Shown in pieces: positions 1 to 64,000 of a DNA stretch of 64,000 bases (its first letter is position 1; the number at the start of each line of letters is the position of its first letter). The position numbers and the translations under genes are program-made. The notes under the pieces were generated by a model. That model was not told the origin of the DNA, made no database searches, and saw nothing but the letters and a program-made list of their open reading frames with translations. This DNA is from Sporosarcina sp. ANT_H38 (GTDB lineage Bacteria > Bacillota > Bacilli > Bacillales_A > Planococcaceae), in NCBI RefSeq assembly GCF_008369195.1, contig NZ_VOBC01000002.1, forward strand, positions 620,001-684,000, read 5' to 3'.

Positions 1-436
1 CTGCGGCCACCATAATTCCCATTGCCAAGCCACTATGCTTTTTAAACCAATTATTGATGAGCACTGGACCCGCCATTTGCGTAACGAAAATAGAACCAAT
101 TGCCATAGGAATCGAGAACAAATACCAACCCCACACTGAATTCATTAGTCCAAACATCGCAAATGAACCTGCTTGTAAAATGATACTTACCACTAATAAA
201 GTTCTAATATTATACTTCGCCATCATTTTGCCAGCTATTGGCAAAAATAGCATTGTAACAACGGATGAAATACTAAAGTATAAGGATAAACTGCCCATCC
301 CAATACCAAGATCCTCCGTAACAGGTGCTAAAAATAATCCACCTGCAGTCGAAATACCGCCTTTTGCTAAACCTACCATAATAACTAATCCTAAAAGTAT
401 CCACCAAGCGTAGTGGATTTTTTTCTTCTTGCTCAT
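1..436 (-). CDS. MFS transporter, OFA (oxalate:formate antiporter)-like, C-terminus cut by window edge
   Basis: Reading left from an ATG at 436 gives an open frame to base 1 with no stop, about 145 residues. It begins MSKKKKIHYAWWIL and contains four or five hydrophobic helices, including GGLFLAPVTEDLGIG, an arrangement typical of the first half of OFA/monocarboxylate-type major facilitator carriers. An AGAGGG ribosome site sits 7 bases before the ATG. The rest of the gene is outside the window. The substrate cannot be told from this half. It lies downstream of, and in the same direction as, the SDR remnant, so the two may once have been co-transcribed. Confidence 0.8.
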   Translation of the reverse strand, partial: MSKKKKIHYAWWILLGLVIMVGLAKGGISTAGGLFLAPVTEDLGIGMGSLSLYFSISSVVTMLFLPIAGKMMAKYNIRTLLVVSIILQAGSFAMFGLMNSVWGWYLFSIPMAIGSIFVTQMAGPVLINNWFKKHSGLAMGIMVAA

Positions 437-610
437 GATGTGTCCCTCTTCTCTGTTGTAGTTGTTATTACTATCTATACTGGTCCTCGAAATTACTTTC
501 GATTATAGCCACCACTTAGAATGATTACTTAATCAAACGCTCTGGGTAACTGGCTACTGTTGTACAAATGCCTTTTCCTTCAAGGGCACTCATACTAACT
601 TTTTTTGAAA

Positions 611-884
611 CTAACGTAATTTTATTGAATCACCATCTACCATGATTGTTTGTCCAGTAATATAATCAGAATCTCCACTCGCCAAGAATACCGCAACTCG
701 ACCAATATCATCCTCAAGCTCACCTAGTCTTCTTAGTGATATTTTTGAAAGCATACCTTGATAATATTCTGGGTTTTCTTCTGCCCACTGAAGCATGCCA
801 GGTGATTTAGCAATTGGCGCAATTATGTTTACATTTATACCAAATGCTCCAAATTCATTTGCTGCAACACGTGTATATACACAT
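611..884 (-). pseudogene. Remnant of a short-chain dehydrogenase/reductase (SDR)
   Basis: The last about 85 codons of an SDR are intact: TRVAANEFGAFGINVN (around 800-870) is the helix after the catalytic YxxxK, and DYITGQTIMVDG is the usual C-terminal signature. Everything upstream, including the Rossmann GxxxGxG and catalytic Tyr-Lys, is missing. A strong ribosome site (AGGAGGAGG, about 888-898) and an ATG at 884 sit directly against the fragment but in another frame, as expected if an internal deletion fused the start of the gene to its end. A start at 796 would give only 61 residues with no active site. It is divergent from the HxlR regulator, a common pairing for reductases. Confidence 0.75.
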
Positions 885-913
885 ATTACCTCCTCCTAAA
901 AACAGATTCAGTT

Positions 914-950
914 AAAGTAACTTTTAATATATAGGTTACTTTATGTAACC
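914..950. promoter_or_regulatory. Candidate HxlR operator in the divergent intergenic region
   Basis: GGTTAC-TTTAT-GTAACC (934-950) is a perfect 6-bp inverted repeat, and a further AAAGTAAC at about 914-921 forms an overlapping dyad with GGTTACTT. It lies between the SDR remnant and the HxlR gene. GTAAC-type dyads resemble sites of HxlR/YodB-family regulators; binding is inferred. Confidence 0.5.
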
Positions 951-1106
951 ACAATAACTCATTTATAAACATGTGTCAATACTATGACACAAAGTTTTTT
1001 ATATGGACACTAAAGCTTTTTTTAGTAGGAATTATATGTTAAAATGAATCAACCTAAATAATTACCAGGTTATTAATTGTACTATAATGATTAGGAGGTA
1101 CTCGTG

Positions 1107-1427
1107 ATGACTAAACAAACCAACAAAGACGAAATATGCCATAAAGTAGAGGAATGCTACCATATCATAGGGAAAAAGTGGATGGGTTTAATCATCTATG
1201 CTTTGATGAAAGAACCAAAAAGATTTAGCGAAATCCACACTTTTATACCCGACTTAAGCAAGCGTATGCTTAATGAAAGAATGAAAGAACTTGAAGATGG
1301 CGGGATTGTTATACGAAACGTTATTACAGACCGCCCCGTCAGAACGGAGTACTCTTTAACCAAAAAGGGCAATGATTTAGGAACGGCTCTTCAATCCGTC
1401 GAAGACTGGGCTGAAAAATGGCTGTGA
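1107..1427 (+). CDS. HxlR-family winged-helix transcriptional regulator
   Basis: About 106 residues, the normal family length. It opens with CHKVEECYHIIGKKW, matching the HxlR signature CPVE...IGGKW; the first Cys corresponds to the redox-sensing N-terminal Cys of YodB and HypR. RFSEIHTFIPDLSKRMLNERM is the recognition helix region, followed by a wing and EYSLTKKG. AGGAGG at 1093-1098 is 8 bases before this ATG; the GTG at 1104 is also possible but closer than ideal. The partner gene (SDR, divergent) is broken, so this regulator has probably lost its local target. Family members respond to electrophiles, quinones or aldehydes; the inducer here is unknown. Confidence 0.9.
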   Translation: MTKQTNKDEICHKVEECYHIIGKKWMGLIIYALMKEPKRFSEIHTFIPDLSKRMLNERMKELEDGGIVIRNVITDRPVRTEYSLTKKGNDLGTALQSVEDWAEKWL

Positions 1428-1517
1428 CTTGTAGATTTATCCCCACTCTTTAATAAATTATGCCGGAAGCTTTCGTTAAAACATTCCGGATTCAGATTAC
1501 TGAAATGTAAAAATATA

Positions 1518-1552
1518 AAACAAGAAGAAGGATTTACTCCTTCTTCTTGTTT
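1518..1552 (+). terminator. Rho-independent terminator after the HxlR gene
   Basis: Perfect 15-bp stem (AAACAAGAAGAAGGA with its complement) around a 5-base loop, ending in a short T run. It stands 90 bases after the HxlR stop codon. Confidence 0.7.
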
Positions 1553-1704
1553 GCCTTACTTCCAATGATTTTTTAAAAAACGGAAAAAAAACCTAACTCC
1601 ACACCCTCTTCTGTCACAGCATTTTCAGCAAGTGAAAAATGCAGTTGCTTGAAAGAAAAGAATAGATGACTCTCTATAGAATTTGAAAGTGCCCGAAGAA
1701 TCAT

Positions 1705-1742
1705 AAACATCCCTACATCAGGTACCTGATGTAGGGATGTTT
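1705..1742. repeat. 38-bp perfect palindrome
   Basis: Every base from 1705 to 1742 pairs with its mirror about the centre GGT/ACC at 1723/1724; the half is AAACATCCCTACATCAGGT. There is no loop and no T run, so it is not a normal terminator. The flanks carry no convincing gene. Confidence 0.9.
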
Positions 1743-1939
1743 GTGATTTGGTGAATCGCCTCAATACGAAAGTGAGCATTCATTTATTGTATGAGTTTGC
1801 TTCCTAGTTAACTGGGTCCAGAGTTATCTAGCCCCTTATTATCAGTCCCAAATATCGATATTTCTCCACACTTAATTAACAGACAAGATTGAATGATCTA
1901 TTTACAATTCGCACTAAGAGTGCTATTATTTTTAAAAAT

Positions 1940-2222
1940 CAAATGCGTTGAAGAGAAGAGTAGCTAACGTTCATTCTTTGCAGAAAGCTCCGGTTGCTGA
2001 AAAGGAGTAAGAATGCGTTATCGAAACAAGTCTCTGAGCATCACTTCGGAACCAAAATGGGGGATGGAGTGACAGGAGCTCCTGTTATAGAGCCAGGGTA
2101 TACGCATCTATTTGCCGTACCTGATAAGGTTACGATGGAAACATCGTAATAAACTGGGGTGGCACCACGATTGATACAATCTCGTCCTCAAGACTTAAGG
2201 TCTTGGGGGTGGGATTTTTTTA
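1940..2222 (+). promoter_or_regulatory. T-box riboswitch, predicted glutamine (CAA) specifier
   Basis: The leader has the T-box core TGGGGTGGCACCACG (2155-2169) followed by a terminator hairpin (CTCAAGAC/GTCTTGGG, 2187-2208) and T7 at 2215-2221. Stem I shows the S-turn AGTA at 1959-1962 and GAA at 2023-2025, bracketing a helix gctaacg/cgttatc. The codon in the specifier position (GAA-A-NNN) is CAA at 2027-2029, glutamine. The UGGN bulge reads TGGC, which would pair with a G73 discriminator; tRNA-Gln carries G73, whereas Thr or Lys (alternative readings) carry A73. The same rule reads CCT correctly in the proS leader of this window. It should switch on the MFS gene at 2259 when uncharged tRNA-Gln accumulates. 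Confidence 0.85.
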
Positions 2223-2258
2223 TTGTCAAAAAAATGAATGGTAGAGGAGGAAAATCAA

Positions 2259-3503
2259 ATGAGGCTTGTGAACGTAGTGAAATCTTGGAAGTATCCTTCG
2301 ATGTTGTTAGCTGGAATTGGCATATCCAATGTGGGTGGCTGGATTTATTTAATTGCGCTTAATTTGATCATCCTTGAGAAGACAGGCTCTCCGCTTGCGG
2401 TGGCTGCCCTTTATATTCTTAAACCTTTGGCTACATTATGTACAAATTTTTGGTCCGGTAGCATGATAGACCGGTTAAATAAGCGAAATTTAATGGTCAC
2501 TCTTGACCTGTTTCGTGCGGTATTTATCGCTACCTTGCCTCTTCTTTCTTCTCTTTGGTCGATCTATCTAGTCGTTTTTGTGATTAATATAGCAAGTTCT
2601 ATGTTTGAACCGACATCCATGACTTATATTACAAAACTAATCCCCCCTAAGGATAGAAAACGGTTTAATTCATTACGCAGTTTAATCGATTCTGGAGGCT
2701 TTCTAATTGGGCCAGCTATAGCGGGATTTTTATTTATCATCGGCACACCTATTTTCGCCATCTACATGAACGCCATTGCTTTATTATTATCAGGATTAGT
2801 CACTATGATGATGCCCAACCTTGAAAGACACATACGGGTTACTAGTAAGGATGAAAAATTATCTTTTGAAGTAGTGAAGAAAGATTGGACCATTGTGTTG
2901 AGTTTTAGTCGACGCTACGCCTATGTCATGTTCATTTACTTCCTTTTTGGCTGCGTGATGGTCATGGCTACAGCCATTGACTCACTTGAAGTGGCATTTT
3001 CTAAAGAGGTCCTTTCTTTATCGGATAGTGAATATGGTTTTTTAGTCAGCATAGCAGGAGCGGGGATCGTAATGGGTGCAATTATTAATGCGATGATTGC
3101 TACTAAATCATCAACTTCTTTGCTAATTGGTTTAGGTTCCCTATTCGTTTCTGTCGGCTATATAGTTTACGCTTTTTCCACTATCTTTTTCATGGCAGCT
3201 ATTGGGTTTTTCATTCTTTCATTTTCTCTCGCCTTTGCGAATACAGGCTTCCATACATTTTACCAAAACAATATCCCTGTCAATGTAATGGGCAGAATCG
3301 CAAGTATTTACGGCTTAATTGAAGCTTTTTTAATCATACTTGCAACGATTATAGCTGGCGTGGCAGCTCAACTCATTTCTATTCAGTATGTTGTTATTGC
3401 AGGGACATTCGTGATGTTGGTGATATCCATAACACTGTTCATTTCTAACATCCACCCTTCAAGGGCAAATCTCTATTCAAATTCCTCCGTAGATCGAACA
3501 TAA
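2259..3503 (+). CDS. MFS transporter under T-box control
   Basis: 414 residues with about 12 hydrophobic helices, of the EntS/MFS_3 exporter type (VGGWIYLIALNLIILEKTGS, then the DRLNKRNLM loop between helices 2 and 3). The start was placed at 2259 because GAGGAGG at 2244-2250 lies 8 bases upstream; an earlier in-frame ATG at 2238 has no ribosome site and would overlap it. It is a single-gene unit directly behind the T-box leader, so its expression should follow tRNA charging. Families of this kind export small molecules; with a glutamine-type T-box the cargo could be an amino acid, a peptide or an analogue, but nothing in the protein identifies it. Confidence 0.88.
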   Translation: MRLVNVVKSWKYPSMLLAGIGISNVGGWIYLIALNLIILEKTGSPLAVAALYILKPLATLCTNFWSGSMIDRLNKRNLMVTLDLFRAVFIATLPLLSSLWSIYLVVFVINIASSMFEPTSMTYITKLIPPKDRKRFNSLRSLIDSGGFLIGPAIAGFLFIIGTPIFAIYMNAIALLLSGLVTMMMPNLERHIRVTSKDEKLSFEVVKKDWTIVLSFSRRYAYVMFIYFLFGCVMVMATAIDSLEVAFSKEVLSLSDSEYGFLVSIAGAGIVMGAIINAMIATKSSTSLLIGLGSLFVSVGYIVYAFSTIFFMAAIGFFILSFSLAFANTGFHTFYQNNIPVNVMGRIASIYGLIEAFLIILATIIAGVAAQLISIQYVVIAGTFVMLVISITLFISNIHPSRANLYSNSSVDRT

Positions 3504-3591
3504 TCTTGGGATTAATATCCTTTATTCACAAAATCACTGGATAGTTCTCTCTTATTGTGCAAGATTGATTGCCGAATAACCTTTTCAATTC

Positions 3592-3640
3592 TTCACATAC
3601 TATTAATATGAATTTACATTATTTTCATACTAGATTAACA
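3592..3640 (+). promoter_or_regulatory. Array of PhoP-box-like hexamers upstream of alkaline phosphatase
   Basis: TTCACA (3592), TTAATA (3603), TTTACA (3613), TTCATA (3624) and TTAACA (3635) recur at 10-11 bp intervals on the same strand. This matches the TT(A/T/C)ACA tandem boxes bound by PhoP in Bacillus. A TATAGT at 3650-3655 could serve as the -10. Confidence 0.7.
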
Positions 3641-3693
3641 ATTTCACTTTATAGTTACCTTTGATAGTAGAAAAAATAGGAGGTTTTATATTG

Positions 3694-5073
3694 ATGAAAA
3701 AGCAGTTATTTAAAAAAGTTATCCCCATCGCAGTTCTTTCTACCGTTTTGGTCGCAAGTTTGTTCGATACGATCACTAATCCAAGCGTCCAAGCAAATGA
3801 AGCAGAATTAAACAACAATGCTGAGATCAAAAATGTGATTTTCCTCATTGGTGATGGAATGGGCGTTTCCTATACTTCAGCTTATCGTTACTTGAAAGAT
3901 GATCCTACAACATCTTTTGTTGAGAAGACAGAATTCGATAATTATCTTGTCGGTCAGCAAATGACTTACCCAGAAGATCCTGACCAAACGATAACGGATT
4001 CGGCTTCTGCGGCAACCGCGATGTCTGCAGGTGTAAAAACATATAACGCTGCGATTGCAGTGGATAACGATAAATCTAATGTGAAAACTGTTTTGGAGGC
4101 TGCAAAAGACACAGGCAAATCAACTGGACTTGTTGCTACCTCAGAAATCACCCATGCAACACCTGCTGCATTTGGCGCTCACAATGAAAACCGTAAGAAT
4201 ATGGATGCAATTGCCAATGATTATTACAATGAATTAATTAATGGTGAGCATAAAATCGATGTCCTTCTTGGCGGAGGTAAATCAAACTTTGAGCGCTTAG
4301 ATGTCAACCTTACAGAATCCTTTAAAAATGACGGATTTAGCTATGTAACTACTAAAGAAGATCTCTTAAACGATACTAACGATCAGATTCTTGGTTTATT
4401 TGCTACTAGTGGGCTTCCTAAAATGATTGATCGTCCAGATGATATCCCCTCACTTGAAGATATGACTACTACAGCAATCGACCGCTTAAGTAAAAATGAC
4501 AAAGGTTTCTTCCTTATGATTGAAGGTAGCCAAATTGACTGGGCCGGCCATGATAATGACATTGTTGGTGCAATGAGTGAAATGGAGGACTTCGAAAAAG
4601 CCTTTAAAGCAGCTATTGAATTTGCGAAAAAAGATAAGCATACGCTAGTCGTAGCAACCGCTGATCATTCAACTGGTGGATTTTCTATTGGCGCAGATGG
4701 TAATTATAATTGGCTCAGTGATACTATCAAAGCCGCAAAGCGTACACCTTCCTTCATGGCAAACGAAATTAGTAAAGGTGCAGATGTAGAGGCAACTTTA
4801 AAAAATTATATTGATCAGGATCTATTGCCTTTGACAGAAACTGAAATCGAATCTGTTATAGCTGCTGGTGAAAAAGCCAGTGATATCAATAACACAATCA
4901 AAACTATTTTTGACAAGCGCTCATATACTGGATGGACAACGGGCGGACATACCGGCGAAGACGTTCCAGTATATGCATTTGGTCCATCTAAAGATCGTTT
5001 TGCCGGATTACTAGATAATACAGACCATGCACAAATTATATTTGAAATTCTAGGTGCGAATAAAAATAAGTAA
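3694..5073 (+). CDS. phoA: Secreted alkaline phosphatase (PhoA/PhoB type)
   Basis: 459 residues. Residues 1-34 form a Sec signal peptide (MKKQLFKKVIP, hydrophobic core, cleavage after SVQA); there is no twin-arginine. Catalytic features of the alkaline phosphatase family follow: metal ligand Asp54 in LIGDGMG, nucleophile Ser103 in TDSASAATAM, then EGSQIDWAGHDND, ATADHSTGGF and TGGHTGEDVPVYAFG, which carry the remaining Zn/Mg ligands. The enzyme hydrolyses phosphomonoesters outside the membrane to supply phosphate. AGGAGG (3678-3683) precedes both a TTG at 3691 (7 bases) and this ATG (10 bases); either may be used. PhoP-box-like repeats upstream indicate induction by phosphate starvation. Confidence 0.95.
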   Translation: MKKQLFKKVIPIAVLSTVLVASLFDTITNPSVQANEAELNNNAEIKNVIFLIGDGMGVSYTSAYRYLKDDPTTSFVEKTEFDNYLVGQQMTYPEDPDQTITDSASAATAMSAGVKTYNAAIAVDNDKSNVKTVLEAAKDTGKSTGLVATSEITHATPAAFGAHNENRKNMDAIANDYYNELINGEHKIDVLLGGGKSNFERLDVNLTESFKNDGFSYVTTKEDLLNDTNDQILGLFATSGLPKMIDRPDDIPSLEDMTTTAIDRLSKNDKGFFLMIEGSQIDWAGHDNDIVGAMSEMEDFEKAFKAAIEFAKKDKHTLVVATADHSTGGFSIGADGNYNWLSDTIKAAKRTPSFMANEISKGADVEATLKNYIDQDLLPLTETEIESVIAAGEKASDINNTIKTIFDKRSYTGWTTGGHTGEDVPVYAFGPSKDRFAGLLDNTDHAQIIFEILGANKNK

Positions 5074-5081
5074 TCACCGAC

Positions 5082-5117
5082 AGAATCCGTTGCTTAAGAA
5101 AGCAGCGGGTTCTTTAT
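5082..5117 (+). terminator. Terminator of the alkaline phosphatase gene
   Basis: 14-bp stem with two G-U pairs (AGAATCCGTTGCTT with AAGCAGCGGGTTCT), loop AAGA, then TTTATATT. It begins 9 bases after the stop codon. Confidence 0.8.
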
Positions 5118-5306
5118 ATTAAGACAAGCTTTTGGCGCCTGAAGCTAAGACACTTTTCCCTTTCTAAAAAGTTATATTTCCTTATTTTAAAAACGTCTTT
5201 TTATAATAATATGATGTAGTTTGTAACAATCTTCTTGCGGTATCTTGGTTAATATCCCGCAAATCGGGCATATTATCATGAACAAAAAAATTAGGAGGAG
5301 GAGTAC

Positions 5307-5453
5307 ATGATGAACAAAATGGCCATGGCAGCACTTGGACTCGGCGCAGCCTATTTAATGAGAAATAAAGACGCCAGGGACAAACTGATGAAACAGGTTG
5401 AATCGTTCGCAGGTACAAATTCCACAAAAAACAAATCGCAAAACAACTCGTAA
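5307..5453 (+). CDS. Small protein, YtxH/DUF3918-like, 48 residues
   Basis: Too short for most gene finders but well supported: AGGAGGAGGAG is placed 3-10 bases before tandem ATGs (5307 and 5310), and the frame ends at TAA 5451-5453 just before a strong terminator. The protein has a short hydrophobic N-terminus (MAMAALGLGAAYLM) followed by a charged amphipathic segment (RNKDARDKLMKQVESF) and a polar Asn/Ser/Lys tail. This resembles small envelope or stress proteins of Bacillus; the family assignment is tentative and the function unknown. It is transcribed convergently to tatC. Confidence 0.75.
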   Translation: MMNKMAMAALGLGAAYLMRNKDARDKLMKQVESFAGTNSTKNKSQNNS

Positions 5454-5490
5454 TTTTTTTGTACACAACTTCACGAAAAAACTTCTTCAC

Positions 5491-5524
5491 AAAAACGGCA
5501 ACCCATAAATAGGTTGCCGTTTTT
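5491..5524. terminator. Bidirectional terminator between the small protein gene and tatC
   Basis: Perfect 13-bp stem AAAAACGGCAACC / GGTTGCCGTTTTT with an 8-base loop; T runs on both strands. Confidence 0.9.
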
Positions 5525-5549
5525 GCATTTAAAATAACAATTAAGCCCA

Positions 5550-6392
5550 TTAATTCACAACCGTGTTGCGACGCTCAGTGAACTTCACAATTTGGATGCT
5601 CACTTCGTAAAGCAATACCATGGGGATGAGCACAATGAGCTGACTCACAAAATCTGGCGGTGTAATCAATGCAGACACGATCGCGATAGCAAGATACGAC
5701 CATTTCCGTACGTTTTTCATCGACTCCGCAGTAAGCAATCCGATTGCTGCCAAAAACATCGCAACAATTGGCAACTCAAACAAGATTCCAATTGGCATCG
5801 TTGTCATGAGCAAAAAACTGATGTACTCCTGCGCCGACACCATTACGTTAAAATTTATCGCACCTAACGAAACTAGAAATTTATAACTTATAGGATTGAC
5901 GATAAAATAACCGAATGCCACCCCCAGAATGAATAGCAGAAACATAACTGGCGAGTATAGACTGAGAAACCGGCTTTCCCGTTCGTTTAATCCTGGTTTT
6001 ACGAACTGCCATAGAAAGTGACAGAGAAATGGTATAGATAAACCTAATGCAAGAGCTGTTGAAATCGACATATAAAACTTCACGACTTCCATTGGACCAA
6101 GAATGACCAACTCATAATCACGAGTAATATACGGGAACCAAAGATTGATACTCGAAAATACCGCGATTAGGAAAAACAGGAAAACAGCCGCACTTTTGAC
6201 GAGCTGTTTTCTAAGATCCGTGAGGTGGTCCACAAGAGAAGGATCATTTTCTGGATCTGGTCGATTTCCTTTAATCTTTATCATACTTACGCTACTTCCA
6301 ACTTCAATATCTACTCTGTCTTCCTTAGTTACAGCCTGAGATTTATCAAGTGGGCCTAAATTTTCACTATTACGATTTCCATATGGATCCAT
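5550..6392 (-). CDS. tatC: Sec-independent protein translocase TatC with an N-terminal extension
   Basis: 280 residues with the six-helix TatC body: the conserved cytoplasmic motif DHLTDLRKQLVKSA precedes helix 1, and FVKPGLNERESRFL lies in the first cytoplasmic loop. TatC binds twin-arginine signal peptides. Unusually, about 48 polar residues precede the normal TatC start (usual total about 240-250). The long form is supported by AGGTGAGAG just before the ATG at 6392; an internal Met (residue 36) has only a weak site. It follows tatA by 12 bases, so the two form an operon. Confidence 0.93.
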   Translation of the reverse strand: MDPYGNRNSENLGPLDKSQAVTKEDRVDIEVGSSVSMIKIKGNRPDPENDPSLVDHLTDLRKQLVKSAAVFLFFLIAVFSSINLWFPYITRDYELVILGPMEVVKFYMSISTALALGLSIPFLCHFLWQFVKPGLNERESRFLSLYSPVMFLLFILGVAFGYFIVNPISYKFLVSLGAINFNVMVSAQEYISFLLMTTMPIGILFELPIVAMFLAAIGLLTAESMKNVRKWSYLAIAIVSALITPPDFVSQLIVLIPMVLLYEVSIQIVKFTERRNTVVN

Positions 6393-6404
6393 ACTCTCAC
6401 CTGC

Positions 6405-6602
6405 TTATAGTTGGTCCTTTTTCTTTATTTCATTCGGAGCTGGTTCTTCATCTGTCATAATGTCCTTCGCCGACTTTTTAAATTCCGCTAGTGTCTTCCC
6501 TACTGCGGCTCCTACTTCAGGTAATTTTTTCGGCCCGAACAAAATTAAAACAATAACAAGGATGATGATCAAACCAGGTACGCCAATACTTGCTAAACTC
6601 AT
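6405..6602 (-). CDS. tatA: Sec-independent protein translocase TatA
   Basis: 65 residues, normal for TatA/E. One N-terminal membrane helix ([17 protein letters not shown]) is followed by the [10 protein letters not shown] hinge and an amphipathic helix ([16 protein letters not shown]), the arrangement that forms the Tat pore together with TatC encoded next to it. AAGGGAG stands about 10 bases before the ATG. No substrate gene with a twin-arginine signal is adjacent; the neighbouring phosphatase uses a Sec signal. Confidence 0.95.
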
Positions 6603-6707
6603 TGCATAGGACTCCCTTCATTTTCAAACAAGTAATCAACCATTATGTGGAAAATACCCAGCACCGACGACAAATAATTTTTTCTGTATCTCAGTGCTGC
6701 AGATAAT

Positions 6708-6839
6708 TCATCCGGGCTTACTCCAATGATTTACCCTCACGCAATATGTGTCTTCTGATACGGGACGATATCGTAATTCTTCAGCGGATTCTCGGCCATG
6801 GCCGTCTTCGTACGCATCTTTGTAGTCATCAGCCATCAT
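6708..6839 (-). CDS. Candidate small protein, 43 residues, upstream of tatA
   Basis: The frame starts with MMADDYKDAYEDGHGRES and ends at TGA 6708-6710. Its case rests on a near-ideal ribosome site, AGAGGAGGATAA, directly before tandem ATGs at 6839 and 6836. The product is acidic and hydrophilic with no membrane segment. It lies about 100 bases upstream of tatA on the same strand and could be the first gene of that transcript. No family is recognised. Confidence 0.5.
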   Translation of the reverse strand: MMADDYKDAYEDGHGRESAEELRYRPVSEDTYCVRVNHWSKPG

Positions 6840-7006
6840 TTATCCTCCTCTGAACTTTTATCTATTTATATAATGATTTCTAGAATAAGCATGCCGGTTC
6901 TAACGTATTTTTATACAGTGTCACTTGATATATTTGATTAATTCACTCCCCCTATCCGTATCTCGATGTATAATGACTAAAATGAAATATGAAAGGGGTA
7001 TCCATC

Positions 7007-8020
7007 ATGGAACGTCTTCTATTACTTTTTTTCCTAATCATTCTTGCAGGTTGCACCAAGGAAACATATCCAGTTCAAAATCATGTGTCCGCTGAAAAAA
7101 TTGTAACTCAGCTGAGTTCACCATGGTCAATTGACAATGACGGAAAGTATTTTTTCATTTCTGAGAAAGGGGGAACGATTGCTAAAGTCGGACAAAATCA
7201 AAAGTTAAAACGCGAAAATGTTTATCTTTCAGCCCCTTTATCAGGAGCTGCTGAATCCGGATTACTGGGTTTTGTTTTGGATAAAAATTTTCATGAATCA
7301 CGTATGGCATACGCCTACTACACGTATGATTTAGAGGGTGAACCGGTTAATCGGATTGTGACGTTGTATTATGACGAAGACTCATGGCACGAAAAAGACA
7401 TCTTGTTAGACAGTATCCAATCAGGCCCGTTCCATCATGGCGGTCGCCTAGCGCTCTCTCCAGACAATTTTTTATACGCAACGATTGGGGATGGAGCGAA
7501 TCCTGACTCCGCACAAAATCCGAATTCATTCAACGGGAAAATCCTTCGGTTAAATGAAGAAAACACCTTTGAAATTATTAGCTCTGGGCATCGAAATCCT
7601 CAAGGACTCGCATGGGATGAAAATGGAGTTATGTATGCTTCAGAACATGGTCAATTTGCGAATGATGAAGTGAATGTGATTAAAAAGGGGAACAATTATG
7701 GTTGGCCTATAATTGAGGGTGAAAAATCGAAAGTTGGCATGGAAATGCCACTCCTTACATCCGGTTCAGATGAAACATGGGCACCATCCGGTATGACATT
7801 TCATAATGGGTTGCTATACATTGCCGCACTTCGAGGCGAGGCGATTCTTGTCATTGATACGAAAAGTGGTGAAGTAATTAAAAAGATAGAGGGATACGGC
7901 CGTATTAGAGATGTGTTTTCGGACGGTGAATCACTTTACTTCATTACAAATAATACCGACGGACGTGGAAATCCTTCAGCCGAGGACGATGTTTTATACC
8001 GGTTGGTGGGAACTAGCTAG
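7007..8020 (+). CDS. Lipoprotein of the glucose/sorbosone (PQQ-type) dehydrogenase family
   Basis: 337 residues. MERLLLLFFLIILAGC is a lipoprotein signal with lipobox LAGC. The remainder is a six-bladed beta-propeller of the GSDH family: SSPWSIDNDGKYFFISEKGG, HHGGRLALSPDNFLYATIGD (the conserved catalytic His region), GHRNPQGLAWD and NNYGWPIIEG. These enzymes oxidise sugars with PQQ or act as sugar-binding propellers; no PQQ genes are in the window, so the cofactor and substrate are uncertain. The start was set at 7007 because AAAGGGG lies 8 bases upstream; the earlier ATG at 6989 overlaps that site. It is a single-gene unit. Confidence 0.85.
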   Translation: MERLLLLFFLIILAGCTKETYPVQNHVSAEKIVTQLSSPWSIDNDGKYFFISEKGGTIAKVGQNQKLKRENVYLSAPLSGAAESGLLGFVLDKNFHESRMAYAYYTYDLEGEPVNRIVTLYYDEDSWHEKDILLDSIQSGPFHHGGRLALSPDNFLYATIGDGANPDSAQNPNSFNGKILRLNEENTFEIISSGHRNPQGLAWDENGVMYASEHGQFANDEVNVIKKGNNYGWPIIEGEKSKVGMEMPLLTSGSDETWAPSGMTFHNGLLYIAALRGEAILVIDTKSGEVIKKIEGYGRIRDVFSDGESLYFITNNTDGRGNPSAEDDVLYRLVGTS

Positions 8021-8123
8021 ATGCATCGAAACTTTCCAACTGTAGATCCCAATTCTACTTTTCCTTGTCACCTTTCCTGACTCTCAGAATGATTTCATAT
8101 GGATCCAATCATATAAGATCTTA

Positions 8124-8150
8124 CAAAAAAACCACCCAGTAATAGGCGGT
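8124..8150 (-). terminator. Terminator of the DUF5342-like gene
   Basis: On the minus strand ACCGCC/GGTGGT stem (one G-U) followed by T7 at 8130-8124. Confidence 0.6.
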
Positions 8151-8168
8151 AGCCGAACGTCTTCCGAT

Positions 8169-8390
8169 TTATTTTTCTTCCCATTCTTTAATACGTTTTT
8201 TCACTTCAGATTCCACATCTTCAAGATCCATATTATGATCTTCCTGATGGGGCTGCATTTGAAACCAGTTCACTTCATCGTCTTTAAAATGTCCTTGGTA
8301 TTCCTTCCCATCCAACGTTAACTCAAAATGCAACGTTTCATATTGCGTATCTCCAAGTATTTCTTTCCGCACACTAAAACTCTCGATCAT
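8169..8390 (-). CDS. Small DUF5342/YheE-like protein, copy 1
   Basis: 73 residues: MIESFSVRKEILGDTQYETL, then HFELTLDGKEYQGHF, a WFQMQPHQ motif and a charged C-terminal helix ending EVKKRIKEWEEK. It is the paralogue of the gene at 12522-12752, with the same layout and about 60 per cent identity by eye. GGAGGTGAAGAG directly precedes the ATG at 8390, so longer upstream readings were rejected. Such proteins are predicted to be small cytosolic alpha/beta proteins of unknown function. It is divergent from a csbD-like gene. Confidence 0.8.
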   Translation of the reverse strand: MIESFSVRKEILGDTQYETLHFELTLDGKEYQGHFKDDEVNWFQMQPHQEDHNMDLEDVESEVKKRIKEWEEK

Positions 8391-8549
8391 CTCTTCACCT
8401 CCATTTAATCGCTTTGAATAGTCAGACTGTCTTAACATGCACACTTTTGGATGATTTCTTACTTGAATATAAAAATTTAATTCAAGCAGCAGAATTTGAC
8501 GACATAGAATCCTGCTGTGGAATAACGACAGCGCTAAACATCCTACAAT

Positions 8550-8574
8550 GTTTACTAAATTCGCTGTCAGGTAT
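8550..8574 (+). promoter_or_regulatory. Sigma-B-like promoter of the repeat-bearing csbD gene
   Basis: GTTTAC (8550-8555), 13-base spacer, AGGTAT (8569-8574), close to the sigma-B consensus GTTTAA-N12-15-GGGTAT. It lies 34 bases before the ATG. Confidence 0.7.
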
Positions 8575-8608
8575 ATAGTTATATAATTAACCAATTGGGG
8601 GTTTTATA

Positions 8609-8938
8609 ATGAGTAATAGTTTTTCCGACAAATTCAAAGGTGCTGTAAACAAAGTAAAAGGTGAAGTGAAAGACAAAATCGACAATGCAATGGATAACGA
8701 TAAGGTCGACAAGTTTAAAGGTCAAGCACAGGATAAATTTGGTGAAGTGAAAGACAAAATCGGCAATGCGATGGACAACGATAAGGTCGACAAGTTCAAG
8801 GGTCAAGCACAAAATAAGTTTGGTGAAGTGAAAGACAAAATCGGCAATGCGATGGACAACGATAAGGTCGACAAGTTTAAAGGTCAAGCACAGAATAAGT
8901 TTGGCGAACTAAAAGACAAATTCACAAATAAAAAGTGA
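8609..8938 (+). CDS. CsbD-like stress protein expanded by internal repeats
   Basis: 109 residues, almost entirely charged and helical. CsbD proteins are normally about 60-70 residues. Here the second half of the domain (KVDKFKGQAQNKFGEVKDK) is repeated three times with a 27-residue (81-bp) period from about residue 20; copies two and three are nearly identical at DNA level, so the expansion is recent. GGGGG precedes the ATG. The sigma-B-like promoter at 8550 and the sigma-B dependence of csbD in B. subtilis indicate a general stress protein, probably intrinsically disordered; its exact role is unknown. Confidence 0.88.
   Translation: MSNSFSDKFKGAVNKVKGEVKDKIDNAMDNDKVDKFKGQAQDKFGEVKDKIGNAMDNDKVDKFKGQAQNKFGEVKDKIGNAMDNDKVDKFKGQAQNKFGELKDKFTNKK
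8660..8925 (+). repeat. Three tandem 81-bp repeats inside the csbD-like gene
   Basis: Units begin around GGTGAAGTGAAAGACAAAAT at 8669, 8750 and 8822-8831; each includes GATAAGGTCGACAAGTT. The period is a multiple of three, so repeat-number changes keep the frame. Confidence 0.85.
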
Positions 8939-9582
8939 CTTTACAAGAACAGCTCCGCACTATAAACTTCAAATGAACTCCGAAAATAAATCCTCTAGCG
9001 AAGAAAACTGGTTCTAAAAAAACGCACGTCGCCTGATGCCTAGATACTGTTCCGTATCGAACAACACATACTTTCTTATCCTCTAAAAAAGAAGTACTCT
9101 CTTCAGGTTCAGTAAATATAGGGGCTTCCTTTCAAATCGACTTTTACCGACAAATTACATCTTTTAACTATTGAAGCAATAAGAAGGACATATGCGCCTA
9201 GGTCAGAAGCGCCAAGTATAAGAGGGAAAAGGAAGGCAACAAGGAGGGATGCAGTTCAATCCCTTCTTGTTGCCTTCCCTGCATCCCGCGGGCATGACGT
9301 GGCGTTCTTTGCCTGCAATAGATGCAGTTAATCCTTCCTCCGCGGTGGAGCTCGACCCTATTTTATGTTGCGAAAATTATTCTTTCTTACATTTTGAAAA
9401 AGCCACTTTTTAAAGGTAAACAGCTTTTTGTATTTACCGTAAAATTCCGTCAATAACACAAAACGTACTGACAGACTTTTTGTTGCCCACTTAACTTCCT
9501 CCGCAAAAAACAGTCTTTTTTCGTATATATTTATGTATTATGGCAAGTATATGTACTAGTACGGAAAAGGAGTGGTTCATTA
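8939..9582. other. Long intergenic region with repeats and a large hairpin
   Basis: About 640 bases without a supported gene. It carries a copy of a dispersed repeat (about 9025-9085, matching 24880-24925) and a 48-base hairpin at 9231-9278, followed by GC-rich sequence related to other repeat copies (ATGCAGTT...AATCCTTCCTCCGCGG). Confidence 0.7.
9231..9278. repeat. Large hairpin, member of an intergenic palindromic repeat family
   Basis: 20-bp stem (GGAAGGCAACAAGGAGGGAT with its complement, one G-U) and loop GCAGTTCA. The core is the same as at 16923-16950 and 57637-57662, where it reads about GGAAGGATTGAACTGCATCC, in one or other orientation. Confidence 0.75.
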
Positions 9583-9888
9583 ATGGATATAAAAGACAAC
9601 ATCGCAAAAGAACTATCAAAGATCGATGCCGAAAAAACCGACCAAATACTAGAAAACTTCAACCGTTTCAAACAATTCCTTTCAGAAAAAATATCCAAAG
9701 GTGAAAACCTTGGTCTAAATGATGAACAGCTTGCAAAAACGACAGAGTATGTCGCAAACTATTTAGCAAAACACGAAGAACCACGGAATAGTGAAGAAAA
9801 TCTTCTACAAGAACTTTGGAAAGCCGGATCAAAAGAAGAACAGCATACACTGGCTCATATGCTATTGAAAATGGTTCGACAAACCTAA
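9583..9888 (+). CDS. DUF3243 family protein (YmfJ-like)
   Basis: 101 residues. The segment NFNRFKQFLSEKISKGENLG, then EYVANYLAKHEEPRNSEENLL and ELWKAGSKEEQHTLAHMLLKM, aligns with B. subtilis YmfJ, a helical protein of unknown function; here there is an extra N-terminal stretch of about 20 charged residues. AAAAGGAG stands 10 bases before the ATG. It is followed 22 bases later by another small gene and a shared terminator, so they form a two-gene unit. Confidence 0.8.
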   Translation: MDIKDNIAKELSKIDAEKTDQILENFNRFKQFLSEKISKGENLGLNDEQLAKTTEYVANYLAKHEEPRNSEENLLQELWKAGSKEEQHTLAHMLLKMVRQT

Positions 9889-9910
9889 AGCCGAAAGGAA
9901 GATGGTTTAG

Positions 9911-10096
9911 ATGACTAAAAAGAAGCCACTCAAGGATAATCCAGGAGAGCTTCGGATAGAAAAAGAAATCCGTGACGATATGAAGTTTGTCGATTTCATT
10001 CCGCTCGAAGAATTAAAACTGAAAATATCAAAAGAGAAACAGCATCCTCTTACAGAAAATGTTGTATCGAGCGAAGAAAATTTACCAAAGCCCTAA
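9911..10096 (+). CDS. Small hydrophilic protein, unknown
   Basis: 61 residues, no membrane segment, rich in Lys and Glu (MTKKKPLKDNPGELRIEKEI, later FIPLEELKLKI). GAAAGGAAG lies 8 bases before the ATG. It follows the DUF3243 gene and ends directly at a strong terminator, which supports it as a real gene. No family is recognised. Confidence 0.65.
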   Translation: MTKKKPLKDNPGELRIEKEIRDDMKFVDFIPLEELKLKISKEKQHPLTENVVSSEENLPKP

Positions 10097-10144
10097 AAAA
10101 GCTGTGCTCAATTCACTTATTTGTGAATCGAGCACAGCTTTTTA
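10095..10144 (+). terminator. Terminator of the DUF3243 unit
   Basis: Long stem (AAAGCTGTGCTC ... GAGCACAGCTTT, extended by ATTCAC/GTGAAT with one bulged mismatch) with T5. The first arm overlaps the stop codon. Confidence 0.9.
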
Positions 10145-10392
10145 TTATTGTTTCAATAGGTCCAGTGGTGTACTAATTCCTAGCAGTGTCTCTTCCAGAC
10201 TTCCCTTTCCGACTTTTTAAAGTAGTATTCAACTTGTAGACGGAAAGTTCCCTTTTTATAAATCAACACGTATTTCATTGTTTATATGGAAATAAATGTC
10301 GATGAACGTCGCATTTCCCGGGAAATCATTTCATCTGTCATATCCTCTGCAAGTCAAATGACCTTTTTGCGAATTAGACCACTAATGGTTAT

Positions 10393-11175
10393 TTACACTG
10401 TCGTTTTGGCCGCGTTTCGTTTCGACATGAATATGCCAAAAACTATCAGTATGACGATGAGTAACATTGTAAGTCCGGAACTCATCCAAAAATGCGACAT
10501 ATCGACTTCTGACTGAAACCAATAGGATGCATACATCGACAATTTCCACGGCGACACAGTCCAATACGTACCGATAAGCGCATCCACAATCTGCAAGACG
10601 AGTGCAATTAAAATTGCAAGTCCCGCTGCCCCGCCTGTCGGAAGCCATGCACTTAATGCCAAAACAACCGTGACGACAAAGACAAGCCATAAACTATACG
10701 TTGCAACAAATGCGAATAATTCCCTTGCATCTACATGGTTAAAGAGGATTTCAATATAATACCAAGCAGCCATAAAACCAAACCATACGCTTCCAAGTAC
10801 AATTCCATTAACGACAATCCATTTACTCATAAAGTAATTTCGGAATGACATCGGGCGGACATAGAGCAATGTGGCAGTTCCATTTTTCCGCTCTCCTGAA
10901 ATTGTCCCCATGAAAGCCAGAATAATAATGAGAATTCCGATCAATTGATATTGTCCCAGTAATGACTGAAAGATATCTTCTCCCTTGAATTCTGGCCATT
11001 GGAATTCAGCTTCTGCCGGCATATTACCAACACTTTTCATGATTTCCGGTAGAAAGTGATTCGTTACGGGCTCCAATATACCCAAAATAATAAACACGAG
11101 CGGAATCCATAATATTTTGAAATTCCTTGTATGCTCACGCCATTCTTTCTGCAATAGTGTGCTAAATCCATTCAT
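10393..11175 (-). CDS. ABC-2 type transporter permease (YxlG-like)
   Basis: 260 residues with about six membrane helices. The N-terminus (LLQKEWREHTRNFKILWIPL) and the first cytoplasmic loop (GTISGERKNGTATLLYVRPM) are typical of ABC-2 permeases. It is translationally coupled to the ATPase gene: the ATPase stop TAA and this ATG share a base at 11175. With the ATPase and the small PLDc_N protein upstream it reproduces the order yxlE-yxlF-yxlG of the B. subtilis sigY operon, where the ABC system has an envelope-stress-related but undefined role. No sigma factor gene is present here. Confidence 0.88.
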   Translation of the reverse strand: MNGFSTLLQKEWREHTRNFKILWIPLVFIILGILEPVTNHFLPEIMKSVGNMPAEAEFQWPEFKGEDIFQSLLGQYQLIGILIIILAFMGTISGERKNGTATLLYVRPMSFRNYFMSKWIVVNGIVLGSVWFGFMAAWYYIEILFNHVDARELFAFVATYSLWLVFVVTVVLALSAWLPTGGAAGLAILIALVLQIVDALIGTYWTVSPWKLSMYASYWFQSEVDMSHFWMSSGLTMLLIVILIVFGIFMSKRNAAKTTV

Positions 11176-12074
11176 TAGACCACCGCAACTTTCATGAAGA
11201 TTTCTTCAAGGCTCGCCGTCTGCCATTCAACTTTTCGCACTAAAAAATCGCCTGCGCTTAACACAGATAGGACCGATGACATTTCAACCTCTTCCGACCG
11301 AACGTCAATCGAAACGGTCAACTCTTTTGATGTCACTTGCCATTTAGTCACTTCCATAAATCGCAGCAACTCTTGCATCCCTTCGAATTCGATGACTATT
11401 CGAGGTTCCGCATAGCGTGCTCGTACGTCATCAAGTGAACCATGTTCAACAAGTTTCCCCAGCCGTAAAAACAGCAACTGATCTGTCATTTCTTCCGCAT
11501 CGTTTAAAATATGAGTTGAATATAAAATCGTCGTTTTTTGTTGTAACTCTTTCAACAAATCCATCACTTGTCGACGTCCAACTGGATCGAGTGCAGATAC
11601 CGGCTCATCTAGTAGCAATAGTTTTGGTTTATGAACAATTGCCTGCGCAAGCCCTAAACGTTGTTTCATACCTCCAGAAAAGGTACCTATTTTTTTGTTC
11701 ACGGCTTCCCCTAGACCTACAAATTCCATTGTTTTTTTTGCTTCCATTGTTGCTTGTCTAGTTTCCACCCCACTTAGCCGTGCAGCCATTTCAATAAATT
11801 CTAGCGCAGATAACCAAGGAAAGAACTTCGGATATTGTGGAAGAAACCCGATAATTGACCGGATATCTTGTTTTGCACTTCCTTGAAACTGAATAGATCC
11901 ACCTGTTGGTGAAACTAACCCTGCAAGCATAGACAATGTAGTAGTTTTTCCAGCCCCATTCGGCCCTATTAAAGCCGTCGCCGTATGTTCTTCAAGTTCG
12001 AACGAAACAGCATCTACTACATTGGTGGTACTATATTTCTTCGTCAAATTATTTACTTGGAGCAAAGCTGTCAT
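11175..12074 (-). CDS. ABC transporter ATP-binding protein (YxlF-like)
   Basis: 299 residues. Walker A GPNGAGKTT, signature SGGMKQRLGLAQ, Walker B KLLLLDEP, with H-loop in LYSTHIL, followed by a regulatory C-terminal domain of about 80 residues. The start at 12074 is chosen because GGGAGGCGG lies 5-7 bases upstream and the ATG overlaps the previous stop (ATGA); a reading that extends to 12248 adds non-homologous sequence from another frame of the upstream gene. It powers the permease encoded next. Confidence 0.92.
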   Translation of the reverse strand: MTALLQVNNLTKKYSTTNVVDAVSFELEEHTATALIGPNGAGKTTTLSMLAGLVSPTGGSIQFQGSAKQDIRSIIGFLPQYPKFFPWLSALEFIEMAARLSGVETRQATMEAKKTMEFVGLGEAVNKKIGTFSGGMKQRLGLAQAIVHKPKLLLLDEPVSALDPVGRRQVMDLLKELQQKTTILYSTHILNDAEEMTDQLLFLRLGKLVEHGSLDDVRARYAEPRIVIEFEGMQELLRFMEVTKWQVTSKELTVSIDVRSEEVEMSSVLSVLSAGDFLVRKVEWQTASLEEIFMKVAVV

Positions 12075-12271
12075 ACTTGCCGCCTCCCAAAGATGAAGTA
12101 CAGAATTGGTCCAATCAAATTGCCAAGGATGATAATAAAAATCCACATGATAAATGGACCGTTCGTCCGTCGATGACGAATGACGTCCACGAGTGCAACA
12201 ATCATCAAGATGAATTGTAATACAATTAACGGCATAATGAGATTCCAAGGAATATCCGCGAGCTCAGACAT
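12071..12271 (-). CDS. Small membrane protein with PLDc_N domain (YxlE-like)
   Basis: 66 residues, two membrane helices (IMPLIVLQFILMIVALVDVI and FIMWIFIIILGNLIGPILYF) separated by RHRRTNG, the PLDc_N pattern. In the sigY operon of B. subtilis such proteins (YxlD, YxlE) precede the ABC genes and modulate sigma-Y. AGAAAGG stands 11 bases before the ATG at 12271; a GTG at 12280 is in frame but too close. The stop overlaps the ATPase start as ATGA. Confidence 0.8.
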   Translation of the reverse strand: MSELADIPWNLIMPLIVLQFILMIVALVDVIRHRRTNGPFIMWIFIIILGNLIGPILYFIFGRRQV

Positions 12272-12483
12272 AAACTTCACAACCTTTCTAATTGTTAAAG
12301 GTAAATTCAGTATATCAACACTGTTCTATATTGTATATAACAATCATCTGAGATATGACAACATTACTAAAATATTTATGGAGCATGAGGGTTTATCATC
12401 GCTATACCTAACTCCTTAAATGAAAAACTGCAAACATGAGGGCATCGGTATTTCTCAATAAAATAATTACCAGTATACAGAAA

Positions 12484-12510
12484 AAGACTACCCAAATATT
12501 AGGTAGTCTT
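12484..12510 (-). terminator. Terminator of the second DUF5342-like gene
   Basis: 9-bp stem AAGACTACC/GGTAGTCTT; on the minus strand it is followed by T5. Confidence 0.8.
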
Positions 12511-12521
12511 CAATCAAATCT

Positions 12522-12752
12522 CTATTTTATTTGTTCTTCTTCCCACTCTTGAATACGTTTTCTTACTTCAACTTCCAATTCTTTAAGCTTCCTTTCATCA
12601 ATTTCTTGATCAGGGTGCATTTGAAACCAGCTTACTTCCCCTTCTTTATATAGACCTTGATATTCCTTATCGTCAAATGTCAACTCAAAGTGTAACGTTT
12701 CATTTGGTGTATCCTCAAATAATTCTTTCCTTACATTAAAGTTTTCTATCAT
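12522..12752 (-). CDS. Small DUF5342/YheE-like protein, copy 2
   Basis: 76 residues, paralogous to 8169-8390: MIENFNVRKELFEDTPNETL, HFELTFDDKEYQGLY, SWFQMHPDQ, and a charged C-terminal helix EVRKRIQEWEEEQIK. GGAGGAGATGAAGAG directly precedes the ATG. It is monocistronic with its own terminator. Function unknown; two copies 4 kb apart suggest a local duplication followed by divergence. Confidence 0.8.
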   Translation of the reverse strand: MIENFNVRKELFEDTPNETLHFELTFDDKEYQGLYKEGEVSWFQMHPDQEIDERKLKELEVEVRKRIQEWEEEQIK

Positions 12753-12847
12753 CTCTTCATCTCCTCCAATTTTTCTACTTTAAAGTTTCTTTTATTATCC
12801 CCATCCTAAGTAGTTCAGGTTTGATTTCCTTAATGATAGGGAGTATT

Positions 12848-13534
12848 TCACGCCACTGTATTTGGCAATGATGATTGTTTCGCAACAGCTTTCCTGTTGG
12901 CCGGAGATAAAACACGTTCGAGCCACCCCATAAAGAGATCCGCGATGACCGCCATTAATGCGGTTGGAATTGCTCCAGCCAATATAATAGATGCTCCATC
13001 TGTCACATTCGTTCCGCGAATAATAATGGAGCCGAGTCCCCCACCACCTATGAAAGCTCCAATTGTCGCCACACCGATTGCGATAACAAGAGCTGTCCGC
13101 AAACCTGCCATGATAACTGATAACGAAAGTGGAAGTTCAACCATAAACAACATTTGCGTCCGCGTCATCCCCATTGCACGACCAGCTTCTAAAATAGGTT
13201 TTTCAACGCTTTTTATACCTGTGTACGTATTTTTTATAATAGGTAGCAACGAGTATAAAAATAAACTCATTACGACCGTGTTAGGTCCAAGACCCATCGC
13301 CAGCATCAGAACAGCAAGCATTGCTAGTGCCGGAATTGTTTGAATAATATTCGTTACCGATAACACCCATCCACTCAATTTACCGTATCGTGCAATAAGT
13401 ATACCAACTGGAATCCCAACAAGCGCTGCGAACAAGACCCCGTATGCAGACATAAGGAAATGTCTAACAAACTGATCCCACACGTATGTGCCATTCATTG
13501 TGTAATACGACCAAAGTTCTTGTAACGTTTCCAT
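12848..13534 (-). CDS. opuCD: Osmoprotectant ABC transporter permease OpuCD-like
   Basis: 228 residues, about five or six membrane helices of the ProW/OpuC permease type. The EAA loop is visible as EAGRAMGMTRTQMLFMVELP, and [21 protein letters not shown] is the family signature. Together with OpuCA, OpuCB and OpuCC it imports compatible solutes such as carnitine or glycine betaine. It is the last gene of the operon, 18 bases after opuCC, with a GGGGGGTGA ribosome site. Confidence 0.92.
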   Translation of the reverse strand: METLQELWSYYTMNGTYVWDQFVRHFLMSAYGVLFAALVGIPVGILIARYGKLSGWVLSVTNIIQTIPALAMLAVLMLAMGLGPNTVVMSLFLYSLLPIIKNTYTGIKSVEKPILEAGRAMGMTRTQMLFMVELPLSLSVIMAGLRTALVIAIGVATIGAFIGGGGLGSIIIRGTNVTDGASIILAGAIPTALMAVIADLFMGWLERVLSPANRKAVAKQSSLPNTVA

Positions 13535-13552
13535 TTATTCACCCCCCGTGAT

Positions 13553-14467
13553 TCAGTTGAAGTAATTGTTTTCATCCAAAAATTCTTGTGCTACGATTGC
13601 AGGTTCTTTTTTATTAACATCCGCCTCGTAATTTAAACGTGTCATAGTTGCTCCATCGATTTTACCTGCGAGTTTTTTCAGGATTACATCAATTTCCGGG
13701 TGCTTTTCGATAACATCCTTTCGTGTCACAGGTGAACTTTCATAAGGTGGAAAAAACTGCTTGTCGTCTTTAAGCGTTTTTAAGTTAAATGCTTTCAAAC
13801 GTCCGTCCGTGCTATAGGCTAAAACGACATCCATCTTACCACTATTCACTGCTTGGTAGACGAGCCCGAGAGACATAGGCAATGCTTCTCCGAATTCAAA
13901 TCCATATGTATCGACGAACCCTTCATAACCATCCCCCGCTCTGTTCAACCATGAGTTGTCTACACCGAGCGTTAAATCACTAGCTATTTTTTCTATATCC
14001 GAGACAGTTTCAAGTCCTTCCTTTTCAGCAAGGGCAGCTGTTACTGTAAGCGCATATGTATTTTGGAAGCCGTATGAATCATACCAAACCTGGTCAAATC
14101 GTTTATCAAACTCTTCCTGGACCAGCGCCATTGCTTCTTCCGGATCTGCCAGTGGTTCCTCTTTCAAAATACTCGATATATCCGTACCCGTGTAGCGTGC
14201 AGCCGTAATATCTACTTGTCCGCTCGTCAATGCCTGATGTTGAATAATTGATGTCCCTAAATTTTCCACCATTTCAACATTCAAATCGGTTTCTTTTTCA
14301 ATCATTAGCCGAATCATGTGACCCAGTGTCGATGTTTCCGTACTGGTAAGTGTTGCAATGCGAATTGTATCATCGCCTCCTCCAAGGCCTGGAAGTGAAC
14401 AACCCCCGATTAGCAGGCTAGCAGCCAGGATTGGAAGTACCATTATTTTTTTATTTTTTCCGAACAC
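13553..14467 (-). CDS. opuCC: Osmoprotectant substrate-binding lipoprotein OpuCC-like
   Basis: 304 residues starting at a GTG with GGAGGGG 5 bases upstream. The signal peptide ends in lipobox LIGGC. The mature part is an OpuAC/type II periplasmic-binding fold: IRIATLTSTETSTLGHMIRL at the start, VDITAARYTGTD, and later MDVVLAYSTDGRLKAFNL, matching glycine betaine/carnitine/choline binders. It delivers solute to OpuCB/OpuCD at the outer face of the membrane. Confidence 0.93.
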   Translation of the reverse strand: MFGKNKKIMVLPILAASLLIGGCSLPGLGGGDDTIRIATLTSTETSTLGHMIRLMIEKETDLNVEMVENLGTSIIQHQALTSGQVDITAARYTGTDISSILKEEPLADPEEAMALVQEEFDKRFDQVWYDSYGFQNTYALTVTAALAEKEGLETVSDIEKIASDLTLGVDNSWLNRAGDGYEGFVDTYGFEFGEALPMSLGLVYQAVNSGKMDVVLAYSTDGRLKAFNLKTLKDDKQFFPPYESSPVTRKDVIEKHPEIDVILKKLAGKIDGATMTRLNYEADVNKKEPAIVAQEFLDENNYFN

Positions 14468-14479
14468 TTTTTCCCCTCC

Positions 14480-15136
14480 TTAAGAAACCACTTTCCTACT
14501 TTCTTTAATTCCTTTTGGCGTAGCGAAAGATTCAAAACGACCGAGCAGGATATCAACTAGCAGTGCAAGCAACGTAACTGGTAGTGCACCAGCTATAATC
14601 AAGTCTGTCCGAAACAGATTCAGACCATCAAAGATAAAGTCACCAAGACCGCCTCCACCAATGAAAGAAGCAAGTGTTGCCCATCCAATAAGGTAAACTG
14701 CAGATAGTCTTATGCCAGCCATAATAACAGGAACTGCAAGCGGAAGTTCAACGTTCATGGTGCGTTCAAGCGCCGTCATTCCCATTCCCCTACCCGCCTC
14801 CACGAGGTCCTGATTGACCTCTTTCACGCCAATAAATGTATTTCTAAGGATTGGCAACATCGAATAAAGGAACAATGCAACAATTGCGGGTGTTTTTCCA
14901 ATTCCCAAAAGCGGTATGAAGAATGCCAGAATCGCAAGACTAGGAAATGTTTGGATAACTCCGACCACGCCCAATACAAAACCAGCTATCTTCGGAACTT
15001 TTGTAAGCATTATTCCAAGTGGTACTGCAACGAGAATTCCAAGTAAAAGTGCTATAAAAGATATGTATAGATGTTCCCAAGTCTTCGTTGCAATCTGACT
15101 CCCATACTCTGAGAAAAATTCAATCAGTCCGTTCAT
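14480..15136 (-). CDS. opuCB: Osmoprotectant ABC transporter permease OpuCB-like
   Basis: 218 residues, ProW-type permease. EAA loop [20 protein letters not shown] and family signature [21 protein letters not shown]. It pairs with OpuCD as a heterodimeric channel. GGAGG lies 7 bases before the ATG. Gene order CA-CB-CC-CD is that of the B. subtilis and Listeria opuC operons. Confidence 0.93.
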
Positions 15137-15149
15137 TTAAAAACCTCCT

Positions 15150-16295
15150 TTACACTTGACCTAGTGTTTGCTCTTCGCCTTCTCCCCAAATGGAATCATA
15201 GACGATGTCCACAAGGTTAGTCCTTGTTATCAAGCCGACCAAACGGCGATCTTCGTCGACAACGGCTACGTATTTCAATCCCCGTATAAGAATATTACGC
15301 GTTGCTTCACGAAGAAGCGTATCTTCATGGACAACGGTCAATTCCGTAGACATGACTTCCTGGACCTGCGTTTCCATATTGCGGCCCCTGTCTATCATCT
15401 CGACATTGAGCAGACCTTTCAGTACATTATTTTCGTCAACGACAAGAAGTGAATCCACACGTCGCTCTCGCATAAGCTGAACTGCTTTAGACAGTGTTCC
15501 TTCCATTTGGAAAGAGATAGGGTTGGGATTCATGATTTGTCCCACCGTCTGGATATGTTGTTGAGCTTGTAATAGACGGTCTTTACCAATGAAATCCTCT
15601 ACGAACTCATTGGCTGGATTTCTCAAAATTTCATCTGGAGTTCCCATTTGCACAATTTTCCCGTCCTTCATAATCACGATGCGATCTGCGAGCTTAATGG
15701 CCTCATCCATATCGTGGGTAACAAAGATAATTGTTTTCCCTAGTGTCCTTTGAAGATGTTTGAACTCCGCCTGTAACGAGTCACGGGTAATTGGATCGAG
15801 CGCACCAAAAGGCTCGTCCATAAGAATAAGGGGAGGATCAGCAGCTAATGCACGAAGTACACCGATACGTTGTTGTTGCCCACCACTTAGTTCATGTGGG
15901 TAGCGATCAAGGAATTCTTTCGGCATATTGACAAGTTCGATTAACTCATCCGCCTTGTTGTTTCGCTCCTCAACCGACTTCTTCATAAGGCGCGGTACGA
16001 GCGCAATATTTTCTCGAATGGTCATATGTGGGAATAGACCAATTTGCTGAATAACATAACCAATTGAACGCCGCAATTGCACGATGTTCTTTTCCATTAT
16101 ATTTTCCCCATTGATCAATATCTTTCCCTCTGTTGGCTTAACTAACCGATTGATCATTTTCATAGTTGTCGTTTTTCCGCAACCACTCGGACCGATAAAG
16201 ACGATAAATTCACCTGCATTGATATGTAAATCTAAGTTATCTACAGCTTTTTTACCACCAGCATAAATCTTTGACACATTTTTAAATTCAAGCAC
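15150..16295 (-). CDS. opuCA: Osmoprotectant ABC transporter ATPase OpuCA-like, with tandem CBS domains
   Basis: 381 residues. ATPase domain (1-240): Walker A GPSGCGKTTTMKM, signature LSGGQQQRIG, Walker B PLILMDEP, switch THDMDEA. Residues about 250-370 form two CBS domains (MNPNPISFQMEGTLSKAVQL and MSTELTVVHEDTLLREATRN), which sense ionic strength or bind c-di-AMP in this family. First gene of the opuC operon; AGGGGGCG precedes the ATG. A sigma-B-like promoter lies at 16366-16391. Confidence 0.94.
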   Translation of the reverse strand: MLEFKNVSKIYAGGKKAVDNLDLHINAGEFIVFIGPSGCGKTTTMKMINRLVKPTEGKILINGENIMEKNIVQLRRSIGYVIQQIGLFPHMTIRENIALVPRLMKKSVEERNNKADELIELVNMPKEFLDRYPHELSGGQQQRIGVLRALAADPPLILMDEPFGALDPITRDSLQAEFKHLQRTLGKTIIFVTHDMDEAIKLADRIVIMKDGKIVQMGTPDEILRNPANEFVEDFIGKDRLLQAQQHIQTVGQIMNPNPISFQMEGTLSKAVQLMRERRVDSLLVVDENNVLKGLLNVEMIDRGRNMETQVQEVMSTELTVVHEDTLLREATRNILIRGLKYVAVVDEDRRLVGLITRTNLVDIVYDSIWGEGEEQTLGQV

Positions 16296-16365
16296 TCATT
16301 TCGCCCCCTAATAAATGTTCCACAACCTACTTTTATGTATTCAGAACGAATACCCTTTTAATTCA

Positions 16366-16391
16366 TTACCCTTTTTAATTGATTTTCAAAC
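16366..16391 (-). promoter_or_regulatory. Sigma-B-like promoter of the opuC operon
   Basis: On the minus strand GTTTGA (16391-16386), 14-base spacer, GGGTAA (16371-16366), about 70 bases before opuCA. opuC is sigma-B dependent in Listeria monocytogenes. Confidence 0.6.
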
Positions 16392-16530
16392 ATTACTAGT
16401 GATAGTTTGTTTATAATACTCAATTAGCAAGACAATTATATGCATTATGAAAGTTGTGAAATCCACTCTGTTCTCGCCATGTATATGCAATGGGTACAGT
16501 AAGTACTTCAATGATTGAAACAACAAAAAA

Positions 16531-16568
16531 GCAATCAAATATGCCGTCTTTACGACATACTCAATTGC
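16531..16568. terminator. Isolated bidirectional terminator-like hairpin
   Basis: 17-bp stem with wobble pairs (GCAATCAAATATGCCGT with ACGACATACTCAATTGC), loop CTTT, A6 before and T5 after. No gene ends here on either strand. Confidence 0.6.
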
Positions 16569-16922
16569 CTTTTTACAGGTATAAACCTTTTCATAAAATA
16601 GATTAAGCCTTTCATCCTCACTCTGGATCCATTTAGCACTTCTCTTTATCCACCAAAATTAAGCAACTACTAATTTGATCAAACTGTAGAGCTCCTTACA
16701 GGGTTGTAATTGGGTTACTGTTGTTCATCCGTCGCGCTCTAAATTCACAGGTACACGAAATGCTTAAGCTTTTAGGGACGAAGGAATAGATGGCTTACTA
16801 TTATAGAAGAAACGCATTGTTTGACGTGCTAAAGTGCTTCAATTATATCATCAGGCAATTTCAAACTTAATAGAAAAGGAGCTATTCTTTCATTCTGCAA
16901 AGCAATTCGAAACAGGATTACC

Positions 16923-16950
16923 AAGGAGGAATGAACTGCAATTCCTCCCC
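16923..16950. repeat. Intergenic palindromic repeat copy
   Basis: GGAGGAAT-TGAACTGC-type core with ATTCCTCC; same family as 9231-9278 and 57637-57662. Confidence 0.6.
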
Positions 16951-17086
16951 AATGGTGTTGTTGGAAGTGACGGAGTCATATTCAACAACATTTAAACCCG
17001 AGTAAAGATGTAGTAAGCGTTTCGTGTAATAAAATGATATATCAACAGACCTGTGAATCTAGTTAAGTTCTAGGTGCCTCCATCAT

Positions 17087-17111
17087 GTTTAACGATTCTT
17101 TAACCGGGTAT
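17087..17111 (+). promoter_or_regulatory. Sigma-B promoter of csbD
   Basis: GTTTAA (17087-17092), 13-base spacer, GGGTAT (17106-17111): an exact match to the Bacillus sigma-B consensus, 35 bases upstream of the csbD ATG. Confidence 0.85.
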
Positions 17112-17146
17112 ATATTCTTTAACATAAATAAAATGGAGGTTTTACA

Positions 17147-17341
17147 ATGACTAACAATGGTTTCTCAGACAAAGTAAAAGGGACAGTGAATAAAGTTAAA
17201 GGCGAGACAAAGGATCAAATAGGTAACGCTACAGATAACAGCTCCCTGCAAGCTGAAGGCAAGTTCGATAAATTGAAGGGTAAAGCACAAAATAAAGTCG
17301 GAGAACTAAAAGATAAGCACTCCGATAAAGATAAATATTAA
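17147..17341 (+). CDS. csbD: CsbD family stress protein
   Basis: 64 residues, the standard CsbD length. KVKGTVNKVKGETKDQIGNA and the repeat-like GKFDKLKGKAQNKVGELKDK are the family signature; strongly charged, no hydrophobic core. GGAGG lies 7 bases before the ATG. It has a consensus sigma-B promoter and its own terminator, so it is a monocistronic general-stress gene. It is the single-domain counterpart of the expanded copy at 8609. Confidence 0.93.
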   Translation: MTNNGFSDKVKGTVNKVKGETKDQIGNATDNSSLQAEGKFDKLKGKAQNKVGELKDKHSDKDKY

Positions 17342-17344
17342 TCT

Positions 17345-17381
17345 AAAAAAACAGCTGTTTCCATTGGAAGCAGCTGTTTTT
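17345..17381 (+). terminator. csbD terminator
   Basis: Stem AAAAACAGCTG ... CAGCTGTTTTT with an inner TTCC/GGAA pair; T5 tail. Confidence 0.9.
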
Positions 17382-17497
17382 CTATCACTATAAGTACATT
17401 TACCTGAAGGCTAGTAAGGACCCATCACTAACTATGACTAGTTCCTAGATTTCCCGACCGATGTAGTCAGCTAGTTATAAAATCTGTAAATTAGTCA

Positions 17498-18205
17498 TTA
17501 ATGGCCAAGATAAGCCTTTTTAATCGTATCATCTTGCAGTAACTCTTTCGCGTTGCCGCTCGCGACCACTTTACCTGTCTCAAGAACATAGCCATAGTCT
17601 GCAACTTTTAAAGCCTGCCGCGCGTTTTGTTCAACAAGTAAAACAGTCGTTCCCGCTTCATTGATCTCTTTAATAATTTTAAAGATATCCGCAACAATTA
17701 ACGGAGCCAGTCCCATCGATGGCTCGTCCAGTAGAAGTAGTTTTGGTTTAGACATAATTACTCGCGCAATCGCCAACATTTGTTGTTGTCCGCCAGAAAG
17801 CGTACCACCTAGCTGAGATTGTCTTTCCCTTAGTATCGGGAACCGATCCATCGCCTTTTCAAGATCAGTATTTACTTCATCATCATTTCGATGATAGGCT
17901 CCCATTTCCAAGTTTTCTAAAACAGTCATGGAAGCTAAAATACCTCGTCCTTCTGGAACTAATGCTAACCCTTTTCTTAAAAGCTGATCAGGTCGTAGTC
18001 CAGTTACATCCTTACCCAGATAATGAATGCTACCTTCTTTTGGTTTCAACAACCCTGCGATCGTATTCATCATCGTTGTTTTCCCAGCACCATTTGCACC
18101 AAGGATAGTTACAATCGTTCCCTCTTTAACTGTTACGTCAACACTTCTCAATGCCTGGATCTTATCATAAAAGGTACTGACATTCTGTAGTTTAAGCAAG
18201 CTCAT
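17498..18205 (-). CDS. livF: Branched-chain amino acid ABC transporter ATPase LivF
   Basis: 235 residues. MSLLKLQNVSTFYDKIQALR, Walker A GANGAGKTT, signature LSGGQQQMLAIAR, Walker B KLLLLDEPSMGLAP; the short LivF form with ETGKVVASG near the end. The start at 18205 is favoured over one 10 codons earlier because it aligns with the family and has GAGGAGG just upstream. It overlaps the end of livG by 14 bases. It is the last gene of the liv operon and forms an ATPase heterodimer with LivG. Confidence 0.95.
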   Translation of the reverse strand: MSLLKLQNVSTFYDKIQALRSVDVTVKEGTIVTILGANGAGKTTMMNTIAGLLKPKEGSIHYLGKDVTGLRPDQLLRKGLALVPEGRGILASMTVLENLEMGAYHRNDDEVNTDLEKAMDRFPILRERQSQLGGTLSGGQQQMLAIARVIMSKPKLLLLDEPSMGLAPLIVADIFKIIKEINEAGTTVLLVEQNARQALKVADYGYVLETGKVVASGNAKELLQDDTIKKAYLGH

Positions 18206-18965
18206 CTTCCTCCTCAACCCCGAGGTAGGCTTCAATTACTTCTTTATTGTTTTGAATACTGCTCGGTGTGCCTTCTGCAATTTTCTTTCCAAAGTTCAAT
18301 ACAACAATGCGACTACAAATTCGCATAACAAGCGGCATATCATGTTCGATTAATAAAATAGTTATATTTAGCGCTTGAATTTTCTTGATCAAATCAAATA
18401 AATCATTTGTTTCTTTTTCATTCATTCCTGCAGCTGGCTCGTCAAGTAGCAATAATTGAGGTCTACTTGCCAAAGCTCTTGCAATTTCCAATCTACGTTG
18501 TTGACCGTAAGATAGATTTTTCGCAATGGTATGGCCGAATTCTAATAATCCAACAATTTCTAGAATCTCATCCGAATTTCTTAATACATTTTCCTCTTCT
18601 TGCTTTTGATACTTTGTCCGGAATACGCTTTGTAAAACACCCGTAGTTAGGCGACAGTGATTTCCTACCATCACATTTTCACGAACAGTTAGCTCTGAAA
18701 ATAGCCTGATATTTTGGAATGTACGACAGATTCCCTGTTTCGTAATTTCATGTGGTTTCAAGCTTGAAAGCGACTTTCCCATGAATGCAATTTCACCAGA
18801 ACTAGGAGGAAACATGGCGGTAATCATATTGAACATTGTTGTTTTACCTGCACCGTTCGGCCCTATCAAACCCAGTACTTCTCCTTGTTCTATTGAAAAG
18901 GAAACATCCGTCAAGGCTTGAATCCCACCAAAGTTTTTACTTATCTTTTTTATTTCCAGTACCAT
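18192..18965 (-). CDS. livG: Branched-chain amino acid ABC transporter ATPase LivG
   Basis: 257 residues. MVLEIKKISKNFGGIQALTD, Walker A GPNGAGKTT, signature LSYGQQRRLEIARAL (the LSYGQQR form is characteristic of LivG), Walker B QLLLLDEPAAGMN and the C-terminal BCA_ABC_TP tail EAYLG. GGAGGGAAAAC precedes the ATG. The start overlaps livM by 29 bases. Confidence 0.95.
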   Translation of the reverse strand: MVLEIKKISKNFGGIQALTDVSFSIEQGEVLGLIGPNGAGKTTMFNMITAMFPPSSGEIAFMGKSLSSLKPHEITKQGICRTFQNIRLFSELTVRENVMVGNHCRLTTGVLQSVFRTKYQKQEEENVLRNSDEILEIVGLLEFGHTIAKNLSYGQQRRLEIARALASRPQLLLLDEPAAGMNEKETNDLFDLIKKIQALNITILLIEHDMPLVMRICSRIVVLNFGKKIAEGTPSSIQNNKEVIEAYLGVEEEDELA

Positions 18966-19917
18966 GTTTTCCCTCCTTCTTCTTTAATCTTGGACGTTTA
19001 ATCCAACTGATGACATTCATATCAATAAGCCCCTGAGGTCGGAATGCCATCATAAGTACAAGGAGGGCACCGTAAATCATGAAGCGATATTCGCTGATGA
19101 CACGTAGAAACTCTGGCATTGTTGAAAGGAAAATGGCACCAAATATCGGCCCCCAAATAACTTCACTCCCACCAAATATAGCGAAGATCAGAATTTCAAC
19201 AGCTCGATGATAACCAAAATCCGACGGACTAATATACGCCGTTAAATGCGCATATAATGCCCCTGCAAATCCAGCCAGTAGCGCACCTTGGCCGAATGCT
19301 AGAATCTTATAGTATGTAATGTTAATGCCCATTGCTTCCGATGCCTCTTCATCCATTTTAATAGAAGCAAATGCACGCCCTATTCTAGAATTATTCTGTC
19401 TAATAAAGAACCAAATAACTCCTATAGTAATAATCAGTAACACAAGAAAAACTGACAAACTTACAAATTGGTTATTTTTCAATCCAATCATTTCCGGACT
19501 AAAACCTAAGCTCTCACTGAAGCTCAAAATTTCTCGTCCCAGATGAGGAATGCCACGTATCCCAATAGCACCGTTCGTTAAACCCTCCCAGTTGATGAAT
19601 AGTACTCGAATAACTTCTCCAAACCCAAGCGTTGCAATCGCAAGATATACGCCTTGTAACCTTAGGGCAGGAAAACCAATTAACACACCGATAAAACCTG
19701 TAAACACAGCCGCAATAATAATGCCAAGTACTAGAGGTACATTATAATTAAGCGTTAAAATAGCCGACGTGTATGCACCTATACTCATGAATCCCGCATG
19801 CCCCAATGACAATTGCCCTGTTCCAAGCGTTATGTAAATACTAACTCCAAGGATAATATTCAATAGAATAAAAGTTGTAACCTGCAAATAATATGGGTTT
19901 ATTAATTCGCTTAACAT
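18937..19917 (-). CDS. livM: Branched-chain amino acid ABC transporter permease LivM
   Basis: 326 residues, about 9 membrane helices. GQLSLGHAGFMSIGAYTSAI and FPALRLQGVYLAIATLGFGE are LivM signatures, with the EAA-like loop INITYYKILAFGQGALLAGF. The start at 19917 has AAAGGGGTGA upstream; a longer reading begins inside livH. It forms the channel with LivH. Confidence 0.94.
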   Translation of the reverse strand: MLSELINPYYLQVTTFILLNIILGVSIYITLGTGQLSLGHAGFMSIGAYTSAILTLNYNVPLVLGIIIAAVFTGFIGVLIGFPALRLQGVYLAIATLGFGEVIRVLFINWEGLTNGAIGIRGIPHLGREILSFSESLGFSPEMIGLKNNQFVSLSVFLVLLIITIGVIWFFIRQNNSRIGRAFASIKMDEEASEAMGINITYYKILAFGQGALLAGFAGALYAHLTAYISPSDFGYHRAVEILIFAIFGGSEVIWGPIFGAIFLSTMPEFLRVISEYRFMIYGALLVLMMAFRPQGLIDMNVISWIKRPRLKKKEGKHGTGNKKDK

Positions 19918-19921
19918 ATAA

Positions 19922-20806
19922 TCACCCCTTTGATTTCGATGTTGACGTACCGAAAAGTCCTTGTGGTCTAACAATTAAAATAACGATAATCGCTATAAAC
20001 GCGATGGCATCACGATAACCTGAATTTCCATAGGCCACTAAAAACGTTTCAGAAAGTCCCAATATTAGACCGCCCGCCATCGCACCACGAACGTTTCCTA
20101 AACCACCAAGAATGATAATGGCTAAACCTTTTAATCCAAATGATAAACCCATTTGTGGGTTAACAGAGTTAAATGCGATTCCAACTAGAATTCCCGCAAT
20201 TCCACCCATTGCAGATGCAATAATAACTGTTTGTGTAATCACTCTTTTCGTATTAACACCAAGTAGGCTTGCAACTGCTAAATTTTCTGCACTTGCACGT
20301 AAAGCCTTGCCTGCCTTTGTTTTCGACAGCCAAAAGGTGAGCCCAAACATTAATAAAATTGCAATAACGAAGATAAGAATTTGGACATAATAGACGGTTG
20401 TTGTACCAATCGTAATGTTCAACTCCGAAAAACTTGTTCGGAATGGATGATTTCCAGCTCCAAAAAAGTGATGAGCAGCATTTTCAAGAAAAATAGATAC
20501 CCCAATTGTACTGATAAGTGGAGCAAGATGGGATACGCCTTCTTTCCCTCTAAGTGGCCTTAATGCAAAACGCTCAAGGAAATAACCTAATATCCCCGTT
20601 ACAATAATGGCAACCAAAAAGGCCACGTAAAGCGGTAAACCTAAACTATTTGTTACAATAACACCCATAAATGCACCAAACATAAAAATTTCTCCATGGC
20701 CCATATTGACGATGTTAAGAACGCCAAACACAAGCGTATAACCGAGGGCTACAACAACATAGATACTTCCCAATGTAAGACCATTTATTAATTGTTCAAT
20801 TAGCAA
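19922..20806 (-). CDS. livH: Branched-chain amino acid ABC transporter permease LivH
   Basis: 294 residues, about 8 membrane helices: LTLGSIYVVVALGYTLVFGV near the N-terminus, then NMGHGEIFMFGAF and AGGLILGLSETF. The start codon is TTG (20806), with AGGAGGG 7 bases upstream and no ATG available in frame. It lies 90 bases downstream of the binding-protein gene, separated by a hairpin. Confidence 0.94.
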   Translation of the reverse strand: MLIEQLINGLTLGSIYVVVALGYTLVFGVLNIVNMGHGEIFMFGAFMGVIVTNSLGLPLYVAFLVAIIVTGILGYFLERFALRPLRGKEGVSHLAPLISTIGVSIFLENAAHHFFGAGNHPFRTSFSELNITIGTTTVYYVQILIFVIAILLMFGLTFWLSKTKAGKALRASAENLAVASLLGVNTKRVITQTVIIASAMGGIAGILVGIAFNSVNPQMGLSFGLKGLAIIILGGLGNVRGAMAGGLILGLSETFLVAYGNSGYRDAIAFIAIIVILIVRPQGLFGTSTSKSKG

Positions 20807-20857
20807 TGTGCACCCTCCTTATCCATTCCTAGTCATTTTCGAGAGTCAAATAGGAAT

Positions 20858-20890
20858 GCAATCAGGCTGTAAACATCTCAACCTGATTGC
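20858..20890 (-). promoter_or_regulatory. Intercistronic hairpin between livJ and livH
   Basis: Perfect 9-bp stem GCAATCAGG/CCTGATTGC with a 15-base loop and no T run. Hairpins in this position usually stabilise the binding-protein mRNA or cause partial termination, giving more binding protein than permease. Confidence 0.6.
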
Positions 20891-20897
20891 CAATCAT

Positions 20898-22052
20898 TTA
20901 TTCAAATACTATATATTCATTGCCTTCAATGATTAGTACGGTAGGATCCATTAATATATCCCCTTCTTCATCAAATGACATTGTGCCCAATACTCCTTTA
21001 AAATCTTTGAGTGCAGCTAATGCATCACGAATTTCATCACGGTCAGCAACACCTGCATTTTTAACAGCTTCAGCCATTAGATACAATCCGTCATAAGCTT
21101 GTGCAGCAAACTGATCCGGTTCAACTCCATAAGCTTCTGTATAGTTTTTAACAAAATTCTTTACTTTTTCATCATCTTTTTGAGCAAACCATGGAGTCGC
21201 AACGATTAAACCATTGGATGCATCTCCGGCAATTTTAATGACTTCCGGTGAGTTGAATCCATTCCCACCGACGAATGGAACATCCAGACCCATTTTTCTA
21301 GCTTGGTCTAAAATCACTGCACCTTCATTATACAAAGCAGATGCAAGAATCAAATCCGGATTTAAGTTCTTTATTTTCGTTAATTGTGCTTTATAATCTG
21401 ATTGACCTAACTGGAATGTTTCTGTAGTAACGATCTCTAGATTCAAGTCTTCTGCAACTTTTTTCATTACGTCGTAACCCGCTTTTGTAAATACATCGTC
21501 ATTACCATATAAAATCGCTACTTTTTTGACATCATATTTTTCAATTGCTTTTTGTACGGATGCTGGAATCGCTAGTGTCTCAGGTATTGAGTTTCTGAAC
21601 ACATATTCACCAAGTTGAGGAACCCCCTCGGCAGTATTTGAAGTCCCCATAATTGGAACACCATTTAATTCGGCTTCAGGTCCAACTACAAACATTTCAG
21701 TACTGAGTGTAGGTCCAATAATTGCATCAACATTATCCGAGTTCATCAATTTCTGTGCAGCAGATAATGCTTCTTCCTGTTTACCTGCTGAGTCTTCAAT
21801 CATTAATTCCAGATCAACTTCTCCTGCTTCTTTAAGTTCTTTATTGGCCAACTTCAAACCATTCGTAATTGCTTCTCCATAACCAGCTCCTGGTCCAGTT
21901 AAATAGGAAATGACGCCTATTTTAGCTTTTACAGCACCATCTGCTCCTGTTTCTTTGTCACCAGCGTCCTTCGTACCACTGCCGCATGCAGTCAGTACTA
22001 CCAGCGTGAAAACCATTAAAACTGAAAATAACAGTTTGATTCTCTTATTCAT
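20898..22052 (-). CDS. livJ: Branched-chain amino acid ABC transporter substrate-binding lipoprotein
   Basis: 384 residues. Signal peptide with lipobox VLTAC. Type I periplasmic-binding fold of the Leu/Ile/Val family: KIGVISYLTGPGAGYGEAIT, DAIIGPTLSTEMFVVGPEAE, GTSNTAEGVPQLGEYVFRN, YGNDDVFTKAGYDVM. AAAGGAGATG is the ribosome site. First gene of livJ-H-M-G-F; it captures branched-chain amino acids or a related amide or amino acid at the cell surface. Confidence 0.93.
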   Translation of the reverse strand: MNKRIKLLFSVLMVFTLVVLTACGSGTKDAGDKETGADGAVKAKIGVISYLTGPGAGYGEAITNGLKLANKELKEAGEVDLELMIEDSAGKQEEALSAAQKLMNSDNVDAIIGPTLSTEMFVVGPEAELNGVPIMGTSNTAEGVPQLGEYVFRNSIPETLAIPASVQKAIEKYDVKKVAILYGNDDVFTKAGYDVMKKVAEDLNLEIVTTETFQLGQSDYKAQLTKIKNLNPDLILASALYNEGAVILDQARKMGLDVPFVGGNGFNSPEVIKIAGDASNGLIVATPWFAQKDDEKVKNFVKNYTEAYGVEPDQFAAQAYDGLYLMAEAVKNAGVADRDEIRDALAALKDFKGVLGTMSFDEEGDILMDPTVLIIEGNEYIVFE

Positions 22053-22130
22053 TTGATTTCATCTCCTTTAATAGTATAAAAACAATGATAATTCTAAATA
22101 TACAACATTAATCAGTTAATTGAAATGATA

Positions 22131-22159
22131 AAAAAAAACCTCCCAATTAAAAAGGGAGG
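22131..22159 (-). terminator. Terminator of the PfkB kinase gene
   Basis: CCTCCC/GGGAGG stem, T9 on the minus strand. It separates the kinase gene from the liv operon. Confidence 0.9.
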
Positions 22160-22165
22160 ATTCCA

Positions 22166-23104
22166 TCATTCTTCTATGTCTTCAAGTCTAGGCATTGCCG
22201 ACAATGCACCTGGTTTCGTTGCGCAGAGTGCACCCAGTTTATTGCCAAAGGAAATATAGTCAATCCATTCATCTCTTGTTTCAGGCTGCCCCTTTAAATG
22301 AATTTGACGAAGAATACCTGCAATAAATGCATCGCCTGCTCCCGTCGTATCGACAGGCACAACGGGTTCAACGCCTACATGTGTCATGATTCCATTGATG
22401 ACTGCAAAAGTACCTAGCTCACCAGCGGTAACAAGTACTACCGGAATCTGATAAGGCATCAGCTTGGCGATTCCATCTTCCAGCGTATCTGTCTCTGTCA
22501 GGAAAAAAAGCTCTTCTTCTGTCAGCTTCAATATATTCGCTTCTTCAACAAATGACATGATTGTCTCACGGCAAAGCGCTTCACTTTCCCACCTCAGTGG
22601 ACGGATATTTGCGTCCACTGACAAAGGCACTCCAAACTTCTTAGTAAGACGCACTGCTTCCCATGTCGTTTGTAGGGCTGTTAAATGGAACATCGTGCCC
22701 GAACAAATATGGAATGCGGAAGCATCTCGAAACGCCTCCATGGATAAATCTGTAGTTTCCACCTGAATATCTGGCGTCTCATCGATATATGTATGGAAAA
22801 TACGATCATTATCTTCCGTCAAATGTACGTAAACACCACTCACTCGCTTGTCATTTTCATGTTTCGCAAACGATAAGTCGACGCCTTCTTCCCGTAACTC
22901 CTCTCGAACAAATTCAGAAGTTGCATCATCTCCCGTAACAGTAATAAAAGTGGAAGAAGCGCCAAGCCGGGAAATGCCTGCCGCCACATTGACTGTTGCT
23001 CCTCCAAGAAACGTTGTAAACGTCGAATTGGACTGATCTTCCGCTATATAATCGACGAATGCATCACCGTAAATTAAAACATGTTTTTTATTTGAGTCAA
23101 TCAT
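22166..23104 (-). CDS. PfkB-family carbohydrate kinase (fructokinase-like)
   Basis: 312 residues. N-terminal GDAFVDYIAED and FLGGATVNVAAGISRLGAS form the sugar-binding signature 1; DTTGAGDAFIAGIL (about residues 255-268) is signature 2 with the catalytic Asp. The family phosphorylates fructose, ribose, 2-keto-3-deoxygluconate and similar sugars with ATP. The GGATVNVA motif is usual in fructokinases, but no sugar transporter or hydrolase is adjacent, so the substrate is open. Monocistronic with its own terminator, divergent from the EamA gene. Confidence 0.88.
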   Translation of the reverse strand: MIDSNKKHVLIYGDAFVDYIAEDQSNSTFTTFLGGATVNVAAGISRLGASSTFITVTGDDATSEFVREELREEGVDLSFAKHENDKRVSGVYVHLTEDNDRIFHTYIDETPDIQVETTDLSMEAFRDASAFHICSGTMFHLTALQTTWEAVRLTKKFGVPLSVDANIRPLRWESEALCRETIMSFVEEANILKLTEEELFFLTETDTLEDGIAKLMPYQIPVVLVTAGELGTFAVINGIMTHVGVEPVVPVDTTGAGDAFIAGILRQIHLKGQPETRDEWIDYISFGNKLGALCATKPGALSAMPRLEDIEE

Positions 23105-23304
23105 TGATATACTCCCCGCAACTTCATTTTCCCTATCGTATCATGGAACACGTTTATCATGGAAAGTACTGAAATATACAAATAGTTTCTATTTAATAAT
23201 GAATCCTTACACTCAACAATTAAATTCAACTAGTCGTCAGACTTCTGAGTAATTCTTTCCCTAACCGTGGTATACTGTTTGGATGGAACAGGAGGATTTA
23301 TCTT

Positions 23305-24192
23305 ATGAAACTTTGGATTTACCCAATACTTATTGTCTTTGCTGCGAGCTGTTACGGAATTCTTTCAACAATTATTAAACTGGCGATTCAGGATGGTTAC
23401 ACAGCTGCCGAGGCGGTAACGAGCCAATACTTCGTCGGGTTTTTCATAGCTCTACTTATTTTCATCATAGTCCGTCGTAAAGTCCCAAAATTCGGAGGTG
23501 GCGTGACGCTCCTTCTTGCGGGGTTATTCACCGCAACGACTGGTACGGTATACGGTCAAGCCATTGAATACATGCCCGCTTCTCTTGCGGTTGTTATGTT
23601 ATTCCAATTTACTTGGGTCGGAATGCTGTTCGACTGTATCGCTAAACGACGCCTTCCAAAACGGATTGAAGTCATTTCACTGCTCTTCCTTTTCGGCGGT
23701 ACAATTCTTGCAGCCGGCATTATCGATGCAGATCTTAGTGGAATTCCTTGGCAAGGTTGGGCATGGGGGATGGCTTCAGCTGTCAGCTTTGCATCATTCG
23801 TTATGATTAATTCACGACAAGTTGAAGGAATGGATACGGAAACACGCTTATTGTTCACATCATTTTTCGCAGCCATTGCCATCTTCTTTTTCCAAACGCC
23901 TGAAATCGTTTGGAACGGTACGTTGTTCGGTGGCGGTTTATGGGTATACGGTTTGATTCTTGGATTGTTCGGGATTGTCATTCCGATATATCTCTTCTCA
24001 ATTGCAGTGCCTAAAGTTGGGACTGCGATGACATCGATTTTAAGCGCTGCAGAACTGCCAGTTGCTGTCACTGTGTCCGTTATTTTATTGAACGAGGCGC
24101 TAACAATTCTCCAAGTAATTGGTATAATCATTATCGTAATCGGCATTATTTTGCCGACCATTGAGCAAAGAAGATTGAATTATAGAAGGTAG
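23305..24192 (+). CDS. EamA-family (DMT) transporter
   Basis: 295 residues, ten hydrophobic helices in two EamA repeats, for example YPILIVFAASCYGILSTIIK at the start and IPIYLFSIAVPKVGTAMTSI with LSAAELPVAVTVSVILLNE in the second repeat. These carriers export amino acids or metabolites. ACAGGAGGATTTATCTT precedes the ATG. It is followed by a terminator. Confidence 0.9.
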   Translation: MKLWIYPILIVFAASCYGILSTIIKLAIQDGYTAAEAVTSQYFVGFFIALLIFIIVRRKVPKFGGGVTLLLAGLFTATTGTVYGQAIEYMPASLAVVMLFQFTWVGMLFDCIAKRRLPKRIEVISLLFLFGGTILAAGIIDADLSGIPWQGWAWGMASAVSFASFVMINSRQVEGMDTETRLLFTSFFAAIAIFFFQTPEIVWNGTLFGGGLWVYGLILGLFGIVIPIYLFSIAVPKVGTAMTSILSAAELPVAVTVSVILLNEALTILQVIGIIIIVIGIILPTIEQRRLNYRR

Positions 24193-24195
24193 GTT

Positions 24196-24231
24196 AAACA
24201 GCCCACTGCACCTGCAGGACGGCTGTTTTCT
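24196..24231 (+). terminator. Terminator of the EamA gene
   Basis: AAACAGCC/GGCTGTTT stem with a 17-base loop containing CCTGCAGG, then TTTTC. Confidence 0.75.
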
Positions 24232-24286
24232 TTACAACAAGTACTATTTGATATAATAGAGGATGTAGAAGGAGGCTTTTTTAATA

Positions 24287-24853
24287 ATGGACATAACAAT
24301 TCGACAAGCACAACCGGCTGATGCCGAACAAGCCGCGCCACTTATTATCGATGCAATCGGCGATATCGCTAAAAGAATGACAGGTGAAAAAGAATGGGAC
24401 AAGGTGGAGCAGGAACTATGCGTCCTGTTTAAGCGTGAGGATAACCGACACTCCCATCTCTATACATACATTGCGGAGCTGGATGAAAAAGTAGCTGGTA
24501 TTATGGTGCTCTACGCTGGTGCGGATGCCCTCGAACTCGACCAGAACTTAAGTGAGTGGCTTGCTAAAAAAGGGACCGCCAACTCCGAAGTAGACGCTGA
24601 ATCATTAGCTGACGAACTTTACATCGATACTGTTTGTATTGATCCTGCATTTCGAGGTCAGGGAATAGGTACAACATTGTTTGAGTATGCAGAAGAAGTC
24701 GCGAAACAAAAAAATAGTGCAAAGCTTTCTTTAAACGTCGAAACAGAAAAAGAATCGGCTATCCGCCTCTACAAGAGGCTGGGTTATGAAATCGTCTCAC
24801 CATGGACAATTATTGGTGAACCGTTTCATCATATGGTGAAAATTATTAATTAA
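24287..24853 (+). CDS. GNAT family N-acetyltransferase
   Basis: 188 residues. Motif A, the acetyl-CoA pyrophosphate loop, is CIDPAFRGQGIGTTLFEYAE (about residues 123-142); motif B is LNVETEKESAIRLYKRLGYE. The N-terminus MDITIRQAQPADAEQAAPLI is typical. AGAAGGAGG lies about 10 bases before the ATG. The substrate cannot be predicted. Confidence 0.9.
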   Translation: MDITIRQAQPADAEQAAPLIIDAIGDIAKRMTGEKEWDKVEQELCVLFKREDNRHSHLYTYIAELDEKVAGIMVLYAGADALELDQNLSEWLAKKGTANSEVDAESLADELYIDTVCIDPAFRGQGIGTTLFEYAEEVAKQKNSAKLSLNVETEKESAIRLYKRLGYEIVSPWTIIGEPFHHMVKIIN

Positions 24854-24856
24854 GAA

Positions 24857-24925
24857 AAGCGCAAGCGCCTTGAGCTGGGGCTAGACACTAGTCCAGGATG
24901 AAAAACTTATACTTTCTTATCCCAT
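24857..24925. repeat. Dispersed intergenic repeat (copy downstream of the GNAT gene)
   Basis: AAAGCGCAAGCGCCTTGAGC, then GGGGCTAGACACTAGTCC and ACTTTCTTATCC. Related sequences occur at 5123-5187, 9025-9085, 49402-49430 and inside 57560-57730. Confidence 0.65.
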
Positions 24926-24932
24926 AAAATAT

Positions 24933-24975
24933 AAACCGCCTTCTGATTTCTCCATTAGAAATCAAAAGGCGGTTT
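24933..24975 (-). terminator. Bidirectional terminator after the FMN reductase gene
   Basis: AAACCGCCTT...AAGGCGGTTT stem extended by TGATTTCT/AGAAATCA; T runs on both sides. Confidence 0.9.
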
Positions 24976-24982
24976 TCTTTCT

Positions 24983-25528
24983 TTATTTAATTTCTTGCTC
25001 TTTAACGAAAGTAATAAACTTATCAACGACTTGATCTAAAAACTTGAGTGTGCCCTCATCTCTCAGTCCACCGTCTAGGAACTTTTGTCCAGCTGATCCA
25101 ATGAAGATTTCATTTCCCGCAGGAGGTAGTGTAGTTGCTTGGATACTCTGTAAAACCTGTCGTAAGTGCATTTGTGCTCTTACCGTTCCTAACACTCCTT
25201 GGGAAACCCCCATCGGCAACACCGGTTTTCCTACTATCGGCTTGTCCACTCTGGATAGCCACTCCAATGCATTTTTCAAAACACCCGACATCGACCAGTT
25301 GAATTCAGGTGTGCTAATGATGACAGCATCCGCTTCAGCAATCATTTTCTTGTAGTTCTGTACTATCTCTGAAGGTGAATTTTCCTCATCCTCATTATAG
25401 AACGGCAAATTTCCGATATCCGCAATTTCGACTTCGAAAAGGTGACCGTATCTCTTTTCAATCGTTTTCACTAATTGCATGTTTAAAGAATCTTTTCGTA
25501 AACTCCCGACAATCGCTACAATTTTCAT
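24983..25528 (-). CDS. NADPH-dependent FMN reductase (flavodoxin-like)
   Basis: 181 residues. KIVAIVGSLRKDSLNMQLVK is the FMN phosphate-binding GSLRxxS motif, followed by VIISTPEFNWSMSGVLKNAL, which stacks on the flavin. The start at 25528 has GGGAGAG upstream; a form ten codons longer lacks a ribosome site. These enzymes reduce quinones, azo dyes, chromate or FMN with NAD(P)H. Monocistronic. Confidence 0.9.
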   Translation of the reverse strand: MKIVAIVGSLRKDSLNMQLVKTIEKRYGHLFEVEIADIGNLPFYNEDEENSPSEIVQNYKKMIAEADAVIISTPEFNWSMSGVLKNALEWLSRVDKPIVGKPVLPMGVSQGVLGTVRAQMHLRQVLQSIQATTLPPAGNEIFIGSAGQKFLDGGLRDEGTLKFLDQVVDKFITFVKEQEIK

Positions 25529-26244
25529 CAAGTTCTCTCCCTTTTTTACACATACCATTCTTTAACATGTATTTTACACCATACTCTTCATTCTTATCTA
25601 CCGTTCGACTCGACTTTGATTATAAATTTCCCCATATGAATTAATCTCATAATAGGGTTATTAAACTGGAAAATGAACAATGTTGATTTCCGCTTCGGGT
25701 GGATTCTTTCCGCGGGCACGGCTTCAGCCTCCTCGTCATTTCACTCCATTTTCGGCACTCTAGTACTTTGTACAATGTGTTCCCTCCTTACTTTTAGCAA
25801 AGAATATGCATCTAATCATGTGATACCCTATAGAAAGTGACACTTCTTTAAGATAAATTAGAAAAAACAATAGAGATAGCATCAGCACTCTATGTACTTT
25901 TGCATTGGGAGCGCGACGGATGAAGGACAAACCTACAGTTCCAGACATCTCCGTGATCGTAATAGAAGTCAGTTAATCCAAATCGACCCAAAAGCGCGAC
26001 TATACAAGTAGCGGTCTGGGGGGTGTTCAAGTTATTTACTGGTTAATTTTAGTTAATTCTGGTTAATCAATAGACGTGATTTTTATTGGAAATAACTAGC
26101 TAATCATTAAGCCTGATAGTATAATGCTATTGTTCAAACGAGAATTATTAATTTCATAGGCACAAGAATATTTCATATGACATTCGGATAATCTATGTGA
26201 TTATTCATTTTTCAATTGAAAAAGATGAGGAAGTATAATTTTGT
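25529..26244. other. Intergenic region with a repeat copy
   Basis: About 715 bases. Copy one of an 80-bp direct repeat lies at 25634-25713. A 62-codon frame at 25760-25948 (minus) lacks a ribosome site and shares ATCCGTCGCGCTC with the non-coding region at 16728, so it was not accepted as a gene. Confidence 0.7.
25634..25713 (+). repeat. Direct repeat, left copy, upstream of the orphan sensor kinase
   Basis: Shares TATGAATTAAT-TCATAATAGG, GTTATTAAACTGG and ACAATGTTGATTTCC with 27615-27697; the copies differ at about a dozen positions. Confidence 0.85.
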
Positions 26245-27558
26245 ATGAAAAATCATAAAATAAAACTAATTTTAGTATTATCTGCAGTTTTGTTATTGTT
26301 TTTTACAAGTTTAAATGTCTTTACCTCATATGTGAAGATGAAAAAGACGGTTGAAGAGTCAATCGCGAATCAAAGTCTTGCAGCTGCCGAATCCATTGCG
26401 TCTGCGCTAAATAAAGAAACGTATCAGAAATTTTTGAATGACCCAGTAAAAAATGAATATTATTGGGAATTAACAAACTACTTAGTTGATGCAAGAGAAA
26501 AACTGGGTGCATTATTTGTGTATACATTGAAAATCGATAATCCAAAAGTATCGACTATAATGATAGGCGGATTACCCAAGGAATTAGATGATAGCTATAG
26601 CATTGGTGCGGTTTGTACAGTACCTGAAAAGCAGGTCAAAAGAGCTTTTGAAGGCAATACATATGTTACAAATATAATTGAGGATGCCGATTTTGGCTCT
26701 TATCTTTCTGTTGGAGTGCCGATAAAGGATGAAGCAGGAAAGGTCATGGGATACTTAGGTATCGATATTAGTGTTGATACACTTAATGATATAAAAGGGA
26801 CAGTACTGAAAAATAATATCCTTCTCTTCATCTTTAATGGTGCCTTTATTTTGGTCGTAATCGGATCCTTCTTTTTATTGCAAAGATGGTATCAAAAAGA
26901 AGTGGCAAAGGCAGTCGGGTATACAGAAGATACATACCAAGCTGAACTTAAAACGTTAATCACTTCCATATCTTCTTTAAGACATGATTTCACCAATCAT
27001 ATTCAGGTTTTACATGGGCTGCTTCAACTAGGGGAATCTAAGCAGGCTCAGCAATACGTATCATCTTTGTCTAAAGAAGTTCTGGCGATAGAATCTCTAA
27101 AGTTAAATATAGATCATCCTGGTCTTTCAATCCTATTGCAAACAAAGAAACTGACTGCACAAAATTATCATATTGATATGAATTTCACGGTTTCTCATGA
27201 TGAATTCGACAAAATAAAAACAACAGATTTAATCATAATACTTTCGAATTTAATTGATAATGCAATTGATGCAACAATTGCATTACCTGAAGCTGAACGT
27301 GAAATAGCAATTAGCTGTAAAAAGGATGTTACGCAGTATGTATTTAAGATTACGAATACGGGCCCTGAAATTATTGAGAATGAACATATTTTTGAACAAG
27401 GATATTCAACAAAAAAAGCAGAACAAGGAAAGATAAGAGGGCAAGGTTTATTTATTGTGAAGGAAGTTGTGAATAGATATAACGGGAAATTATCAATTGA
27501 TTCACTAAACGAACTAGAGACTATAGCCATTGTGGAAATCCCTCTAAAGAAAAATTGA
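26245..27558 (+). CDS. Orphan sensor histidine kinase of the SpoOB/CitA-DctS type
   Basis: 437 residues. Two membrane helices (about 7-27 and 190-212) enclose a 160-residue extracellular domain with a single-Cache/PAS-like layout (SYLSVGVPIKDEAGKVMGYL). The phosphoacceptor is His247 in SLRHDFTNHIQVLHGLLQLG, the SPOB_a form, followed by an HATPase domain with N-box NLIDNAIDAT and G-box RGQGLFIVKEVVNRYNG. No response regulator gene is adjacent, so the partner lies elsewhere. GAGGAAG lies 10 bases before the ATG. The flanking direct repeats at 25634 and 27615 suggest the segment was inserted or excised as a unit. Confidence 0.9.
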   Translation: MKNHKIKLILVLSAVLLLFFTSLNVFTSYVKMKKTVEESIANQSLAAAESIASALNKETYQKFLNDPVKNEYYWELTNYLVDAREKLGALFVYTLKIDNPKVSTIMIGGLPKELDDSYSIGAVCTVPEKQVKRAFEGNTYVTNIIEDADFGSYLSVGVPIKDEAGKVMGYLGIDISVDTLNDIKGTVLKNNILLFIFNGAFILVVIGSFFLLQRWYQKEVAKAVGYTEDTYQAELKTLITSISSLRHDFTNHIQVLHGLLQLGESKQAQQYVSSLSKEVLAIESLKLNIDHPGLSILLQTKKLTAQNYHIDMNFTVSHDEFDKIKTTDLIIILSNLIDNAIDATIALPEAEREIAISCKKDVTQYVFKITNTGPEIIENEHIFEQGYSTKKAEQGKIRGQGLFIVKEVVNRYNGKLSIDSLNELETIAIVEIPLKKN

Positions 27559-27568
27559 ATGAAAGTGT

Positions 27569-27602
27569 AAACTCCCTTCTACTTATTGTGGGGAGTTTTT
27601 TC
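27569..27602 (+). terminator. Terminator of the sensor kinase gene
   Basis: AACTCCC ... GGGAGTT stem followed by T6, 12 bases after the stop. Confidence 0.85.
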
Positions 27603-27614
27603 ATGAAATGTTCC

Positions 27615-27697
27615 TATATGAATTAATTTCATAATAGGGTTATTAAACTGGGAAAAACGAACAATGTTGATTTCCACTTCAGATGGACGCTTTCCGC
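27615..27697 (+). repeat. Direct repeat, right copy, downstream of the orphan sensor kinase
   Basis: Second copy of the repeat at 25634-25713, same orientation, about 2 kb away. Confidence 0.85.
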
Positions 27698-28023
27698 TAC
27701 ACTCAACGAGAGTAGTCTGAAATATTGACAGACAATGAATAAATAGATGAATTATATCTTTCGTCTTTTCACAAAAAAATTAGTAAGTATTAAATTGATT
27801 CGTATATGTCGAAATATAGAATTCCTTTCAATCCATTGCGGCGCTTCAGGGGTCCTCCCGCTGTCCTATCACTCCTACGGCTACCCTTGGTAAGGCGCCC
27901 ACGCTCTGTATATACACGGATTCATTTGCTCAATTTATATGCCTGAAAACTTTTTAGTGTTTCTAAGGGTAAGTATAGTAAGAGCAACAAAATTCCGTTG
28001 TTTTTGGAAGGAGTGAAACCCGA

Positions 28024-28560
28024 ATGGAGATAGCAAAATTGATACGAAATATACAGACCGGTGACAAAGACTCGTTTCGCGAATTTTACGAAGCATATGC
28101 AGACTATGCAATTCGAACAGCTTCAGCTATAACTCGTAACCGTGAAATGGCCAAAGATGCAGTACAGGAAACGTTCATTCGAGTATACCGGCAAATCGGT
28201 AGCTACAACCCTGAATTGCCCTTTGATCCGTGGTTTTACAGAATCTTGATGAATGAATGTCTTCGGTACATAAAGAAAGAGTCCCCACTTTCAAAATTTA
28301 AACATACCGACTTGGAAAATGCCCCATCCATTGCCGAAGAATCTTTCGATCATCTTTCCGATTTATACAATACGATTCAATCGCTTGATGACACGCACCG
28401 GGTTCCAATCATTTTAAAATATGTCATGGGCTTTACCGAAAAAGAAATTGCGGACATTCTAGGGCTAAATCACAATACAGTAAAGTCGAGACTGTTTAAA
28501 GGTAGAAAACGACTAAAAGAACAGTTAGACCCGACAGAGAAGGAGGAGGGACCACAATGA
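28024..28560 (+). CDS. ECF-type RNA polymerase sigma factor
   Basis: 178 residues. Region 2: FREFYEAYADYAIRTASAIT and DAVQETFIRVYRQIGSY (core binding and -10 recognition); region 4: LDDTHRVPIILKYVMGFTEK followed by EIADILGLNHNTVKSRLFKG, the -35-binding helix-turn-helix. GGAAGGAG lies about 9 bases before the ATG. The stop overlaps the next gene as ATGA, which encodes a membrane protein in the usual anti-sigma position, so the pair is a sigma/anti-sigma switch responding to an envelope signal. Confidence 0.93.
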   Translation: MEIAKLIRNIQTGDKDSFREFYEAYADYAIRTASAITRNREMAKDAVQETFIRVYRQIGSYNPELPFDPWFYRILMNECLRYIKKESPLSKFKHTDLENAPSIAEESFDHLSDLYNTIQSLDDTHRVPIILKYVMGFTEKEIADILGLNHNTVKSRLFKGRKRLKEQLDPTEKEEGPQ

Positions 28561-29309
28561 GTAACTTCGACAAACTAGCAAAAGAGATTCTTGATAAACG
28601 CACTGAACAAGAAACGATTGGTCTAAAAGATGAAATATGGAACGGTGTAGAAAAAGAATTATTCAGCGAAGAGAGCGTTAACAAAGGGGATGTGAAGAAC
28701 ATGAAAAAGAAAAATCGCGTAGTTCCCATTATCATTACAACTGCCGCCGCCCTGCTCATCGCATTCAGTTTACAAACGGATACAGGAATGGCATTTATGA
28801 AAGGCATTAAAGATTTGTTTGTCCCTACAAAGGAAGTTATTCAAAGCATTGAAGGAACGGACGAGGCAACAAGCGTAAATTTGAATGAAGGTGCAAATTC
28901 CGAATACATCATTTATGTCGATGAAACACGCTATAAAATGATCAACGGCGAAAAAGCAGACGTCATTACAACAATTGAACCCCTTCCAGAAAAGTACCCG
29001 AAAGTGACAATGGAAGTTAGACAAGTAGCTGATCAGATACCAGAAGATCTTGTTAAAAAAATTGAAGCGGAGTTAAAGAGAGACTTCCCGGAACTAGAAG
29101 CAGTCAAAACCGTAACAGAACCAGTCGAAGGCTATTTATTGCACGGATTGAACGGCAGCGATTGGGATGCTAAAGTTGTTCATGCCTATGTTATCAGCAA
29201 CGGTAAAGACGGTAGCTACATCATTACAGAAAACTATTTCTTGGAGGCTGCCGAAGGCCACGGCGCAAGGTTCCACCATATGTTGGAAAGCTTTGAGATA
29301 GTAGAATAA
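28557..29309 (+). CDS. Membrane-anchored anti-sigma factor (probable)
   Basis: 250 residues. A cytosolic N-terminal segment of about 53 residues (EILDKRTEQETIGLKDEIWN) precedes one membrane helix (VVPIIITTAAALLIAFSL, about 54-71) and a 175-residue extracellular domain without a recognised family. The layout and the ATGA overlap with the sigma gene support an anti-sigma role. No zinc-binding HxxxCxxC motif (ZAS type) is seen in the cytosolic part. Confidence 0.75.
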   Translation: MSNFDKLAKEILDKRTEQETIGLKDEIWNGVEKELFSEESVNKGDVKNMKKKNRVVPIIITTAAALLIAFSLQTDTGMAFMKGIKDLFVPTKEVIQSIEGTDEATSVNLNEGANSEYIIYVDETRYKMINGEKADVITTIEPLPEKYPKVTMEVRQVADQIPEDLVKKIEAELKRDFPELEAVKTVTEPVEGYLLHGLNGSDWDAKVVHAYVISNGKDGSYIITENYFLEAAEGHGARFHHMLESFEIVE

Positions 29310-30058
29310 AGAAATAGTAAAAGAGGATTGGATATACAATAACATGGATCTATTATTAGAAAAAAAGGAAAATAACTTTAACAATCACACTTTTTTCAAC
29401 GATAAAAAAAGCATCGTTTTATAACCCGTTCAGTTGATTAGTACAAAACACATTATGAAATAGACCGCTAATTCGTATATGGATTAGCAGTCTTTAAAAC
29501 GCCTAACCATCAACCACTACAAACAAATCACACTTAGTTCGACAATAAAATTAACACACGTGTATTTTGCAAAAACGAAGTACAGAGAATTGCAAAGGAT
29601 TTGTACATAGTTTTGCAAAGTATAATGCGGACTCTAAGTTGATTTGAAACGGAGCCTCTACAGGCAAGATGCACGAGCTAAGAAGCCAGTCACCACAAGG
29701 ACTCTACTCTGCTAATGCAGCCTATCATGCACGCCTCTCCATGTGAAATCTTGCTCAAATCGGTATGTATTTTTCTTTTCAATTCTCTGCATCATCATAT
29801 TGCGATACTATGTACTGTTATTTTGCATTACACAACACGATATTTTCAACTTACAATAATTATTGTAAGTTGAAAATATCGTGTTAAAACCGTTGCTAAT
29901 TCATTGCTCAAATTGAAGGGAAATAGAGATGGCAAAGACGAGATTTATTCTACAAAAAAAACACTGAAAACAATTCAGCGTTTTAGTTTTTATAAGTAAG
30001 ATCTTCTTCCTTCTTCAACTAAAACACCAGTTAGTTAAGTAATGTACCTCACAATTTT
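29310..30058. other. Intergenic region with a 52-bp palindrome
   Basis: About 750 bases with no supported gene. A hairpin at 29462-29494 (CGCTAAT/ATTAGCAG type stem) and the perfect palindrome at 29834-29885 are the only structures seen. Confidence 0.7.
29834..29885. repeat. 52-bp perfect palindrome
   Basis: All 26 base pairs match about the centre at 29859/29860; the left arm begins AACACGATATTTTCAACTTA. There is no spacer. It is AT-rich, stands alone between genes, and does not end in a T run. Confidence 0.92.
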
Positions 30059-30349
30059 TTATTCTTTAAATGATAACCCTTCTTCTTCTAATGAGGTTCT
30101 CATAGTCGGTAAGGAAGCTGGTCCAATACCGTGAATTTTTAATATTTCTTTTTCAGTGAATCTAGATAGTTCTTGCAAAGTGTTAACCCCTTCGTGAACT
30201 AATGCATTTCTTGCAGGTGAACTTAGTTTCGAAAGGAATCCACTTTCAGGCTTGTTCTCTTTATCACAGATAGGACAACTTAGACATTCACTACTTTTGT
30301 AAAACTTATGTCCCTTTCCGCAAACCCTTAGACTTTTTTCTACTGTCAA
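30059..30349 (-). CDS. Zinc-ribbon plus RNA polymerase alpha C-terminal-domain-like protein
   Basis: 96 residues in two parts. Residues about 1-32 carry CGKGH...CLSCPICD, a likely zinc ribbon. Residues about 40-96 (FLSKLSSPARNALVHEGVNT, LQELSRFTEKEILKIHGIGP, ASLPTMRTSLEEEGLSF) match the helix-hairpin-helix alpha-CTD of RNA polymerase, which binds UP elements and activators. A free-standing alpha-CTD could bind DNA or compete for regulator contacts; this is inference. GGAGGGATT lies about 10 bases before the start. Confidence 0.85.
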   Translation of the reverse strand: MTVEKSLRVCGKGHKFYKSSECLSCPICDKENKPESGFLSKLSSPARNALVHEGVNTLQELSRFTEKEILKIHGIGPASLPTMRTSLEEEGLSFKE

Positions 30350-30498
30350 ACTAATCCCTCCAAGTAAATTCCATATTCAATTTAAAAATACTATTCATTC
30401 TCTGCATATTCTATACACACCAGGTTAACATAACGCCAGTTCAGGGAAGTATTTAATAAGCAATTCTACCCTGTAAAGGCAGCCGCTTGTTGAACAAG

Positions 30499-31212
30499 CT
30501 AAATAAAGCGATATTTACGCGAAAATTGCGTGAAAACCAAAATAATCATTAACCCGACAACGAGATATCCTAATATATTTGGAGTAAGGATAAACATTAA
30601 TGCACCAAAGAAAATAGCCATTAAAGTGCTAACTGTAATTGATTGTACACTCGTAATCTTATCTTGAGTTAAATAATATAAAGTGAATGGTAGTGCTAAA
30701 GTAAATATCGGAATATAGATGATTAAAATAGATGATTTAAAAAGGGATAATGAAAGCACTGCTATTATATAACCTATTGACGTAGTAAGCGTTCTTCCTA
30801 CAAATACTTTACCTGAAAAATAGCCGTATAGCAGAATAAACATAATCGTTAAGCTGGTACAAATTCCTGTGAGTGAAACAAATGGATTGCCAATGATGAA
30901 AGCTAATATAGAGAGAAAAACTAAAGAAACGCAGGGTAATAGCAATATTGAAGGGTTCTGTACTTTTTCCACATTCATTACATTTGTAAAACCTACTAGA
31001 AGTAATAAAGTAAATGGAATCGTCAAATATCCTAATTCGATATGATTACCTAGAGGAATATGACTAACTTCGAGTTTACTGCCAATTATTATTACAAGTG
31101 ACGCACAAATTTGAGCAAGCACTCCCCAAATGCTTGATAAATTAAAAGCCTGAGTAAGCTTAGTTGTAATTACAATTAAAGTGATACCAATAAGTAAAGG
31201 TAAATATAACAA
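30499..31212 (-). CDS. WecA/TagO-like membrane protein lacking the catalytic residues
   Basis: 237 residues from a TTG at 31212 (GGGAGGGG 5 bases upstream), almost entirely membrane-spanning. The order of segments follows glycosyltransferase family 4 (MraY/WecA/TagO): IPLGNHIELGYLTIPFTLLL matches the loop before helix 4 of TagO. But the catalytic NxxDGxDGL motif is replaced by NVMNVEKVQNPS and FMGDxG by FVGRTL, and the N-terminal helices of the family are absent. It should therefore not transfer sugar phosphates. It may be a decayed or repurposed paralogue. No glycan genes are adjacent. Confidence 0.7.
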   Translation of the reverse strand: MLYLPLLIGITLIVITTKLTQAFNLSSIWGVLAQICASLVIIIGSKLEVSHIPLGNHIELGYLTIPFTLLLLVGFTNVMNVEKVQNPSILLLPCVSLVFLSILAFIIGNPFVSLTGICTSLTIMFILLYGYFSGKVFVGRTLTTSIGYIIAVLSLSLFKSSILIIYIPIFTLALPFTLYYLTQDKITSVQSITVSTLMAIFFGALMFILTPNILGYLVVGLMIILVFTQFSRKYRFI

Positions 31213-31604
31213 ACTTTCCCCTCCCAAAATGACTCTTTAGTAAAAATAAACGCTAAATATTCCCACTTTTAATTATACAGTATATGTAAAAAATAACACA
31301 AATACCATGGTAATAATTTTTGAACTATTACACCCTTTAGCTGAATACGAATAGAAACGCTTATTAAATAAAGCACCCGTTCGTGAAAAACTTCTAATTA
31401 TATTTTCTGGTCACAATTAGAGTCCTTTTTTACAACAAAAAAACACGTATCAAAGTAGACATAATTGAATAATGCTCAATGCTAAAACGGACCAATTACT
31501 ATATATGTTTCCTCTATAATAATGCGTTGAAAAATTAAATTAAAAAAGAAAACTGCTTCCGTAATGTCAGATGCATACCACGAACTGTTATGCCTTTTTT
31601 AAAA
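31213..31604. other. Intergenic region
   Basis: About 390 AT-rich bases; TAAAGCACCCGTTCG at about 31369 belongs to a short dispersed repeat also seen near 30014 and 33693. No gene or terminator is evident. Confidence 0.5.
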
Positions 31605-31810
31605 CTAAAACGCCGCAATAACATTACCCAGTCCAAACATGACAATTGCGAGAACCCCAGGCATAACCCAACTATCAGGATATTCCTCGGCAAGGATTCC
31701 ACTACTTAACTTCACCATTTGAGTTCCGAACCAAATTGCGCTCGTCGCCAAAAAAAATCATAAACGCCTAGCATCCTTGCTCTTATTGTTTGCTTCATCT
31801 TCCATCTCAT
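31605..31810 (-). pseudogene. Small membrane protein gene with a frameshift in a homopolymer
   Basis: Starting at ATG 31810 (AAGGA 5 bases upstream) the frame reads MRWKMKQTIRARMLGVYDFF and then breaks at a run of eight A's on the plus strand (31750-31757). With one extra base the frame continues as LATSAIWFGTQMVKLSSGIL, through PGVLAIVMFGLGNVIAAF, to TAG at 31605, giving a 68-residue protein with two hydrophobic helices. It may be a true pseudogene, a phase-variable gene or a sequencing error. No family is recognised. Confidence 0.6.
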
Positions 31811-31877
31811 AGTTTCCTTAAAAAACCTACTACACTTCCACAATCTAGCCTTTTAATTCAAGAAGAAAAACATTTCT

Positions 31878-31907
31878 GTTCATCCACTAAAGCACTAGTG
31901 GATGAAC
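31878..31907 (-). terminator. Terminator of the yoaS-yozG-like unit
   Basis: Perfect 12-bp stem GTTCATCCACTA/TAGTGGATGAAC with loop AAGCAC; T-rich on both sides. Confidence 0.75.
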
Positions 31908-31927
31908 TAATATATTTTTTGATTTTA

Positions 31928-32149
31928 TTATCCTAGAGTGTCTTCATCACCTTTGTATTCTAAAATATCTCCAGGCTGACATTCTAAAGCCTTACAAATC
32001 GCCTCTAAAGTTGATAATCGAATCGCTTTTGCCTTTCCGTTTTTCAATATAGAAATATTCGCCATCGTTATGCCGACCTTCTCCGAAAGTTCTGTTACGC
32101 TCATTTTTCTTTTAGCCAGCATCACATCAATATTTATTATAATTGCCAT
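31928..32149 (-). CDS. Small Cro/C1-type HTH regulator (YozG-like)
   Basis: 73 residues. VMLAKRKMSVTELSEKVGIT and NISILKNGKAKAIRLSTLEA form the helix-turn-helix; the protein ends with the family's CKALECQPGDILEY. The start at 32149 has GAGGTGA 5-6 bases upstream; the GTG at 32158 lies inside that site. It follows the DUF2975 gene by 10 bases, the same pair as B. subtilis yoaS-yozG, so it probably regulates that membrane protein's operon. Confidence 0.9.
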   Translation of the reverse strand: MAIIINIDVMLAKRKMSVTELSEKVGITMANISILKNGKAKAIRLSTLEAICKALECQPGDILEYKGDEDTLG

Positions 32150-32159
32150 TGTTATCACC

Positions 32160-32636
32160 TCAGACTATTAAGTCATTTTCCGATTTTATATCAATCGCTT
32201 CTTGTAAAAGTCTTTGAAGAACAGCAGCAAATACTGCGATTACCATTGAGGCAAAGATAGGGACCATCCCGACTATTATGAGACCTGGTGCATCGTCTAG
32301 ATCTGCTACGAGAAAAACAAACGGTAAAATCAACAAATACAAACCACTGATTGTCATTGCACAGAATTTGATATTCCTTATAGACTTAACACATAATTCA
32401 GAGAAGGATTGATTCTTGTCAATATAGCATAAAAGTTTATAAGCCTGATACAATGCAACGAAAAACGGTATCACTGATACATACATGCCCATTATTATGG
32501 GATATAGTATATGGGCATAATTCGGATTCACAGAATTATTCGCTAACCATGGCAACCCAAATATGCACAAAGCAAGAACTGGGATTCCAATAAGAAAAAC
32601 AGCTATCTTTAAAAAGAGCGTTGAACCTTGTTTCAT
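32160..32636 (-). CDS. DUF2975 membrane protein (YoaS-like)
   Basis: 158 residues with four membrane helices. YQAYKLLCYIDKNQSFSELC followed by VKSIRNIKFCAM is the DUF2975 signature between helices 2 and 3. Function unknown; members are nearly always paired with a small HTH gene, as here. AGGTG precedes the ATG. Confidence 0.87.
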   Translation of the reverse strand: MKQGSTLFLKIAVFLIGIPVLALCIFGLPWLANNSVNPNYAHILYPIIMGMYVSVIPFFVALYQAYKLLCYIDKNQSFSELCVKSIRNIKFCAMTISGLYLLILPFVFLVADLDDAPGLIIVGMVPIFASMVIAVFAAVLQRLLQEAIDIKSENDLIV

Positions 32637-32811
32637 AAAAACACCTCACTTATTTATTGTTAATTTGATTTTAGCATATTTTTATCGTTTATCAATAAAT
32701 TATTGTTCTTAATAACCATATTTTTGTTGTTATATAAGATCGGACTGTAAAAAACATCAATTTAGTCGTTGAACGATCTTGTACGTTTCATACTCACCAG
32801 TTCACAAAAAT

Positions 32812-32845
32812 AAAACACGCTTCGGAAATTCTCCTAAGCGTGTTT
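32812..32845 (-). terminator. Terminator of the MEDS-domain gene
   Basis: 11-bp stem AAAACACGCTT/AAGCGTGTTTT with a 12-base loop; it lies against the stop codon. Confidence 0.85.
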
Positions 32846-33423
32846 TATTTCACTGAATTCGACGGCTGATATTGGTCCGAGACGATGAAATCGTCTTCTA
32901 GTAGAACAAAAGGATGTGTTTCCATCAAACTCGTTTTTAGATAGTCTGGCATTTTATTTCTTTCGTACGCACAAATTAATGGAAATGACAACAGATTTAC
33001 AGCTTCATCTACTATTTCCTCTAAATCTCTTATGAGATGCAGTGGTTCTTCCATAGTGGCCCACTCGACATGTGCCCATGCCCGGAAAGAGATTTTATTT
33101 TCCACATAGCGCTGAATTGTTTTATTAAAGTAATCAGCGATTGAAGGAGGATGATAACTGCCACTTGACCAATAGAATTCAAGGCTGTTTACATAGTGTA
33201 TGAACTCCATTTGATCTTTCGTTAAACGTGTACTCAGTTCTTTTTGAATAATAGGGTAAAGACGAGAATTCTCAATGAGAATCACGTAATCTCCCGCTGT
33301 AATGCCATCTTGTATATAATTTAAAACCTGTGTAATGTAATTTTCCGTTCCATTATACTTATATAGAATATGAAGGTGTACATTCTTTTGGTCCTCAAAC
33401 AACTGATTCATTTTGGTTTTCAA
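32845..33423 (-). CDS. MEDS (DcmR sensory) domain protein
   Basis: 192 residues from a TTG start (AAGGA 8 bases upstream). HLHILYKYNGTENYITQVLN, YVLIENSRLYPIIQK (ends slightly varied) and FRAWAHVEWA are MEDS-domain features; the domain occurs in DcmR and in proteins that sense small organic molecules or partner with anti-sigma factors. There is no DNA-binding domain, so it is a stand-alone sensor-type protein. Monocistronic. Confidence 0.75.
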   Translation of the reverse strand: MKTKMNQLFEDQKNVHLHILYKYNGTENYITQVLNYIQDGITAGDYVILIENSRLYPIIQKELSTRLTKDQMEFIHYVNSLEFYWSSGSYHPPSIADYFNKTIQRYVENKISFRAWAHVEWATMEEPLHLIRDLEEIVDEAVNLLSFPLICAYERNKMPDYLKTSLMETHPFVLLEDDFIVSDQYQPSNSVK

Positions 33424-33740
33424 GTACTCGTTCCTTCTCTCCTGTATCTACTCAATTATACTATCATTCTGTAAGTAAAACCAGAAAACATTTTTAGTTG
33501 AACTAGAACCTGGAAGTGAATCACAATACAAAAGTTCTATATATATATCCAAAAATGTCCACAAACAATCGAATCGAATTGATCGATGAACGGTCTCGTA
33601 GACGCTATACACAATAGGTTAATGTAAAACCAGTTCACTGAATTATTCTTACCCTTTAATTCAAAGAAAAGGCTGACCTGTACAGGCAGCTGATTCTTCT
33701 TCAACAAACGCCCCTGTTACTTAATGAAAAAAGGGCTATA
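33424..33740. other. Intergenic region with a dispersed repeat
   Basis: About 317 bases. CTATACACAATAGGTTAATG and CCAGTTCA at 33605-33638, then CTGTACAGGCAGCTG and CTTCAACAAACGC, parallel the sequence at 30411-30500. Confidence 0.55.
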
Positions 33741-34154
33741 TCATTGATTTCTAAAATCAAATTTAGCATTTGGCACATTTAACGTATGTCCATTTATTAC
33801 CACCGTGTTATTGTCTTCCCAAATAATATTTGCAGTATCTTCACGATAATTCCAATAGATATTTTTAGTTCCATTAAATTTTTTATTAAATACCAACTCA
33901 CCACGAACAGAGTACGAAGTTGTAGCCCCCCCATTAGTGACATATGCTTTTAACGTGTATTCCCCATTAGGTGATGTCTCTTCAGTGAGGTATTCTCCTG
34001 CTGGTAACCTATTCATATCAAAGAATGCCCAATAAACTCCATACCCGACCAATGCACCAAATAACAAACCTACTATTAGTAATCCCTTTAAAATTTTCAT
34101 GAAAACTCTCTTGCTCTCATCTTCAACACTAAGTTCTTGATATGGCAAAGTCAT
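33741..34154 (-). CDS. DUF5412 family protein
   Basis: 137 residues. One membrane helix (ILKGLLIVGLLFGALVGYGV, about 21-40) anchors an extracellular domain with SPNGEYTLKAYVTNGGATTS and a YW-Y...IIWEDNNTVVINGHTLNV pattern, the DUF5412 signature. Function unknown. AAGGGGAATT precedes the ATG. Confidence 0.8.
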   Translation of the reverse strand: MTLPYQELSVEDESKRVFMKILKGLLIVGLLFGALVGYGVYWAFFDMNRLPAGEYLTEETSPNGEYTLKAYVTNGGATTSYSVRGELVFNKKFNGTKNIYWNYREDTANIIWEDNNTVVINGHTLNVPNAKFDFRNQ

Positions 34155-34359
34155 AATTCCCCTTTTTCACGAAAATGTCTTCGTCAAGTAAACTGCGCCA
34201 TTAGTTTAGACGGGTTTAGTGTTTCTAAATTATAGTAAGACATTCATTAAAAAATTTTAATGATGCAACTCAAACGTATACAATTTATTTTCATCTTGTA
34301 TAAATAAAGCAATAAAGTAATCATAACCTTCATTTTTTCTTTATAAAAATAAAAACCCG

Positions 34360-34866
34360 TTACAAAGATAACCTATATTGTATTAGTTGATTTTCCGTTC
34401 CTAAGTATTCTTCATTGCCAATCCTACTTATCTCTATAAACCCTATTTTCTCAAGCATTTTTCGTGAACGAATATTCTCCTCGTGGGTTTCTGCATCAAA
34501 AACTGTAATTCCTAACTTCTTAAAAGCGTAATCCATCATACATAAAATAGAATTAGGCCCAATTCCCCTCCCCCATAACGCACTCTCGCCAATTGCAATA
34601 CCTAACTCAGCTGTATTATCTTTAATACAAGCTAAATCTACATAACCAACTAACCTTTCTTCCAATTCTATTCCCATTCGAATAAAATCTTCAAAATCAT
34701 TATTTATACAATGAAGCCACCATCTATATAATTCTTCTTCACTTCTATTTTTCTCCCATCCATTTGCTGAACAAAAAGTGTCATCCTTACTCCAATTTAA
34801 AACAATCTTATAATCATCTATGCTTAAAGATCTAATTTTTATAGTACTTACAGTATTATTATTCAT
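34360..34866 (-). CDS. GNAT N-acetyltransferase (RimJ/RimL type)
   Basis: 168 residues. IKIRSLSIDDYKIVLNWSKD at the start, acetyl-CoA loop LGIAIGESALWGRGIGPNSI and C-terminal NIRSRKMLEKIGFIE. TAGGGGGAT precedes the ATG. Substrate unknown. The decayed gene at 36085-36365 belongs to the same subfamily. Confidence 0.88.
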   Translation of the reverse strand: MNNNTVSTIKIRSLSIDDYKIVLNWSKDDTFCSANGWEKNRSEEELYRWWLHCINNDFEDFIRMGIELEERLVGYVDLACIKDNTAELGIAIGESALWGRGIGPNSILCMMDYAFKKLGITVFDAETHEENIRSRKMLEKIGFIEISRIGNEEYLGTENQLIQYRLSL

Positions 34867-34959
34867 TCTTCTATCCCCCTATAATTTTCTTGTATATCAA
34901 CTAGCCCTATTAGTAAGTTGAAGTACATTGATTCACAGACTTTCGATTAATACAATAGA

Positions 34960-35076
34960 TCATAACCAGTCTTTCACATAAAAGACTAATCCGAGAATCG
35001 CACCTATTAACAACCCCCCCAAAACATAATAACTTGTTTTGATTTCCGCAACATTTCCTTTTGTTACTTTTATCAT
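34960..35076 (-). CDS. Small membrane protein, 38 residues
   Basis: MIKVTKGNVAEIKTSYYVLG, then one membrane helix (GGLLIGAILGLVFYV) and KDWL; stop at 34960. A G6 run stands 10 bases upstream. It was preferred over the longer reading of the same DNA in another frame (34910-35119), whose Cys-rich, shuffled composition does not look like a protein. Function unknown. Confidence 0.6.
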   Translation of the reverse strand: MIKVTKGNVAEIKTSYYVLGGLLIGAILGLVFYVKDWL

Positions 35077-35550
35077 TCATAATATACCCCCCTTTACTTA
35101 GTGAATTTATAATCTGCACTATCTATTAATAGAGTCAATTAGTATAATGAAAAGGTAAATATTTATTCTCTTTTTCATACGATAATACCTTGATTTTTAG
35201 CATATGGAGATACCTTGAAATAGCAGTTTGAGCTTCTTATGCAATAGCCATTGTAAAGTCTCATCTAAAACTATTGTATTTATTAATGATGAGACCCTAG
35301 GAATGGCTGTATACCAACGAAATGGTACTATCTGAGATTGAGAAAATGCATGTCTTTTACCTTGCAATTTTTTTGTCCAATAAATGAGAACCTGTTAGTG
35401 ATACAACCATCCTCTTTATTTATGTTCATTGTAATGAATATCTATGTTTCGATGCATAACTGCGAGGACGAAAGGGTATAGTATATCTATATTGCCTTTT
35501 CTAAGAGAGTCATTCTGTAGGTGAATTTGAAAAGGGGGCTTTGAAAAGAG
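35077..35550. other. Intergenic region with a two-arm hairpin
   Basis: About 475 bases. The only structure is the nested inverted repeat at 35246-35308. No coding frame is supported. Confidence 0.55.
35246..35308. ncRNA. Candidate structured RNA or nested inverted repeat
   Basis: AGCCATT (35246-35252) pairs with AATGGCT (35302-35308), and inside it GTCTCATC (35258-35265) pairs with GATGAGAC (35288-35295), with a 22-base AT-rich loop. There is no T run. It could be an RNA element or the remnant of a mobile element end. Confidence 0.35.
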
Positions 35551-35910
35551 ATGGACTTATTCATAGTCATAATAGACGTACTCGTCGTTATCTCCTATAT
35601 CTTACTTATTGCTATAATTTCTCCAACTATCATGCGATTGTTCAAGAAAAGAAACTACGAAATACTTTTTCAATTGATACCCGTGTTGTCTATAATCTTT
35701 GTGACTAGCTTAGTTATTTGCATTGGTTATGGTGGTTTTCAAGAAACTCTTTTTTTCCAGTTTACAAGTATTATCTCTTTTCTATTTTTGTTATCCCTGC
35801 TGTTCTTGACATTGGTAATGAAAAACATGTGGAAAGAGAACTATGAAAAATTAATAACTTGGTTAGCCTCTATTCGGAGAAAAGAGATACGTTTTCTGAA
35901 AGCCAAGTAA
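35551..35910 (+). CDS. Membrane protein, three or four helices, unknown
   Basis: 119 residues: hydrophobic segments at about 4-26, 42-62 and 68-90, a KKR motif in the first loop and a positively charged tail (LASIRRKEIRFLKAK). GAAAAGGGGG lies about 15 bases before the ATG, with GAAAAGAG immediately upstream; the start is reasonable but not certain. It ends near a strong terminator. No family recognised. Confidence 0.6.
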   Translation: MDLFIVIIDVLVVISYILLIAIISPTIMRLFKKRNYEILFQLIPVLSIIFVTSLVICIGYGGFQETLFFQFTSIISFLFLLSLLFLTLVMKNMWKENYEKLITWLASIRRKEIRFLKAK

Positions 35911-35979
35911 GGATTAGGTGGGCTACTATGGGGTTCGAATTATAAAAAAAGCGTTACTTATACCATTGTCTTCAATCTT

Positions 35980-36013
35980 AGATACGGCTATTAATTAGCC
36001 GTATCTTTTTTTT
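35980..36013 (+). terminator. Terminator after the 119-residue membrane protein
   Basis: 10-bp stem AGATACGGCT/AGCCGTATCT, loop ATTAATT, T8. Confidence 0.9.
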
Positions 36014-36084
36014 GTATTTATATATTCGTCTCTTAATATACTCATTCTCAATCAATCAAAGAAAATCCTTTTCTCAACCTATTT

Positions 36085-36365
36085 CATCTTAAAATTCCTT
36101 CTTCAATATATCCTATTCTCTTATAAGATTTAATTGCTTTTTCATTATCAAGCTCGGCTTGAAGCCGGACTTTATTTAAATCTAATTGTCTAAAACTGAA
36201 ATCCAGCATCAGCTTAATAGAGAATAATCTGTGATTTCCCCAAGAAACTTCTATCTCCTATAGCAATTCCTAAATCAGCATGTTTATTTAACCCTTCTAT
36301 GTTTATTAAATCAACCCAACTAATAGTTTTCCTTCATCGCTAATAATTGCCTTCCGCTCATAAGC
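36085..36365 (-). pseudogene. Decayed RimJ/RimL-type N-acetyltransferase
   Basis: Fragments of one GNAT are recognisable in different frames: WVDLINIEGLNKHADLGIAI with GDRSF (the acetyl-CoA loop region, about 36235-36320), then KLMLDFSFRQLDLNKVRLQA and NEKAIKSYKRIGYIEEG (about 36090-36220). At least two frameshifts or stops separate them and the N-terminus is missing. It is related to the intact genes nearby and probably arose by duplication. Confidence 0.75.
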
Positions 36366-36448
36366 ATTTTTTATTAATACATATTTCAATCCATTTTGCA
36401 GTTCCCAATTTGTATATCTCCTGTCGAATTATAGAAAAATTGAACTTA

Positions 36449-36874
36449 TTACTTACTATCGAATCTCTTCTGCAAAAAGTATTGCTTAAACCCCTTTGGA
36501 TGATCTTCAATTACTCCAAAAACTTCATAGCCATTTTTCCGATAAAACTCAGGCGCCTGAAAGCTGAATGTATCTAAGTGAATAAGCCTACATCCTTTAG
36601 CCTTTGCAAGACTTTCAATCTTTTCCAATAAAATACTTCCGTACCCTTCCTTCCTAACGCTTTCATCAACCCACAGAAACTCAATATGCATATGGTGCCA
36701 AAATATATCCCCAGTAATTCCACCCACTACTTCACCTTTGTCGTCCTTTATAACAAAGCTAATACTTTCCCTCGAGGTTTTAAGTTCGTCCGGGAGCTGT
36801 TCCATATTATGCTCTATGACTTTACTTCTTATATAGTCGCTATCCTCTTGATTCCATTGTTCAATTATTTTCAT
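36449..36874 (-). CDS. GNAT family N-acetyltransferase
   Basis: 141 residues from ATG 36874 (GAGGGG 9 bases upstream; a reading that begins at 36952 overlaps the previous gene). Acetyl-CoA loop [20 protein letters not shown], then [20 protein letters not shown], where the Tyr is the usual general acid. It lies 30 bases after the phosphatase gene at 36907, so they may be co-transcribed. Confidence 0.9.
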
Positions 36875-36906
36875 AATGGTTATCCCCTCTTTCGTAGTAA
36901 CTCTAT

Positions 36907-37488
36907 TTAACCACCTAAATGTTTCGTACAATTGTAAGTAGTACAAGTCCATTTATTTTCAATGTTATTAAGAATAGTTATTGACGTATTTTCAATGTAT
37001 GTACTTGGAAATTTTTCTGGCAGCAAATATTGTAATGTCAGACCTATTAAAGCACCGTGGCTTACTACCAACACTCGCTTATCTCTATATGTAATTAATG
37101 TTTCTTCTAAAAATTCGTATCCCCTATCCGATACGTCTTTAAATTTCTCTATACCGAGATCCAACTCTCTCCAATTATTTCCCCATTTTTGGATTCTTTC
37201 TTTCTCGGTTGTTCCTTCAATTTCGCCACAGTTAATTTCACGGATACGATCGTCATAAGTACAAACGGGCAATTCGAGTTTAGCTGCGATTATCTGTGCA
37301 GTTTCATTGGCACGCGACAAGTCACTTGTCACAATCAAGTCCCATCCTTCTTCCAATAGGAGTCTATTTGCCAATGCAATTGCCTGCTGTTTACCTTTCT
37401 TATTTAAAGGAATATCAGAAACCCCTTGCGATTTGCCGAGCTCATTCCATTCTGTAATCCCATGCCTTATTAGTCCCACTGTCACCAT
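36907..37488 (-). CDS. Histidine phosphatase family protein (phosphoglycerate mutase-like)
   Basis: 193 residues. [10 protein letters not shown] holds the catalytic RHG at residues 8-10; the second His is in [21 protein letters not shown] carries the acid/base Glu region. These are broad-specificity phosphatases or cobalamin-pathway (CobC-like) enzymes; context does not resolve it. AAAGGGGGTAG precedes the ATG. Confidence 0.9.
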
Positions 37489-37664
37489 TTTATCTACCCC
37501 CTTTATGGAAGCATATAATTCTAACTTTTAATCCCAGACTTATTAATATGTACTTCCTGCATGCAAATACTAAAAACAAGGGAATTCTCATTCGTCTCGT
37601 ATACTCCTCGCCACTTTTGAAGTTCTTTGGACGCGGGCAGCATTCGCTTATGTCTTCTCATTAA

Positions 37665-37815
37665 TTAATTAACAAGAAACTCATCATCGTCATACACTGC
37701 AGCGCCATTATACTCCACAGTAACTTCTCCATTAAAATAGTTTACGTAACGTCCACTACAAATTCACCTTCTTTTTCATACCAATAAATACCTTTAATAA
37801 CATATTCCTCTTATA
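37665..37815 (-). pseudogene. Fragment of an unidentified gene
   Basis: KGIYWYEKEGEFVVDV in one frame continues, after a frameshift near 37752, as RYVNYFNGEVTVEYNGAAVY with DDDEFLVN and a stop at 37665. The two parts read as one acidic protein C-terminus. No family recognised. Confidence 0.45.
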
Positions 37816-37953
37816 TACTGTACTAGGAAGCCTGTCCACCTGCTAAACATAACTTCAATTTGAAATTCAATCTTCTAGCACTTTATAGGACAAACTAAAT
37901 TAAAATATTTTTTAAAAATATGAGAGAAATACTTTTTCAAAACGTTGTATAGG

Positions 37954-37971
37954 GTGTAAAAGCTTTTACAC
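37954..37971 (+). promoter_or_regulatory. 18-bp palindrome upstream of the second ECF sigma gene
   Basis: GTGTAAAAGCTTTTACAC, 22 bases before the sigma-factor ATG. Perfect symmetry and position suggest an operator. Confidence 0.5.
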
Positions 37972-37992
37972 AAAAGTAAGGGGAATCGTCAA

Positions 37993-38559
37993 ATGAAGTC
38001 TACTGATAGGAATTTTATTAAGCGATTACAGCACCAAGAAGAAGACGCATTAGAATTTGTAGTGGATATCTATTTACCAATCATAAAAGGAATAACGTAT
38101 AAGGTCCTTATTCCCCTTAAAAACGAGGGAGTCATAGAAGAATGTATCAATGATATTTTCCTTTCAATCTGGAACAATTCTAAAAAATTCAATGGAGATT
38201 CAACTGATTTCAGAAAGTGGATTTCTGCAATCGCCAAGTTTAAAGCGATTGATTATTACAGAAAGGCAAGTAAAGAGATGGAATTCTCGTCAGATTATAT
38301 GGATTTGAATGCGGATTTATCTGCTGAAGATGAGTTAATTATGCTGGAAGACAGAACTGAATTGATACAACTAATCAATCAGTTAGAGCCTGTTGAACGA
38401 GAAATTTTTATCATGAAATTCTTTCTTGGTCTAAAAACGGAAGAGATATCAAGAAAACTCGGTTTGACTAAGGCTTCTATCGATAATCGCGTTTACAGAG
38501 GGAAAAAGAAACTAACTAAAAAAGTTACTACACTTGAGTTGGGAGAGAGTAGAGTATGA
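37993..38559 (+). CDS. RNA polymerase sigma factor, ECF type
   Basis: 188 residues. Region 2: ECINDIFLSIWNNSKKFNGD and FRKWISAIAKFKAIDYYRKA; region 4: LEPVEREIFIMKFFLGLKTE then EISRKLGLTKASIDNRVYRG. AAGGGGAA lies 9 bases before the ATG. It overlaps the DUF4179 gene by 4 bases (ATGA), the usual sigma/anti-sigma arrangement of this ECF group. Confidence 0.92.
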   Translation: MKSTDRNFIKRLQHQEEDALEFVVDIYLPIIKGITYKVLIPLKNEGVIEECINDIFLSIWNNSKKFNGDSTDFRKWISAIAKFKAIDYYRKASKEMEFSSDYMDLNADLSAEDELIMLEDRTELIQLINQLEPVEREIFIMKFFLGLKTEEISRKLGLTKASIDNRVYRGKKKLTKKVTTLELGESRV

Positions 38560-39656
38560 AGGATATTTATGAATTATTGAACGACGCTAACGTAGACGAC
38601 AATGAATTCGAGGAGATGGCGGTCACTGAATCTGAAAAGACTAAAGTTAAAAGTGTTCTCAAAAAGGCTATAACGAAGAAGAAAAGAGTCAGTTGGAAAA
38701 TGAAGTCTCTGGCAGTCGCCATGACTGTGGGCTTATCAGTTACAACATTAGGATTAGCGTTTCCAGCTTCTGCAGGTAACATTCCTATCATCGGAGACAT
38801 TTTCAGATTTTTGGATAATGAAAAAACAGGTCTTTACGATAACTATAAAGAATATTCCACCGCAATGAACATGTCACAGGAAAGCAGGGGCATCAAAGTG
38901 ACGATTAATGATGCCATTTTTGACGGGAAAACAGTTGCAATCACCTATTCAATTGAAAGTGAGAAAGATTTGGGAGATGACATCACAACATTTGGTTCAC
39001 CTGATATTAAAGGAGCTAAAGGTATGGCAGGAAGTTCCAAAATCTCTAAAGTGGATGATTATCATTATGTGGGCTTATATAGAGCTACACCTATTGACTT
39101 AGCCCCAATCGGAAAAGAATCAGTCGATATAAAATGGAATTTGGACAGTTTCATCCGACCAGACACTACGGAAAAGGTAAAAGGGAATTGGAAATTTACA
39201 TTCTCACTAAATGCAACAGATAGCCGAGTACAATTAAGCAACCAGAGCACTGAACAAAATGGAGTTACAGTTGCTATTGAAAAAGTATCTTTCACACCAA
39301 TGTCCTTTATCGTTTATTACAACCAAGAGGTTTCCAAGAAGGTAAGTGATAAATGGCATGGGGTCGATGCTGAATTGGAGATTAAAGACGACTTAGGAAA
39401 TATATACCTTGGTGTAAATAATGGAGGATCAGGTAAAGATTCTTATAATATGAGTCGGAGTAATACATTCGAGAAATTAGACCCGAATGCATCGAAGCTT
39501 ATTATAACTCCTCGTATCAGAAGTTATGATTCCACCAATTCTGGCGGAGTAGAATTTACGAAAAACGGACCCAAGGAAATTCTAAAACCAGTAAAGTCTG
39601 GTGTAGGGAACGAAGAGTTTGTCATGGAAGACATCGTTATTGAATTAGAAAAGTAA
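38556..39656 (+). CDS. DUF4179 protein, probable anti-sigma factor
   Basis: 366 residues: a cytosolic N-terminus of about 48 residues, a membrane helix (LAVAMTVGLSVTTLGLAF, about 52-69), then the DUF4179 region (NIPIIGDIFRFLDNEKTGLY and GIKVTINDAIFDGKTVAITY) and a long extracellular beta-rich domain. DUF4179 proteins accompany ECF sigma factors in Bacillales and Clostridia and are thought to hold them at the membrane. Translationally coupled to the sigma gene. Confidence 0.87.
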   Translation: MKDIYELLNDANVDDNEFEEMAVTESEKTKVKSVLKKAITKKKRVSWKMKSLAVAMTVGLSVTTLGLAFPASAGNIPIIGDIFRFLDNEKTGLYDNYKEYSTAMNMSQESRGIKVTINDAIFDGKTVAITYSIESEKDLGDDITTFGSPDIKGAKGMAGSSKISKVDDYHYVGLYRATPIDLAPIGKESVDIKWNLDSFIRPDTTEKVKGNWKFTFSLNATDSRVQLSNQSTEQNGVTVAIEKVSFTPMSFIVYYNQEVSKKVSDKWHGVDAELEIKDDLGNIYLGVNNGGSGKDSYNMSRSNTFEKLDPNASKLIITPRIRSYDSTNSGGVEFTKNGPKEILKPVKSGVGNEEFVMEDIVIELEK

Positions 39657-39726
39657 TAGAGTTTGAATGAAAAGAACCGCCTTATTTAGAATTAACGGGA
39701 TCTGTTCAAAGGTCAAATAATAAAAT

Positions 39727-39760
39727 GGAGCTACAAACTACTATGGTTGTGGCTCCTTCT
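39727..39760 (+). terminator. Terminator of the second ECF unit
   Basis: 10-bp stem GGAGCTACAA/TTGTGGCTCC (one G-U), then TTCTATTT. Confidence 0.75.
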
Positions 39761-39830
39761 ATTTATTAAAATATCCATGTTTCATATATCAGAACCGACT
39801 ATTCCACATTTAAAACACCATAGATTATTA

Positions 39831-40313
39831 CTATACAGTCCTGTTCAGTTTTATCTCAAACGTGGGTTCCGTTTTATATTCCATATATTTTACATTCCCA
39901 TCAAATTCTAAGTAAGCTTTATATCTTGTACGGATAGCTGGTGCTATAACCATATTAAGCACTTCCCCCTTTGCAACCCAGCGACTATCTGATGTCTCCT
40001 CAGAGGTACACAATTCTCCACCCACAGGCTTGCACACATAGTCTAACATTAATTTGGTAGGAATATCCGTCACGCCGTCATACCCTTTATGAATGCCTGT
40101 ATTTGAATAAACTCCAATCAAGTAAGATACATCTGTGTCTATCCCACTTTCCTCTTTAATTTCTCTACTTAATGCATCGATTAAGTTTTCTCCAACCTCC
40201 ACTTGCCCCCCAGGAAATACCCATCCACCATGATGGGTTTTTACTAAAAGAATATTTCCATATTCATCTTCTACGATACCGCCTACTGCTACAATATGTG
40301 TTGGCATTACCAT
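39831..40313 (-). CDS. Nudix hydrolase
   Basis: 160 residues from ATG 40313 (GGAGGTG 6 bases upstream; a start five codons earlier lies within that site). The Nudix box GX5EX7REUXEEXGU is complete at residues 36-58 (GQVEVGENLIDALSREIKEE, then SGI). These enzymes hydrolyse nucleoside diphosphate derivatives such as damaged nucleotides or ADP-ribose. Monocistronic. Confidence 0.92.
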   Translation of the reverse strand: MVMPTHIVAVGGIVEDEYGNILLVKTHHGGWVFPGGQVEVGENLIDALSREIKEESGIDTDVSYLIGVYSNTGIHKGYDGVTDIPTKLMLDYVCKPVGGELCTSEETSDSRWVAKGEVLNMVIAPAIRTRYKAYLEFDGNVKYMEYKTEPTFEIKLNRTV

Positions 40314-40504
40314 TTCTTTCACCTCCAAATATATTTGTCGCGCTAAGCTCCCTTGTGGATTGATGAAGAACGATTTAAGAAATCACATCCTATACTTCAC
40401 ACACGTTTTGAATCTATATATGTTGAAGTATATAAACCCAGCGTTAGCGTCGAAGCGGTATACTATGGAATCATTCATGCAACCTAACTAAGTAAAATTC
40501 CTGA

Positions 40505-41251
40505 TTACTTATTCGTAATAAGTACGTTTTCTATCTCAACACGTTTTGCTGAATACTTTTCATTAGTACAATCTACTAGCACTTCAATCGATTCTGTTTC
40601 TGATTCCACAAAAGAAATAGTTTGGCTGCCAAGTGAAATAGTTATTGCTCCTTCTTGAATGTCATAATCCTGAAAAAGGGCTTTGATAATACGTTTATCA
40701 CCTTCAGTCAATGCACCAAATATCTTCACTTCTGATATTCCATTAATGTTTTTTTCTTTCCCATTCGGAACCATATGCTTTTGCATGTACGATTTAACCT
40801 TTTCATTTTCAAGTTGTTGTAAAAAGAATTGAAAAGAAACACCCTCAAATTCAGGTAAATATGAATTCTTCCATGGCATTGATTTGCTGAGAAGATTAAA
40901 AAACCACCTAAACTTCAACGATTCTGGAGCTGTAACATTAATCCCCTGGCTGATAAGACTCTGATACGTCGTCTCGATGTCATCTACTTCTAAAGCGAAA
41001 CCTATCAGGCCCCTATGTCCACTATGATATTTCTCAGTCCAACTTTGTATCCATCCTCCGCCATCTTGTGTCTCGATTCTTACAAATTCAAAATACTCGT
41101 CCCCGATCCATATATTTGAAACCTTAAATCCTTTTGTTCCTTTTCCTCGTTTTGGTTCATATGGAAGACCTATTGAGTGAACCTTTTTTATAAAACCCGG
41201 ATCTTCTTGTACAGAACGATCTACATTGACAACCAAATGATCAATCTTCAA
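40505..41251 (-). CDS. VOC/glyoxalase-like domain protein
   Basis: 248 residues, starting at TTG 41251 with GGGGG 8 bases upstream. MKIDHLVVNVDRSVQ and GHRGLIGFALEVDDIETTYQ are beta-alpha-beta units of the vicinal-oxygen-chelate fold (Glyoxalase_3 type). The C-terminal half has no recognised domain. Enzymatic role unknown. It follows the hydrolase gene by 12 bases, so the two form an operon. Confidence 0.78.
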   Translation of the reverse strand: MKIDHLVVNVDRSVQEDPGFIKKVHSIGLPYEPKRGKGTKGFKVSNIWIGDEYFEFVRIETQDGGGWIQSWTEKYHSGHRGLIGFALEVDDIETTYQSLISQGINVTAPESLKFRWFFNLLSKSMPWKNSYLPEFEGVSFQFFLQQLENEKVKSYMQKHMVPNGKEKNINGISEVKIFGALTEGDKRIIKALFQDYDIQEGAITISLGSQTISFVESETESIEVLVDCTNEKYSAKRVEIENVLITNK

Positions 41252-41263
41252 TAAGATTTCCCC

Positions 41264-41983
41264 CTATCTAATTCGCATTTTTAACCATGTAATCAAGTCT
41301 TGCAACATTTCAGTAGTAAACTGGTGATTAACATCCTTGTATATTAATAGCTCAATATCTTTTCTTCCTTCATTTTCTGTTAGGTAGTTATAGTAATTTT
41401 TTTGACCATCAATAGGAACAGTTTTATCCGAATCACCATGTATAAGAAGTACAGGTGAATCACGGTTCTTCCGCCCAATGGGATCAACCTTTTTCAAAAT
41501 CATTTCTAGTTCCAGTGGTATATCTGGTCGATTATCGATCTCCCTAAAGATTCTTTCTGACACTAAAAATGACCCTGATCCGTTAATATTTGCTAAACCG
41601 CCTATATTCGCTTGCGTTGCAAAAATACCATTAGCAATAAAACCACCCATAGAACTGCCTAAGAGTATTGTATTTTCCTTTAAAATCTTTAATGCACCAA
41701 AAAAATCATTAAACTCTTCGATAGTCTCAATAATTGTTTTCCAAAAATACGTTTCCAACGTTGCTTTCTCAAAATGATTTTCTAGAGAATTTCTTGTATC
41801 ATGGTAAATGATTTCTGGAACTATTACGGTATGTCCCTCTTTTGCAATCTCTTCAGCCACATCTTTGTAGCTATCAGCACTAGCCCCCCAGCCATGGTAA
41901 AAGATTACCGTTAATGCACTTTTACTAGTGACTGAGGATTTGTACAAATTATAGTTAAAGTGCTTAACCTTTACTTTCTCCAT
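41264..41983 (-). CDS. Alpha/beta hydrolase (esterase-like)
   Basis: 239 residues. Oxyanion region FYHGWGASADSY, nucleophile elbow LLGSSMGGFIAN (Ser in GSSMG), acid in LIHGDSDKTVPIDGQKNYY, and His in DVNHQF. Layout of small serine esterases or acyl hydrolases of the YqiA/YuxL kind. GGAGGAAG precedes the ATG. First gene of a unit with the VOC protein. Confidence 0.88.
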   Translation of the reverse strand: MEKVKVKHFNYNLYKSSVTSKSALTVIFYHGWGASADSYKDVAEEIAKEGHTVIVPEIIYHDTRNSLENHFEKATLETYFWKTIIETIEEFNDFFGALKILKENTILLGSSMGGFIANGIFATQANIGGLANINGSGSFLVSERIFREIDNRPDIPLELEMILKKVDPIGRKNRDSPVLLIHGDSDKTVPIDGQKNYYNYLTENEGRKDIELLIYKDVNHQFTTEMLQDLITWLKMRIR

Positions 41984-42258
41984 TGAAATACACTTCCTCC
42001 ACTATCAATTTCAATTTTCTTCAAATGAACGAGTATAGTCATCTGTCGGCAAGCATTTATAGCGAATGTGATATCTTTGTATACTTAATGTCAACTAGCC
42101 TTCTATTGCCTAATCTAAGGGCCTTACATGTCAATGTATTTTCAGCGCCTTAACGATATTCCAAACAATCTTCTTCCCTATTACATATTCAAAAGTTACG
42201 TTAACTACAGTAGTATCAACATATCTTCTTTAAATAGAGTGGATTTAGTTTCCTATCG

Positions 42259-42729
42259 TTATTGAATTAACCCTAAATAATAAAATTCTGCATCTCTTAA
42301 GGAATGATTCAATCCGATAGATGCTATCAAACCATAATAAAATGTAATTCCCACAAGTCCTATAATAATCAGCAGATATTCTTTCCCAATTCCATTCTTT
42401 CTTCTCTTTGCAATCACAAGCACCATTCCGATAACGAACAAGTAAAAGACAGAGAAGCCTACCTTAAACTTTTGTATTTTGATGTCTTCAACACTATTTC
42501 TGAACGTATTTAAATCATCTCTATTGATTTCACTTTCTTCAATGACGAACAGCGAGCCTTTATGTCCAATCTCCCAGGTAAATGGCCCTTGTCCCATTAT
42601 TACTTTATATTGATAGCTGCCCGCTTTCCCACCGATACTGATCTCTGAGCTTGCCTTAGCAGCAGGTGTAAGTAGGTACACAAAGAGGAGCGTAAACGTT
42701 ATAAGCATTATAGCTAGCTTTTCTTTCAT
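42259..42729 (-). CDS. Secreted or membrane protein, unknown
   Basis: 156 residues. A signal peptide (MKEKLAIMLITFTLLFVYLL, cleavage after AKA), an extracellular part of about 65 residues (GSYQYKVIMGQGPFTWEIGH) and two C-terminal membrane helices (about 92-110 and 118-136). GGGAGAG precedes the ATG. No family recognised; monocistronic. Confidence 0.65.
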   Translation of the reverse strand: MKEKLAIMLITFTLLFVYLLTPAAKASSEISIGGKAGSYQYKVIMGQGPFTWEIGHKGSLFVIEESEINRDDLNTFRNSVEDIKIQKFKVGFSVFYLFVIGMVLVIAKRRKNGIGKEYLLIIIGLVGITFYYGLIASIGLNHSLRDAEFYYLGLIQ

Positions 42730-42916
42730 GCGTAACTCTCCCTTTAATTCATATCAAACGCAACAATTAATTAGAATAATCTAAACACCACTAACAATAA
42801 CAGCCGGTTTTAGAATTATCAATTAGATTAAGTAATTAATTATATTTTCACGTATACTAGAAAGAGGTTGTACCAAAATCGTATAAACACTTATCTTACT
42901 TAAGGAGTGAACAAAA

Positions 42917-44299
42917 GTGACAATATCTACAGAAAATATAGTTGAAGCCTTAAAAGATGTGCTCAAGGATGAACAGGTCTCCATCAACGTAACTGTAAGA
43001 GAGCTTCACGGCAGAGATGAATCCTATCACACGGCAAGTCTTCCGGACATTGTTGTTTTCCCAGAATCGACTGAAGATGTCAGTAAAGTAATGATAGTAT
43101 CGAAAGAATACCAGATGCCGGTCATCCCTTTCGGTCTTGGTTCAAGCTTGGAAGGACATGTAATCCCTTCTAAGGGAGGAATCACGATTGATTTTTCACT
43201 TATGAGTAAAATCCTAGAAGTACGAGAGAATGATTTTCTAGTAAAAGTACAGCCTGGCGTAACCCGCACACAGTTAAATAAAGAACTGAAAAAGTACGGG
43301 CTGTTTTTCTCTGTCGATCCTGGAGCCGATGCAACACTAGGCGGAATGGCAGCCACAAATGCGAGTGGAACAACTACCGTCAAATACGGCGTCATGCGTG
43401 ATCAAGTCCGCGATTTGGAAGTTGTAATGGCAGATGGAACTGTCATTCACACGGGCAATATGGCTGCAAAATCTGCATCTGGCCTTCATCTGAACGGTCT
43501 TTTCGTTGGCTCAGAGGGTACACTTGGCTGTTTTACAGAATTAACACTTCGTGTATACGGCATTCCAGAGCACGTCGCAGCTGCAAGGGCTTCCTTCCCT
43601 ACCGTCAATGATGCAGTGGAAGCCGTCGTGTCCATTTTACAAGCCGGTATTCCGATTGCACGAGTTGAATTGGTCGATGAACCCTCTATAAAACAGGCAA
43701 ATCTATACAGTGAAACCAACTATAAAGAAAAACCGACGCTGTTCTTAGAATTCCATGGGAATGAAGCCGGATTGAAACAAGATGTTGATTTCACAACAGA
43801 AATTGTTAAAGACCATCATTGTGAAGACATCGAATTCGAAACAGACAACGCCGGACGCAACAGACTTTGGGAGGCGCGACATAATTTAGCTTATGCCTTT
43901 ATCCACGGCTATCCCGGGAAAAAGATGATGGTAACGGACGTTTGTCTCCCTATTTCAGAGTTAGCAGGTGCGGTTGAACATGCTCGCGAAACCGTTGAAT
44001 CCCTTGGAATGACAGGCGGAATCGTCGGTCACGTAGGCGATGGTAACTTCCATGTTTTGCTGATGATGGACATGAACGATGCCGAAGAACTTGCAAAAGC
44101 CGATGAGTTGAATGGAAGAATCGTCATGTATGCACTCGAGCGTGGCGGCACATGCACTGGAGAACACGGCGTCGGCATTGGTAAACAAAAATACCAGGAA
44201 CAAGAGCACGGCGCGGCACTTCTCATTATGGAAAAAATAAAAAAAGCACTAGATCCAGACAATTTATTGAATCCGAATAAAATCGTGAAACTCAACTAA
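42917..44299 (+). CDS. FAD-binding oxidase, GlcD / D-lactate dehydrogenase type
   Basis: 460 residues from a GTG start with AAGGAG about 10 bases upstream. PCMH FAD domain: PVIPFGLGSSLEGHVIPSKG, VKVQPGVTRTQLNKELKKYG and GADATLGGMAATNASGTTTV. C-terminal FAD-oxidase domain: HVGDGNFHVLLMMD and the final GGTCTGEHGVGIGKQKY with NPNKIV. It oxidises D-lactate, glycolate or a related 2-hydroxy acid. It lacks iron-sulphur motifs and stands alone with its own terminator. Confidence 0.92.
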   Translation: MTISTENIVEALKDVLKDEQVSINVTVRELHGRDESYHTASLPDIVVFPESTEDVSKVMIVSKEYQMPVIPFGLGSSLEGHVIPSKGGITIDFSLMSKILEVRENDFLVKVQPGVTRTQLNKELKKYGLFFSVDPGADATLGGMAATNASGTTTVKYGVMRDQVRDLEVVMADGTVIHTGNMAAKSASGLHLNGLFVGSEGTLGCFTELTLRVYGIPEHVAAARASFPTVNDAVEAVVSILQAGIPIARVELVDEPSIKQANLYSETNYKEKPTLFLEFHGNEAGLKQDVDFTTEIVKDHHCEDIEFETDNAGRNRLWEARHNLAYAFIHGYPGKKMMVTDVCLPISELAGAVEHARETVESLGMTGGIVGHVGDGNFHVLLMMDMNDAEELAKADELNGRIVMYALERGGTCTGEHGVGIGKQKYQEQEHGAALLIMEKIKKALDPDNLLNPNKIVKLN

Positions 44300-44307
44300 T
44301 CACACAA

Positions 44308-44344
44308 GAGTGCCTAATCCTTAGTAGATTGGGCACTCCTTTTC
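44308..44344 (+). terminator. Terminator of the FAD oxidase gene
   Basis: GAGTGCCTAATC / GATTGGGCACTC stem, CCTTTT tail. Confidence 0.9.
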
Positions 44345-44388
44345 ACTGTTCGTGATAAACTAGAAAAAAAGTCATGGGAGTCGATTAT

Positions 44389-45582
44389 ATGTTAAAAGAT
44401 CGTTTATATTATGCAGATCCATACTGTAAATTGTTTACGAGCCAGGTTATTAAAGCAGCACAAGATACAGAAGGAAATCCATATGTCGTGTTAGACAATA
44501 CAGCCTTTTATCCGACAGGCGGTGGTCAGCCGCATGATTCAGGAACATTGAATGGTATTGAGGTACTCACTGTGGAGGAATTGGACGATGAAATTCGTCA
44601 TACCCTGGCTGAAAGTCTCGGTTCTGTAACGGAAGTGGAGGGTGTTCTCGATTGGGGACGACGCTTTGATCATATGCAACAGCATGCAGGTCAACATATT
44701 TTGTCAGCTGCATTTGTTGAATTGTTCGAATTTCCGACAGTAAGTTTCCATTTAGGAAAAGAAATTGTGTCAATTGATTTGGACGTGGAGGAAGTTTCTC
44801 AAGAACAATTGGACGCGGTGGAAAAATTAGCGAATGGTATTATTTTAGAAAATAGACTTATAGAAATAACATGGGTAACTGAAGATGAACTTCACCACTA
44901 CCCCCTTCGCAAGCAATTGGCAGTGACAGATGAAATCCGACTTGTCATTATCCCTGATTTTGACTACAACGGCTGTGGCGGTACACATCCAAGTACAACG
45001 GGACAAGTAGGTACACTGAAGATTTTATCGACGGAGAAGCATCGCGGAAAAGTGCGTGTACATTTCGTTTGCGGTGGACGTGTGTTACAACAATTACAAC
45101 GAAAAAACCAGGAGTTGGCAGAGACATCCACATTATTAAGTGCACCGAGCGATGGTGTTACGGATGCGGTACAAAAGTTATTAGAAACGAATCATTCACT
45201 TGAGAAATCGTTGGCAGATGCGCAAGAAGCACTGTTAGAATTTGAGGCAAAAGCATTATTGAACCAACAGGAACAAGGTATTGTAAAAGCATTCTTTACA
45301 GATAGGACTGTTCAACAATTACAGAAACTTGCCCGACTTCTTGTGGCTGAAGCAGAAGAAATAATTGTCCTTCTAGTTGCCGAAAGTACTAATCGATTAC
45401 AATTTGTCGCGGCTCGTGGTGCTTCCGTTGAAACAAGTATGAAGCAAGTTTCATCCGTTACACTTCCCTTCATCAACGGTAAAGGCGGCGGGAATGATGC
45501 GTTTGTCCAAGGTGGCGGTGAACGCTTGGTATCCGCAGAGGAGTTGCTGGCTTTGATGGTAGGCTCATGCGGTAAAGACTGA
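44389..45582 (+). CDS. Alanyl-tRNA editing protein (AlaX-L type)
   Basis: 397 residues from ATG 44389 (GGGAG 8 bases upstream; the ATG at 44374 has no site). YPTGGGQPHDSG is the N-terminal beta-barrel; the zinc/editing site is H99xxxH103 (HAGQHILS) plus C196xxxH200 (CGGTH). A coiled segment (about 250-300) leads to a DHHA1 domain ending GGNDAFVQGGG. The protein removes Ser or Gly wrongly attached to tRNA-Ala; it lacks the synthetase core, as expected for a free-standing editor. Confidence 0.93.
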   Translation: MLKDRLYYADPYCKLFTSQVIKAAQDTEGNPYVVLDNTAFYPTGGGQPHDSGTLNGIEVLTVEELDDEIRHTLAESLGSVTEVEGVLDWGRRFDHMQQHAGQHILSAAFVELFEFPTVSFHLGKEIVSIDLDVEEVSQEQLDAVEKLANGIILENRLIEITWVTEDELHHYPLRKQLAVTDEIRLVIIPDFDYNGCGGTHPSTTGQVGTLKILSTEKHRGKVRVHFVCGGRVLQQLQRKNQELAETSTLLSAPSDGVTDAVQKLLETNHSLEKSLADAQEALLEFEAKALLNQQEQGIVKAFFTDRTVQQLQKLARLLVAEAEEIIVLLVAESTNRLQFVAARGASVETSMKQVSSVTLPFINGKGGGNDAFVQGGGERLVSAEELLALMVGSCGKD

Positions 45583-45635
45583 TTCATAGTAGGATTTAGT
45601 CAAACTGAACCTAACTAGAAGAAGAGGTGAAAAAA

Positions 45636-45893
45636 ATGAAAAAGTATATGATCTTTATCATTAGTTTTACAGTGCTGTACACTGTATTTCAACTTTCATC
45701 AGGAGCAATTCTTACGGCTCTCTACAAGCCAGATTTATCTTCCGTACATTCTATTTCAGCTCAAGAAGTCGTATTTGCAGGGACTTCTACTATTCCCTTA
45801 TTATTCATCTTCCTATCGTCGACGATTGCCTATTTCATTTCGCAGAAACTAGGTAGAACCTCGAAAGCACCAGATGAACTTGTGAATTCTTAA
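45636..45893 (+). CDS. Small membrane protein, unknown
   Basis: 85 residues with two membrane helices (YMIFIISFTVLYTVFQL and FAGTSTIPLLFIFLSSTIAY) separated by an extracellular loop. AGAGGTG lies 6 bases before the ATG; the GTG nine bases upstream is inside that site. It follows the AlaX gene by about 50 bases and may share its transcript. No family recognised. Confidence 0.7.
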   Translation: MKKYMIFIISFTVLYTVFQLSSGAILTALYKPDLSSVHSISAQEVVFAGTSTIPLLFIFLSSTIAYFISQKLGRTSKAPDELVNS

Positions 45894-46005
45894 GCTATGC
45901 CGACTTACAAAAAAACCATCCTTGCTTCTTTTTTATAGAAGAACTAAACTATGAAAGCACCTTAATAAATAGACAATTCCCCAGAAACAATAGGAGGTAA
46001 CATTA

Positions 46006-46824
46006 ATGCATAAAACAGAAGAAATTTTAGAAGCAAAAAATTACATTCTAAGTAAAACAAAAGAGATCCCCGAAATAGGGATTATCCTAGGTTCTGGACT
46101 CGGCGGCCTCGCTGACGAACTAGAAGGCGGCGTTGTCATTCCATACGAGGATATTCCTTTTTTCTCGAAATCAGCTGCAGTTGGTCACGCAAATGAATTA
46201 GTTATCGGTCGTTTAGAAGGAAAAACAGTCGTGGCTATGAAAGGACGTTACCACTTCTACGAAGGATATTCGTTAGATGAAGTTACTTTCCCTGTTAGGG
46301 TCATGAAAGCATTAGGTATAGAGAAACTAATTATCACGAACGCATGTGGAGCGGTAAATACTGATTTTAACCCAGGCGAATTAATGCTAATTACAGATCA
46401 CCTTAACTTAGTTGGCATAAATCCATTAATCGGTAAAAACAACGATGATTTGGGAACTCGTTTCCCAGACGTTTCTGAGGTTTATAATAAAGAAATGAGA
46501 CAAACGGCATTACAAGTTGCACGTGAGAATGACATTACATTAAGAGAAGGCGTCTACGGTTGGTGGAGTGGTCCTATTTATGAAACTCCCGCTGAAATTC
46601 GAATGATTCGCGTTTTAGGTGCAGATGCAATTGGTATGTCAACAGTGCCTGAAGCAGTTGTCGCTATTCACTCGGGACTTAAGGTATTAGGAATATCTTG
46701 CTTAACAAATATGGCATGTGGCATTCTAGACGAACCATTAAGTCATGATGATGTCATTAAAGTTGCTGCTCAATCTCGAAGTGCATTTGTACTGTTAATT
46801 AAAAATGTCTTGAAAGCTATCTAA
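46006..46824 (+). CDS. punA: Purine nucleoside phosphorylase
   Basis: 272 residues. IGIILGSGLGGLADELEG is the phosphate-binding loop, MKGRYHFYEGYSLDEVTFPV and ITNACGAVN the purine site, and GPIYETPAEIRM the PNP family 2 signature. Just before it the usual small residues are replaced by two Trp (VYGWWSGP). The enzyme cleaves guanosine or inosine to base and ribose-1-phosphate. AGGAGG is 8 bases before the ATG. Confidence 0.92.
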   Translation: MHKTEEILEAKNYILSKTKEIPEIGIILGSGLGGLADELEGGVVIPYEDIPFFSKSAAVGHANELVIGRLEGKTVVAMKGRYHFYEGYSLDEVTFPVRVMKALGIEKLIITNACGAVNTDFNPGELMLITDHLNLVGINPLIGKNNDDLGTRFPDVSEVYNKEMRQTALQVARENDITLREGVYGWWSGPIYETPAEIRMIRVLGADAIGMSTVPEAVVAIHSGLKVLGISCLTNMACGILDEPLSHDDVIKVAAQSRSAFVLLIKNVLKAI

Positions 46825-47035
46825 GCTAAGATATAAATTCCCTTTAATTACGCTAAGGTCCCTTATAAGGCGGAGCTGGAGCCATTGAATCCGGTGTCAG
46901 TAACTGGCACTTGATATGTATTTGAACTCAGCATATGCGCCTTACTGGGGTAGCCGAAGTTGTATAGAGTGGAATCATTCATTTAACTTATATGTTCAAA
47001 AATGATTTATTAATAAACTGAAAAACACGACATTG

Positions 47036-47070
47036 AAAAGCCTTCTGAGAAACTCTCCCAGAAGGCTTTT
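47036..47070 (-). terminator. Terminator of the SDR-like gene
   Basis: 12-bp stem AAAAGCCTTCTG/CAGAAGGCTTTT, 11-base loop. Confidence 0.9.
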
Positions 47071-47101
47071 CAACTATTTTCATCCGATTATATAACCTAT
47101 G

Positions 47102-47701
47102 CTAGTAGACTTCAAAATTCTGACCCGTTTGTAAGCCAAAGACACTTTTTTCAAAAGCGAGAACTACACGTTTTACAGGCACTGCATCGAACCCTTGGAA
47201 AAGGGTGCCAAACTTGTGTATCGACTCTTGCAATACATTTGGACTTACGCTATTAATGCGAATTCCTCTTGGCATTTCAATAGCAGCAGCTTTAACAAAT
47301 GCTCTGACGCCGCCATTTGCCAGAGCCGCCGAAGCTCCTTTCGCAATTGGATCATCCATCATTATCCCCGTTGTTAACGTGAAACTTCCACCATCATTCA
47401 TATTATCAAATCCTAAAAGCACTAGATTGACTTGCCCTTTCAGTTTGCTATCAATCCCCACTTCATTCAACTCCGGTGTCATATCCGTAACTGCGTCAAA
47501 ATGAGCACGGCCTGCTGCGTTAATCACCGCGTCAACTTTTCCGACCTTTTCATACATCTTTTTAATGCTCTCTACTGACGTAATATCCACAGTTACATCA
47601 GCACCATTGCGTCCCGCGCGGATAACCTCGTGATTTTTCTCTAATTCTTTAGTAACCGCATTGCCAATCGTTCCACTTGCACCTACGACAAGTATTTTAA
47701 T
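47102..47701 (-). CDS. Short-chain dehydrogenase with an ATT start codon (or start-codon mutant)
   Basis: 199 residues if read from ATT at 47701: IKILVVGASGTIGNAVTKEL is a textbook Rossmann GxxGxxG start, and AAGGAGG is 7 bases upstream. No ATG, GTG or TTG occurs in frame before the fold. Beginning at the first ATG (47590) would delete the NAD(P)-binding motif. INAAGRAHFDAV and ALANGGVRAFVKAAAIEMPR follow; the catalytic Tyr of classical SDRs is not evident (GASAALANGG replaces SASKaAL), as in short atypical SDRs of this type. ATT starts are known for infC, so this is either a rare, weak start or an inactivating mutation. Confidence 0.75.
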   Translation of the reverse strand: MKILVVGASGTIGNAVTKELEKNHEVIRAGRNGADVTVDITSVESIKKMYEKVGKVDAVINAAGRAHFDAVTDMTPELNEVGIDSKLKGQVNLVLLGFDNMNDGGSFTLTTGIMMDDPIAKGASAALANGGVRAFVKAAAIEMPRGIRINSVSPNVLQESIHKFGTLFQGFDAVPVKRVVLAFEKSVFGLQTGQNFEVY

Positions 47702-47883
47702 ATATAGTCCTCCTTTTTAGAGTGTTTTGCTTAAACTCCTCGTTCTTCCATCATACTTATCAAATGCATTACTTATGAAAAATAATCTGATTGGATTTCA
47801 AAGGGTACTGTCTATAGAGTTTCAGGGAATGACGAAATGATGTGCTGGATTGCTTCAATACACTCATTTCATTAAATTTAGTA

Positions 47884-47918
47884 AAAAACGCTCCTGCCGA
47901 TTTATTCGGGGAGCGTTT
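47884..47918 (-). terminator. proS terminator
   Basis: AAAACGCTCC/GGGAGCGTTTT stem with T5 on the minus strand. Confidence 0.9.
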
Positions 47919-47936
47919 TCCATCACGTTTATTTAG

Positions 47937-49376
47937 TTAATAAGCACGACTGAACCACACCGTATGCTTCGATTCTTTTCCACAATTAATACAAGTAGAC
48001 TTTGTCGCTGGTGGATTGAATGGGATATTACGTGTTGTGAATTTCGTTTCATTTTTCACCTGTGCTTCACAAGCGTCATCTCCGCACCAACCGGCAAGGA
48101 TCCAACCTGGGATTTCTCCATTTTCTGTCGCGTCAGCAATATGTTGCGTTAGTTGCTCGAGTGAATCCACATGCGTATGGGAATGCTTTTCACGGAATGC
48201 ACGCGCTTTGTCCAATAAGCGTACTTGCATTGTGTTTAGCGCACCTTCAATGCAGTCCGCTATAGTTGGAAGATCAACAGATACTTTTTCTTCTTCATCA
48301 CGCGCTTTTATTATCGCTTGGTTATTTTCCAAGTCACGAGGCCCTAATTCTACTCGAACAGGGACACCTTTCAATTCCCACTCATTGAATTTGTAACCCG
48401 GCGACTGATCAGAATCATCCAGACGTACACGAATTCCTTTAGCTTTCAATTCAACATAAACCTCATCTAGTTTTTCCATTATCAAAGGATTTTTCTTCCA
48501 AGGTCCTACTGGTATTAAAACAACTTGTGTCGGCGCAACACGCGGTGGCAATACAAGACCTTGTTCATCACCATGTACCATGATGACAGAACCGATCAAT
48601 CGTGTAGAAGTCCCCCAAGAAGTTGTATGAACAAATTCATGCTTGTTTTCTCTATTTAAATATTTTATATCGAATGCTTCCGCAAACTTTGTTCCCAAGT
48701 AATGTGAAGTTCCAGCTTGTACAGCCTTTCCATCTTTCATCATTGCTTCGATCGAATACGTATCTACAGCACCTGCAAAACGCTCGGAAGGAGTCTTTTG
48801 ACCATCGTATACTGGTATCGCCAGCAACTCTTCGACAACTTCTTTATAAATATTGAGCATTTGCATCGTTTCAACACGTGCTTCTTCTTCATCCACGTGA
48901 GCTGTATGCCCTTCCTGCCATAAAAATTCAGATGTACGAATGAACGGAAGTGTTTTCTTTTCCCAACGGAAGACGTTTGCCCATTGGTTAATTAACACTG
49001 GAAGGTCACGATAGCTTTTAATCCAATTCGAATATAAATGCCCGACCATCGTTTCAGATGTAGGGCGAAGTGCTAGGCGTTCTTCTAATTTCTCTCCTGC
49101 AGCTTCTGTAACCCAAGGAAGTTCCGGCGAAAACCCTTCGATATGATCCTTCTCTTTTTCGAAGAAAGATTCAGGAATCAGCATTGGGAAATACGCATTA
49201 CGATGTCCTGTCTCTTTAAAACGTCTATTCATTTCATCTTGAATATGCTCCCAAATTTCAAAGCCATCCGGTTTAAACGCAATACACCCACGAACAGGCG
49301 TGTAAGCCATTAAATCCGCCTTTTGAATTGTGTCGATATACCAGCTTGTAAAATCATTTTTCTGTTGATTGGTCAT
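47937..49376 (-). CDS. proS: Prolyl-tRNA synthetase, archaeal/short type
   Basis: 479 residues from ATG 49376 (GGGAGGAAA 5-8 bases upstream). It lacks the INS editing domain of the long bacterial ProRS and carries instead the C-terminal extension of the archaeal/eukaryotic type, with four zinc-binding cysteines (CGDDAC and CINC) and a terminal Tyr. Class II motif 2 is seen at QWANVFRWEKKTLPFIRTSE; proline pocket TSETMVGHLYSNW. It charges tRNA-Pro. It is controlled by the T-box leader just upstream. A free AlaX-type editor is encoded nearby. Confidence 0.95.
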   Translation of the reverse strand: MTNQQKNDFTSWYIDTIQKADLMAYTPVRGCIAFKPDGFEIWEHIQDEMNRRFKETGHRNAYFPMLIPESFFEKEKDHIEGFSPELPWVTEAAGEKLEERLALRPTSETMVGHLYSNWIKSYRDLPVLINQWANVFRWEKKTLPFIRTSEFLWQEGHTAHVDEEEARVETMQMLNIYKEVVEELLAIPVYDGQKTPSERFAGAVDTYSIEAMMKDGKAVQAGTSHYLGTKFAEAFDIKYLNRENKHEFVHTTSWGTSTRLIGSVIMVHGDEQGLVLPPRVAPTQVVLIPVGPWKKNPLIMEKLDEVYVELKAKGIRVRLDDSDQSPGYKFNEWELKGVPVRVELGPRDLENNQAIIKARDEEEKVSVDLPTIADCIEGALNTMQVRLLDKARAFREKHSHTHVDSLEQLTQHIADATENGEIPGWILAGWCGDDACEAQVKNETKFTTRNIPFNPPATKSTCINCGKESKHTVWFSRAY

Positions 49377-49401
49377 TAGTATTTCCTCCCTTATAATATG
49401 A

Positions 49402-49430
49402 AAAGCGCAAGGCGCCAGGAGCCTGGACGA
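49402..49430. repeat. Dispersed repeat copy between the proS leader and start codon
   Basis: AAAGCGCAAGGCGCCAGGAG with CCTGGACG; same family as 24857-24925. Confidence 0.55.
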
Positions 49431-49431
49431 C

Positions 49432-49665
49432 AAAAAAGCACACAGATGTCCTTTTGTAAGGACGTCTTTGTGCTGAATAGACGTGGTACCACCTTAGTTT
49501 AGCTTAACAATAAGCCCTCTAAAACGTTTAGTAACGAAAACGACTCGGTTATGTTGGCATAACATCTCAGTGGTAGGTTTCAACAAGAAGCGGTGATATA
49601 GCTCTCAGCTAGCTGCTATATTTTCTGTTTCACAATTCTTATTTACTTTTCCACATCAAGGAATT
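49432..49665 (-). promoter_or_regulatory. T-box riboswitch of proS, proline (CCT) specifier
   Basis: Minus strand: T-box core AACTAAGGTGGTACCACG (49499-49481) followed by a terminator stem GCACAAAGACGTCC/GGACATCTGTGTGC and T6 at 49437-49432. The specifier after the S-turn GAA (49581-49579) is CCT at 49577-49575, proline. The UGGN bulge is TGGT, fitting A73 of tRNA-Pro. It raises proS expression when tRNA-Pro is uncharged. Confidence 0.93.
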
Positions 49666-49753
49666 TGTATTGTTTATAATATAACAAATACTTCAGATTC
49701 ACACAACCGCAGTGCATACAATCCGATAAAATTGCTGCCAATTCATTACTCTG

Positions 49754-50488
49754 TCACCCAAAATACTCCACAATAATTTGCATGATCAGAAGCACCGTCA
49801 CAACTCGAAGAATTGGTTTGACATGCTTACTGTTTAATTTACGAGCTAGGCGAACACCGAGTTGCGCACCACTAATCGAACCGAACATTAACGCAATCGT
49901 GAGAGGCCATATTATTTTACCCGTTGAAATGTAACTAATCGATGCTCCAAAACAACTTGAAAAAATCATGATGCGAGACAGTCCAACTGCTCTTAAATAA
50001 GAAATATTTAATCGAGCATACACGTATAATGCTAATGTGCCACTACCTGGACCAAAGACTCCATCGTATATGCCTATTCCATACAATGACGTTGCACTTT
50101 TTTTAGTTACATGGAATGACTCACTACCTTCAAAGTCTGCTTTTCCAAGAAATGAAGTGATGAATGCGAATGATAAAAGGACAATCGCGATTATAATCAT
50201 CCATTCCTCTTTCAAAAACGAAGCGATAACTCCACCTGTAATGCCTCCCGCAAGACTGATTGGAACAACCGCAAGCGCTTCTTTGACCGTTATTTCTTTA
50301 TTTTTATAAATCACAAGAAAACTCGAAAATGAGCTCACTGTGTTTGATACTTTATTGGCCCCAATTGCAGAGTGAACCGGTAATCCCATTAGTAGCATGG
50401 CCGGTAAACTGATAAGTCCCCCTCCTCCTGCTAATGTACCAAGCGTTGTTGCAGCAAATCCAATGAAATAAAGCAAAATATATTCCAT
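49754..50488 (-). CDS. TauE/SafE family membrane exporter
   Basis: 244 residues, about eight helices in two repeats: GFAATTLGTLAGGGGLISLP with AIGANKVSNT, then IGIYDGVFGPGSGTLALYVY in the second. The family exports sulfite, sulfoacetate or other small anions. The start at 50488 has AAGGA 6 bases upstream; the ATG six codons earlier lacks one. Monocistronic. Confidence 0.88.
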   Translation of the reverse strand: MEYILLYFIGFAATTLGTLAGGGGLISLPAMLLMGLPVHSAIGANKVSNTVSSFSSFLVIYKNKEITVKEALAVVPISLAGGITGGVIASFLKEEWMIIIAIVLLSFAFITSFLGKADFEGSESFHVTKKSATSLYGIGIYDGVFGPGSGTLALYVYARLNISYLRAVGLSRIMIFSSCFGASISYISTGKIIWPLTIALMFGSISGAQLGVRLARKLNSKHVKPILRVVTVLLIMQIIVEYFG

Positions 50489-50763
50489 ATAGCATCCTTC
50501 TTTCATTGAAAACCTCTATATGACTAGCATATTCACCTTACACACATAAGTAAATTCAATTGTATGAATGAAAGTCTATTCGAAAAACTAATGATAAGAT
50601 AGAATACGCTCAACCTGTTTTGAATGCTGAGTTTTGTCCACTATACCGTCATAGACGTAACTATTAAGTTATTCCCACATGATGCTGGGTAAATGCTTAT
50701 TGCCCTTTACTCGATAAATAGGTTCCGCTATATATTAGATATAAAGGAAGAGAGAAATTATAA

Positions 50764-52080
50764 TTGAAGAAATTAGGTATCACTTTTTGTTTAATGACTA
50801 GCATCCTTCTAGTAATTGCAGGGTGCAGCAAGAAAAAAGAGTCAGAACCAGAAACAAACTTGAAAGGGATGAGTTCATTGGAAAGTATCGAAGGTCTATG
50901 GGAAGGGTCCATCATTATCCCAAATCAACCGTTATCGATTATACTGACATTCGAAAAAAACAACGGAGCAATTAGCATTCCAGCACAAGGATTAAGCGAC
51001 TATCCATTAACAAGTGTGATAATAAACGAATCGGATGTATTTTTTGATATGGCTATTCAAGGTCAACCTATAACGTTTGACGGCAAAGTCGAACAAGAAA
51101 AAATAACGGGTACATTCACACAGCAAGGGCAATCCTTTCCTTTCGAATTAACAAAAGGAAACAAAGAACAACTAGCTGAAAAAGGAGATGTTGTTGAAGT
51201 CAAATTGAAAGACGGTACGATGTCCGGCCAATTAGAAATGCCTCAAGGTGAGGGGCCGTTTCCACTCATGGTTATTATCGCAGGGTCAGGCCCGACCGAT
51301 CGTGACGGTAATTCGGCGGCATTACCAGGTAAAAATAATAGTTTAAAAATGCTCGCTGAAAATCTAGCTACAGAAGGCGTGGCAAGTATTCGTTACGACA
51401 AACGGGGAGTTGGTAGCAATGCAAGCTTAGCTGGCAAGGAAGAAGATATGCGATTCGAGCACTATATTGATGACGCTGCTGCCTGGGTTCAATTCGCCAA
51501 AACTGACGAACGTTTTTCGAAGGTGGGCATAATCGGTCATAGCGAGGGGTCATTAATTGGTATGGTAGCTGCAGAAAAAACAGATGCCGACGCATTCATT
51601 TCCATTGCGGGAGCAGGAAGACCCATCGATCAAATTCTGCTTGAACAGCTGAAAGAACAACTTCCCGCTAACCTACTCGAAGAGTCAAAAACAATTCTTG
51701 ATAAATTAAAACAAGGCGAGCAAGTAAAAACAGTAAGTCCAGAGCTACAAAGTATCTTCCGTCCATCCGTTCAACCTTATATGATTTCGTGGTTGCACTA
51801 TGACCCAGTAGCACAGCTGCAAAAGCTACAGTCCCCTGTCTTTATAATGAATGGCAATCGAGACATCCAAGTATCTATCCAAGATGCGGAACGATTGCAT
51901 GACGCAACAAATGATTCAAGGCTACTCATTGTAAAAAATATGAACCATATATTGAAAGAGGCGCCTGATGATCGCGCAGGGAATATTGCTACCTATAGCA
52001 ATCCAGAACTTCCGTTAGCCAAAGGATTAATGGACGGAATAACCGTGTTCTTGAAAGATGAGCTATTAAGAGAAAAGTAA
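50764..52080 (+). CDS. Lipoprotein serine hydrolase (S33/alpha-beta hydrolase)
   Basis: 438 residues beginning at TTG (no ATG in frame; GGAAGAGAG upstream). Lipobox VIAGC. Residues about 35-135 form a beta-rich N-terminal domain (LWEGSIIIPNQPLSIILTFE). The hydrolase domain follows: IAGSGPTDRDGNSA (oxyanion), VASIRYDKRGVG, nucleophile in IIGHSEGSLIGMVAA, Asp in MNGNRDIQV and His in NMNHILKE. It is an extracellular membrane-anchored esterase or peptidase. Monocistronic with terminator. Confidence 0.9.
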   Translation: MKKLGITFCLMTSILLVIAGCSKKKESEPETNLKGMSSLESIEGLWEGSIIIPNQPLSIILTFEKNNGAISIPAQGLSDYPLTSVIINESDVFFDMAIQGQPITFDGKVEQEKITGTFTQQGQSFPFELTKGNKEQLAEKGDVVEVKLKDGTMSGQLEMPQGEGPFPLMVIIAGSGPTDRDGNSAALPGKNNSLKMLAENLATEGVASIRYDKRGVGSNASLAGKEEDMRFEHYIDDAAAWVQFAKTDERFSKVGIIGHSEGSLIGMVAAEKTDADAFISIAGAGRPIDQILLEQLKEQLPANLLEESKTILDKLKQGEQVKTVSPELQSIFRPSVQPYMISWLHYDPVAQLQKLQSPVFIMNGNRDIQVSIQDAERLHDATNDSRLLIVKNMNHILKEAPDDRAGNIATYSNPELPLAKGLMDGITVFLKDELLREK

Positions 52081-52091
52081 TAATTTATACG

Positions 52092-52125
52092 AAAACACCG
52101 AACTTATTACTGTTCGGTGTTTTTT
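52092..52125 (+). terminator. Terminator of the lipoprotein hydrolase gene
   Basis: Perfect 12-bp stem AAAACACCGAAC/GTTCGGTGTTTT, 8-base loop, T7. Confidence 0.95.
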
Positions 52126-52356
52126 TGCAATGAACGATTGGAGGAGTTGGAGTTATAGTAATCTTGAGACCAATTTTCATTAAAAGCTAGTGAAAGATAC
52201 AAGGTCCTCATTGAGTTTCAAATCATTTAGACGCTAGTGCTCAACACTCGCAATGCTAGTGACTTGGCATCCAATTTAATTCAAAAATCTACTCATGAAA
52301 TCCAGTCATTAGCCATATAGTTAGGCAATATAAGTTGATAGCAGGAGGAGGATATC

Positions 52357-52605
52357 ATGCAAACAAAAGAAATGCGTTTACGTCGAATCCAGCACTTAGC
52401 TCATGAAATTATGGATGAGATGAATAGAGGGAATGAACAGAGACAGTTTGAAACGTTAAATCTTGCGATTGATAATCTATCTCGGGCAATTGGAGATTTA
52501 GCAGATCCATTCGGTAGTTATTCACTCGAATATATAGAAGGAAAAGTGGGCAATGCCCATTATCTATTATTTAAAAACGAAAAGAAGGTAAAGCTTCATT
52601 ACTGA
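52357..52605 (+). CDS. Small cytosolic protein, unknown
   Basis: 82 residues, mostly helical and charged (EMRLRRIQHLAHEIMDEMNR) ending in KNEKKVKLHY. AGGAGGAGG is 6 bases before the ATG, a strong site. No family recognised. Its terminator region has been split by the insertion element at 52646. Confidence 0.7.
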   Translation: MQTKEMRLRRIQHLAHEIMDEMNRGNEQRQFETLNLAIDNLSRAIGDLADPFGSYSLEYIEGKVGNAHYLLFKNEKKVKLHY

Positions 52606-52618
52606 CTAAAATTCCTGT

Positions 52619-52644
52619 AATCTCGTCGTAAGCTTCAACGAGAT
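52619..52644 (+). terminator. Terminator stem interrupted by an insertion element
   Basis: CAACGAGATA immediately before the element pairs with TTATCTCGT at about 53099-53107 after it, which leads into CCTTTTTT. A smaller local hairpin (ATCTCGT/ACGAGAT) remains on the left side but has no T run. Confidence 0.5.
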
Positions 52645-52645
52645 A

Positions 52646-53083
52646 TGATCTGACCCAATAAAGTTAGACAAATATTTTAGGCAGCTTCTAAGACCTGAGT
52701 TCGGTATTCTACCGGGCTCAGGTCTTTTAATTTCGCCTTCGCTCCCACCTATAAACGCTACTAGGGGAAGAGATATTAAATGTGCTTGGCGTATCTCGAA
52801 GAGACGCACCTGTTTCGTTCATAAAATTGAGTACGTCTAATTTAAACCCTGATGAGTAGCTGGTATAGCTTTTCTTTAAACCTCTTTCACCTTGTGCTTC
52901 AAATAATTTCACCCAATTAATGACTAAAGATTTATCCGCCCCAATGCTTTCTGCAATTGCTTTATAGCTTTCATTTCCAGTTAAATAGCGATCCACCACA
53001 TGTGATTTTACTTCCGCAGTATGTTTAGACATAAAAATACTCCTTAAACGTTAGTTAGTGTCTAACATTTACGGGGCAGATCA
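52646..53083 (-). mobile_element. Internally deleted IS3-family (IS150-type) element
   Basis: 438 bp bounded by imperfect inverted ends: TGATCTGACCC...TTAGACA (52646-52670) and, from the right on the other strand, TGATCTGCCCC...TTAGACA (53083-53059). It contains only the front of orfA; orfB with the DDE triad is absent. A hairpin (AAGACCTGAG/CTCAGGTCTT) lies near the left end. No clear target duplication is visible. Confidence 0.8.
52727..53032 (-). pseudogene. Truncated transposase orfA
   Basis: 101 residues starting MSKHTAEVKSHVVDRYLTGN, then AIAESIGADKSLVINWVKLF, the helix-turn-helix of IS150/IS3 OrfA, with a second HTH beginning (GASLRDTPSTFNISSPSSVY). Full OrfA is about 170 residues; here it ends at a stop after YRWERRRN and no OrfB follows. 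The product cannot transpose alone. Confidence 0.85.
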
Positions 53084-53300
53084 AAACGTATTAATTGATG
53101 TTATCTCGTCCTTTTTTACCTTTTTTTAAATAGTAATATTTCATCAAATATGGTCCGTAATTATAACTTATTTATTATTTTTTTTCGAATTACGATGAAA
53201 AATATGATAGGTAGCAAATATGTGTAAATAGTATTTGGTTCAGATTGACTAGACTCTTATTATCTAGTAAGTTTAATAAATAGATAAAGGAGGGAATTCA

Positions 53301-54587
53301 ATGTCACAAAAAGATTTAACATCCAGTAAGGAAATGCCGTACTTTGTTTTAAGTATTATTTTCAGTGTGCTTTTGTACATAGTTGCTGCCGCTTCGATAT
53401 TTGGAATAGCCATTTTATTAATTATATTAGCCGTACTACTGTTTTCAAACGCCATTATGCTAGGTTCTATTCGTGGAAATGGGATACGTATTAGTGAAAA
53501 ACAGTTCCAAGATGTATATGAACGTGTCATTCTTCTATCAACTAAGATGAACTTAAAAAAAGTTCCCGACGTGTTTGTCATTCATTCAGAAGGTGCCTTC
53601 AACGCATTTGCAACCAGATTTCTAGGACGAAATATGATTGTTATCTATTCGGAGGTATTCGAACTGGCTAGAGAACAAGGAGATGCAGAGTTGGATTTTA
53701 TCATCGCTCACGAGCTATCTCATTTGAAACGAAGACATATATGGAAAAACATTTTAATCTTGCCTGCGCAATTCATCCCTTTTCTTTCTCAAGCATACAG
53801 TCGTGCTTGCGAATATACGTGTGATCGCGAAGCTGCGTACCATATACAAAATGGGCTAGCTGCTAAACAAGCACTTACGATACTTGGTGTTGGGAAAAAG
53901 TTATATACAGAAGTTAATGAAGATGCATATTTAGAACAAATTTATACAGAATCCAATATCGCTGTATGGTTAAGTGAAGTTCTATCAAGCCATCCCCTGT
54001 TACCAAAAAGAATTCAAGCTGCAGGTAAATTTATGGGAGTAGATGGAACACCAAACTACAACTCAAATACAAGCAAAATTGCACTTGGAGTCGGTGCTTT
54101 ATTCGGCATTTTTATTGTTGCCTATTTAGGAGTTATTGCACTTATTGCAGCAGGGACATTTACATATGCAAATGTATTTAGTTCAAGTATTTTAGGAAGC
54201 ACTGAAACTGATTATTCATTGGAACTAACTCCTTTAATGGAAGCGGCTTCTATTGGCGATGAGGTACAGGTGAAAGATCTTATTGCTAGCGGGGTAAATT
54301 TAGAAGACCAAGACTCTGAGCAATCTACCGCTCTTCTTCATGCCATATACGGAGACTATAATGCTATCACTGAGTTATTGTTAGAAGCAGGTGCAAATCC
54401 AAATGTATCTGATGACTATTCAACTGCATTAACTGCCGCGTTATACAATGAAAATTATGATTTAGCTGCAATGCTATATGAATATGGCGCCGACCCCACA
54501 GCCCTAGATGCAGATGGTTACTCTGCCTTTAGTGTGTTAGATGTTGATAATGAAGAAGATTTTTTAGCAATACTATATAAGCAATAA
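53301..54587 (+). CDS. M48 family metallopeptidase fused to ankyrin repeats
   Basis: 428 residues. Two N-terminal helices (about 14-32 and 34-53) are followed by an M48/HtpX-like domain with zinc site H137ELSH141 and third ligand in CEYTCDREA (Glu171). A third helix (about 260-285) leads to a C-terminal domain of ankyrin repeats (about 305-428): LTPLMEAASIGDEVQVKDLI, TALLHAIYGDYNAITELLLE, and further copies. Most HtpX-like proteases have no ankyrin domain. It is likely a membrane-quality-control protease with a protein-binding tail. AAAGGAGGG lies 8 bases before the ATG. Confidence 0.88.
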   Translation: MSQKDLTSSKEMPYFVLSIIFSVLLYIVAAASIFGIAILLIILAVLLFSNAIMLGSIRGNGIRISEKQFQDVYERVILLSTKMNLKKVPDVFVIHSEGAFNAFATRFLGRNMIVIYSEVFELAREQGDAELDFIIAHELSHLKRRHIWKNILILPAQFIPFLSQAYSRACEYTCDREAAYHIQNGLAAKQALTILGVGKKLYTEVNEDAYLEQIYTESNIAVWLSEVLSSHPLLPKRIQAAGKFMGVDGTPNYNSNTSKIALGVGALFGIFIVAYLGVIALIAAGTFTYANVFSSSILGSTETDYSLELTPLMEAASIGDEVQVKDLIASGVNLEDQDSEQSTALLHAIYGDYNAITELLLEAGANPNVSDDYSTALTAALYNENYDLAAMLYEYGADPTALDADGYSAFSVLDVDNEEDFLAILYKQ

Positions 54588-54602
54588 TAGAAAAAGTGTG
54601 AG

Positions 54603-54653
54603 CCCCGCATAGTAGACGCTTTTAAAAAAGTGACCCTATTCGGGGTTTTTTTC
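54603..54653 (+). terminator. Terminator of the M48-ankyrin gene
   Basis: CCCCGCATAG / CTATTCGGGG stem (one mismatch), T7. Confidence 0.8.
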
Positions 54654-54911
54654 TGTTTTTATAACTGCTACTAAATTTAAACAAAAAACGAGTGCCAAGA
54701 TAGGATTCAAATAAAATGCTGACATCATAAAAACTCCCAAAAAACCACTTCCTCTAACACACTTAACCTACCTCAATCACGCATTATTAACAGGTAATTA
54801 AGTTGGAAGTGTTGCAAAGGCGGGGCCTGTCACAGGATGATAACACTGTAATTGGTGATTAAATACTGAATAATGTAAGATTAGAATAAACAATAAATTG
54901 AGGGTGATTGA

Positions 54912-55820
54912 ATGAAAGTTGGAATGATCGGGCTTGGTGATATCGCAAAAAAAGCATACTTGCCAGTTTTAACACAAACAAAAGGGATCGAGCTTCATAT
55001 TTGCACCAGGAATGTAGAGACATTGAAAGAAATCGCGGAAACCTATTCTATTAATCATCTGTATCATGATTTCGATCATTGGCTTGAGAGCGGGATCACA
55101 GCGGCATTTGTTCATTCATCTACAGAATCTCACGAAAGCATCATTAATAAACTTCTAGATAATGGGATTCATGTATATGTTGATAAACCTATCACATACG
55201 ACGCAGAATCATCAACACGGTTAATGGATAAAGCCAAAAGCAAAGATTTATTATTAATGGTTGGCTTCAATCGGAGGTACGCACCTTCCTATATGCAACT
55301 AAAAGAATTGGCTGAACCAAATATGATTATTATGCAAAAAAATCGAGGTCATCATGCAGGTGAGGTTAGGCAATTTATTTTTGATGATTTTATTCATGTG
55401 ATTGATACGCTGCTCTATCTGTTCCCCTATCCGATTGAGAATATTCGCATTCGAGGTAAGCAGGAGAATGGGAAGCTCCATCATGTCGTACTACAGCTGG
55501 AAGCAATGCAAGGGACAGCGATTGGAATTATGAATCGTGAAGCGGGTACAACGGAGGAAAGAGTTGAAGTGATGAGTGCAAATGAAACGCGCATGGTAAT
55601 GAACGTAAATGAAATTACCTCTCATATTGATAAAAATTGCAGTACTTACGCTAACGATGATTGGCAGCCAACACTTCAAAAACGTGGATTTCATGGCGTG
55701 ATTTCAACGTTCTTGGAAGCGGCTAAAACTAACTCAGTGCCATATAAACAATACCAGAGGGATTTAGAATCACATGTAATCGCTGAAAGAATCGTTCAAA
55801 CACTTGGTGACAGACACTAA
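54912..55820 (+). CDS. Gfo/Idh/MocA family oxidoreductase
   Basis: 302 residues. Rossmann start MKVGMIGLGDIAKKAYLPVL and the signature lysine in HVYVDKPIT (EKP form replaced by DKP), followed by LLLMVGFNRRYAPSYMQLKE. NAD(P)-dependent sugar or inositol dehydrogenases belong here; no sugar genes are adjacent, so the substrate is open. TTGAGGGTGATTGA precedes the ATG. Monocistronic. Confidence 0.92.
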   Translation: MKVGMIGLGDIAKKAYLPVLTQTKGIELHICTRNVETLKEIAETYSINHLYHDFDHWLESGITAAFVHSSTESHESIINKLLDNGIHVYVDKPITYDAESSTRLMDKAKSKDLLLMVGFNRRYAPSYMQLKELAEPNMIIMQKNRGHHAGEVRQFIFDDFIHVIDTLLYLFPYPIENIRIRGKQENGKLHHVVLQLEAMQGTAIGIMNREAGTTEERVEVMSANETRMVMNVNEITSHIDKNCSTYANDDWQPTLQKRGFHGVISTFLEAAKTNSVPYKQYQRDLESHVIAERIVQTLGDRH

Positions 55821-55828
55821 AAAAAAGT

Positions 55829-55877
55829 AAAAATCCCAATCTCTCAAGGTACTGTAAATGAGAAATCGGGATTTTTA
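55829..55877. terminator. Bidirectional terminator between the oxidoreductase and the FMN reductase genes
   Basis: AAAAATCCC/GGGATTTTT stem extended by CTCTCA/TGAGA; T5 on both strands. It ends both convergent units. Confidence 0.85.
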
Positions 55878-55894
55878 TGACTACCACGGACTAG

Positions 55895-56461
55895 TTAAAA
55901 ACCATATTCCTCATCTTTCACTTTCCGAATCCCTACATAAGCATCGACGAGGAGCACGGTATCTTCCACTAAGCGCTCCATCCGGAAGAGAACATCATCA
56001 TTGACGATTTCTTTGCGGTGGAAATCCTTTTCTTCTATAAATACATAAGTGGGTACAATATGCGCCTTCATATACGCTAAAATCGGCTTCAACTGCTGTT
56101 CCGCCATTAAATAATGCTTCGCTGTACCAGCTGTTACAAGCATGCTCACCACTTTATCCCGGAACGCATTGACTGGTAATAAATCAAAAATATTTTTTAG
56201 CGTAGCTGGAATAGAAGCTTGGAACGTCGGTGTTCCAATAATAATGGCATCCGCCGCCATCAGTGTTTCTGTTACATATTTGGTGTCGCCCTCGTAGTCC
56301 CAGTAATTACGCCCGTCACTAAAGACCATGTTAAATTCGGCCAGATCCAGCAATGTAATCTCTGCATCCGGATATTTTTCATGCGCTATTTTGACTGTAT
56401 AATCCATGGCTGTTCTTGTTTTAGATCCTACATTGGAGCCCGATAGTAATACGATTTTCAT
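55895..56461 (-). CDS. NAD(P)H-dependent FMN reductase
   Basis: 188 residues, flavodoxin fold: KIVLLSGSNVGSKTRTAMDY binds FMN phosphate, and IIIGTPTFQASIPATLKNIF is the second flavin loop. It is the last gene of the four-gene unit with MarR, dioxygenase and monooxygenase, 12 bases after the monooxygenase gene, and probably supplies FMNH2 to it. Confidence 0.9.
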   Translation of the reverse strand: MKIVLLSGSNVGSKTRTAMDYTVKIAHEKYPDAEITLLDLAEFNMVFSDGRNYWDYEGDTKYVTETLMAADAIIIGTPTFQASIPATLKNIFDLLPVNAFRDKVVSMLVTAGTAKHYLMAEQQLKPILAYMKAHIVPTYVFIEEKDFHRKEIVNDDVLFRMERLVEDTVLLVDAYVGIRKVKDEEYGF

Positions 56462-56473
56462 GATAGCATCTCC

Positions 56474-57538
56474 TTATTTTCCGGCTGTATATTTCTTAAC
56501 CGCTGGCAGTATTTCTGTCGCAATCAGCTCAATATTTTTCATAATTTTATCAAACGGCACTCCACCGAAGTCGATTTGTGCCATGAATCGTTGTTGACCA
56601 AATAACTCGTATTGGTAGAGCATTTTTTCAATAATTTGCTGTGGGCTACCAATCATTAACGCATCACGTGTATCCGTCGATTGTGCAAATTGTTGTTTCG
56701 GATAGCCGCCGCCTCTTAACGCCTGCATACCACCATTGGCATGTGGATAATATTCACGCAGCGCATCTTGTGAATTTTCTGCGGTATAAAATAAGCTCGT
56801 TGTCGCTATAGGTAAAGCCGCTGGATCAAAACCACTACGCTGTGCCGCCTCACGATAAGCATCCACTGAAACCTTAAAGTTAATCGCAGGGCCACCAAGC
56901 GTAGTTAGCATCATCGGCACTCCTGCATAGCCCGCCTTAATAGCACTTGCAGGTGGTCCGCCTACTGCACGCCAAATTGGCAGATGACCATTTTTGGGTT
57001 GTGGTAAAATAGTAGCGTTTTCCAACGGTGCCCGGAATTGCCCCTGCCACGTCACATTTTCCTCATCATTTATCTTCATCAGAAGTTCTAATTTTTCTTC
57101 AAATAACTCTTCGTAATCATGTACATCATAACCGAGTAAACTATAAGCCCCTATCCGTGAACCACGTCCTGCAACAATTTCAGCTCGACCTTTTGAAATC
57201 AAATCAATCGTGGCAAAATCTTCATAGACACGCACAGGATCCGATACACTTAACACCGTTGCAGAACTCGCAATTTTAATATTTTTTGTTGCCTGTGCGA
57301 TAGCGCCTAAAATGACCGTATGCGCTTGTGTTGTAAAATGCGTTTGATGACTTTCACCAACTGCGAAAACATCTATTCCTGCCTCGTCTGCCAGCTTACT
57401 TGCTTCAATCAATTCTTGAATACGTTGCTCTGCGCTAATACGACTTCCTGTTAGAGGATTTAGTACATGATCCCCAATCGAATATAAACCAAATTCAAGT
57501 CCTTTAGTAGTATCAATACGGTATTTCTCCATTTTCAT
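56474..57538 (-). CDS. LLM-class flavin-dependent monooxygenase
   Basis: 354 residues. The luciferase-like barrel is clear: FGLYSIGDHVLNPLTG, GIDVFAVGESHQTHFTTQAH, SSATVLSVSDPVRVYEDFAT with GRAEIVAGRGSRIGAYSLLG. It oxygenates an organic substrate with FMNH2 and O2, the flavin coming from the reductase encoded next. AAGGAG precedes tandem ATGs (57538 and 57532); the second has the better spacing. It sits about 190 bases after the dioxygenase gene, the gap filled by a repeat element. Confidence 0.9.
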   Translation of the reverse strand: MKMEKYRIDTTKGLEFGLYSIGDHVLNPLTGSRISAEQRIQELIEASKLADEAGIDVFAVGESHQTHFTTQAHTVILGAIAQATKNIKIASSATVLSVSDPVRVYEDFATIDLISKGRAEIVAGRGSRIGAYSLLGYDVHDYEELFEEKLELLMKINDEENVTWQGQFRAPLENATILPQPKNGHLPIWRAVGGPPASAIKAGYAGVPMMLTTLGGPAINFKVSVDAYREAAQRSGFDPAALPIATTSLFYTAENSQDALREYYPHANGGMQALRGGGYPKQQFAQSTDTRDALMIGSPQQIIEKMLYQYELFGQQRFMAQIDFGGVPFDKIMKNIELIATEILPAVKKYTAGK

Positions 57539-57559
57539 CGTCTCCTTTTTGTATGTCCA

Positions 57560-57730
57560 GACTTCGGTTCGCCTTGCACTTTTCTTAGTGTCCAGCTCCA
57601 GTGCCTAGGGGCTCGGGTCATAAGTCAGCCCAGCTAGGAAGGATTGAACTGCATCCTTCCCGGGCAAAAAGCGCCGCGTCGCTAGGCAGCCTTATGCCTG
57701 TCGCCCCTGATCGAGGCACTTACGCTTTTC
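57560..57730. repeat. Intergenic repeat element, long imperfect palindrome
   Basis: The outer arms are GTGCCTAGGGGCTCGGG...CATAAG and the complementary CTTATGCC...GCCCCTGATCGAGGCAC; the centre is GGAAGGATTGAACTGC with ATCCTTCC (57637-57662). The same core occurs at 9231-9278 and 16923-16950, and parts recur at other repeat sites. It lies inside an operon. Confidence 0.75.
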
Positions 57731-58672
57731 TTAGTCAATCGGTTGTAATTTCGCTTCAATTTCTGCACGTTTTGATTCTAAAAATGGTGGTAAATCTAAT
57801 TCTTTTCCTAACGCTTCAACAGTTGAATCTATTGTAAATCCAGGTCCATCTGTAGCAATTTCAAATAGAATGCCATTCGAATCACGGAAGTATAAACTTT
57901 GGAAATAAAAACGATCGATGACGCCTGATGAATCAAAGCCACGTTCTTTCACGACTCCGTCCCAATAGCGTAGCTCCTCCTCGTTTTTCACACGAATCGC
58001 CAAATGATGAATACTTCCTCGGCCTGGTTTTTCACTCGGCCCCTCCAACTGCTTCAGGACTATTTCACCAAATGATTGCCCTTCAACTGACTGATAAATG
58101 GCTTCCTTTTCTGAACGAGTTACTTCTACATAGCCAAACATATCCTTTAATGTTTTAGCCGTTCGGTCTAAATAACGTACTGTTATTTCTGTAGTTCCCA
58201 TCCCTAAAATGCGATGCTTCTGCTCCACGATAGAATCTTCCCAAGCTGACCAGTGTTTGGGTACTTCTTCACCATTATTATTTAGCAAAATAAGGCGTAG
58301 CCCTTCCGAATCTTCAAATGTAAGTGCTTCTCGACCTGCATAAGTTATAATTTCTCCATGCACAACATCTAATAGCTCAAATCTGTTTTTCCAGTATTCC
58401 AGACTTTCAAATGATGGTACAAGCAATCCAATTTGTGTAATTGCATTTGTTCCACGGACCGTTCTTCCTGCCATCGACATTTCAAAAAAGGATAGCTCTG
58501 TACCAGCACTTCCTGTTAAATCGCCGTAAAACAAATGATACATAGATGGACTGTCTTGATTAACTGTCTTTTTTACTCGTCTCAAACCTAACACCTTTTG
58601 ATAAAATTGATTATTCATCTTAGCGTTTTTTGTAATCATTGAAATATGGTGATGTCCTGGAATTTTATGCAT
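57731..58672 (-). CDS. Ring-cleaving dioxygenase, VOC family (MhqO/MhqA-like)
   Basis: 313 residues with two tandem VOC modules. First: KIPGHHHISMITKNAKMNNQ and FYQKVLGLRRVKKTVNQD; second: GMGTTEITVRYLDRTAKTLK and RGSIHHLAIRVKNEEELRYW, with FEIATDGPGF at the end. The His in HHIS, the His in HHLA and the Glu in LFEIA form the metal site. Homologues (MhqO, MhqE) open hydroquinone rings. MarR gene upstream, dyads in between. Confidence 0.9.
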   Translation of the reverse strand: MHKIPGHHHISMITKNAKMNNQFYQKVLGLRRVKKTVNQDSPSMYHLFYGDLTGSAGTELSFFEMSMAGRTVRGTNAITQIGLLVPSFESLEYWKNRFELLDVVHGEIITYAGREALTFEDSEGLRLILLNNNGEEVPKHWSAWEDSIVEQKHRILGMGTTEITVRYLDRTAKTLKDMFGYVEVTRSEKEAIYQSVEGQSFGEIVLKQLEGPSEKPGRGSIHHLAIRVKNEEELRYWDGVVKERGFDSSGVIDRFYFQSLYFRDSNGILFEIATDGPGFTIDSTVEALGKELDLPPFLESKRAEIEAKLQPID

Positions 58673-58691
58673 AGTGCTTCCTCCTATTTAT

Positions 58692-58821
58692 CAAATTCGC
58701 CTTGGCGAATTTGTGTAAGTATTTTATCGAGCAGGCTCGATAATTCCCCTTGAATAATCTATAGCATCTGCCGTAGGCTAGACTTTATTCAAGTGAATAA
58801 AGTTAACTTGATTAGTCAAGT
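58692..58821. promoter_or_regulatory. Three dyad sites upstream of the dioxygenase gene
   Basis: CAAATTCGCC-TT-GGCGAATTTG (58692-58713), TTATCGAGC-AG-GCTCGATAA (58724-58743) and ACTTGA-TTAG-TCAAGT (58806-58821). Each is a perfect inverted repeat with a 2-4 base spacer. At least one is probably the operator of the MarR protein encoded next; the second resembles MhqR sites. Confidence 0.6.
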
Positions 58822-58837
58822 GATGGTGTAAAAAAAA

Positions 58838-59281
58838 TCACTCTAACGGTAATTCTTTTCTTTGACTATATTTATGTACACGTGTCATCAATGTGTACAG
58901 TGTTTTCTCTTCTTCCTCGTTTAATACATCGGCAAAAAATGACGATTGAAACGCCAGTTGAGCTGGCATAGCCTCTTCTAAAATTGCTTCTGCATTGTCA
59001 GTGAGGGTAATCATTTTCGTTTTCCAGTCTTGCTTACGTACAATATAACCTTCTTTTTCAAGTCGCGCGAGCATACGGGAAATCCCGCCTTGCGTAACTG
59101 TCACTTTTTCAGCTAATTCGCTTTGTGTAAGAGGCTGGTATATGTGAATTTGCACAAGTACATCGAATTGGGCAGTTGTTAAATCAAAACGCTTTAAAAA
59201 ATCATTTGATAGTTGGTTACTTTGATTTGTAAAACGCATTAAACGTAACCAAATTAACGATCCAATCGTATTATTACGCAT
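58838..59281 (-). CDS. MarR-family regulator (MhqR-like)
   Basis: 147 residues. Winged helix: [20 protein letters not shown] (recognition helix) and [13 protein letters not shown], wing [17 protein letters not shown]. First gene of the dioxygenase-monooxygenase-reductase cluster; MhqR-type proteins repress such genes until quinones or azo compounds appear. A dyad ATCACTT...AAGTGAT lies just upstream at about 59308-59334, a likely autoregulatory site. Confidence 0.9.
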
Positions 59282-59416
59282 CTTGTTTCCCTCCCCATCA
59301 CTAACCTTAATATCACTTTACCACGCAAGTGATTACTTTTCAAGTTAAATGTCTCGAATTAAAGATTTACTGAAGTACTACTTATATCATACGAACTTAT
59401 TGATCTAAATAGCTGA

Positions 59417-59887
59417 TTAATGCCATTGCAATTCAATGACTTCATTCATTTCCAATCGTAAAACTACTATTGTGTTTGAAGTTAAATTAGAAATCTTAAT
59501 TCTTACCTTACTGGAAGATGGAATCGCAAAATTTACTCCATTAGTTTTTTTCACTAGAAAGAAGTCATGACCGTTTGCAAATTCATTCTCATTTAAAAAA
59601 TCCCATATGCTATCATCATAAGTTATGCTATCAATCATATATAGTGTAAATATGTTGGTGTTCTCTAAAATATTTGCATTTCTTAATATCTTTACTCTTG
59701 GAAAGGAAGGAACCATTAACAACAACTTGTAGTTTTGTTTTAACTTTTCTTCTATATACGATTTGCAATCTAGTTCGCTATATTCAATAAGTTTATCTGG
59801 AATGGTCGACGTTAGTATCGGCAACACAAATTCATTCGCATAAATATCATCTGTTTTTTCTAATTCCAACTTTGAATAACTATCCAT
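59417..59887 (-). CDS. Unidentified protein, 156 residues
   Basis: MDSYSKLELEKTDDIYANEF, later NYKLLLMVPSFPRVKILRNA and IPSSSKVRIKISNLTSNTIV; an alpha/beta then beta-rich composition with no signal or membrane helix. The start at 59887 has AAGGGG upstream; the frame runs open to 60052 but the added residues include the terminator of the previous gene. It follows the unidentified gene at 60066 but is separated from it by a terminator. No family recognised. Confidence 0.65.
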   Translation of the reverse strand: MDSYSKLELEKTDDIYANEFVLPILTSTIPDKLIEYSELDCKSYIEEKLKQNYKLLLMVPSFPRVKILRNANILENTNIFTLYMIDSITYDDSIWDFLNENEFANGHDFFLVKKTNGVNFAIPSSSKVRIKISNLTSNTIVVLRLEMNEVIELQWH

Positions 59888-59983
59888 TAAATTCCCCTTT
59901 TTCAAATGTTTAATGACAGGAACTAAAACATACACGATTGGATGAGTGCCTATCCCCCTGCTTCTTACTATACAATAAAAAAA

Positions 59984-60015
59984 CACAGTCAACTGGATAT
60001 GACTGTGCTCTTTTT
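59984..60015 (-). terminator. Terminator after the gene at 60066
   Basis: Stem CACAGTCA/TGACTGTG with T7 on the minus strand. Confidence 0.85.
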
Positions 60016-60065
60016 TATGCAATTGCAGTTTTCTTGAATAGGTATCTGGCAATCATTCAAAATCA

Positions 60066-60554
60066 CTAACACATAACAATAATTTTATGGGGTGTGGTTT
60101 GTGCCGGGATACTTCTGGTAGTAGCACCATAGAGAACAATTAAATCCCGATTTGCAACACTTCCATTAAAAGCCTGCCCGTTTTCCAATAAAATTTGAGT
60201 ATGGGGGGAAATATTTAACCTTAATGTACCGTCGCTACTCTCTAAATTGCCGTTAAAATGGTCTACTTTCACATTTTGATTAGGCGTATCTTTGGCCATA
60301 ACAATTGCGCGAAATTGTGGTGGAAATATGAGTGGAACTGGTGCATTTGCATCATAAAATCCAGTTACCCTATCCCCTACCGACACCATTACATGATCTA
60401 CAAAGTAAGTCGTGGGTGCTACTACGAAATTTACTAACCTTCCATACCCGCCATCTACCGATATTAATTTATAGCAACCTACTACATTGTTTTGCCCTAT
60501 CGAAAAATTATCAATCATTGTTACAACGCCGCTAAATGGTTGAAAGTTTACCAT
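60066..60554 (-). CDS. Conserved beta-rich protein, unknown
   Basis: 162 residues: MVNFQPFSGVVTMIDNFSIG, then NFVVAPTTYFVDHVMVSVGD and RVTGFYDANAPVPLIFPPQF. Short beta strands and repeated glycines suggest an OB-like or beta-barrel fold; no signal peptide. I have the impression that relatives occur in spore-formers, but I cannot name a family. GGTAATGGAATGGTAAAC gives a plausible start at 60554. Confidence 0.65.
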   Translation of the reverse strand: MVNFQPFSGVVTMIDNFSIGQNNVVGCYKLISVDGGYGRLVNFVVAPTTYFVDHVMVSVGDRVTGFYDANAPVPLIFPPQFRAIVMAKDTPNQNVKVDHFNGNLESSDGTLRLNISPHTQILLENGQAFNGSVANRDLIVLYGATTRSIPAQTTPHKIIVMC

Positions 60555-60748
60555 TCCATTACCTCCGTTACTAATTGAACTTACATCATATAGATTATGC
60601 CATCTTCCTATTGATTGTACCTAGACATAATGTTAAAAGTTAAATAGCAACACAAATATACCCGCAGTCCATATATGAACCAACAGTACACTTGTGTTAT
60701 TATATAAGTAGTCCTATGCGTACATAAATTTCTAAAGGGGTTCAGAAT

Positions 60749-61654
60749 ATGATTAAGAAAAAAAGAAATGTCATAGATAAAGCACATGAGTTATTTATCG
60801 AAAAGGGGTATCATGGTACATCGATTCAAGATATTTTGAATCATAGTGGTATTTCGAAGGGGTCTTTTTATAATTATTTCCCATCCAAAGGTGAGTTATT
60901 TAAAGCGGTATTCACTCTTATGCAAGAAAACATGAAAACCAAGAGAGATGAGCTGCTCATTGGGGAAGACATTACAGACAAAGAAGTGTTCATTAAACAA
61001 GTTAGTCTTATGATGGAATACAACCGGAAGAATAAATTACTTCAACTAATTGAGGATGTGTTCGTTTCAAATGAACCAGAACTGATTATATACATTAAGC
61101 AGACAAGATATTTATTTGTAAACTGGGTATATGAACGTTTTTTAAGTATCTTTCCAGAACAACAAGCAAAATACATGGGTGATTGTGCCGTGCTTTACAC
61201 AGGAATGATACAAAACATTTCGCACACAAGTAATAGTGTAAATGGAACGATAACGTTACAGCAAATTACTACATACTGTATGGACCGCGTGAGTACAATT
61301 CTTGATGACATTAGTAAAAAGGACATTCAATTATTTACCCAAGAAAAGATGAAGCAGTTACAGCCACAATCGAATTACAATGAGTTTTTTAATAATGAAT
61401 TTTCGATAGCGACATTGAATGTGAAAAGGATAATTGAGAAGCAATTCAAGCCGAAAGATCCTAAACTAACGACGTATCTAAATTTGCTCTATTTTATCCA
61501 AAAAGAAATCCTAAACAACAAAGAGGAATCTAGGCAATACTTAATTGAAAGTGCATTAACAACTTTGAAAACGAGTAGTGGAGTTAATCATACAAAGGAA
61601 TATCTACAGTATGAGCAGATTTTAGAGGAAATGAATTATTACCCGATTGCCTAG
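60749..61654 (+). CDS. TetR/AcrR-family regulator, long form (YerO-like)
   Basis: 301 residues; typical TetR proteins are about 190-220. The N-terminal HTH is standard: KAHELFIEKGYHGTSIQDIL and HSGISKGSFYNYFPSKGELF. The C-terminal ligand domain is extended by about 90 residues (KQFKPKDPKLTTYLNLLYFI onward). Size and sequence resemble B. subtilis YerO, a repressor of the SwrC efflux pump; no pump gene is adjacent. AAAGGGG precedes the ATG. Confidence 0.85.
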   Translation: MIKKKRNVIDKAHELFIEKGYHGTSIQDILNHSGISKGSFYNYFPSKGELFKAVFTLMQENMKTKRDELLIGEDITDKEVFIKQVSLMMEYNRKNKLLQLIEDVFVSNEPELIIYIKQTRYLFVNWVYERFLSIFPEQQAKYMGDCAVLYTGMIQNISHTSNSVNGTITLQQITTYCMDRVSTILDDISKKDIQLFTQEKMKQLQPQSNYNEFFNNEFSIATLNVKRIIEKQFKPKDPKLTTYLNLLYFIQKEILNNKEESRQYLIESALTTLKTSSGVNHTKEYLQYEQILEEMNYYPIA

Positions 61655-61681
61655 TGGATTCATCCTAGTAAAAACAGATTC

Positions 61682-61714
61682 CGATGTTATCTATCAACTG
61701 GAAAGATAACATCG
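61682..61714 (+). terminator. Terminator of the TetR gene
   Basis: 11-bp stem CGATGTTATCT/AGATAACATCG, then AGACTTTT. Confidence 0.85.
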
Positions 61715-61912
61715 AGACTTTTGCAACGCGAACTTCTTAAAGTTACGGCGAGCTATCAATGATTATCACGGACATTTCTCTGTTTCATGCTTTACTGGTT
61801 ATTCAGCTATCCCAAAGTCCTTTTTTACACGATTTAATTATAAAATAGCACATTTACTTGAAAACAGTAGGATTAGTTTACATGTATGTAGAACATCTAC
61901 TACATACTTCTA

Positions 61913-62413
61913 TTAGCTTTCATGAAAAATTGCTGGAAGTGCCCCTAACTTTCTTCCGTGGTAGACAAGAGGCAATCTCTTTTCAACATCGATTTCGATT
62001 ATCTCTCCAATCAAAATCATATGGTCGCCTGCCTCAATTTGTTTAAATGTCCTACATTGTAATGATGCAATTGCACCTTTAATAAGGGGTAGACTATGTT
62101 CTGAAGAAGACCAATCACAATTTGCAAAACGATCTTGATTACTACTCGCAAATAAAGAAGCAATTTCTGATTGATTGTCAGCTAAAATATTAATGGCAAA
62201 CTTATCGATGTTCTTAAATGTTTCGTATGTAGAAACCCTCTTATCAATTGACCATAAAACCAGTAGTGGATCCAATGATACCGATGCGAACGAATTCACC
62301 GTTAATCCAATAGGGGTATGATTTTCATCCGTTGCCGTAACAACCGTAACACCGGTTGGGTAATTCGCCAATGCTTCCTTAAATGAATTTGTTTTCTCAG
62401 AATTTATTTGCAT
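61913..62413 (-). CDS. Flavin reductase family protein (HpaC-like)
   Basis: 166 residues. SFKEALANYPTGVTVVTATD and PIGLTVNSFASVSLDPLLVL form the flavin-binding beta barrel; later AGDHMILIGEIIEI and YHGRKLGAL. The family supplies reduced FMN or FAD to monooxygenases. AAGGAGATG precedes the ATG. No partner oxygenase is adjacent, although one is encoded 5 kb away at 56474. Confidence 0.92.
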   Translation of the reverse strand: MQINSEKTNSFKEALANYPTGVTVVTATDENHTPIGLTVNSFASVSLDPLLVLWSIDKRVSTYETFKNIDKFAINILADNQSEIASLFASSNQDRFANCDWSSSEHSLPLIKGAIASLQCRTFKQIEAGDHMILIGEIIEIDVEKRLPLVYHGRKLGALPAIFHES

Positions 62414-62470
62414 TTCATCATCTCCTTGAATTTAGTAAAACCCAGAAAATAATTTCAGGTTATGAAATAA

Positions 62471-62504
62471 ACAAGATAAGAGCCTCAAAGGCATCTTATC
62501 TTGT
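62471..62504 (-). terminator. Terminator between sodA and the flavin reductase gene
   Basis: ACAAGATAAGA / TCTTATCTTGT stem with inner GCC/GGC; A and T runs on the flanks. Confidence 0.85.
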
Positions 62505-62513
62505 AAAAAACAA

Positions 62514-63137
62514 TTAGCTATTCAATGCTTGTTCGTATTTTGTAGAGACTGCATCCCAATTAATAATTTTAAAGAAGTTTGAAGTATAATCAGGTCTTCT
62601 GTTTTGATAAGTAAGGTAATAAGCATGCTCCCAGACATCTAAGCCCAAGATAGCGATTTCGCCTTCCATAATCGGATTGTCTTGATTTGGCGTACTTGTT
62701 ACATCAACCTGTTTTTCATTATTAACGACTAGCCAAGCCCAACCGGAACCGAATCTCCCTGTTGCAGCCTTCGTGAATTCTTCTTTGAACTTGTCAAAAC
62801 TACCAAAACGATTGTCAATTGCCGCTGCTAACTTGCCAGTTGGTAAATTGTTTTCCGAAGGAGCAGTAAGGACTTCCCAGAATAACGAGTGGTTTAAATG
62901 GCCGCCTCCATTATTTCTAACAGCAGTTCGAATTGACTCAGGTAAAGCGTCCACATTTGTCAGGAGTTCCTGTAACGTTTGTCCACTTAACTCTTCATGC
63001 CCTTCAAGTGCAGCATTTAGATTATTGATATACGCTTGATGATGCTTTCCATAATGGATTTCCATTGTTTGTTGATCAATAACTGGTTCTAACGCGTCGA
63101 AACCATAATTTAGTGCCGGTAATGTAAATGTACTCAT
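62514..63137 (-). CDS. sodA: Superoxide dismutase, Mn type
   Basis: 207 residues. Metal ligands His28 (EIHYGKHH), His83 (HLNHSLFW), Asp167 and His171 (LDVWEHAYY); STPNQDNPI carries the Gln typical of Mn enzymes. It converts superoxide to hydrogen peroxide and oxygen in the cytosol. GGGGG lies about 8 bases before the ATG. Monocistronic. Confidence 0.97.
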
Positions 63138-63310
63138 TTTTATTCCCCCTAGTTTTATTATGAACCCCTTACACTTTATAAACCTTTTGGTATAAGAAGT
63201 ATCTATACTGATAATAGAACTAGTAATTAACTAAAGTCAATTGGATTGTCTTTACCTTACTCATTTACTTAATTCTATACATGCTTAATCATCTACTCTG
63301 AAGGAATGCA

Positions 63311-63344
63311 AAAAAGGCCACTATTATAATAGATGGCCTTTCTA
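63311..63344 (-). terminator. Terminator of the SufR-like gene
   Basis: AAGGCCA...TGGCCTT stem continuing through the palindrome CTATTATAATAG; T6 on the minus strand. Confidence 0.85.
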
Positions 63345-63353
63345 TCCTATTTT

Positions 63354-64000
63354 TTATACGGATGCGCTATCTTTACTTTGTGAAGACTCATTAAAATTTA
63401 TAAGAAAATGACAATGGTTTTCTCCATCAGCTTTACAACTTGTTCTTCTTATACTATTCGTCTTCAGTACTTCTTTAAACATATTCGTCTCACAATTACA
63501 TGCTTGCTTAAACTTTTTAGATACCTCAAAAATAGGACAATTATGTTCAATTAATTCAAATATATTATGATCTATTTTAATTACATCGGCCATATAGCCT
63601 TTTTCAATTTGAATATTTTTTAGTGTCTCAACCATTTCATCGTTTGATACTATATTTTTCATATAGGGAGAGTAATTATCAGCTAATCGCTTACTTCTCT
63701 TTTCAAATAGACGATCAATTATTTCGTCCCCTTGAATCTCCTGAAGGTCATTAAGAAAATCAACAGTAAGATTATCATAACTTTTAGGGAAAAGTACATC
63801 CGCTTGCGGTGTTAATGAAAAAACTTGAATCGGTCGACCTAGGGGTTGCTTTACTTCAGAGATATGAATAAAAGAGTCTCTATCGAGGATATTCAGGTGT
63901 TTTCTGACAGCCATTTCTGTGATAGTTAATGCTTGGGCCATTTGATTGACAGTCATTTTAGTTTCTTTTTTCAATAAATTAAGTAATTTTTCTTTTGTTG
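63354..64000 (-). CDS. SufR-like iron-sulphur HTH regulator, N-terminus beyond the window
   Basis: The frame stays open to base 64000; TKEKLLNLLKKETKMTVNQM aligns with the first helices of SufR, so the TTG at 63974 is internal rather than the start. HTH: QALTITEMAVRKHLNILDRD. The C-terminal part has the cysteines expected for a [4Fe-4S] site: NCPIFEVSKKFKQACNCE, then SCKADGENHC. SufR-type proteins sense Fe-S status and control suf or related genes. The ribosome site and promoter are outside the window. Confidence 0.8.
   Translation of the reverse strand, partial: TKEKLLNLLKKETKMTVNQMAQALTITEMAVRKHLNILDRDSFIHISEVKQPLGRPIQVFSLTPQADVLFPKSYDNLTVDFLNDLQEIQGDEIIDRLFEKRSKRLADNYSPYMKNIVSNDEMVETLKNIQIEKGYMADVIKIDHNIFELIEHNCPIFEVSKKFKQACNCETNMFKEVLKTNSIRRTSCKADGENHCHFLINFNESSQSKDSASV

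Follow-up and report, generated by a model that had tools for sequence, protein, structure and literature searches.

In a T-box riboswitch, an uncharged tRNA bridges the specifier in Stem I and the bulge of the antiterminator, the antiterminator is thereby held, and the downstream gene is read. In the part of the TBDB account available to us, the specifiers for Lys, Glu and Gln are the least common (PMC7778990). Within the accessible portion of the survey of Wels et al. 2008, one T-box-controlled MFS gene was reported in Bacillus anthracis and assigned to Lys, the T-box-controlled BH0807 of B. halodurans was called a lysine permease, and the known T-box-controlled transporters were read as amino acid carriers (PMC2494555). 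In the legend of its Figure 6, 'Pro or Gln' has its own colour. As far as the available text goes, thrS was described as forming a T-box operon with genes for an ArsR regulator and an MFS protein in Bacillus siamensis and others, and the role of this operon is uncertain (PMC12452182). In the seen part of another study, a second isoleucyl-tRNA synthetase, IleRS2, confers mupirocin hyper-resistance by a changed HXGH motif (PMC10485003). Our literature search returned no paper on a glutamine T-box, nor on a T-box with glnS in Paenibacillus. TBDB may well hold some of the leaders described here already.

The window, i.e., the whole stretch of 64,000 nucleotides that was analysed, comes from a Sporosarcina genome and carries two T-boxes over the cut-off in the Rfam scan. 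The first is a full-length match to RF00230 at 1939-2192 (+), with 111.4 bits (cut-off 93) and an E value of 9e-24. Its membership in RF00230 follows from the coverage of model positions 1-219 and from the score above the gathering threshold. The second, at 49455-49668 (-) with 109.7 bits, is the leader of proS. In the covariance alignment, the CAA at 2027-2029 and the CCT of the proS leader share the same model positions. This is where the initial annotation had put the glutamine specifier, with a covariance fit proposed as a check, and the CCT is in keeping with its proline reading of the proS leader. The features of the locus are the following.

1901..1929 (+): candidate sigma-A promoter, TTTACA-17-TATTAT (pattern scan, 10/12 matches)
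1939..2223 (+): T-box leader with its expression platform (RF00230 at 1939-2192; terminator hairpin ending at 2216, then a U tract)
1945..2040 (+): Stem I, ends approximate (Rfam alignment; RNAalifold of 27 leaders)
2027..2029 (+): specifier codon CAA, read as Gln (Rfam alignment, relatives, spacing rule)
2155..2190 (+): antiterminator, of which CUCGUCCUC is common to it and the 5' arm of the terminator (constrained fold, -7.3 kcal/mol)
2156..2169 (+): T-box sequence GGGGTGGCACCACG (sequence, Rfam)
2160-2163 (+): UGGC bulge, able to pair with GCCA of tRNA-Gln with G73 (sequence, Rfam, tRNA G73)
2178..2216 (+): predicted intrinsic terminator hairpin, followed by a U tract (terminator scan; fold -22.0 kcal/mol)
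2245..2250 (+): AGGAGG, which we take to be the Shine-Dalgarno sequence
2259..3503 (+): MFS carrier of 414 aa, DHA3/TIGR00900-like (Pfam, NCBIfam)

The promoter candidate is weak evidence, because seven sites of this type were seen against 6.9 expected by chance. In the predicted folds, the terminator hairpin alone reached -22.0 kcal/mol and the antiterminator alternative -7.3 kcal/mol, and the two structures would be mutually exclusive. The coding start of the MFS gene is better placed at the ATG at 2259 behind AGGAGG than at 2238, the start of the mechanical ORF list, and the gene appears to be monocistronic. A hairpin of 17 counted pairs at 1705-1742 of the window, listed as terminator-like on the minus strand in the terminator scan, sits between the T-box and a gene at 1104-1427, presumably HxlR-like by reading of its protein.

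From these parts and from comparison with relatives, the MFS carrier gene is very probably controlled by a transcriptional T-box riboswitch that responds to tRNA-Gln, and on comparative grounds it is well supported that uncharged tRNA-Gln would switch the carrier on. The anticodon UUG of uncharged tRNA-Gln would pair with CAA in the specifier loop of Stem I, and its GCCA end with UGGC in the antiterminator bulge. Both pairings would hold the antiterminator and block the terminator, so that the MFS gene is transcribed. With charged tRNA-Gln, the terminator would form. We infer binding and antitermination from the known T-box mechanism, and comparison shows the architecture and specificity. The Sporosarcina genome contains gatB, and no GlnRS gene (glnS) over the cut-off was found in it by profile search. 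Therefore, tRNA-Gln is expected to receive Glu first, and the switch would probably report glutamylation of tRNA-Gln by GluRS.

The conservation of the leader was followed from the carrier gene. The closest named homologues of the MFS protein belong to Sporosarcina, and 19 of 61 genomes of this genus have a relative of at least 51% identity (two of these 19 frames, L090 and L092, contain one stop). Adding the top 80 of the 266 confirmed named loci gave 99 MFS loci, of which 98 are distinct, since L105 and L076 are one locus. The 99 loci held 88 leaders with CAA, one with GAA and one that is interrupted, and nine were without a T-box. In this count the leaders of L087, L114 and L156 were read by eye, those of L155 and L184 were taken from Rfam, and L146 was counted as CAA; L139 and L158 were scored as lacking a T-box from the pattern search alone, and the sequence upstream of the L172 match is only 569 bases long. 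CAA thus stands in 88 of 89 readable leaders, i.e., the codon that had been read from a single leader is kept in its relatives. The bulge of the 88 CAA leaders was TGGC in 80 and TGGT in eight. Each of the eight genomes with TGGT yielded one or more readable tRNA-Gln copies with G73, so UGGU needs a G.U pair there. The leader with GAA (Glu), that of Sporolactobacillus shoreae (L174), has UGGU; the Sporolactobacillus tRNA-Gln apparently has A73 and its tRNA-Glu has A73, so UGGU fits in this genus.

For structure, 27 of 29 representatives less than 80% alike were aligned, with L120 and L156 left out. The RNAalifold consensus had 65 pairs, 44 of which had both partners changed in one or more sequences, and the specifier codon was unpaired. 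In 398 Bacilli genomes, the MFS protein was found in 70 at E <= 1e-100. A geometry pattern of CAA and UGGC had 23 matches in these 398 genomes, all 23 directly upstream of an MFS match, and the backwards control gave one match; the pattern was derived from these leaders and is blind to UGGU leaders or other geometries. An earlier glutamine pattern that required TGAA missed the leader of the window, which has CGAA. Its four matches were all before MFS genes, and one of them (L236) is a distant MFS gene missed by the protein search at 1e-100.

GlnRS over the cut-off was present in 12 of the 38 genomes with an MFS leader and absent in 26. A dependence of the leader-carrier pairing on a missing GlnRS was rejected on this count, and no single charging route underlies the signal. 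The leader had no match in the phage collection, and PADLOC gave no match. A widely common neighbour was not found; the top neighbour cluster, presumably GNAT-like by reading, occurred in 11 of these 80 top-ranking named loci out of 266. At two Peribacillus loci (L130 and L136), where the MFS copy has no T-box, a c-di-AMP riboswitch lies at about 2010-2150 (-), upstream of the MFS neighbourhood.

The same leader was found before two other kinds of genes. The 12 leader genomes with GlnRS hold 13 glnS genes, and one of these has a T-box, the second glnS of Paenibacillus eucommiae (L272/L274). Its leader, with CAA and UGGU, is 78% identical over 304 bases (228 bits) to the MFS leader of P. eucommiae and reached 170 bits with the MFS leader of the window, against at most 38 bits with the other T-box loci of the Sporosarcina genome. 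A search with this glnS leader gave matches, many of them short, in 97 of 398 Bacilli genomes. Of the 30 best, eight lie before glnS (CAA, UGGU), 14 before asd (AAA, UGGU) and eight before MFS genes (CAA). The glnS coordinates of the leader matches agree with TIGR00440 matches. All nine glnS leaders found, i.e., these eight (L275-L279, L281, L282 and L285) and that of P. eucommiae, have CAA and UGGU, and a G.U pair would be needed with G73. All 14 asd leaders (L280, L283, L284, L287, L289, L292, L294-L296, L299-L301, L303 and L304) have AAA in the position of CAA. The gene asd is annotated beside the plasmid copy of the leader in Paenibacillus cellulositrophicus; in the remaining genomes we take the gene to be asd by reading. 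Relative to the glnS and MFS leaders, the asd leaders show a one-base specificity change inside one leader family. The same frame reads Gln before GlnRS and Lys before asd of the lysine pathway, and this is an independent check of the glutamine reading for the MFS gene.

The glnS genes under this leader are additional copies. All eight sampled genomes with a T-box glnS have two glnS genes over the cut-off. The T-box stands before the second, lower-scoring copy in eight of eight (653-676 bits, whereas the other copy scores 716-751 bits). Upstream of the matched start of six housekeeping glnS genes, stretches of 250 to 514 bases showed no T-box, and the shorter of these could miss one. The nine second GlnRS have HIGS in what we take to be the class I signature, whereas 19 of 19 distinct other GlnRS have HIGH (21 reads from 19 genes, with L270/L316 and L268/L320 read twice). 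The region presumed to be the KMSKS motif reads TSKR[FY] in the nine proteins. Among the 120 nearest relatives that a protein search listed, HIGS occurs in 113, HIGN in five and HLGS in one, and one was unreadable. The HIGS signature could also mean another function. No MFS gene at 1e-100 was found in the eight sampled genomes with a T-box glnS; both genes occur together in P. eucommiae only, so the two seldom co-occur. A second synthetase with a changed signature, as in IleRS2, was thus seen in other genomes and is absent from the Sporosarcina genome, which has no glnS over the cut-off.

The spread of the carrier was followed in a FastTree tree of 136 MFS proteins, midpoint-rooted, in which nine loci were set as T-box-present by eye after a pattern miss. 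The T-box label changed nine times on this tree, against a mean of 22.4 in shuffled labels, and none of 500 shuffles was as low. Five more distant MFS paralogues were without a T-box. On this tree, the leader appears to go back to the ancestor of the MFS clade, with several losses since. Sporosarcina copies were placed at several separate places, and leader and MFS gene were found together on two Peribacillus and two Priestia plasmids. In a Niallia record, the MFS gene comes with a partial leader match. The separate Sporosarcina placements and the plasmid copies fit joint horizontal transfer, and leader and carrier seem to have moved together between lineages. On plasmid pN447-3.3 of Priestia megaterium (L306), the T-box MFS gene lies near plasmid-borne thrS and ketoacyl-ACP synthase III genes, both possible spare antibiotic targets.

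The substrate of the carrier is putative. The protein passed the cut-offs of Pfam MFS_1 (110.7 bits, cut-off 33.4) and MFS_3 (62.5 bits, cut-off 27). Its best NCBIfam match, the H+ antiporter family TIGR00900 (2A0121), reached 128.2 bits and failed the cut-off of 319.6; we take DHA3 to be the name of the carrier family. By sequence, the PDB gave NorA only, and part of the carrier was covered. We consider that the carrier may export a compound that blocks tRNA-Gln charging, at a probability somewhat under even. This efflux of a charging inhibitor is favoured over uptake of Gln or Glu because the best family matches are to drug/H+ antiporters and secretion proteins, because the spread is patchy and in part on plasmids, and because the leader is akin to that of the signature-changed GlnRS. 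The presence of the MFS gene in only 19 of 61 Sporosarcina genomes, without a widely common neighbour, points the same way. Against efflux, its base is family resemblance, the score lies below the TIGR00900 cut-off, and the NorA match is partial.

Import of glutamine, glutamate or peptides of Gln or Glu, with the T-box on in starvation, is the strongest alternative, and we hold it to be a real though lesser possibility. It would give the simplest account of the regulation, since tRNA-Gln would most simply become uncharged through a shortage of Glu or Gln, and the T-box-controlled amino acid carriers in the accessible part of Wels et al. (PMC2494555) are a precedent. The family matches and the patchy, partly plasmid-borne distribution stand against import, with which they are still compatible. 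The initial annotation expected a new amino acid or analogue transporter. Its link of the T-box to an MFS carrier stands, but the proposed substrate is conjectural. Given the matches to antiporter and secretion families, and a spare GlnRS of altered signature whose gene follows a leader of this family, efflux of a charging inhibitor is at least as likely.

The conservation of one leader before the carrier and before a spare GlnRS hints at a common stress or resistance response. More specifically, Bacilli would hold a mobile, inducible response to a natural inhibitor of tRNA-Gln charging, in which the MFS carrier exports the inhibitor, the Paenibacillus HIGS GlnRS replaces the blocked enzyme, and uncharged tRNA-Gln is the alarm for both. 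The inhibitor would be one not described in the literature searched, in which we found neither an inhibitor nor resistance reported for such a HIGS GlnRS, nor self-resistance linked to glutaminyl-tRNA synthetase. This proposal as a whole is speculative, and we rate it as rather unlikely.

Some of the relatives have lost or damaged leaders. In addition to the nine of 99 loci without a T-box, Stem I of the Anoxybacillus rupiensis leader (L148) is replaced by a sequence resembling the terminal part of an OrfB (transposase) gene of a transposon, with the antiterminator and terminator still present, and the leader of L212 has no recognisable antiterminator. Degenerate boxes before MFS genes are also mentioned in a figure legend in the seen part of PMC2494555. 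These cases would agree with a relic that no longer has a regulatory role in the Sporosarcina genome. However, the copy in the window is complete and above the cut-off, and its specifier, bulge, antiterminator and terminator are all kept; a relic is therefore very improbable here.

The frame of the specifier was compared with the other T-boxes of the genome. The whole-genome scan used E <= 0.001, and 150 of 217 candidates were scored. Covariance scoring gave 30 T-box matches, 23 of them over the cut-off, and the genes behind 22 of the 29 others were named, presumptively, by reading the downstream protein. When the codon was taken 6 nt before GAG, the expected amino acid was obtained in 16 of the 22 named T-boxes. 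The six exceptions were pheS and tyrS, which need a spacing of 7, a serine leader (L012) that was anchored wrongly, two thrS leaders (L015, L026) without an anchor in the script, and hisS, which reads AAC. By ARAGORN on the tRNA stretches of the genome, tRNA-Gln(TTG) and tRNA-Asn have G73, whereas tRNA-Lys and tRNA-Thr(TGT) have A73. Among the readings shifted by one or two bases, UGGC thus fits Gln and Asn and not Lys or Thr, and the match of the bulge with G73 of tRNA-Gln had been correctly recognized at the outset. The discriminator rule is imperfect, i.e., the leuS leader (L006) has UGGC although tRNA-Leu(GAG) has A73, and by eye the trpS and L012 leaders would require G.U pairs with the discriminator base.

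Several T-boxes of this genome have unusual arrangements. Two stand in tandem before one thrS (L015 and L026, G000:C1:1250916-1251391), and a second thrS has its own T-box (L025); both genes are presumed to be thrS by reading of the protein. Two divergent T-boxes about 200 bases apart (L003 and L007, G000:C4:251245-251912) have specifiers that by eye are TTC-like and CTT.

A lysine T-box, with the specifier AA[G/A] one base further, as assigned for the B. anthracis MFS gene in 2008, can be formed from the CAAG or CAAA of the leaders, and MFS stands under Lys in Table 1 of PMC2494555, in the part available. The required spacing of 5 was right in none of the 22 named T-boxes, and UGGC is unable to pair with A73 of tRNA-Lys; the lysine frame was rejected on these grounds. 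Moreover, 88 of 89 readable leaders retain the C, and the lysine relatives before asd carry AAA in the CAA position itself. This assignment is hardly credible for the leader studied. In 84 script-scored rows, all four letters occur before CAA (A 30, C 27, G 21, T 6), and the codon is followed by G in 67, A in 16 and C in one, the C row being the misread L146. Neighbouring frames are strongly disfavoured by the varying preceding base, and the frame is fixed. A specifier shifted upstream by one base (ACA, Thr) or two (AAC, Asn) would find some support in the spacing of 7 at pheS and tyrS and in G73 of tRNA-Asn, but neither codon is conserved among the relatives; both frames were rejected on that ground, and their probability is negligible.

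The glutamine specificity first proposed for this leader is therefore upheld by the covariance fit, the conservation of CAA, the pairing of UGGC with G73, the CAA of the glnS leaders and the AAA of the asd leaders. The rarity ascribed to glutamine T-boxes agrees with the available part of the TBDB account (PMC7778990). A rare and ambiguous T-box class becomes a defined one, and the lysine reading of T-box MFS genes may need correction. One leader family, with CAA before MFS and spare GlnRS genes and AAA before asd, offers a clean natural series of specificity changes. In organisms without GlnRS, the T-box would sense tRNA-Gln with glutamylation as the signal. If the carrier does expel a charging inhibitor, tRNA-Gln charging would be the target of an antibiotic yet to be discovered, and the leader would be a ready reporter to seek it.

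Compared with described systems, the locus shares a T-box before an MFS gene with the B. anthracis case of Wels et al. 2008 (PMC2494555). It differs from that gene and from BH0807 in that both were assigned to lysine in the part of the source available; the comparison is by description. The T-box-controlled second GlnRS resembles IleRS2, in the seen part of its report (PMC10485003), as a second copy of a class I synthetase, in some cases with a changed HXGH motif. The amino acid is different, and the change is from HIGH to HIGS in the second GlnRS, whereas it is a GXHH swap in IleRS2; the likeness is best taken as a parallel, not as proof. With the T-boxes of RF00230, the leader shares Stem I, the specifier, the T-box bulge and the switch between antiterminator and terminator. 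It is set apart from them by its glutamine specificity, among the rarest in the available part of TBDB, and by its position before an MFS gene that resembles drug antiporters.
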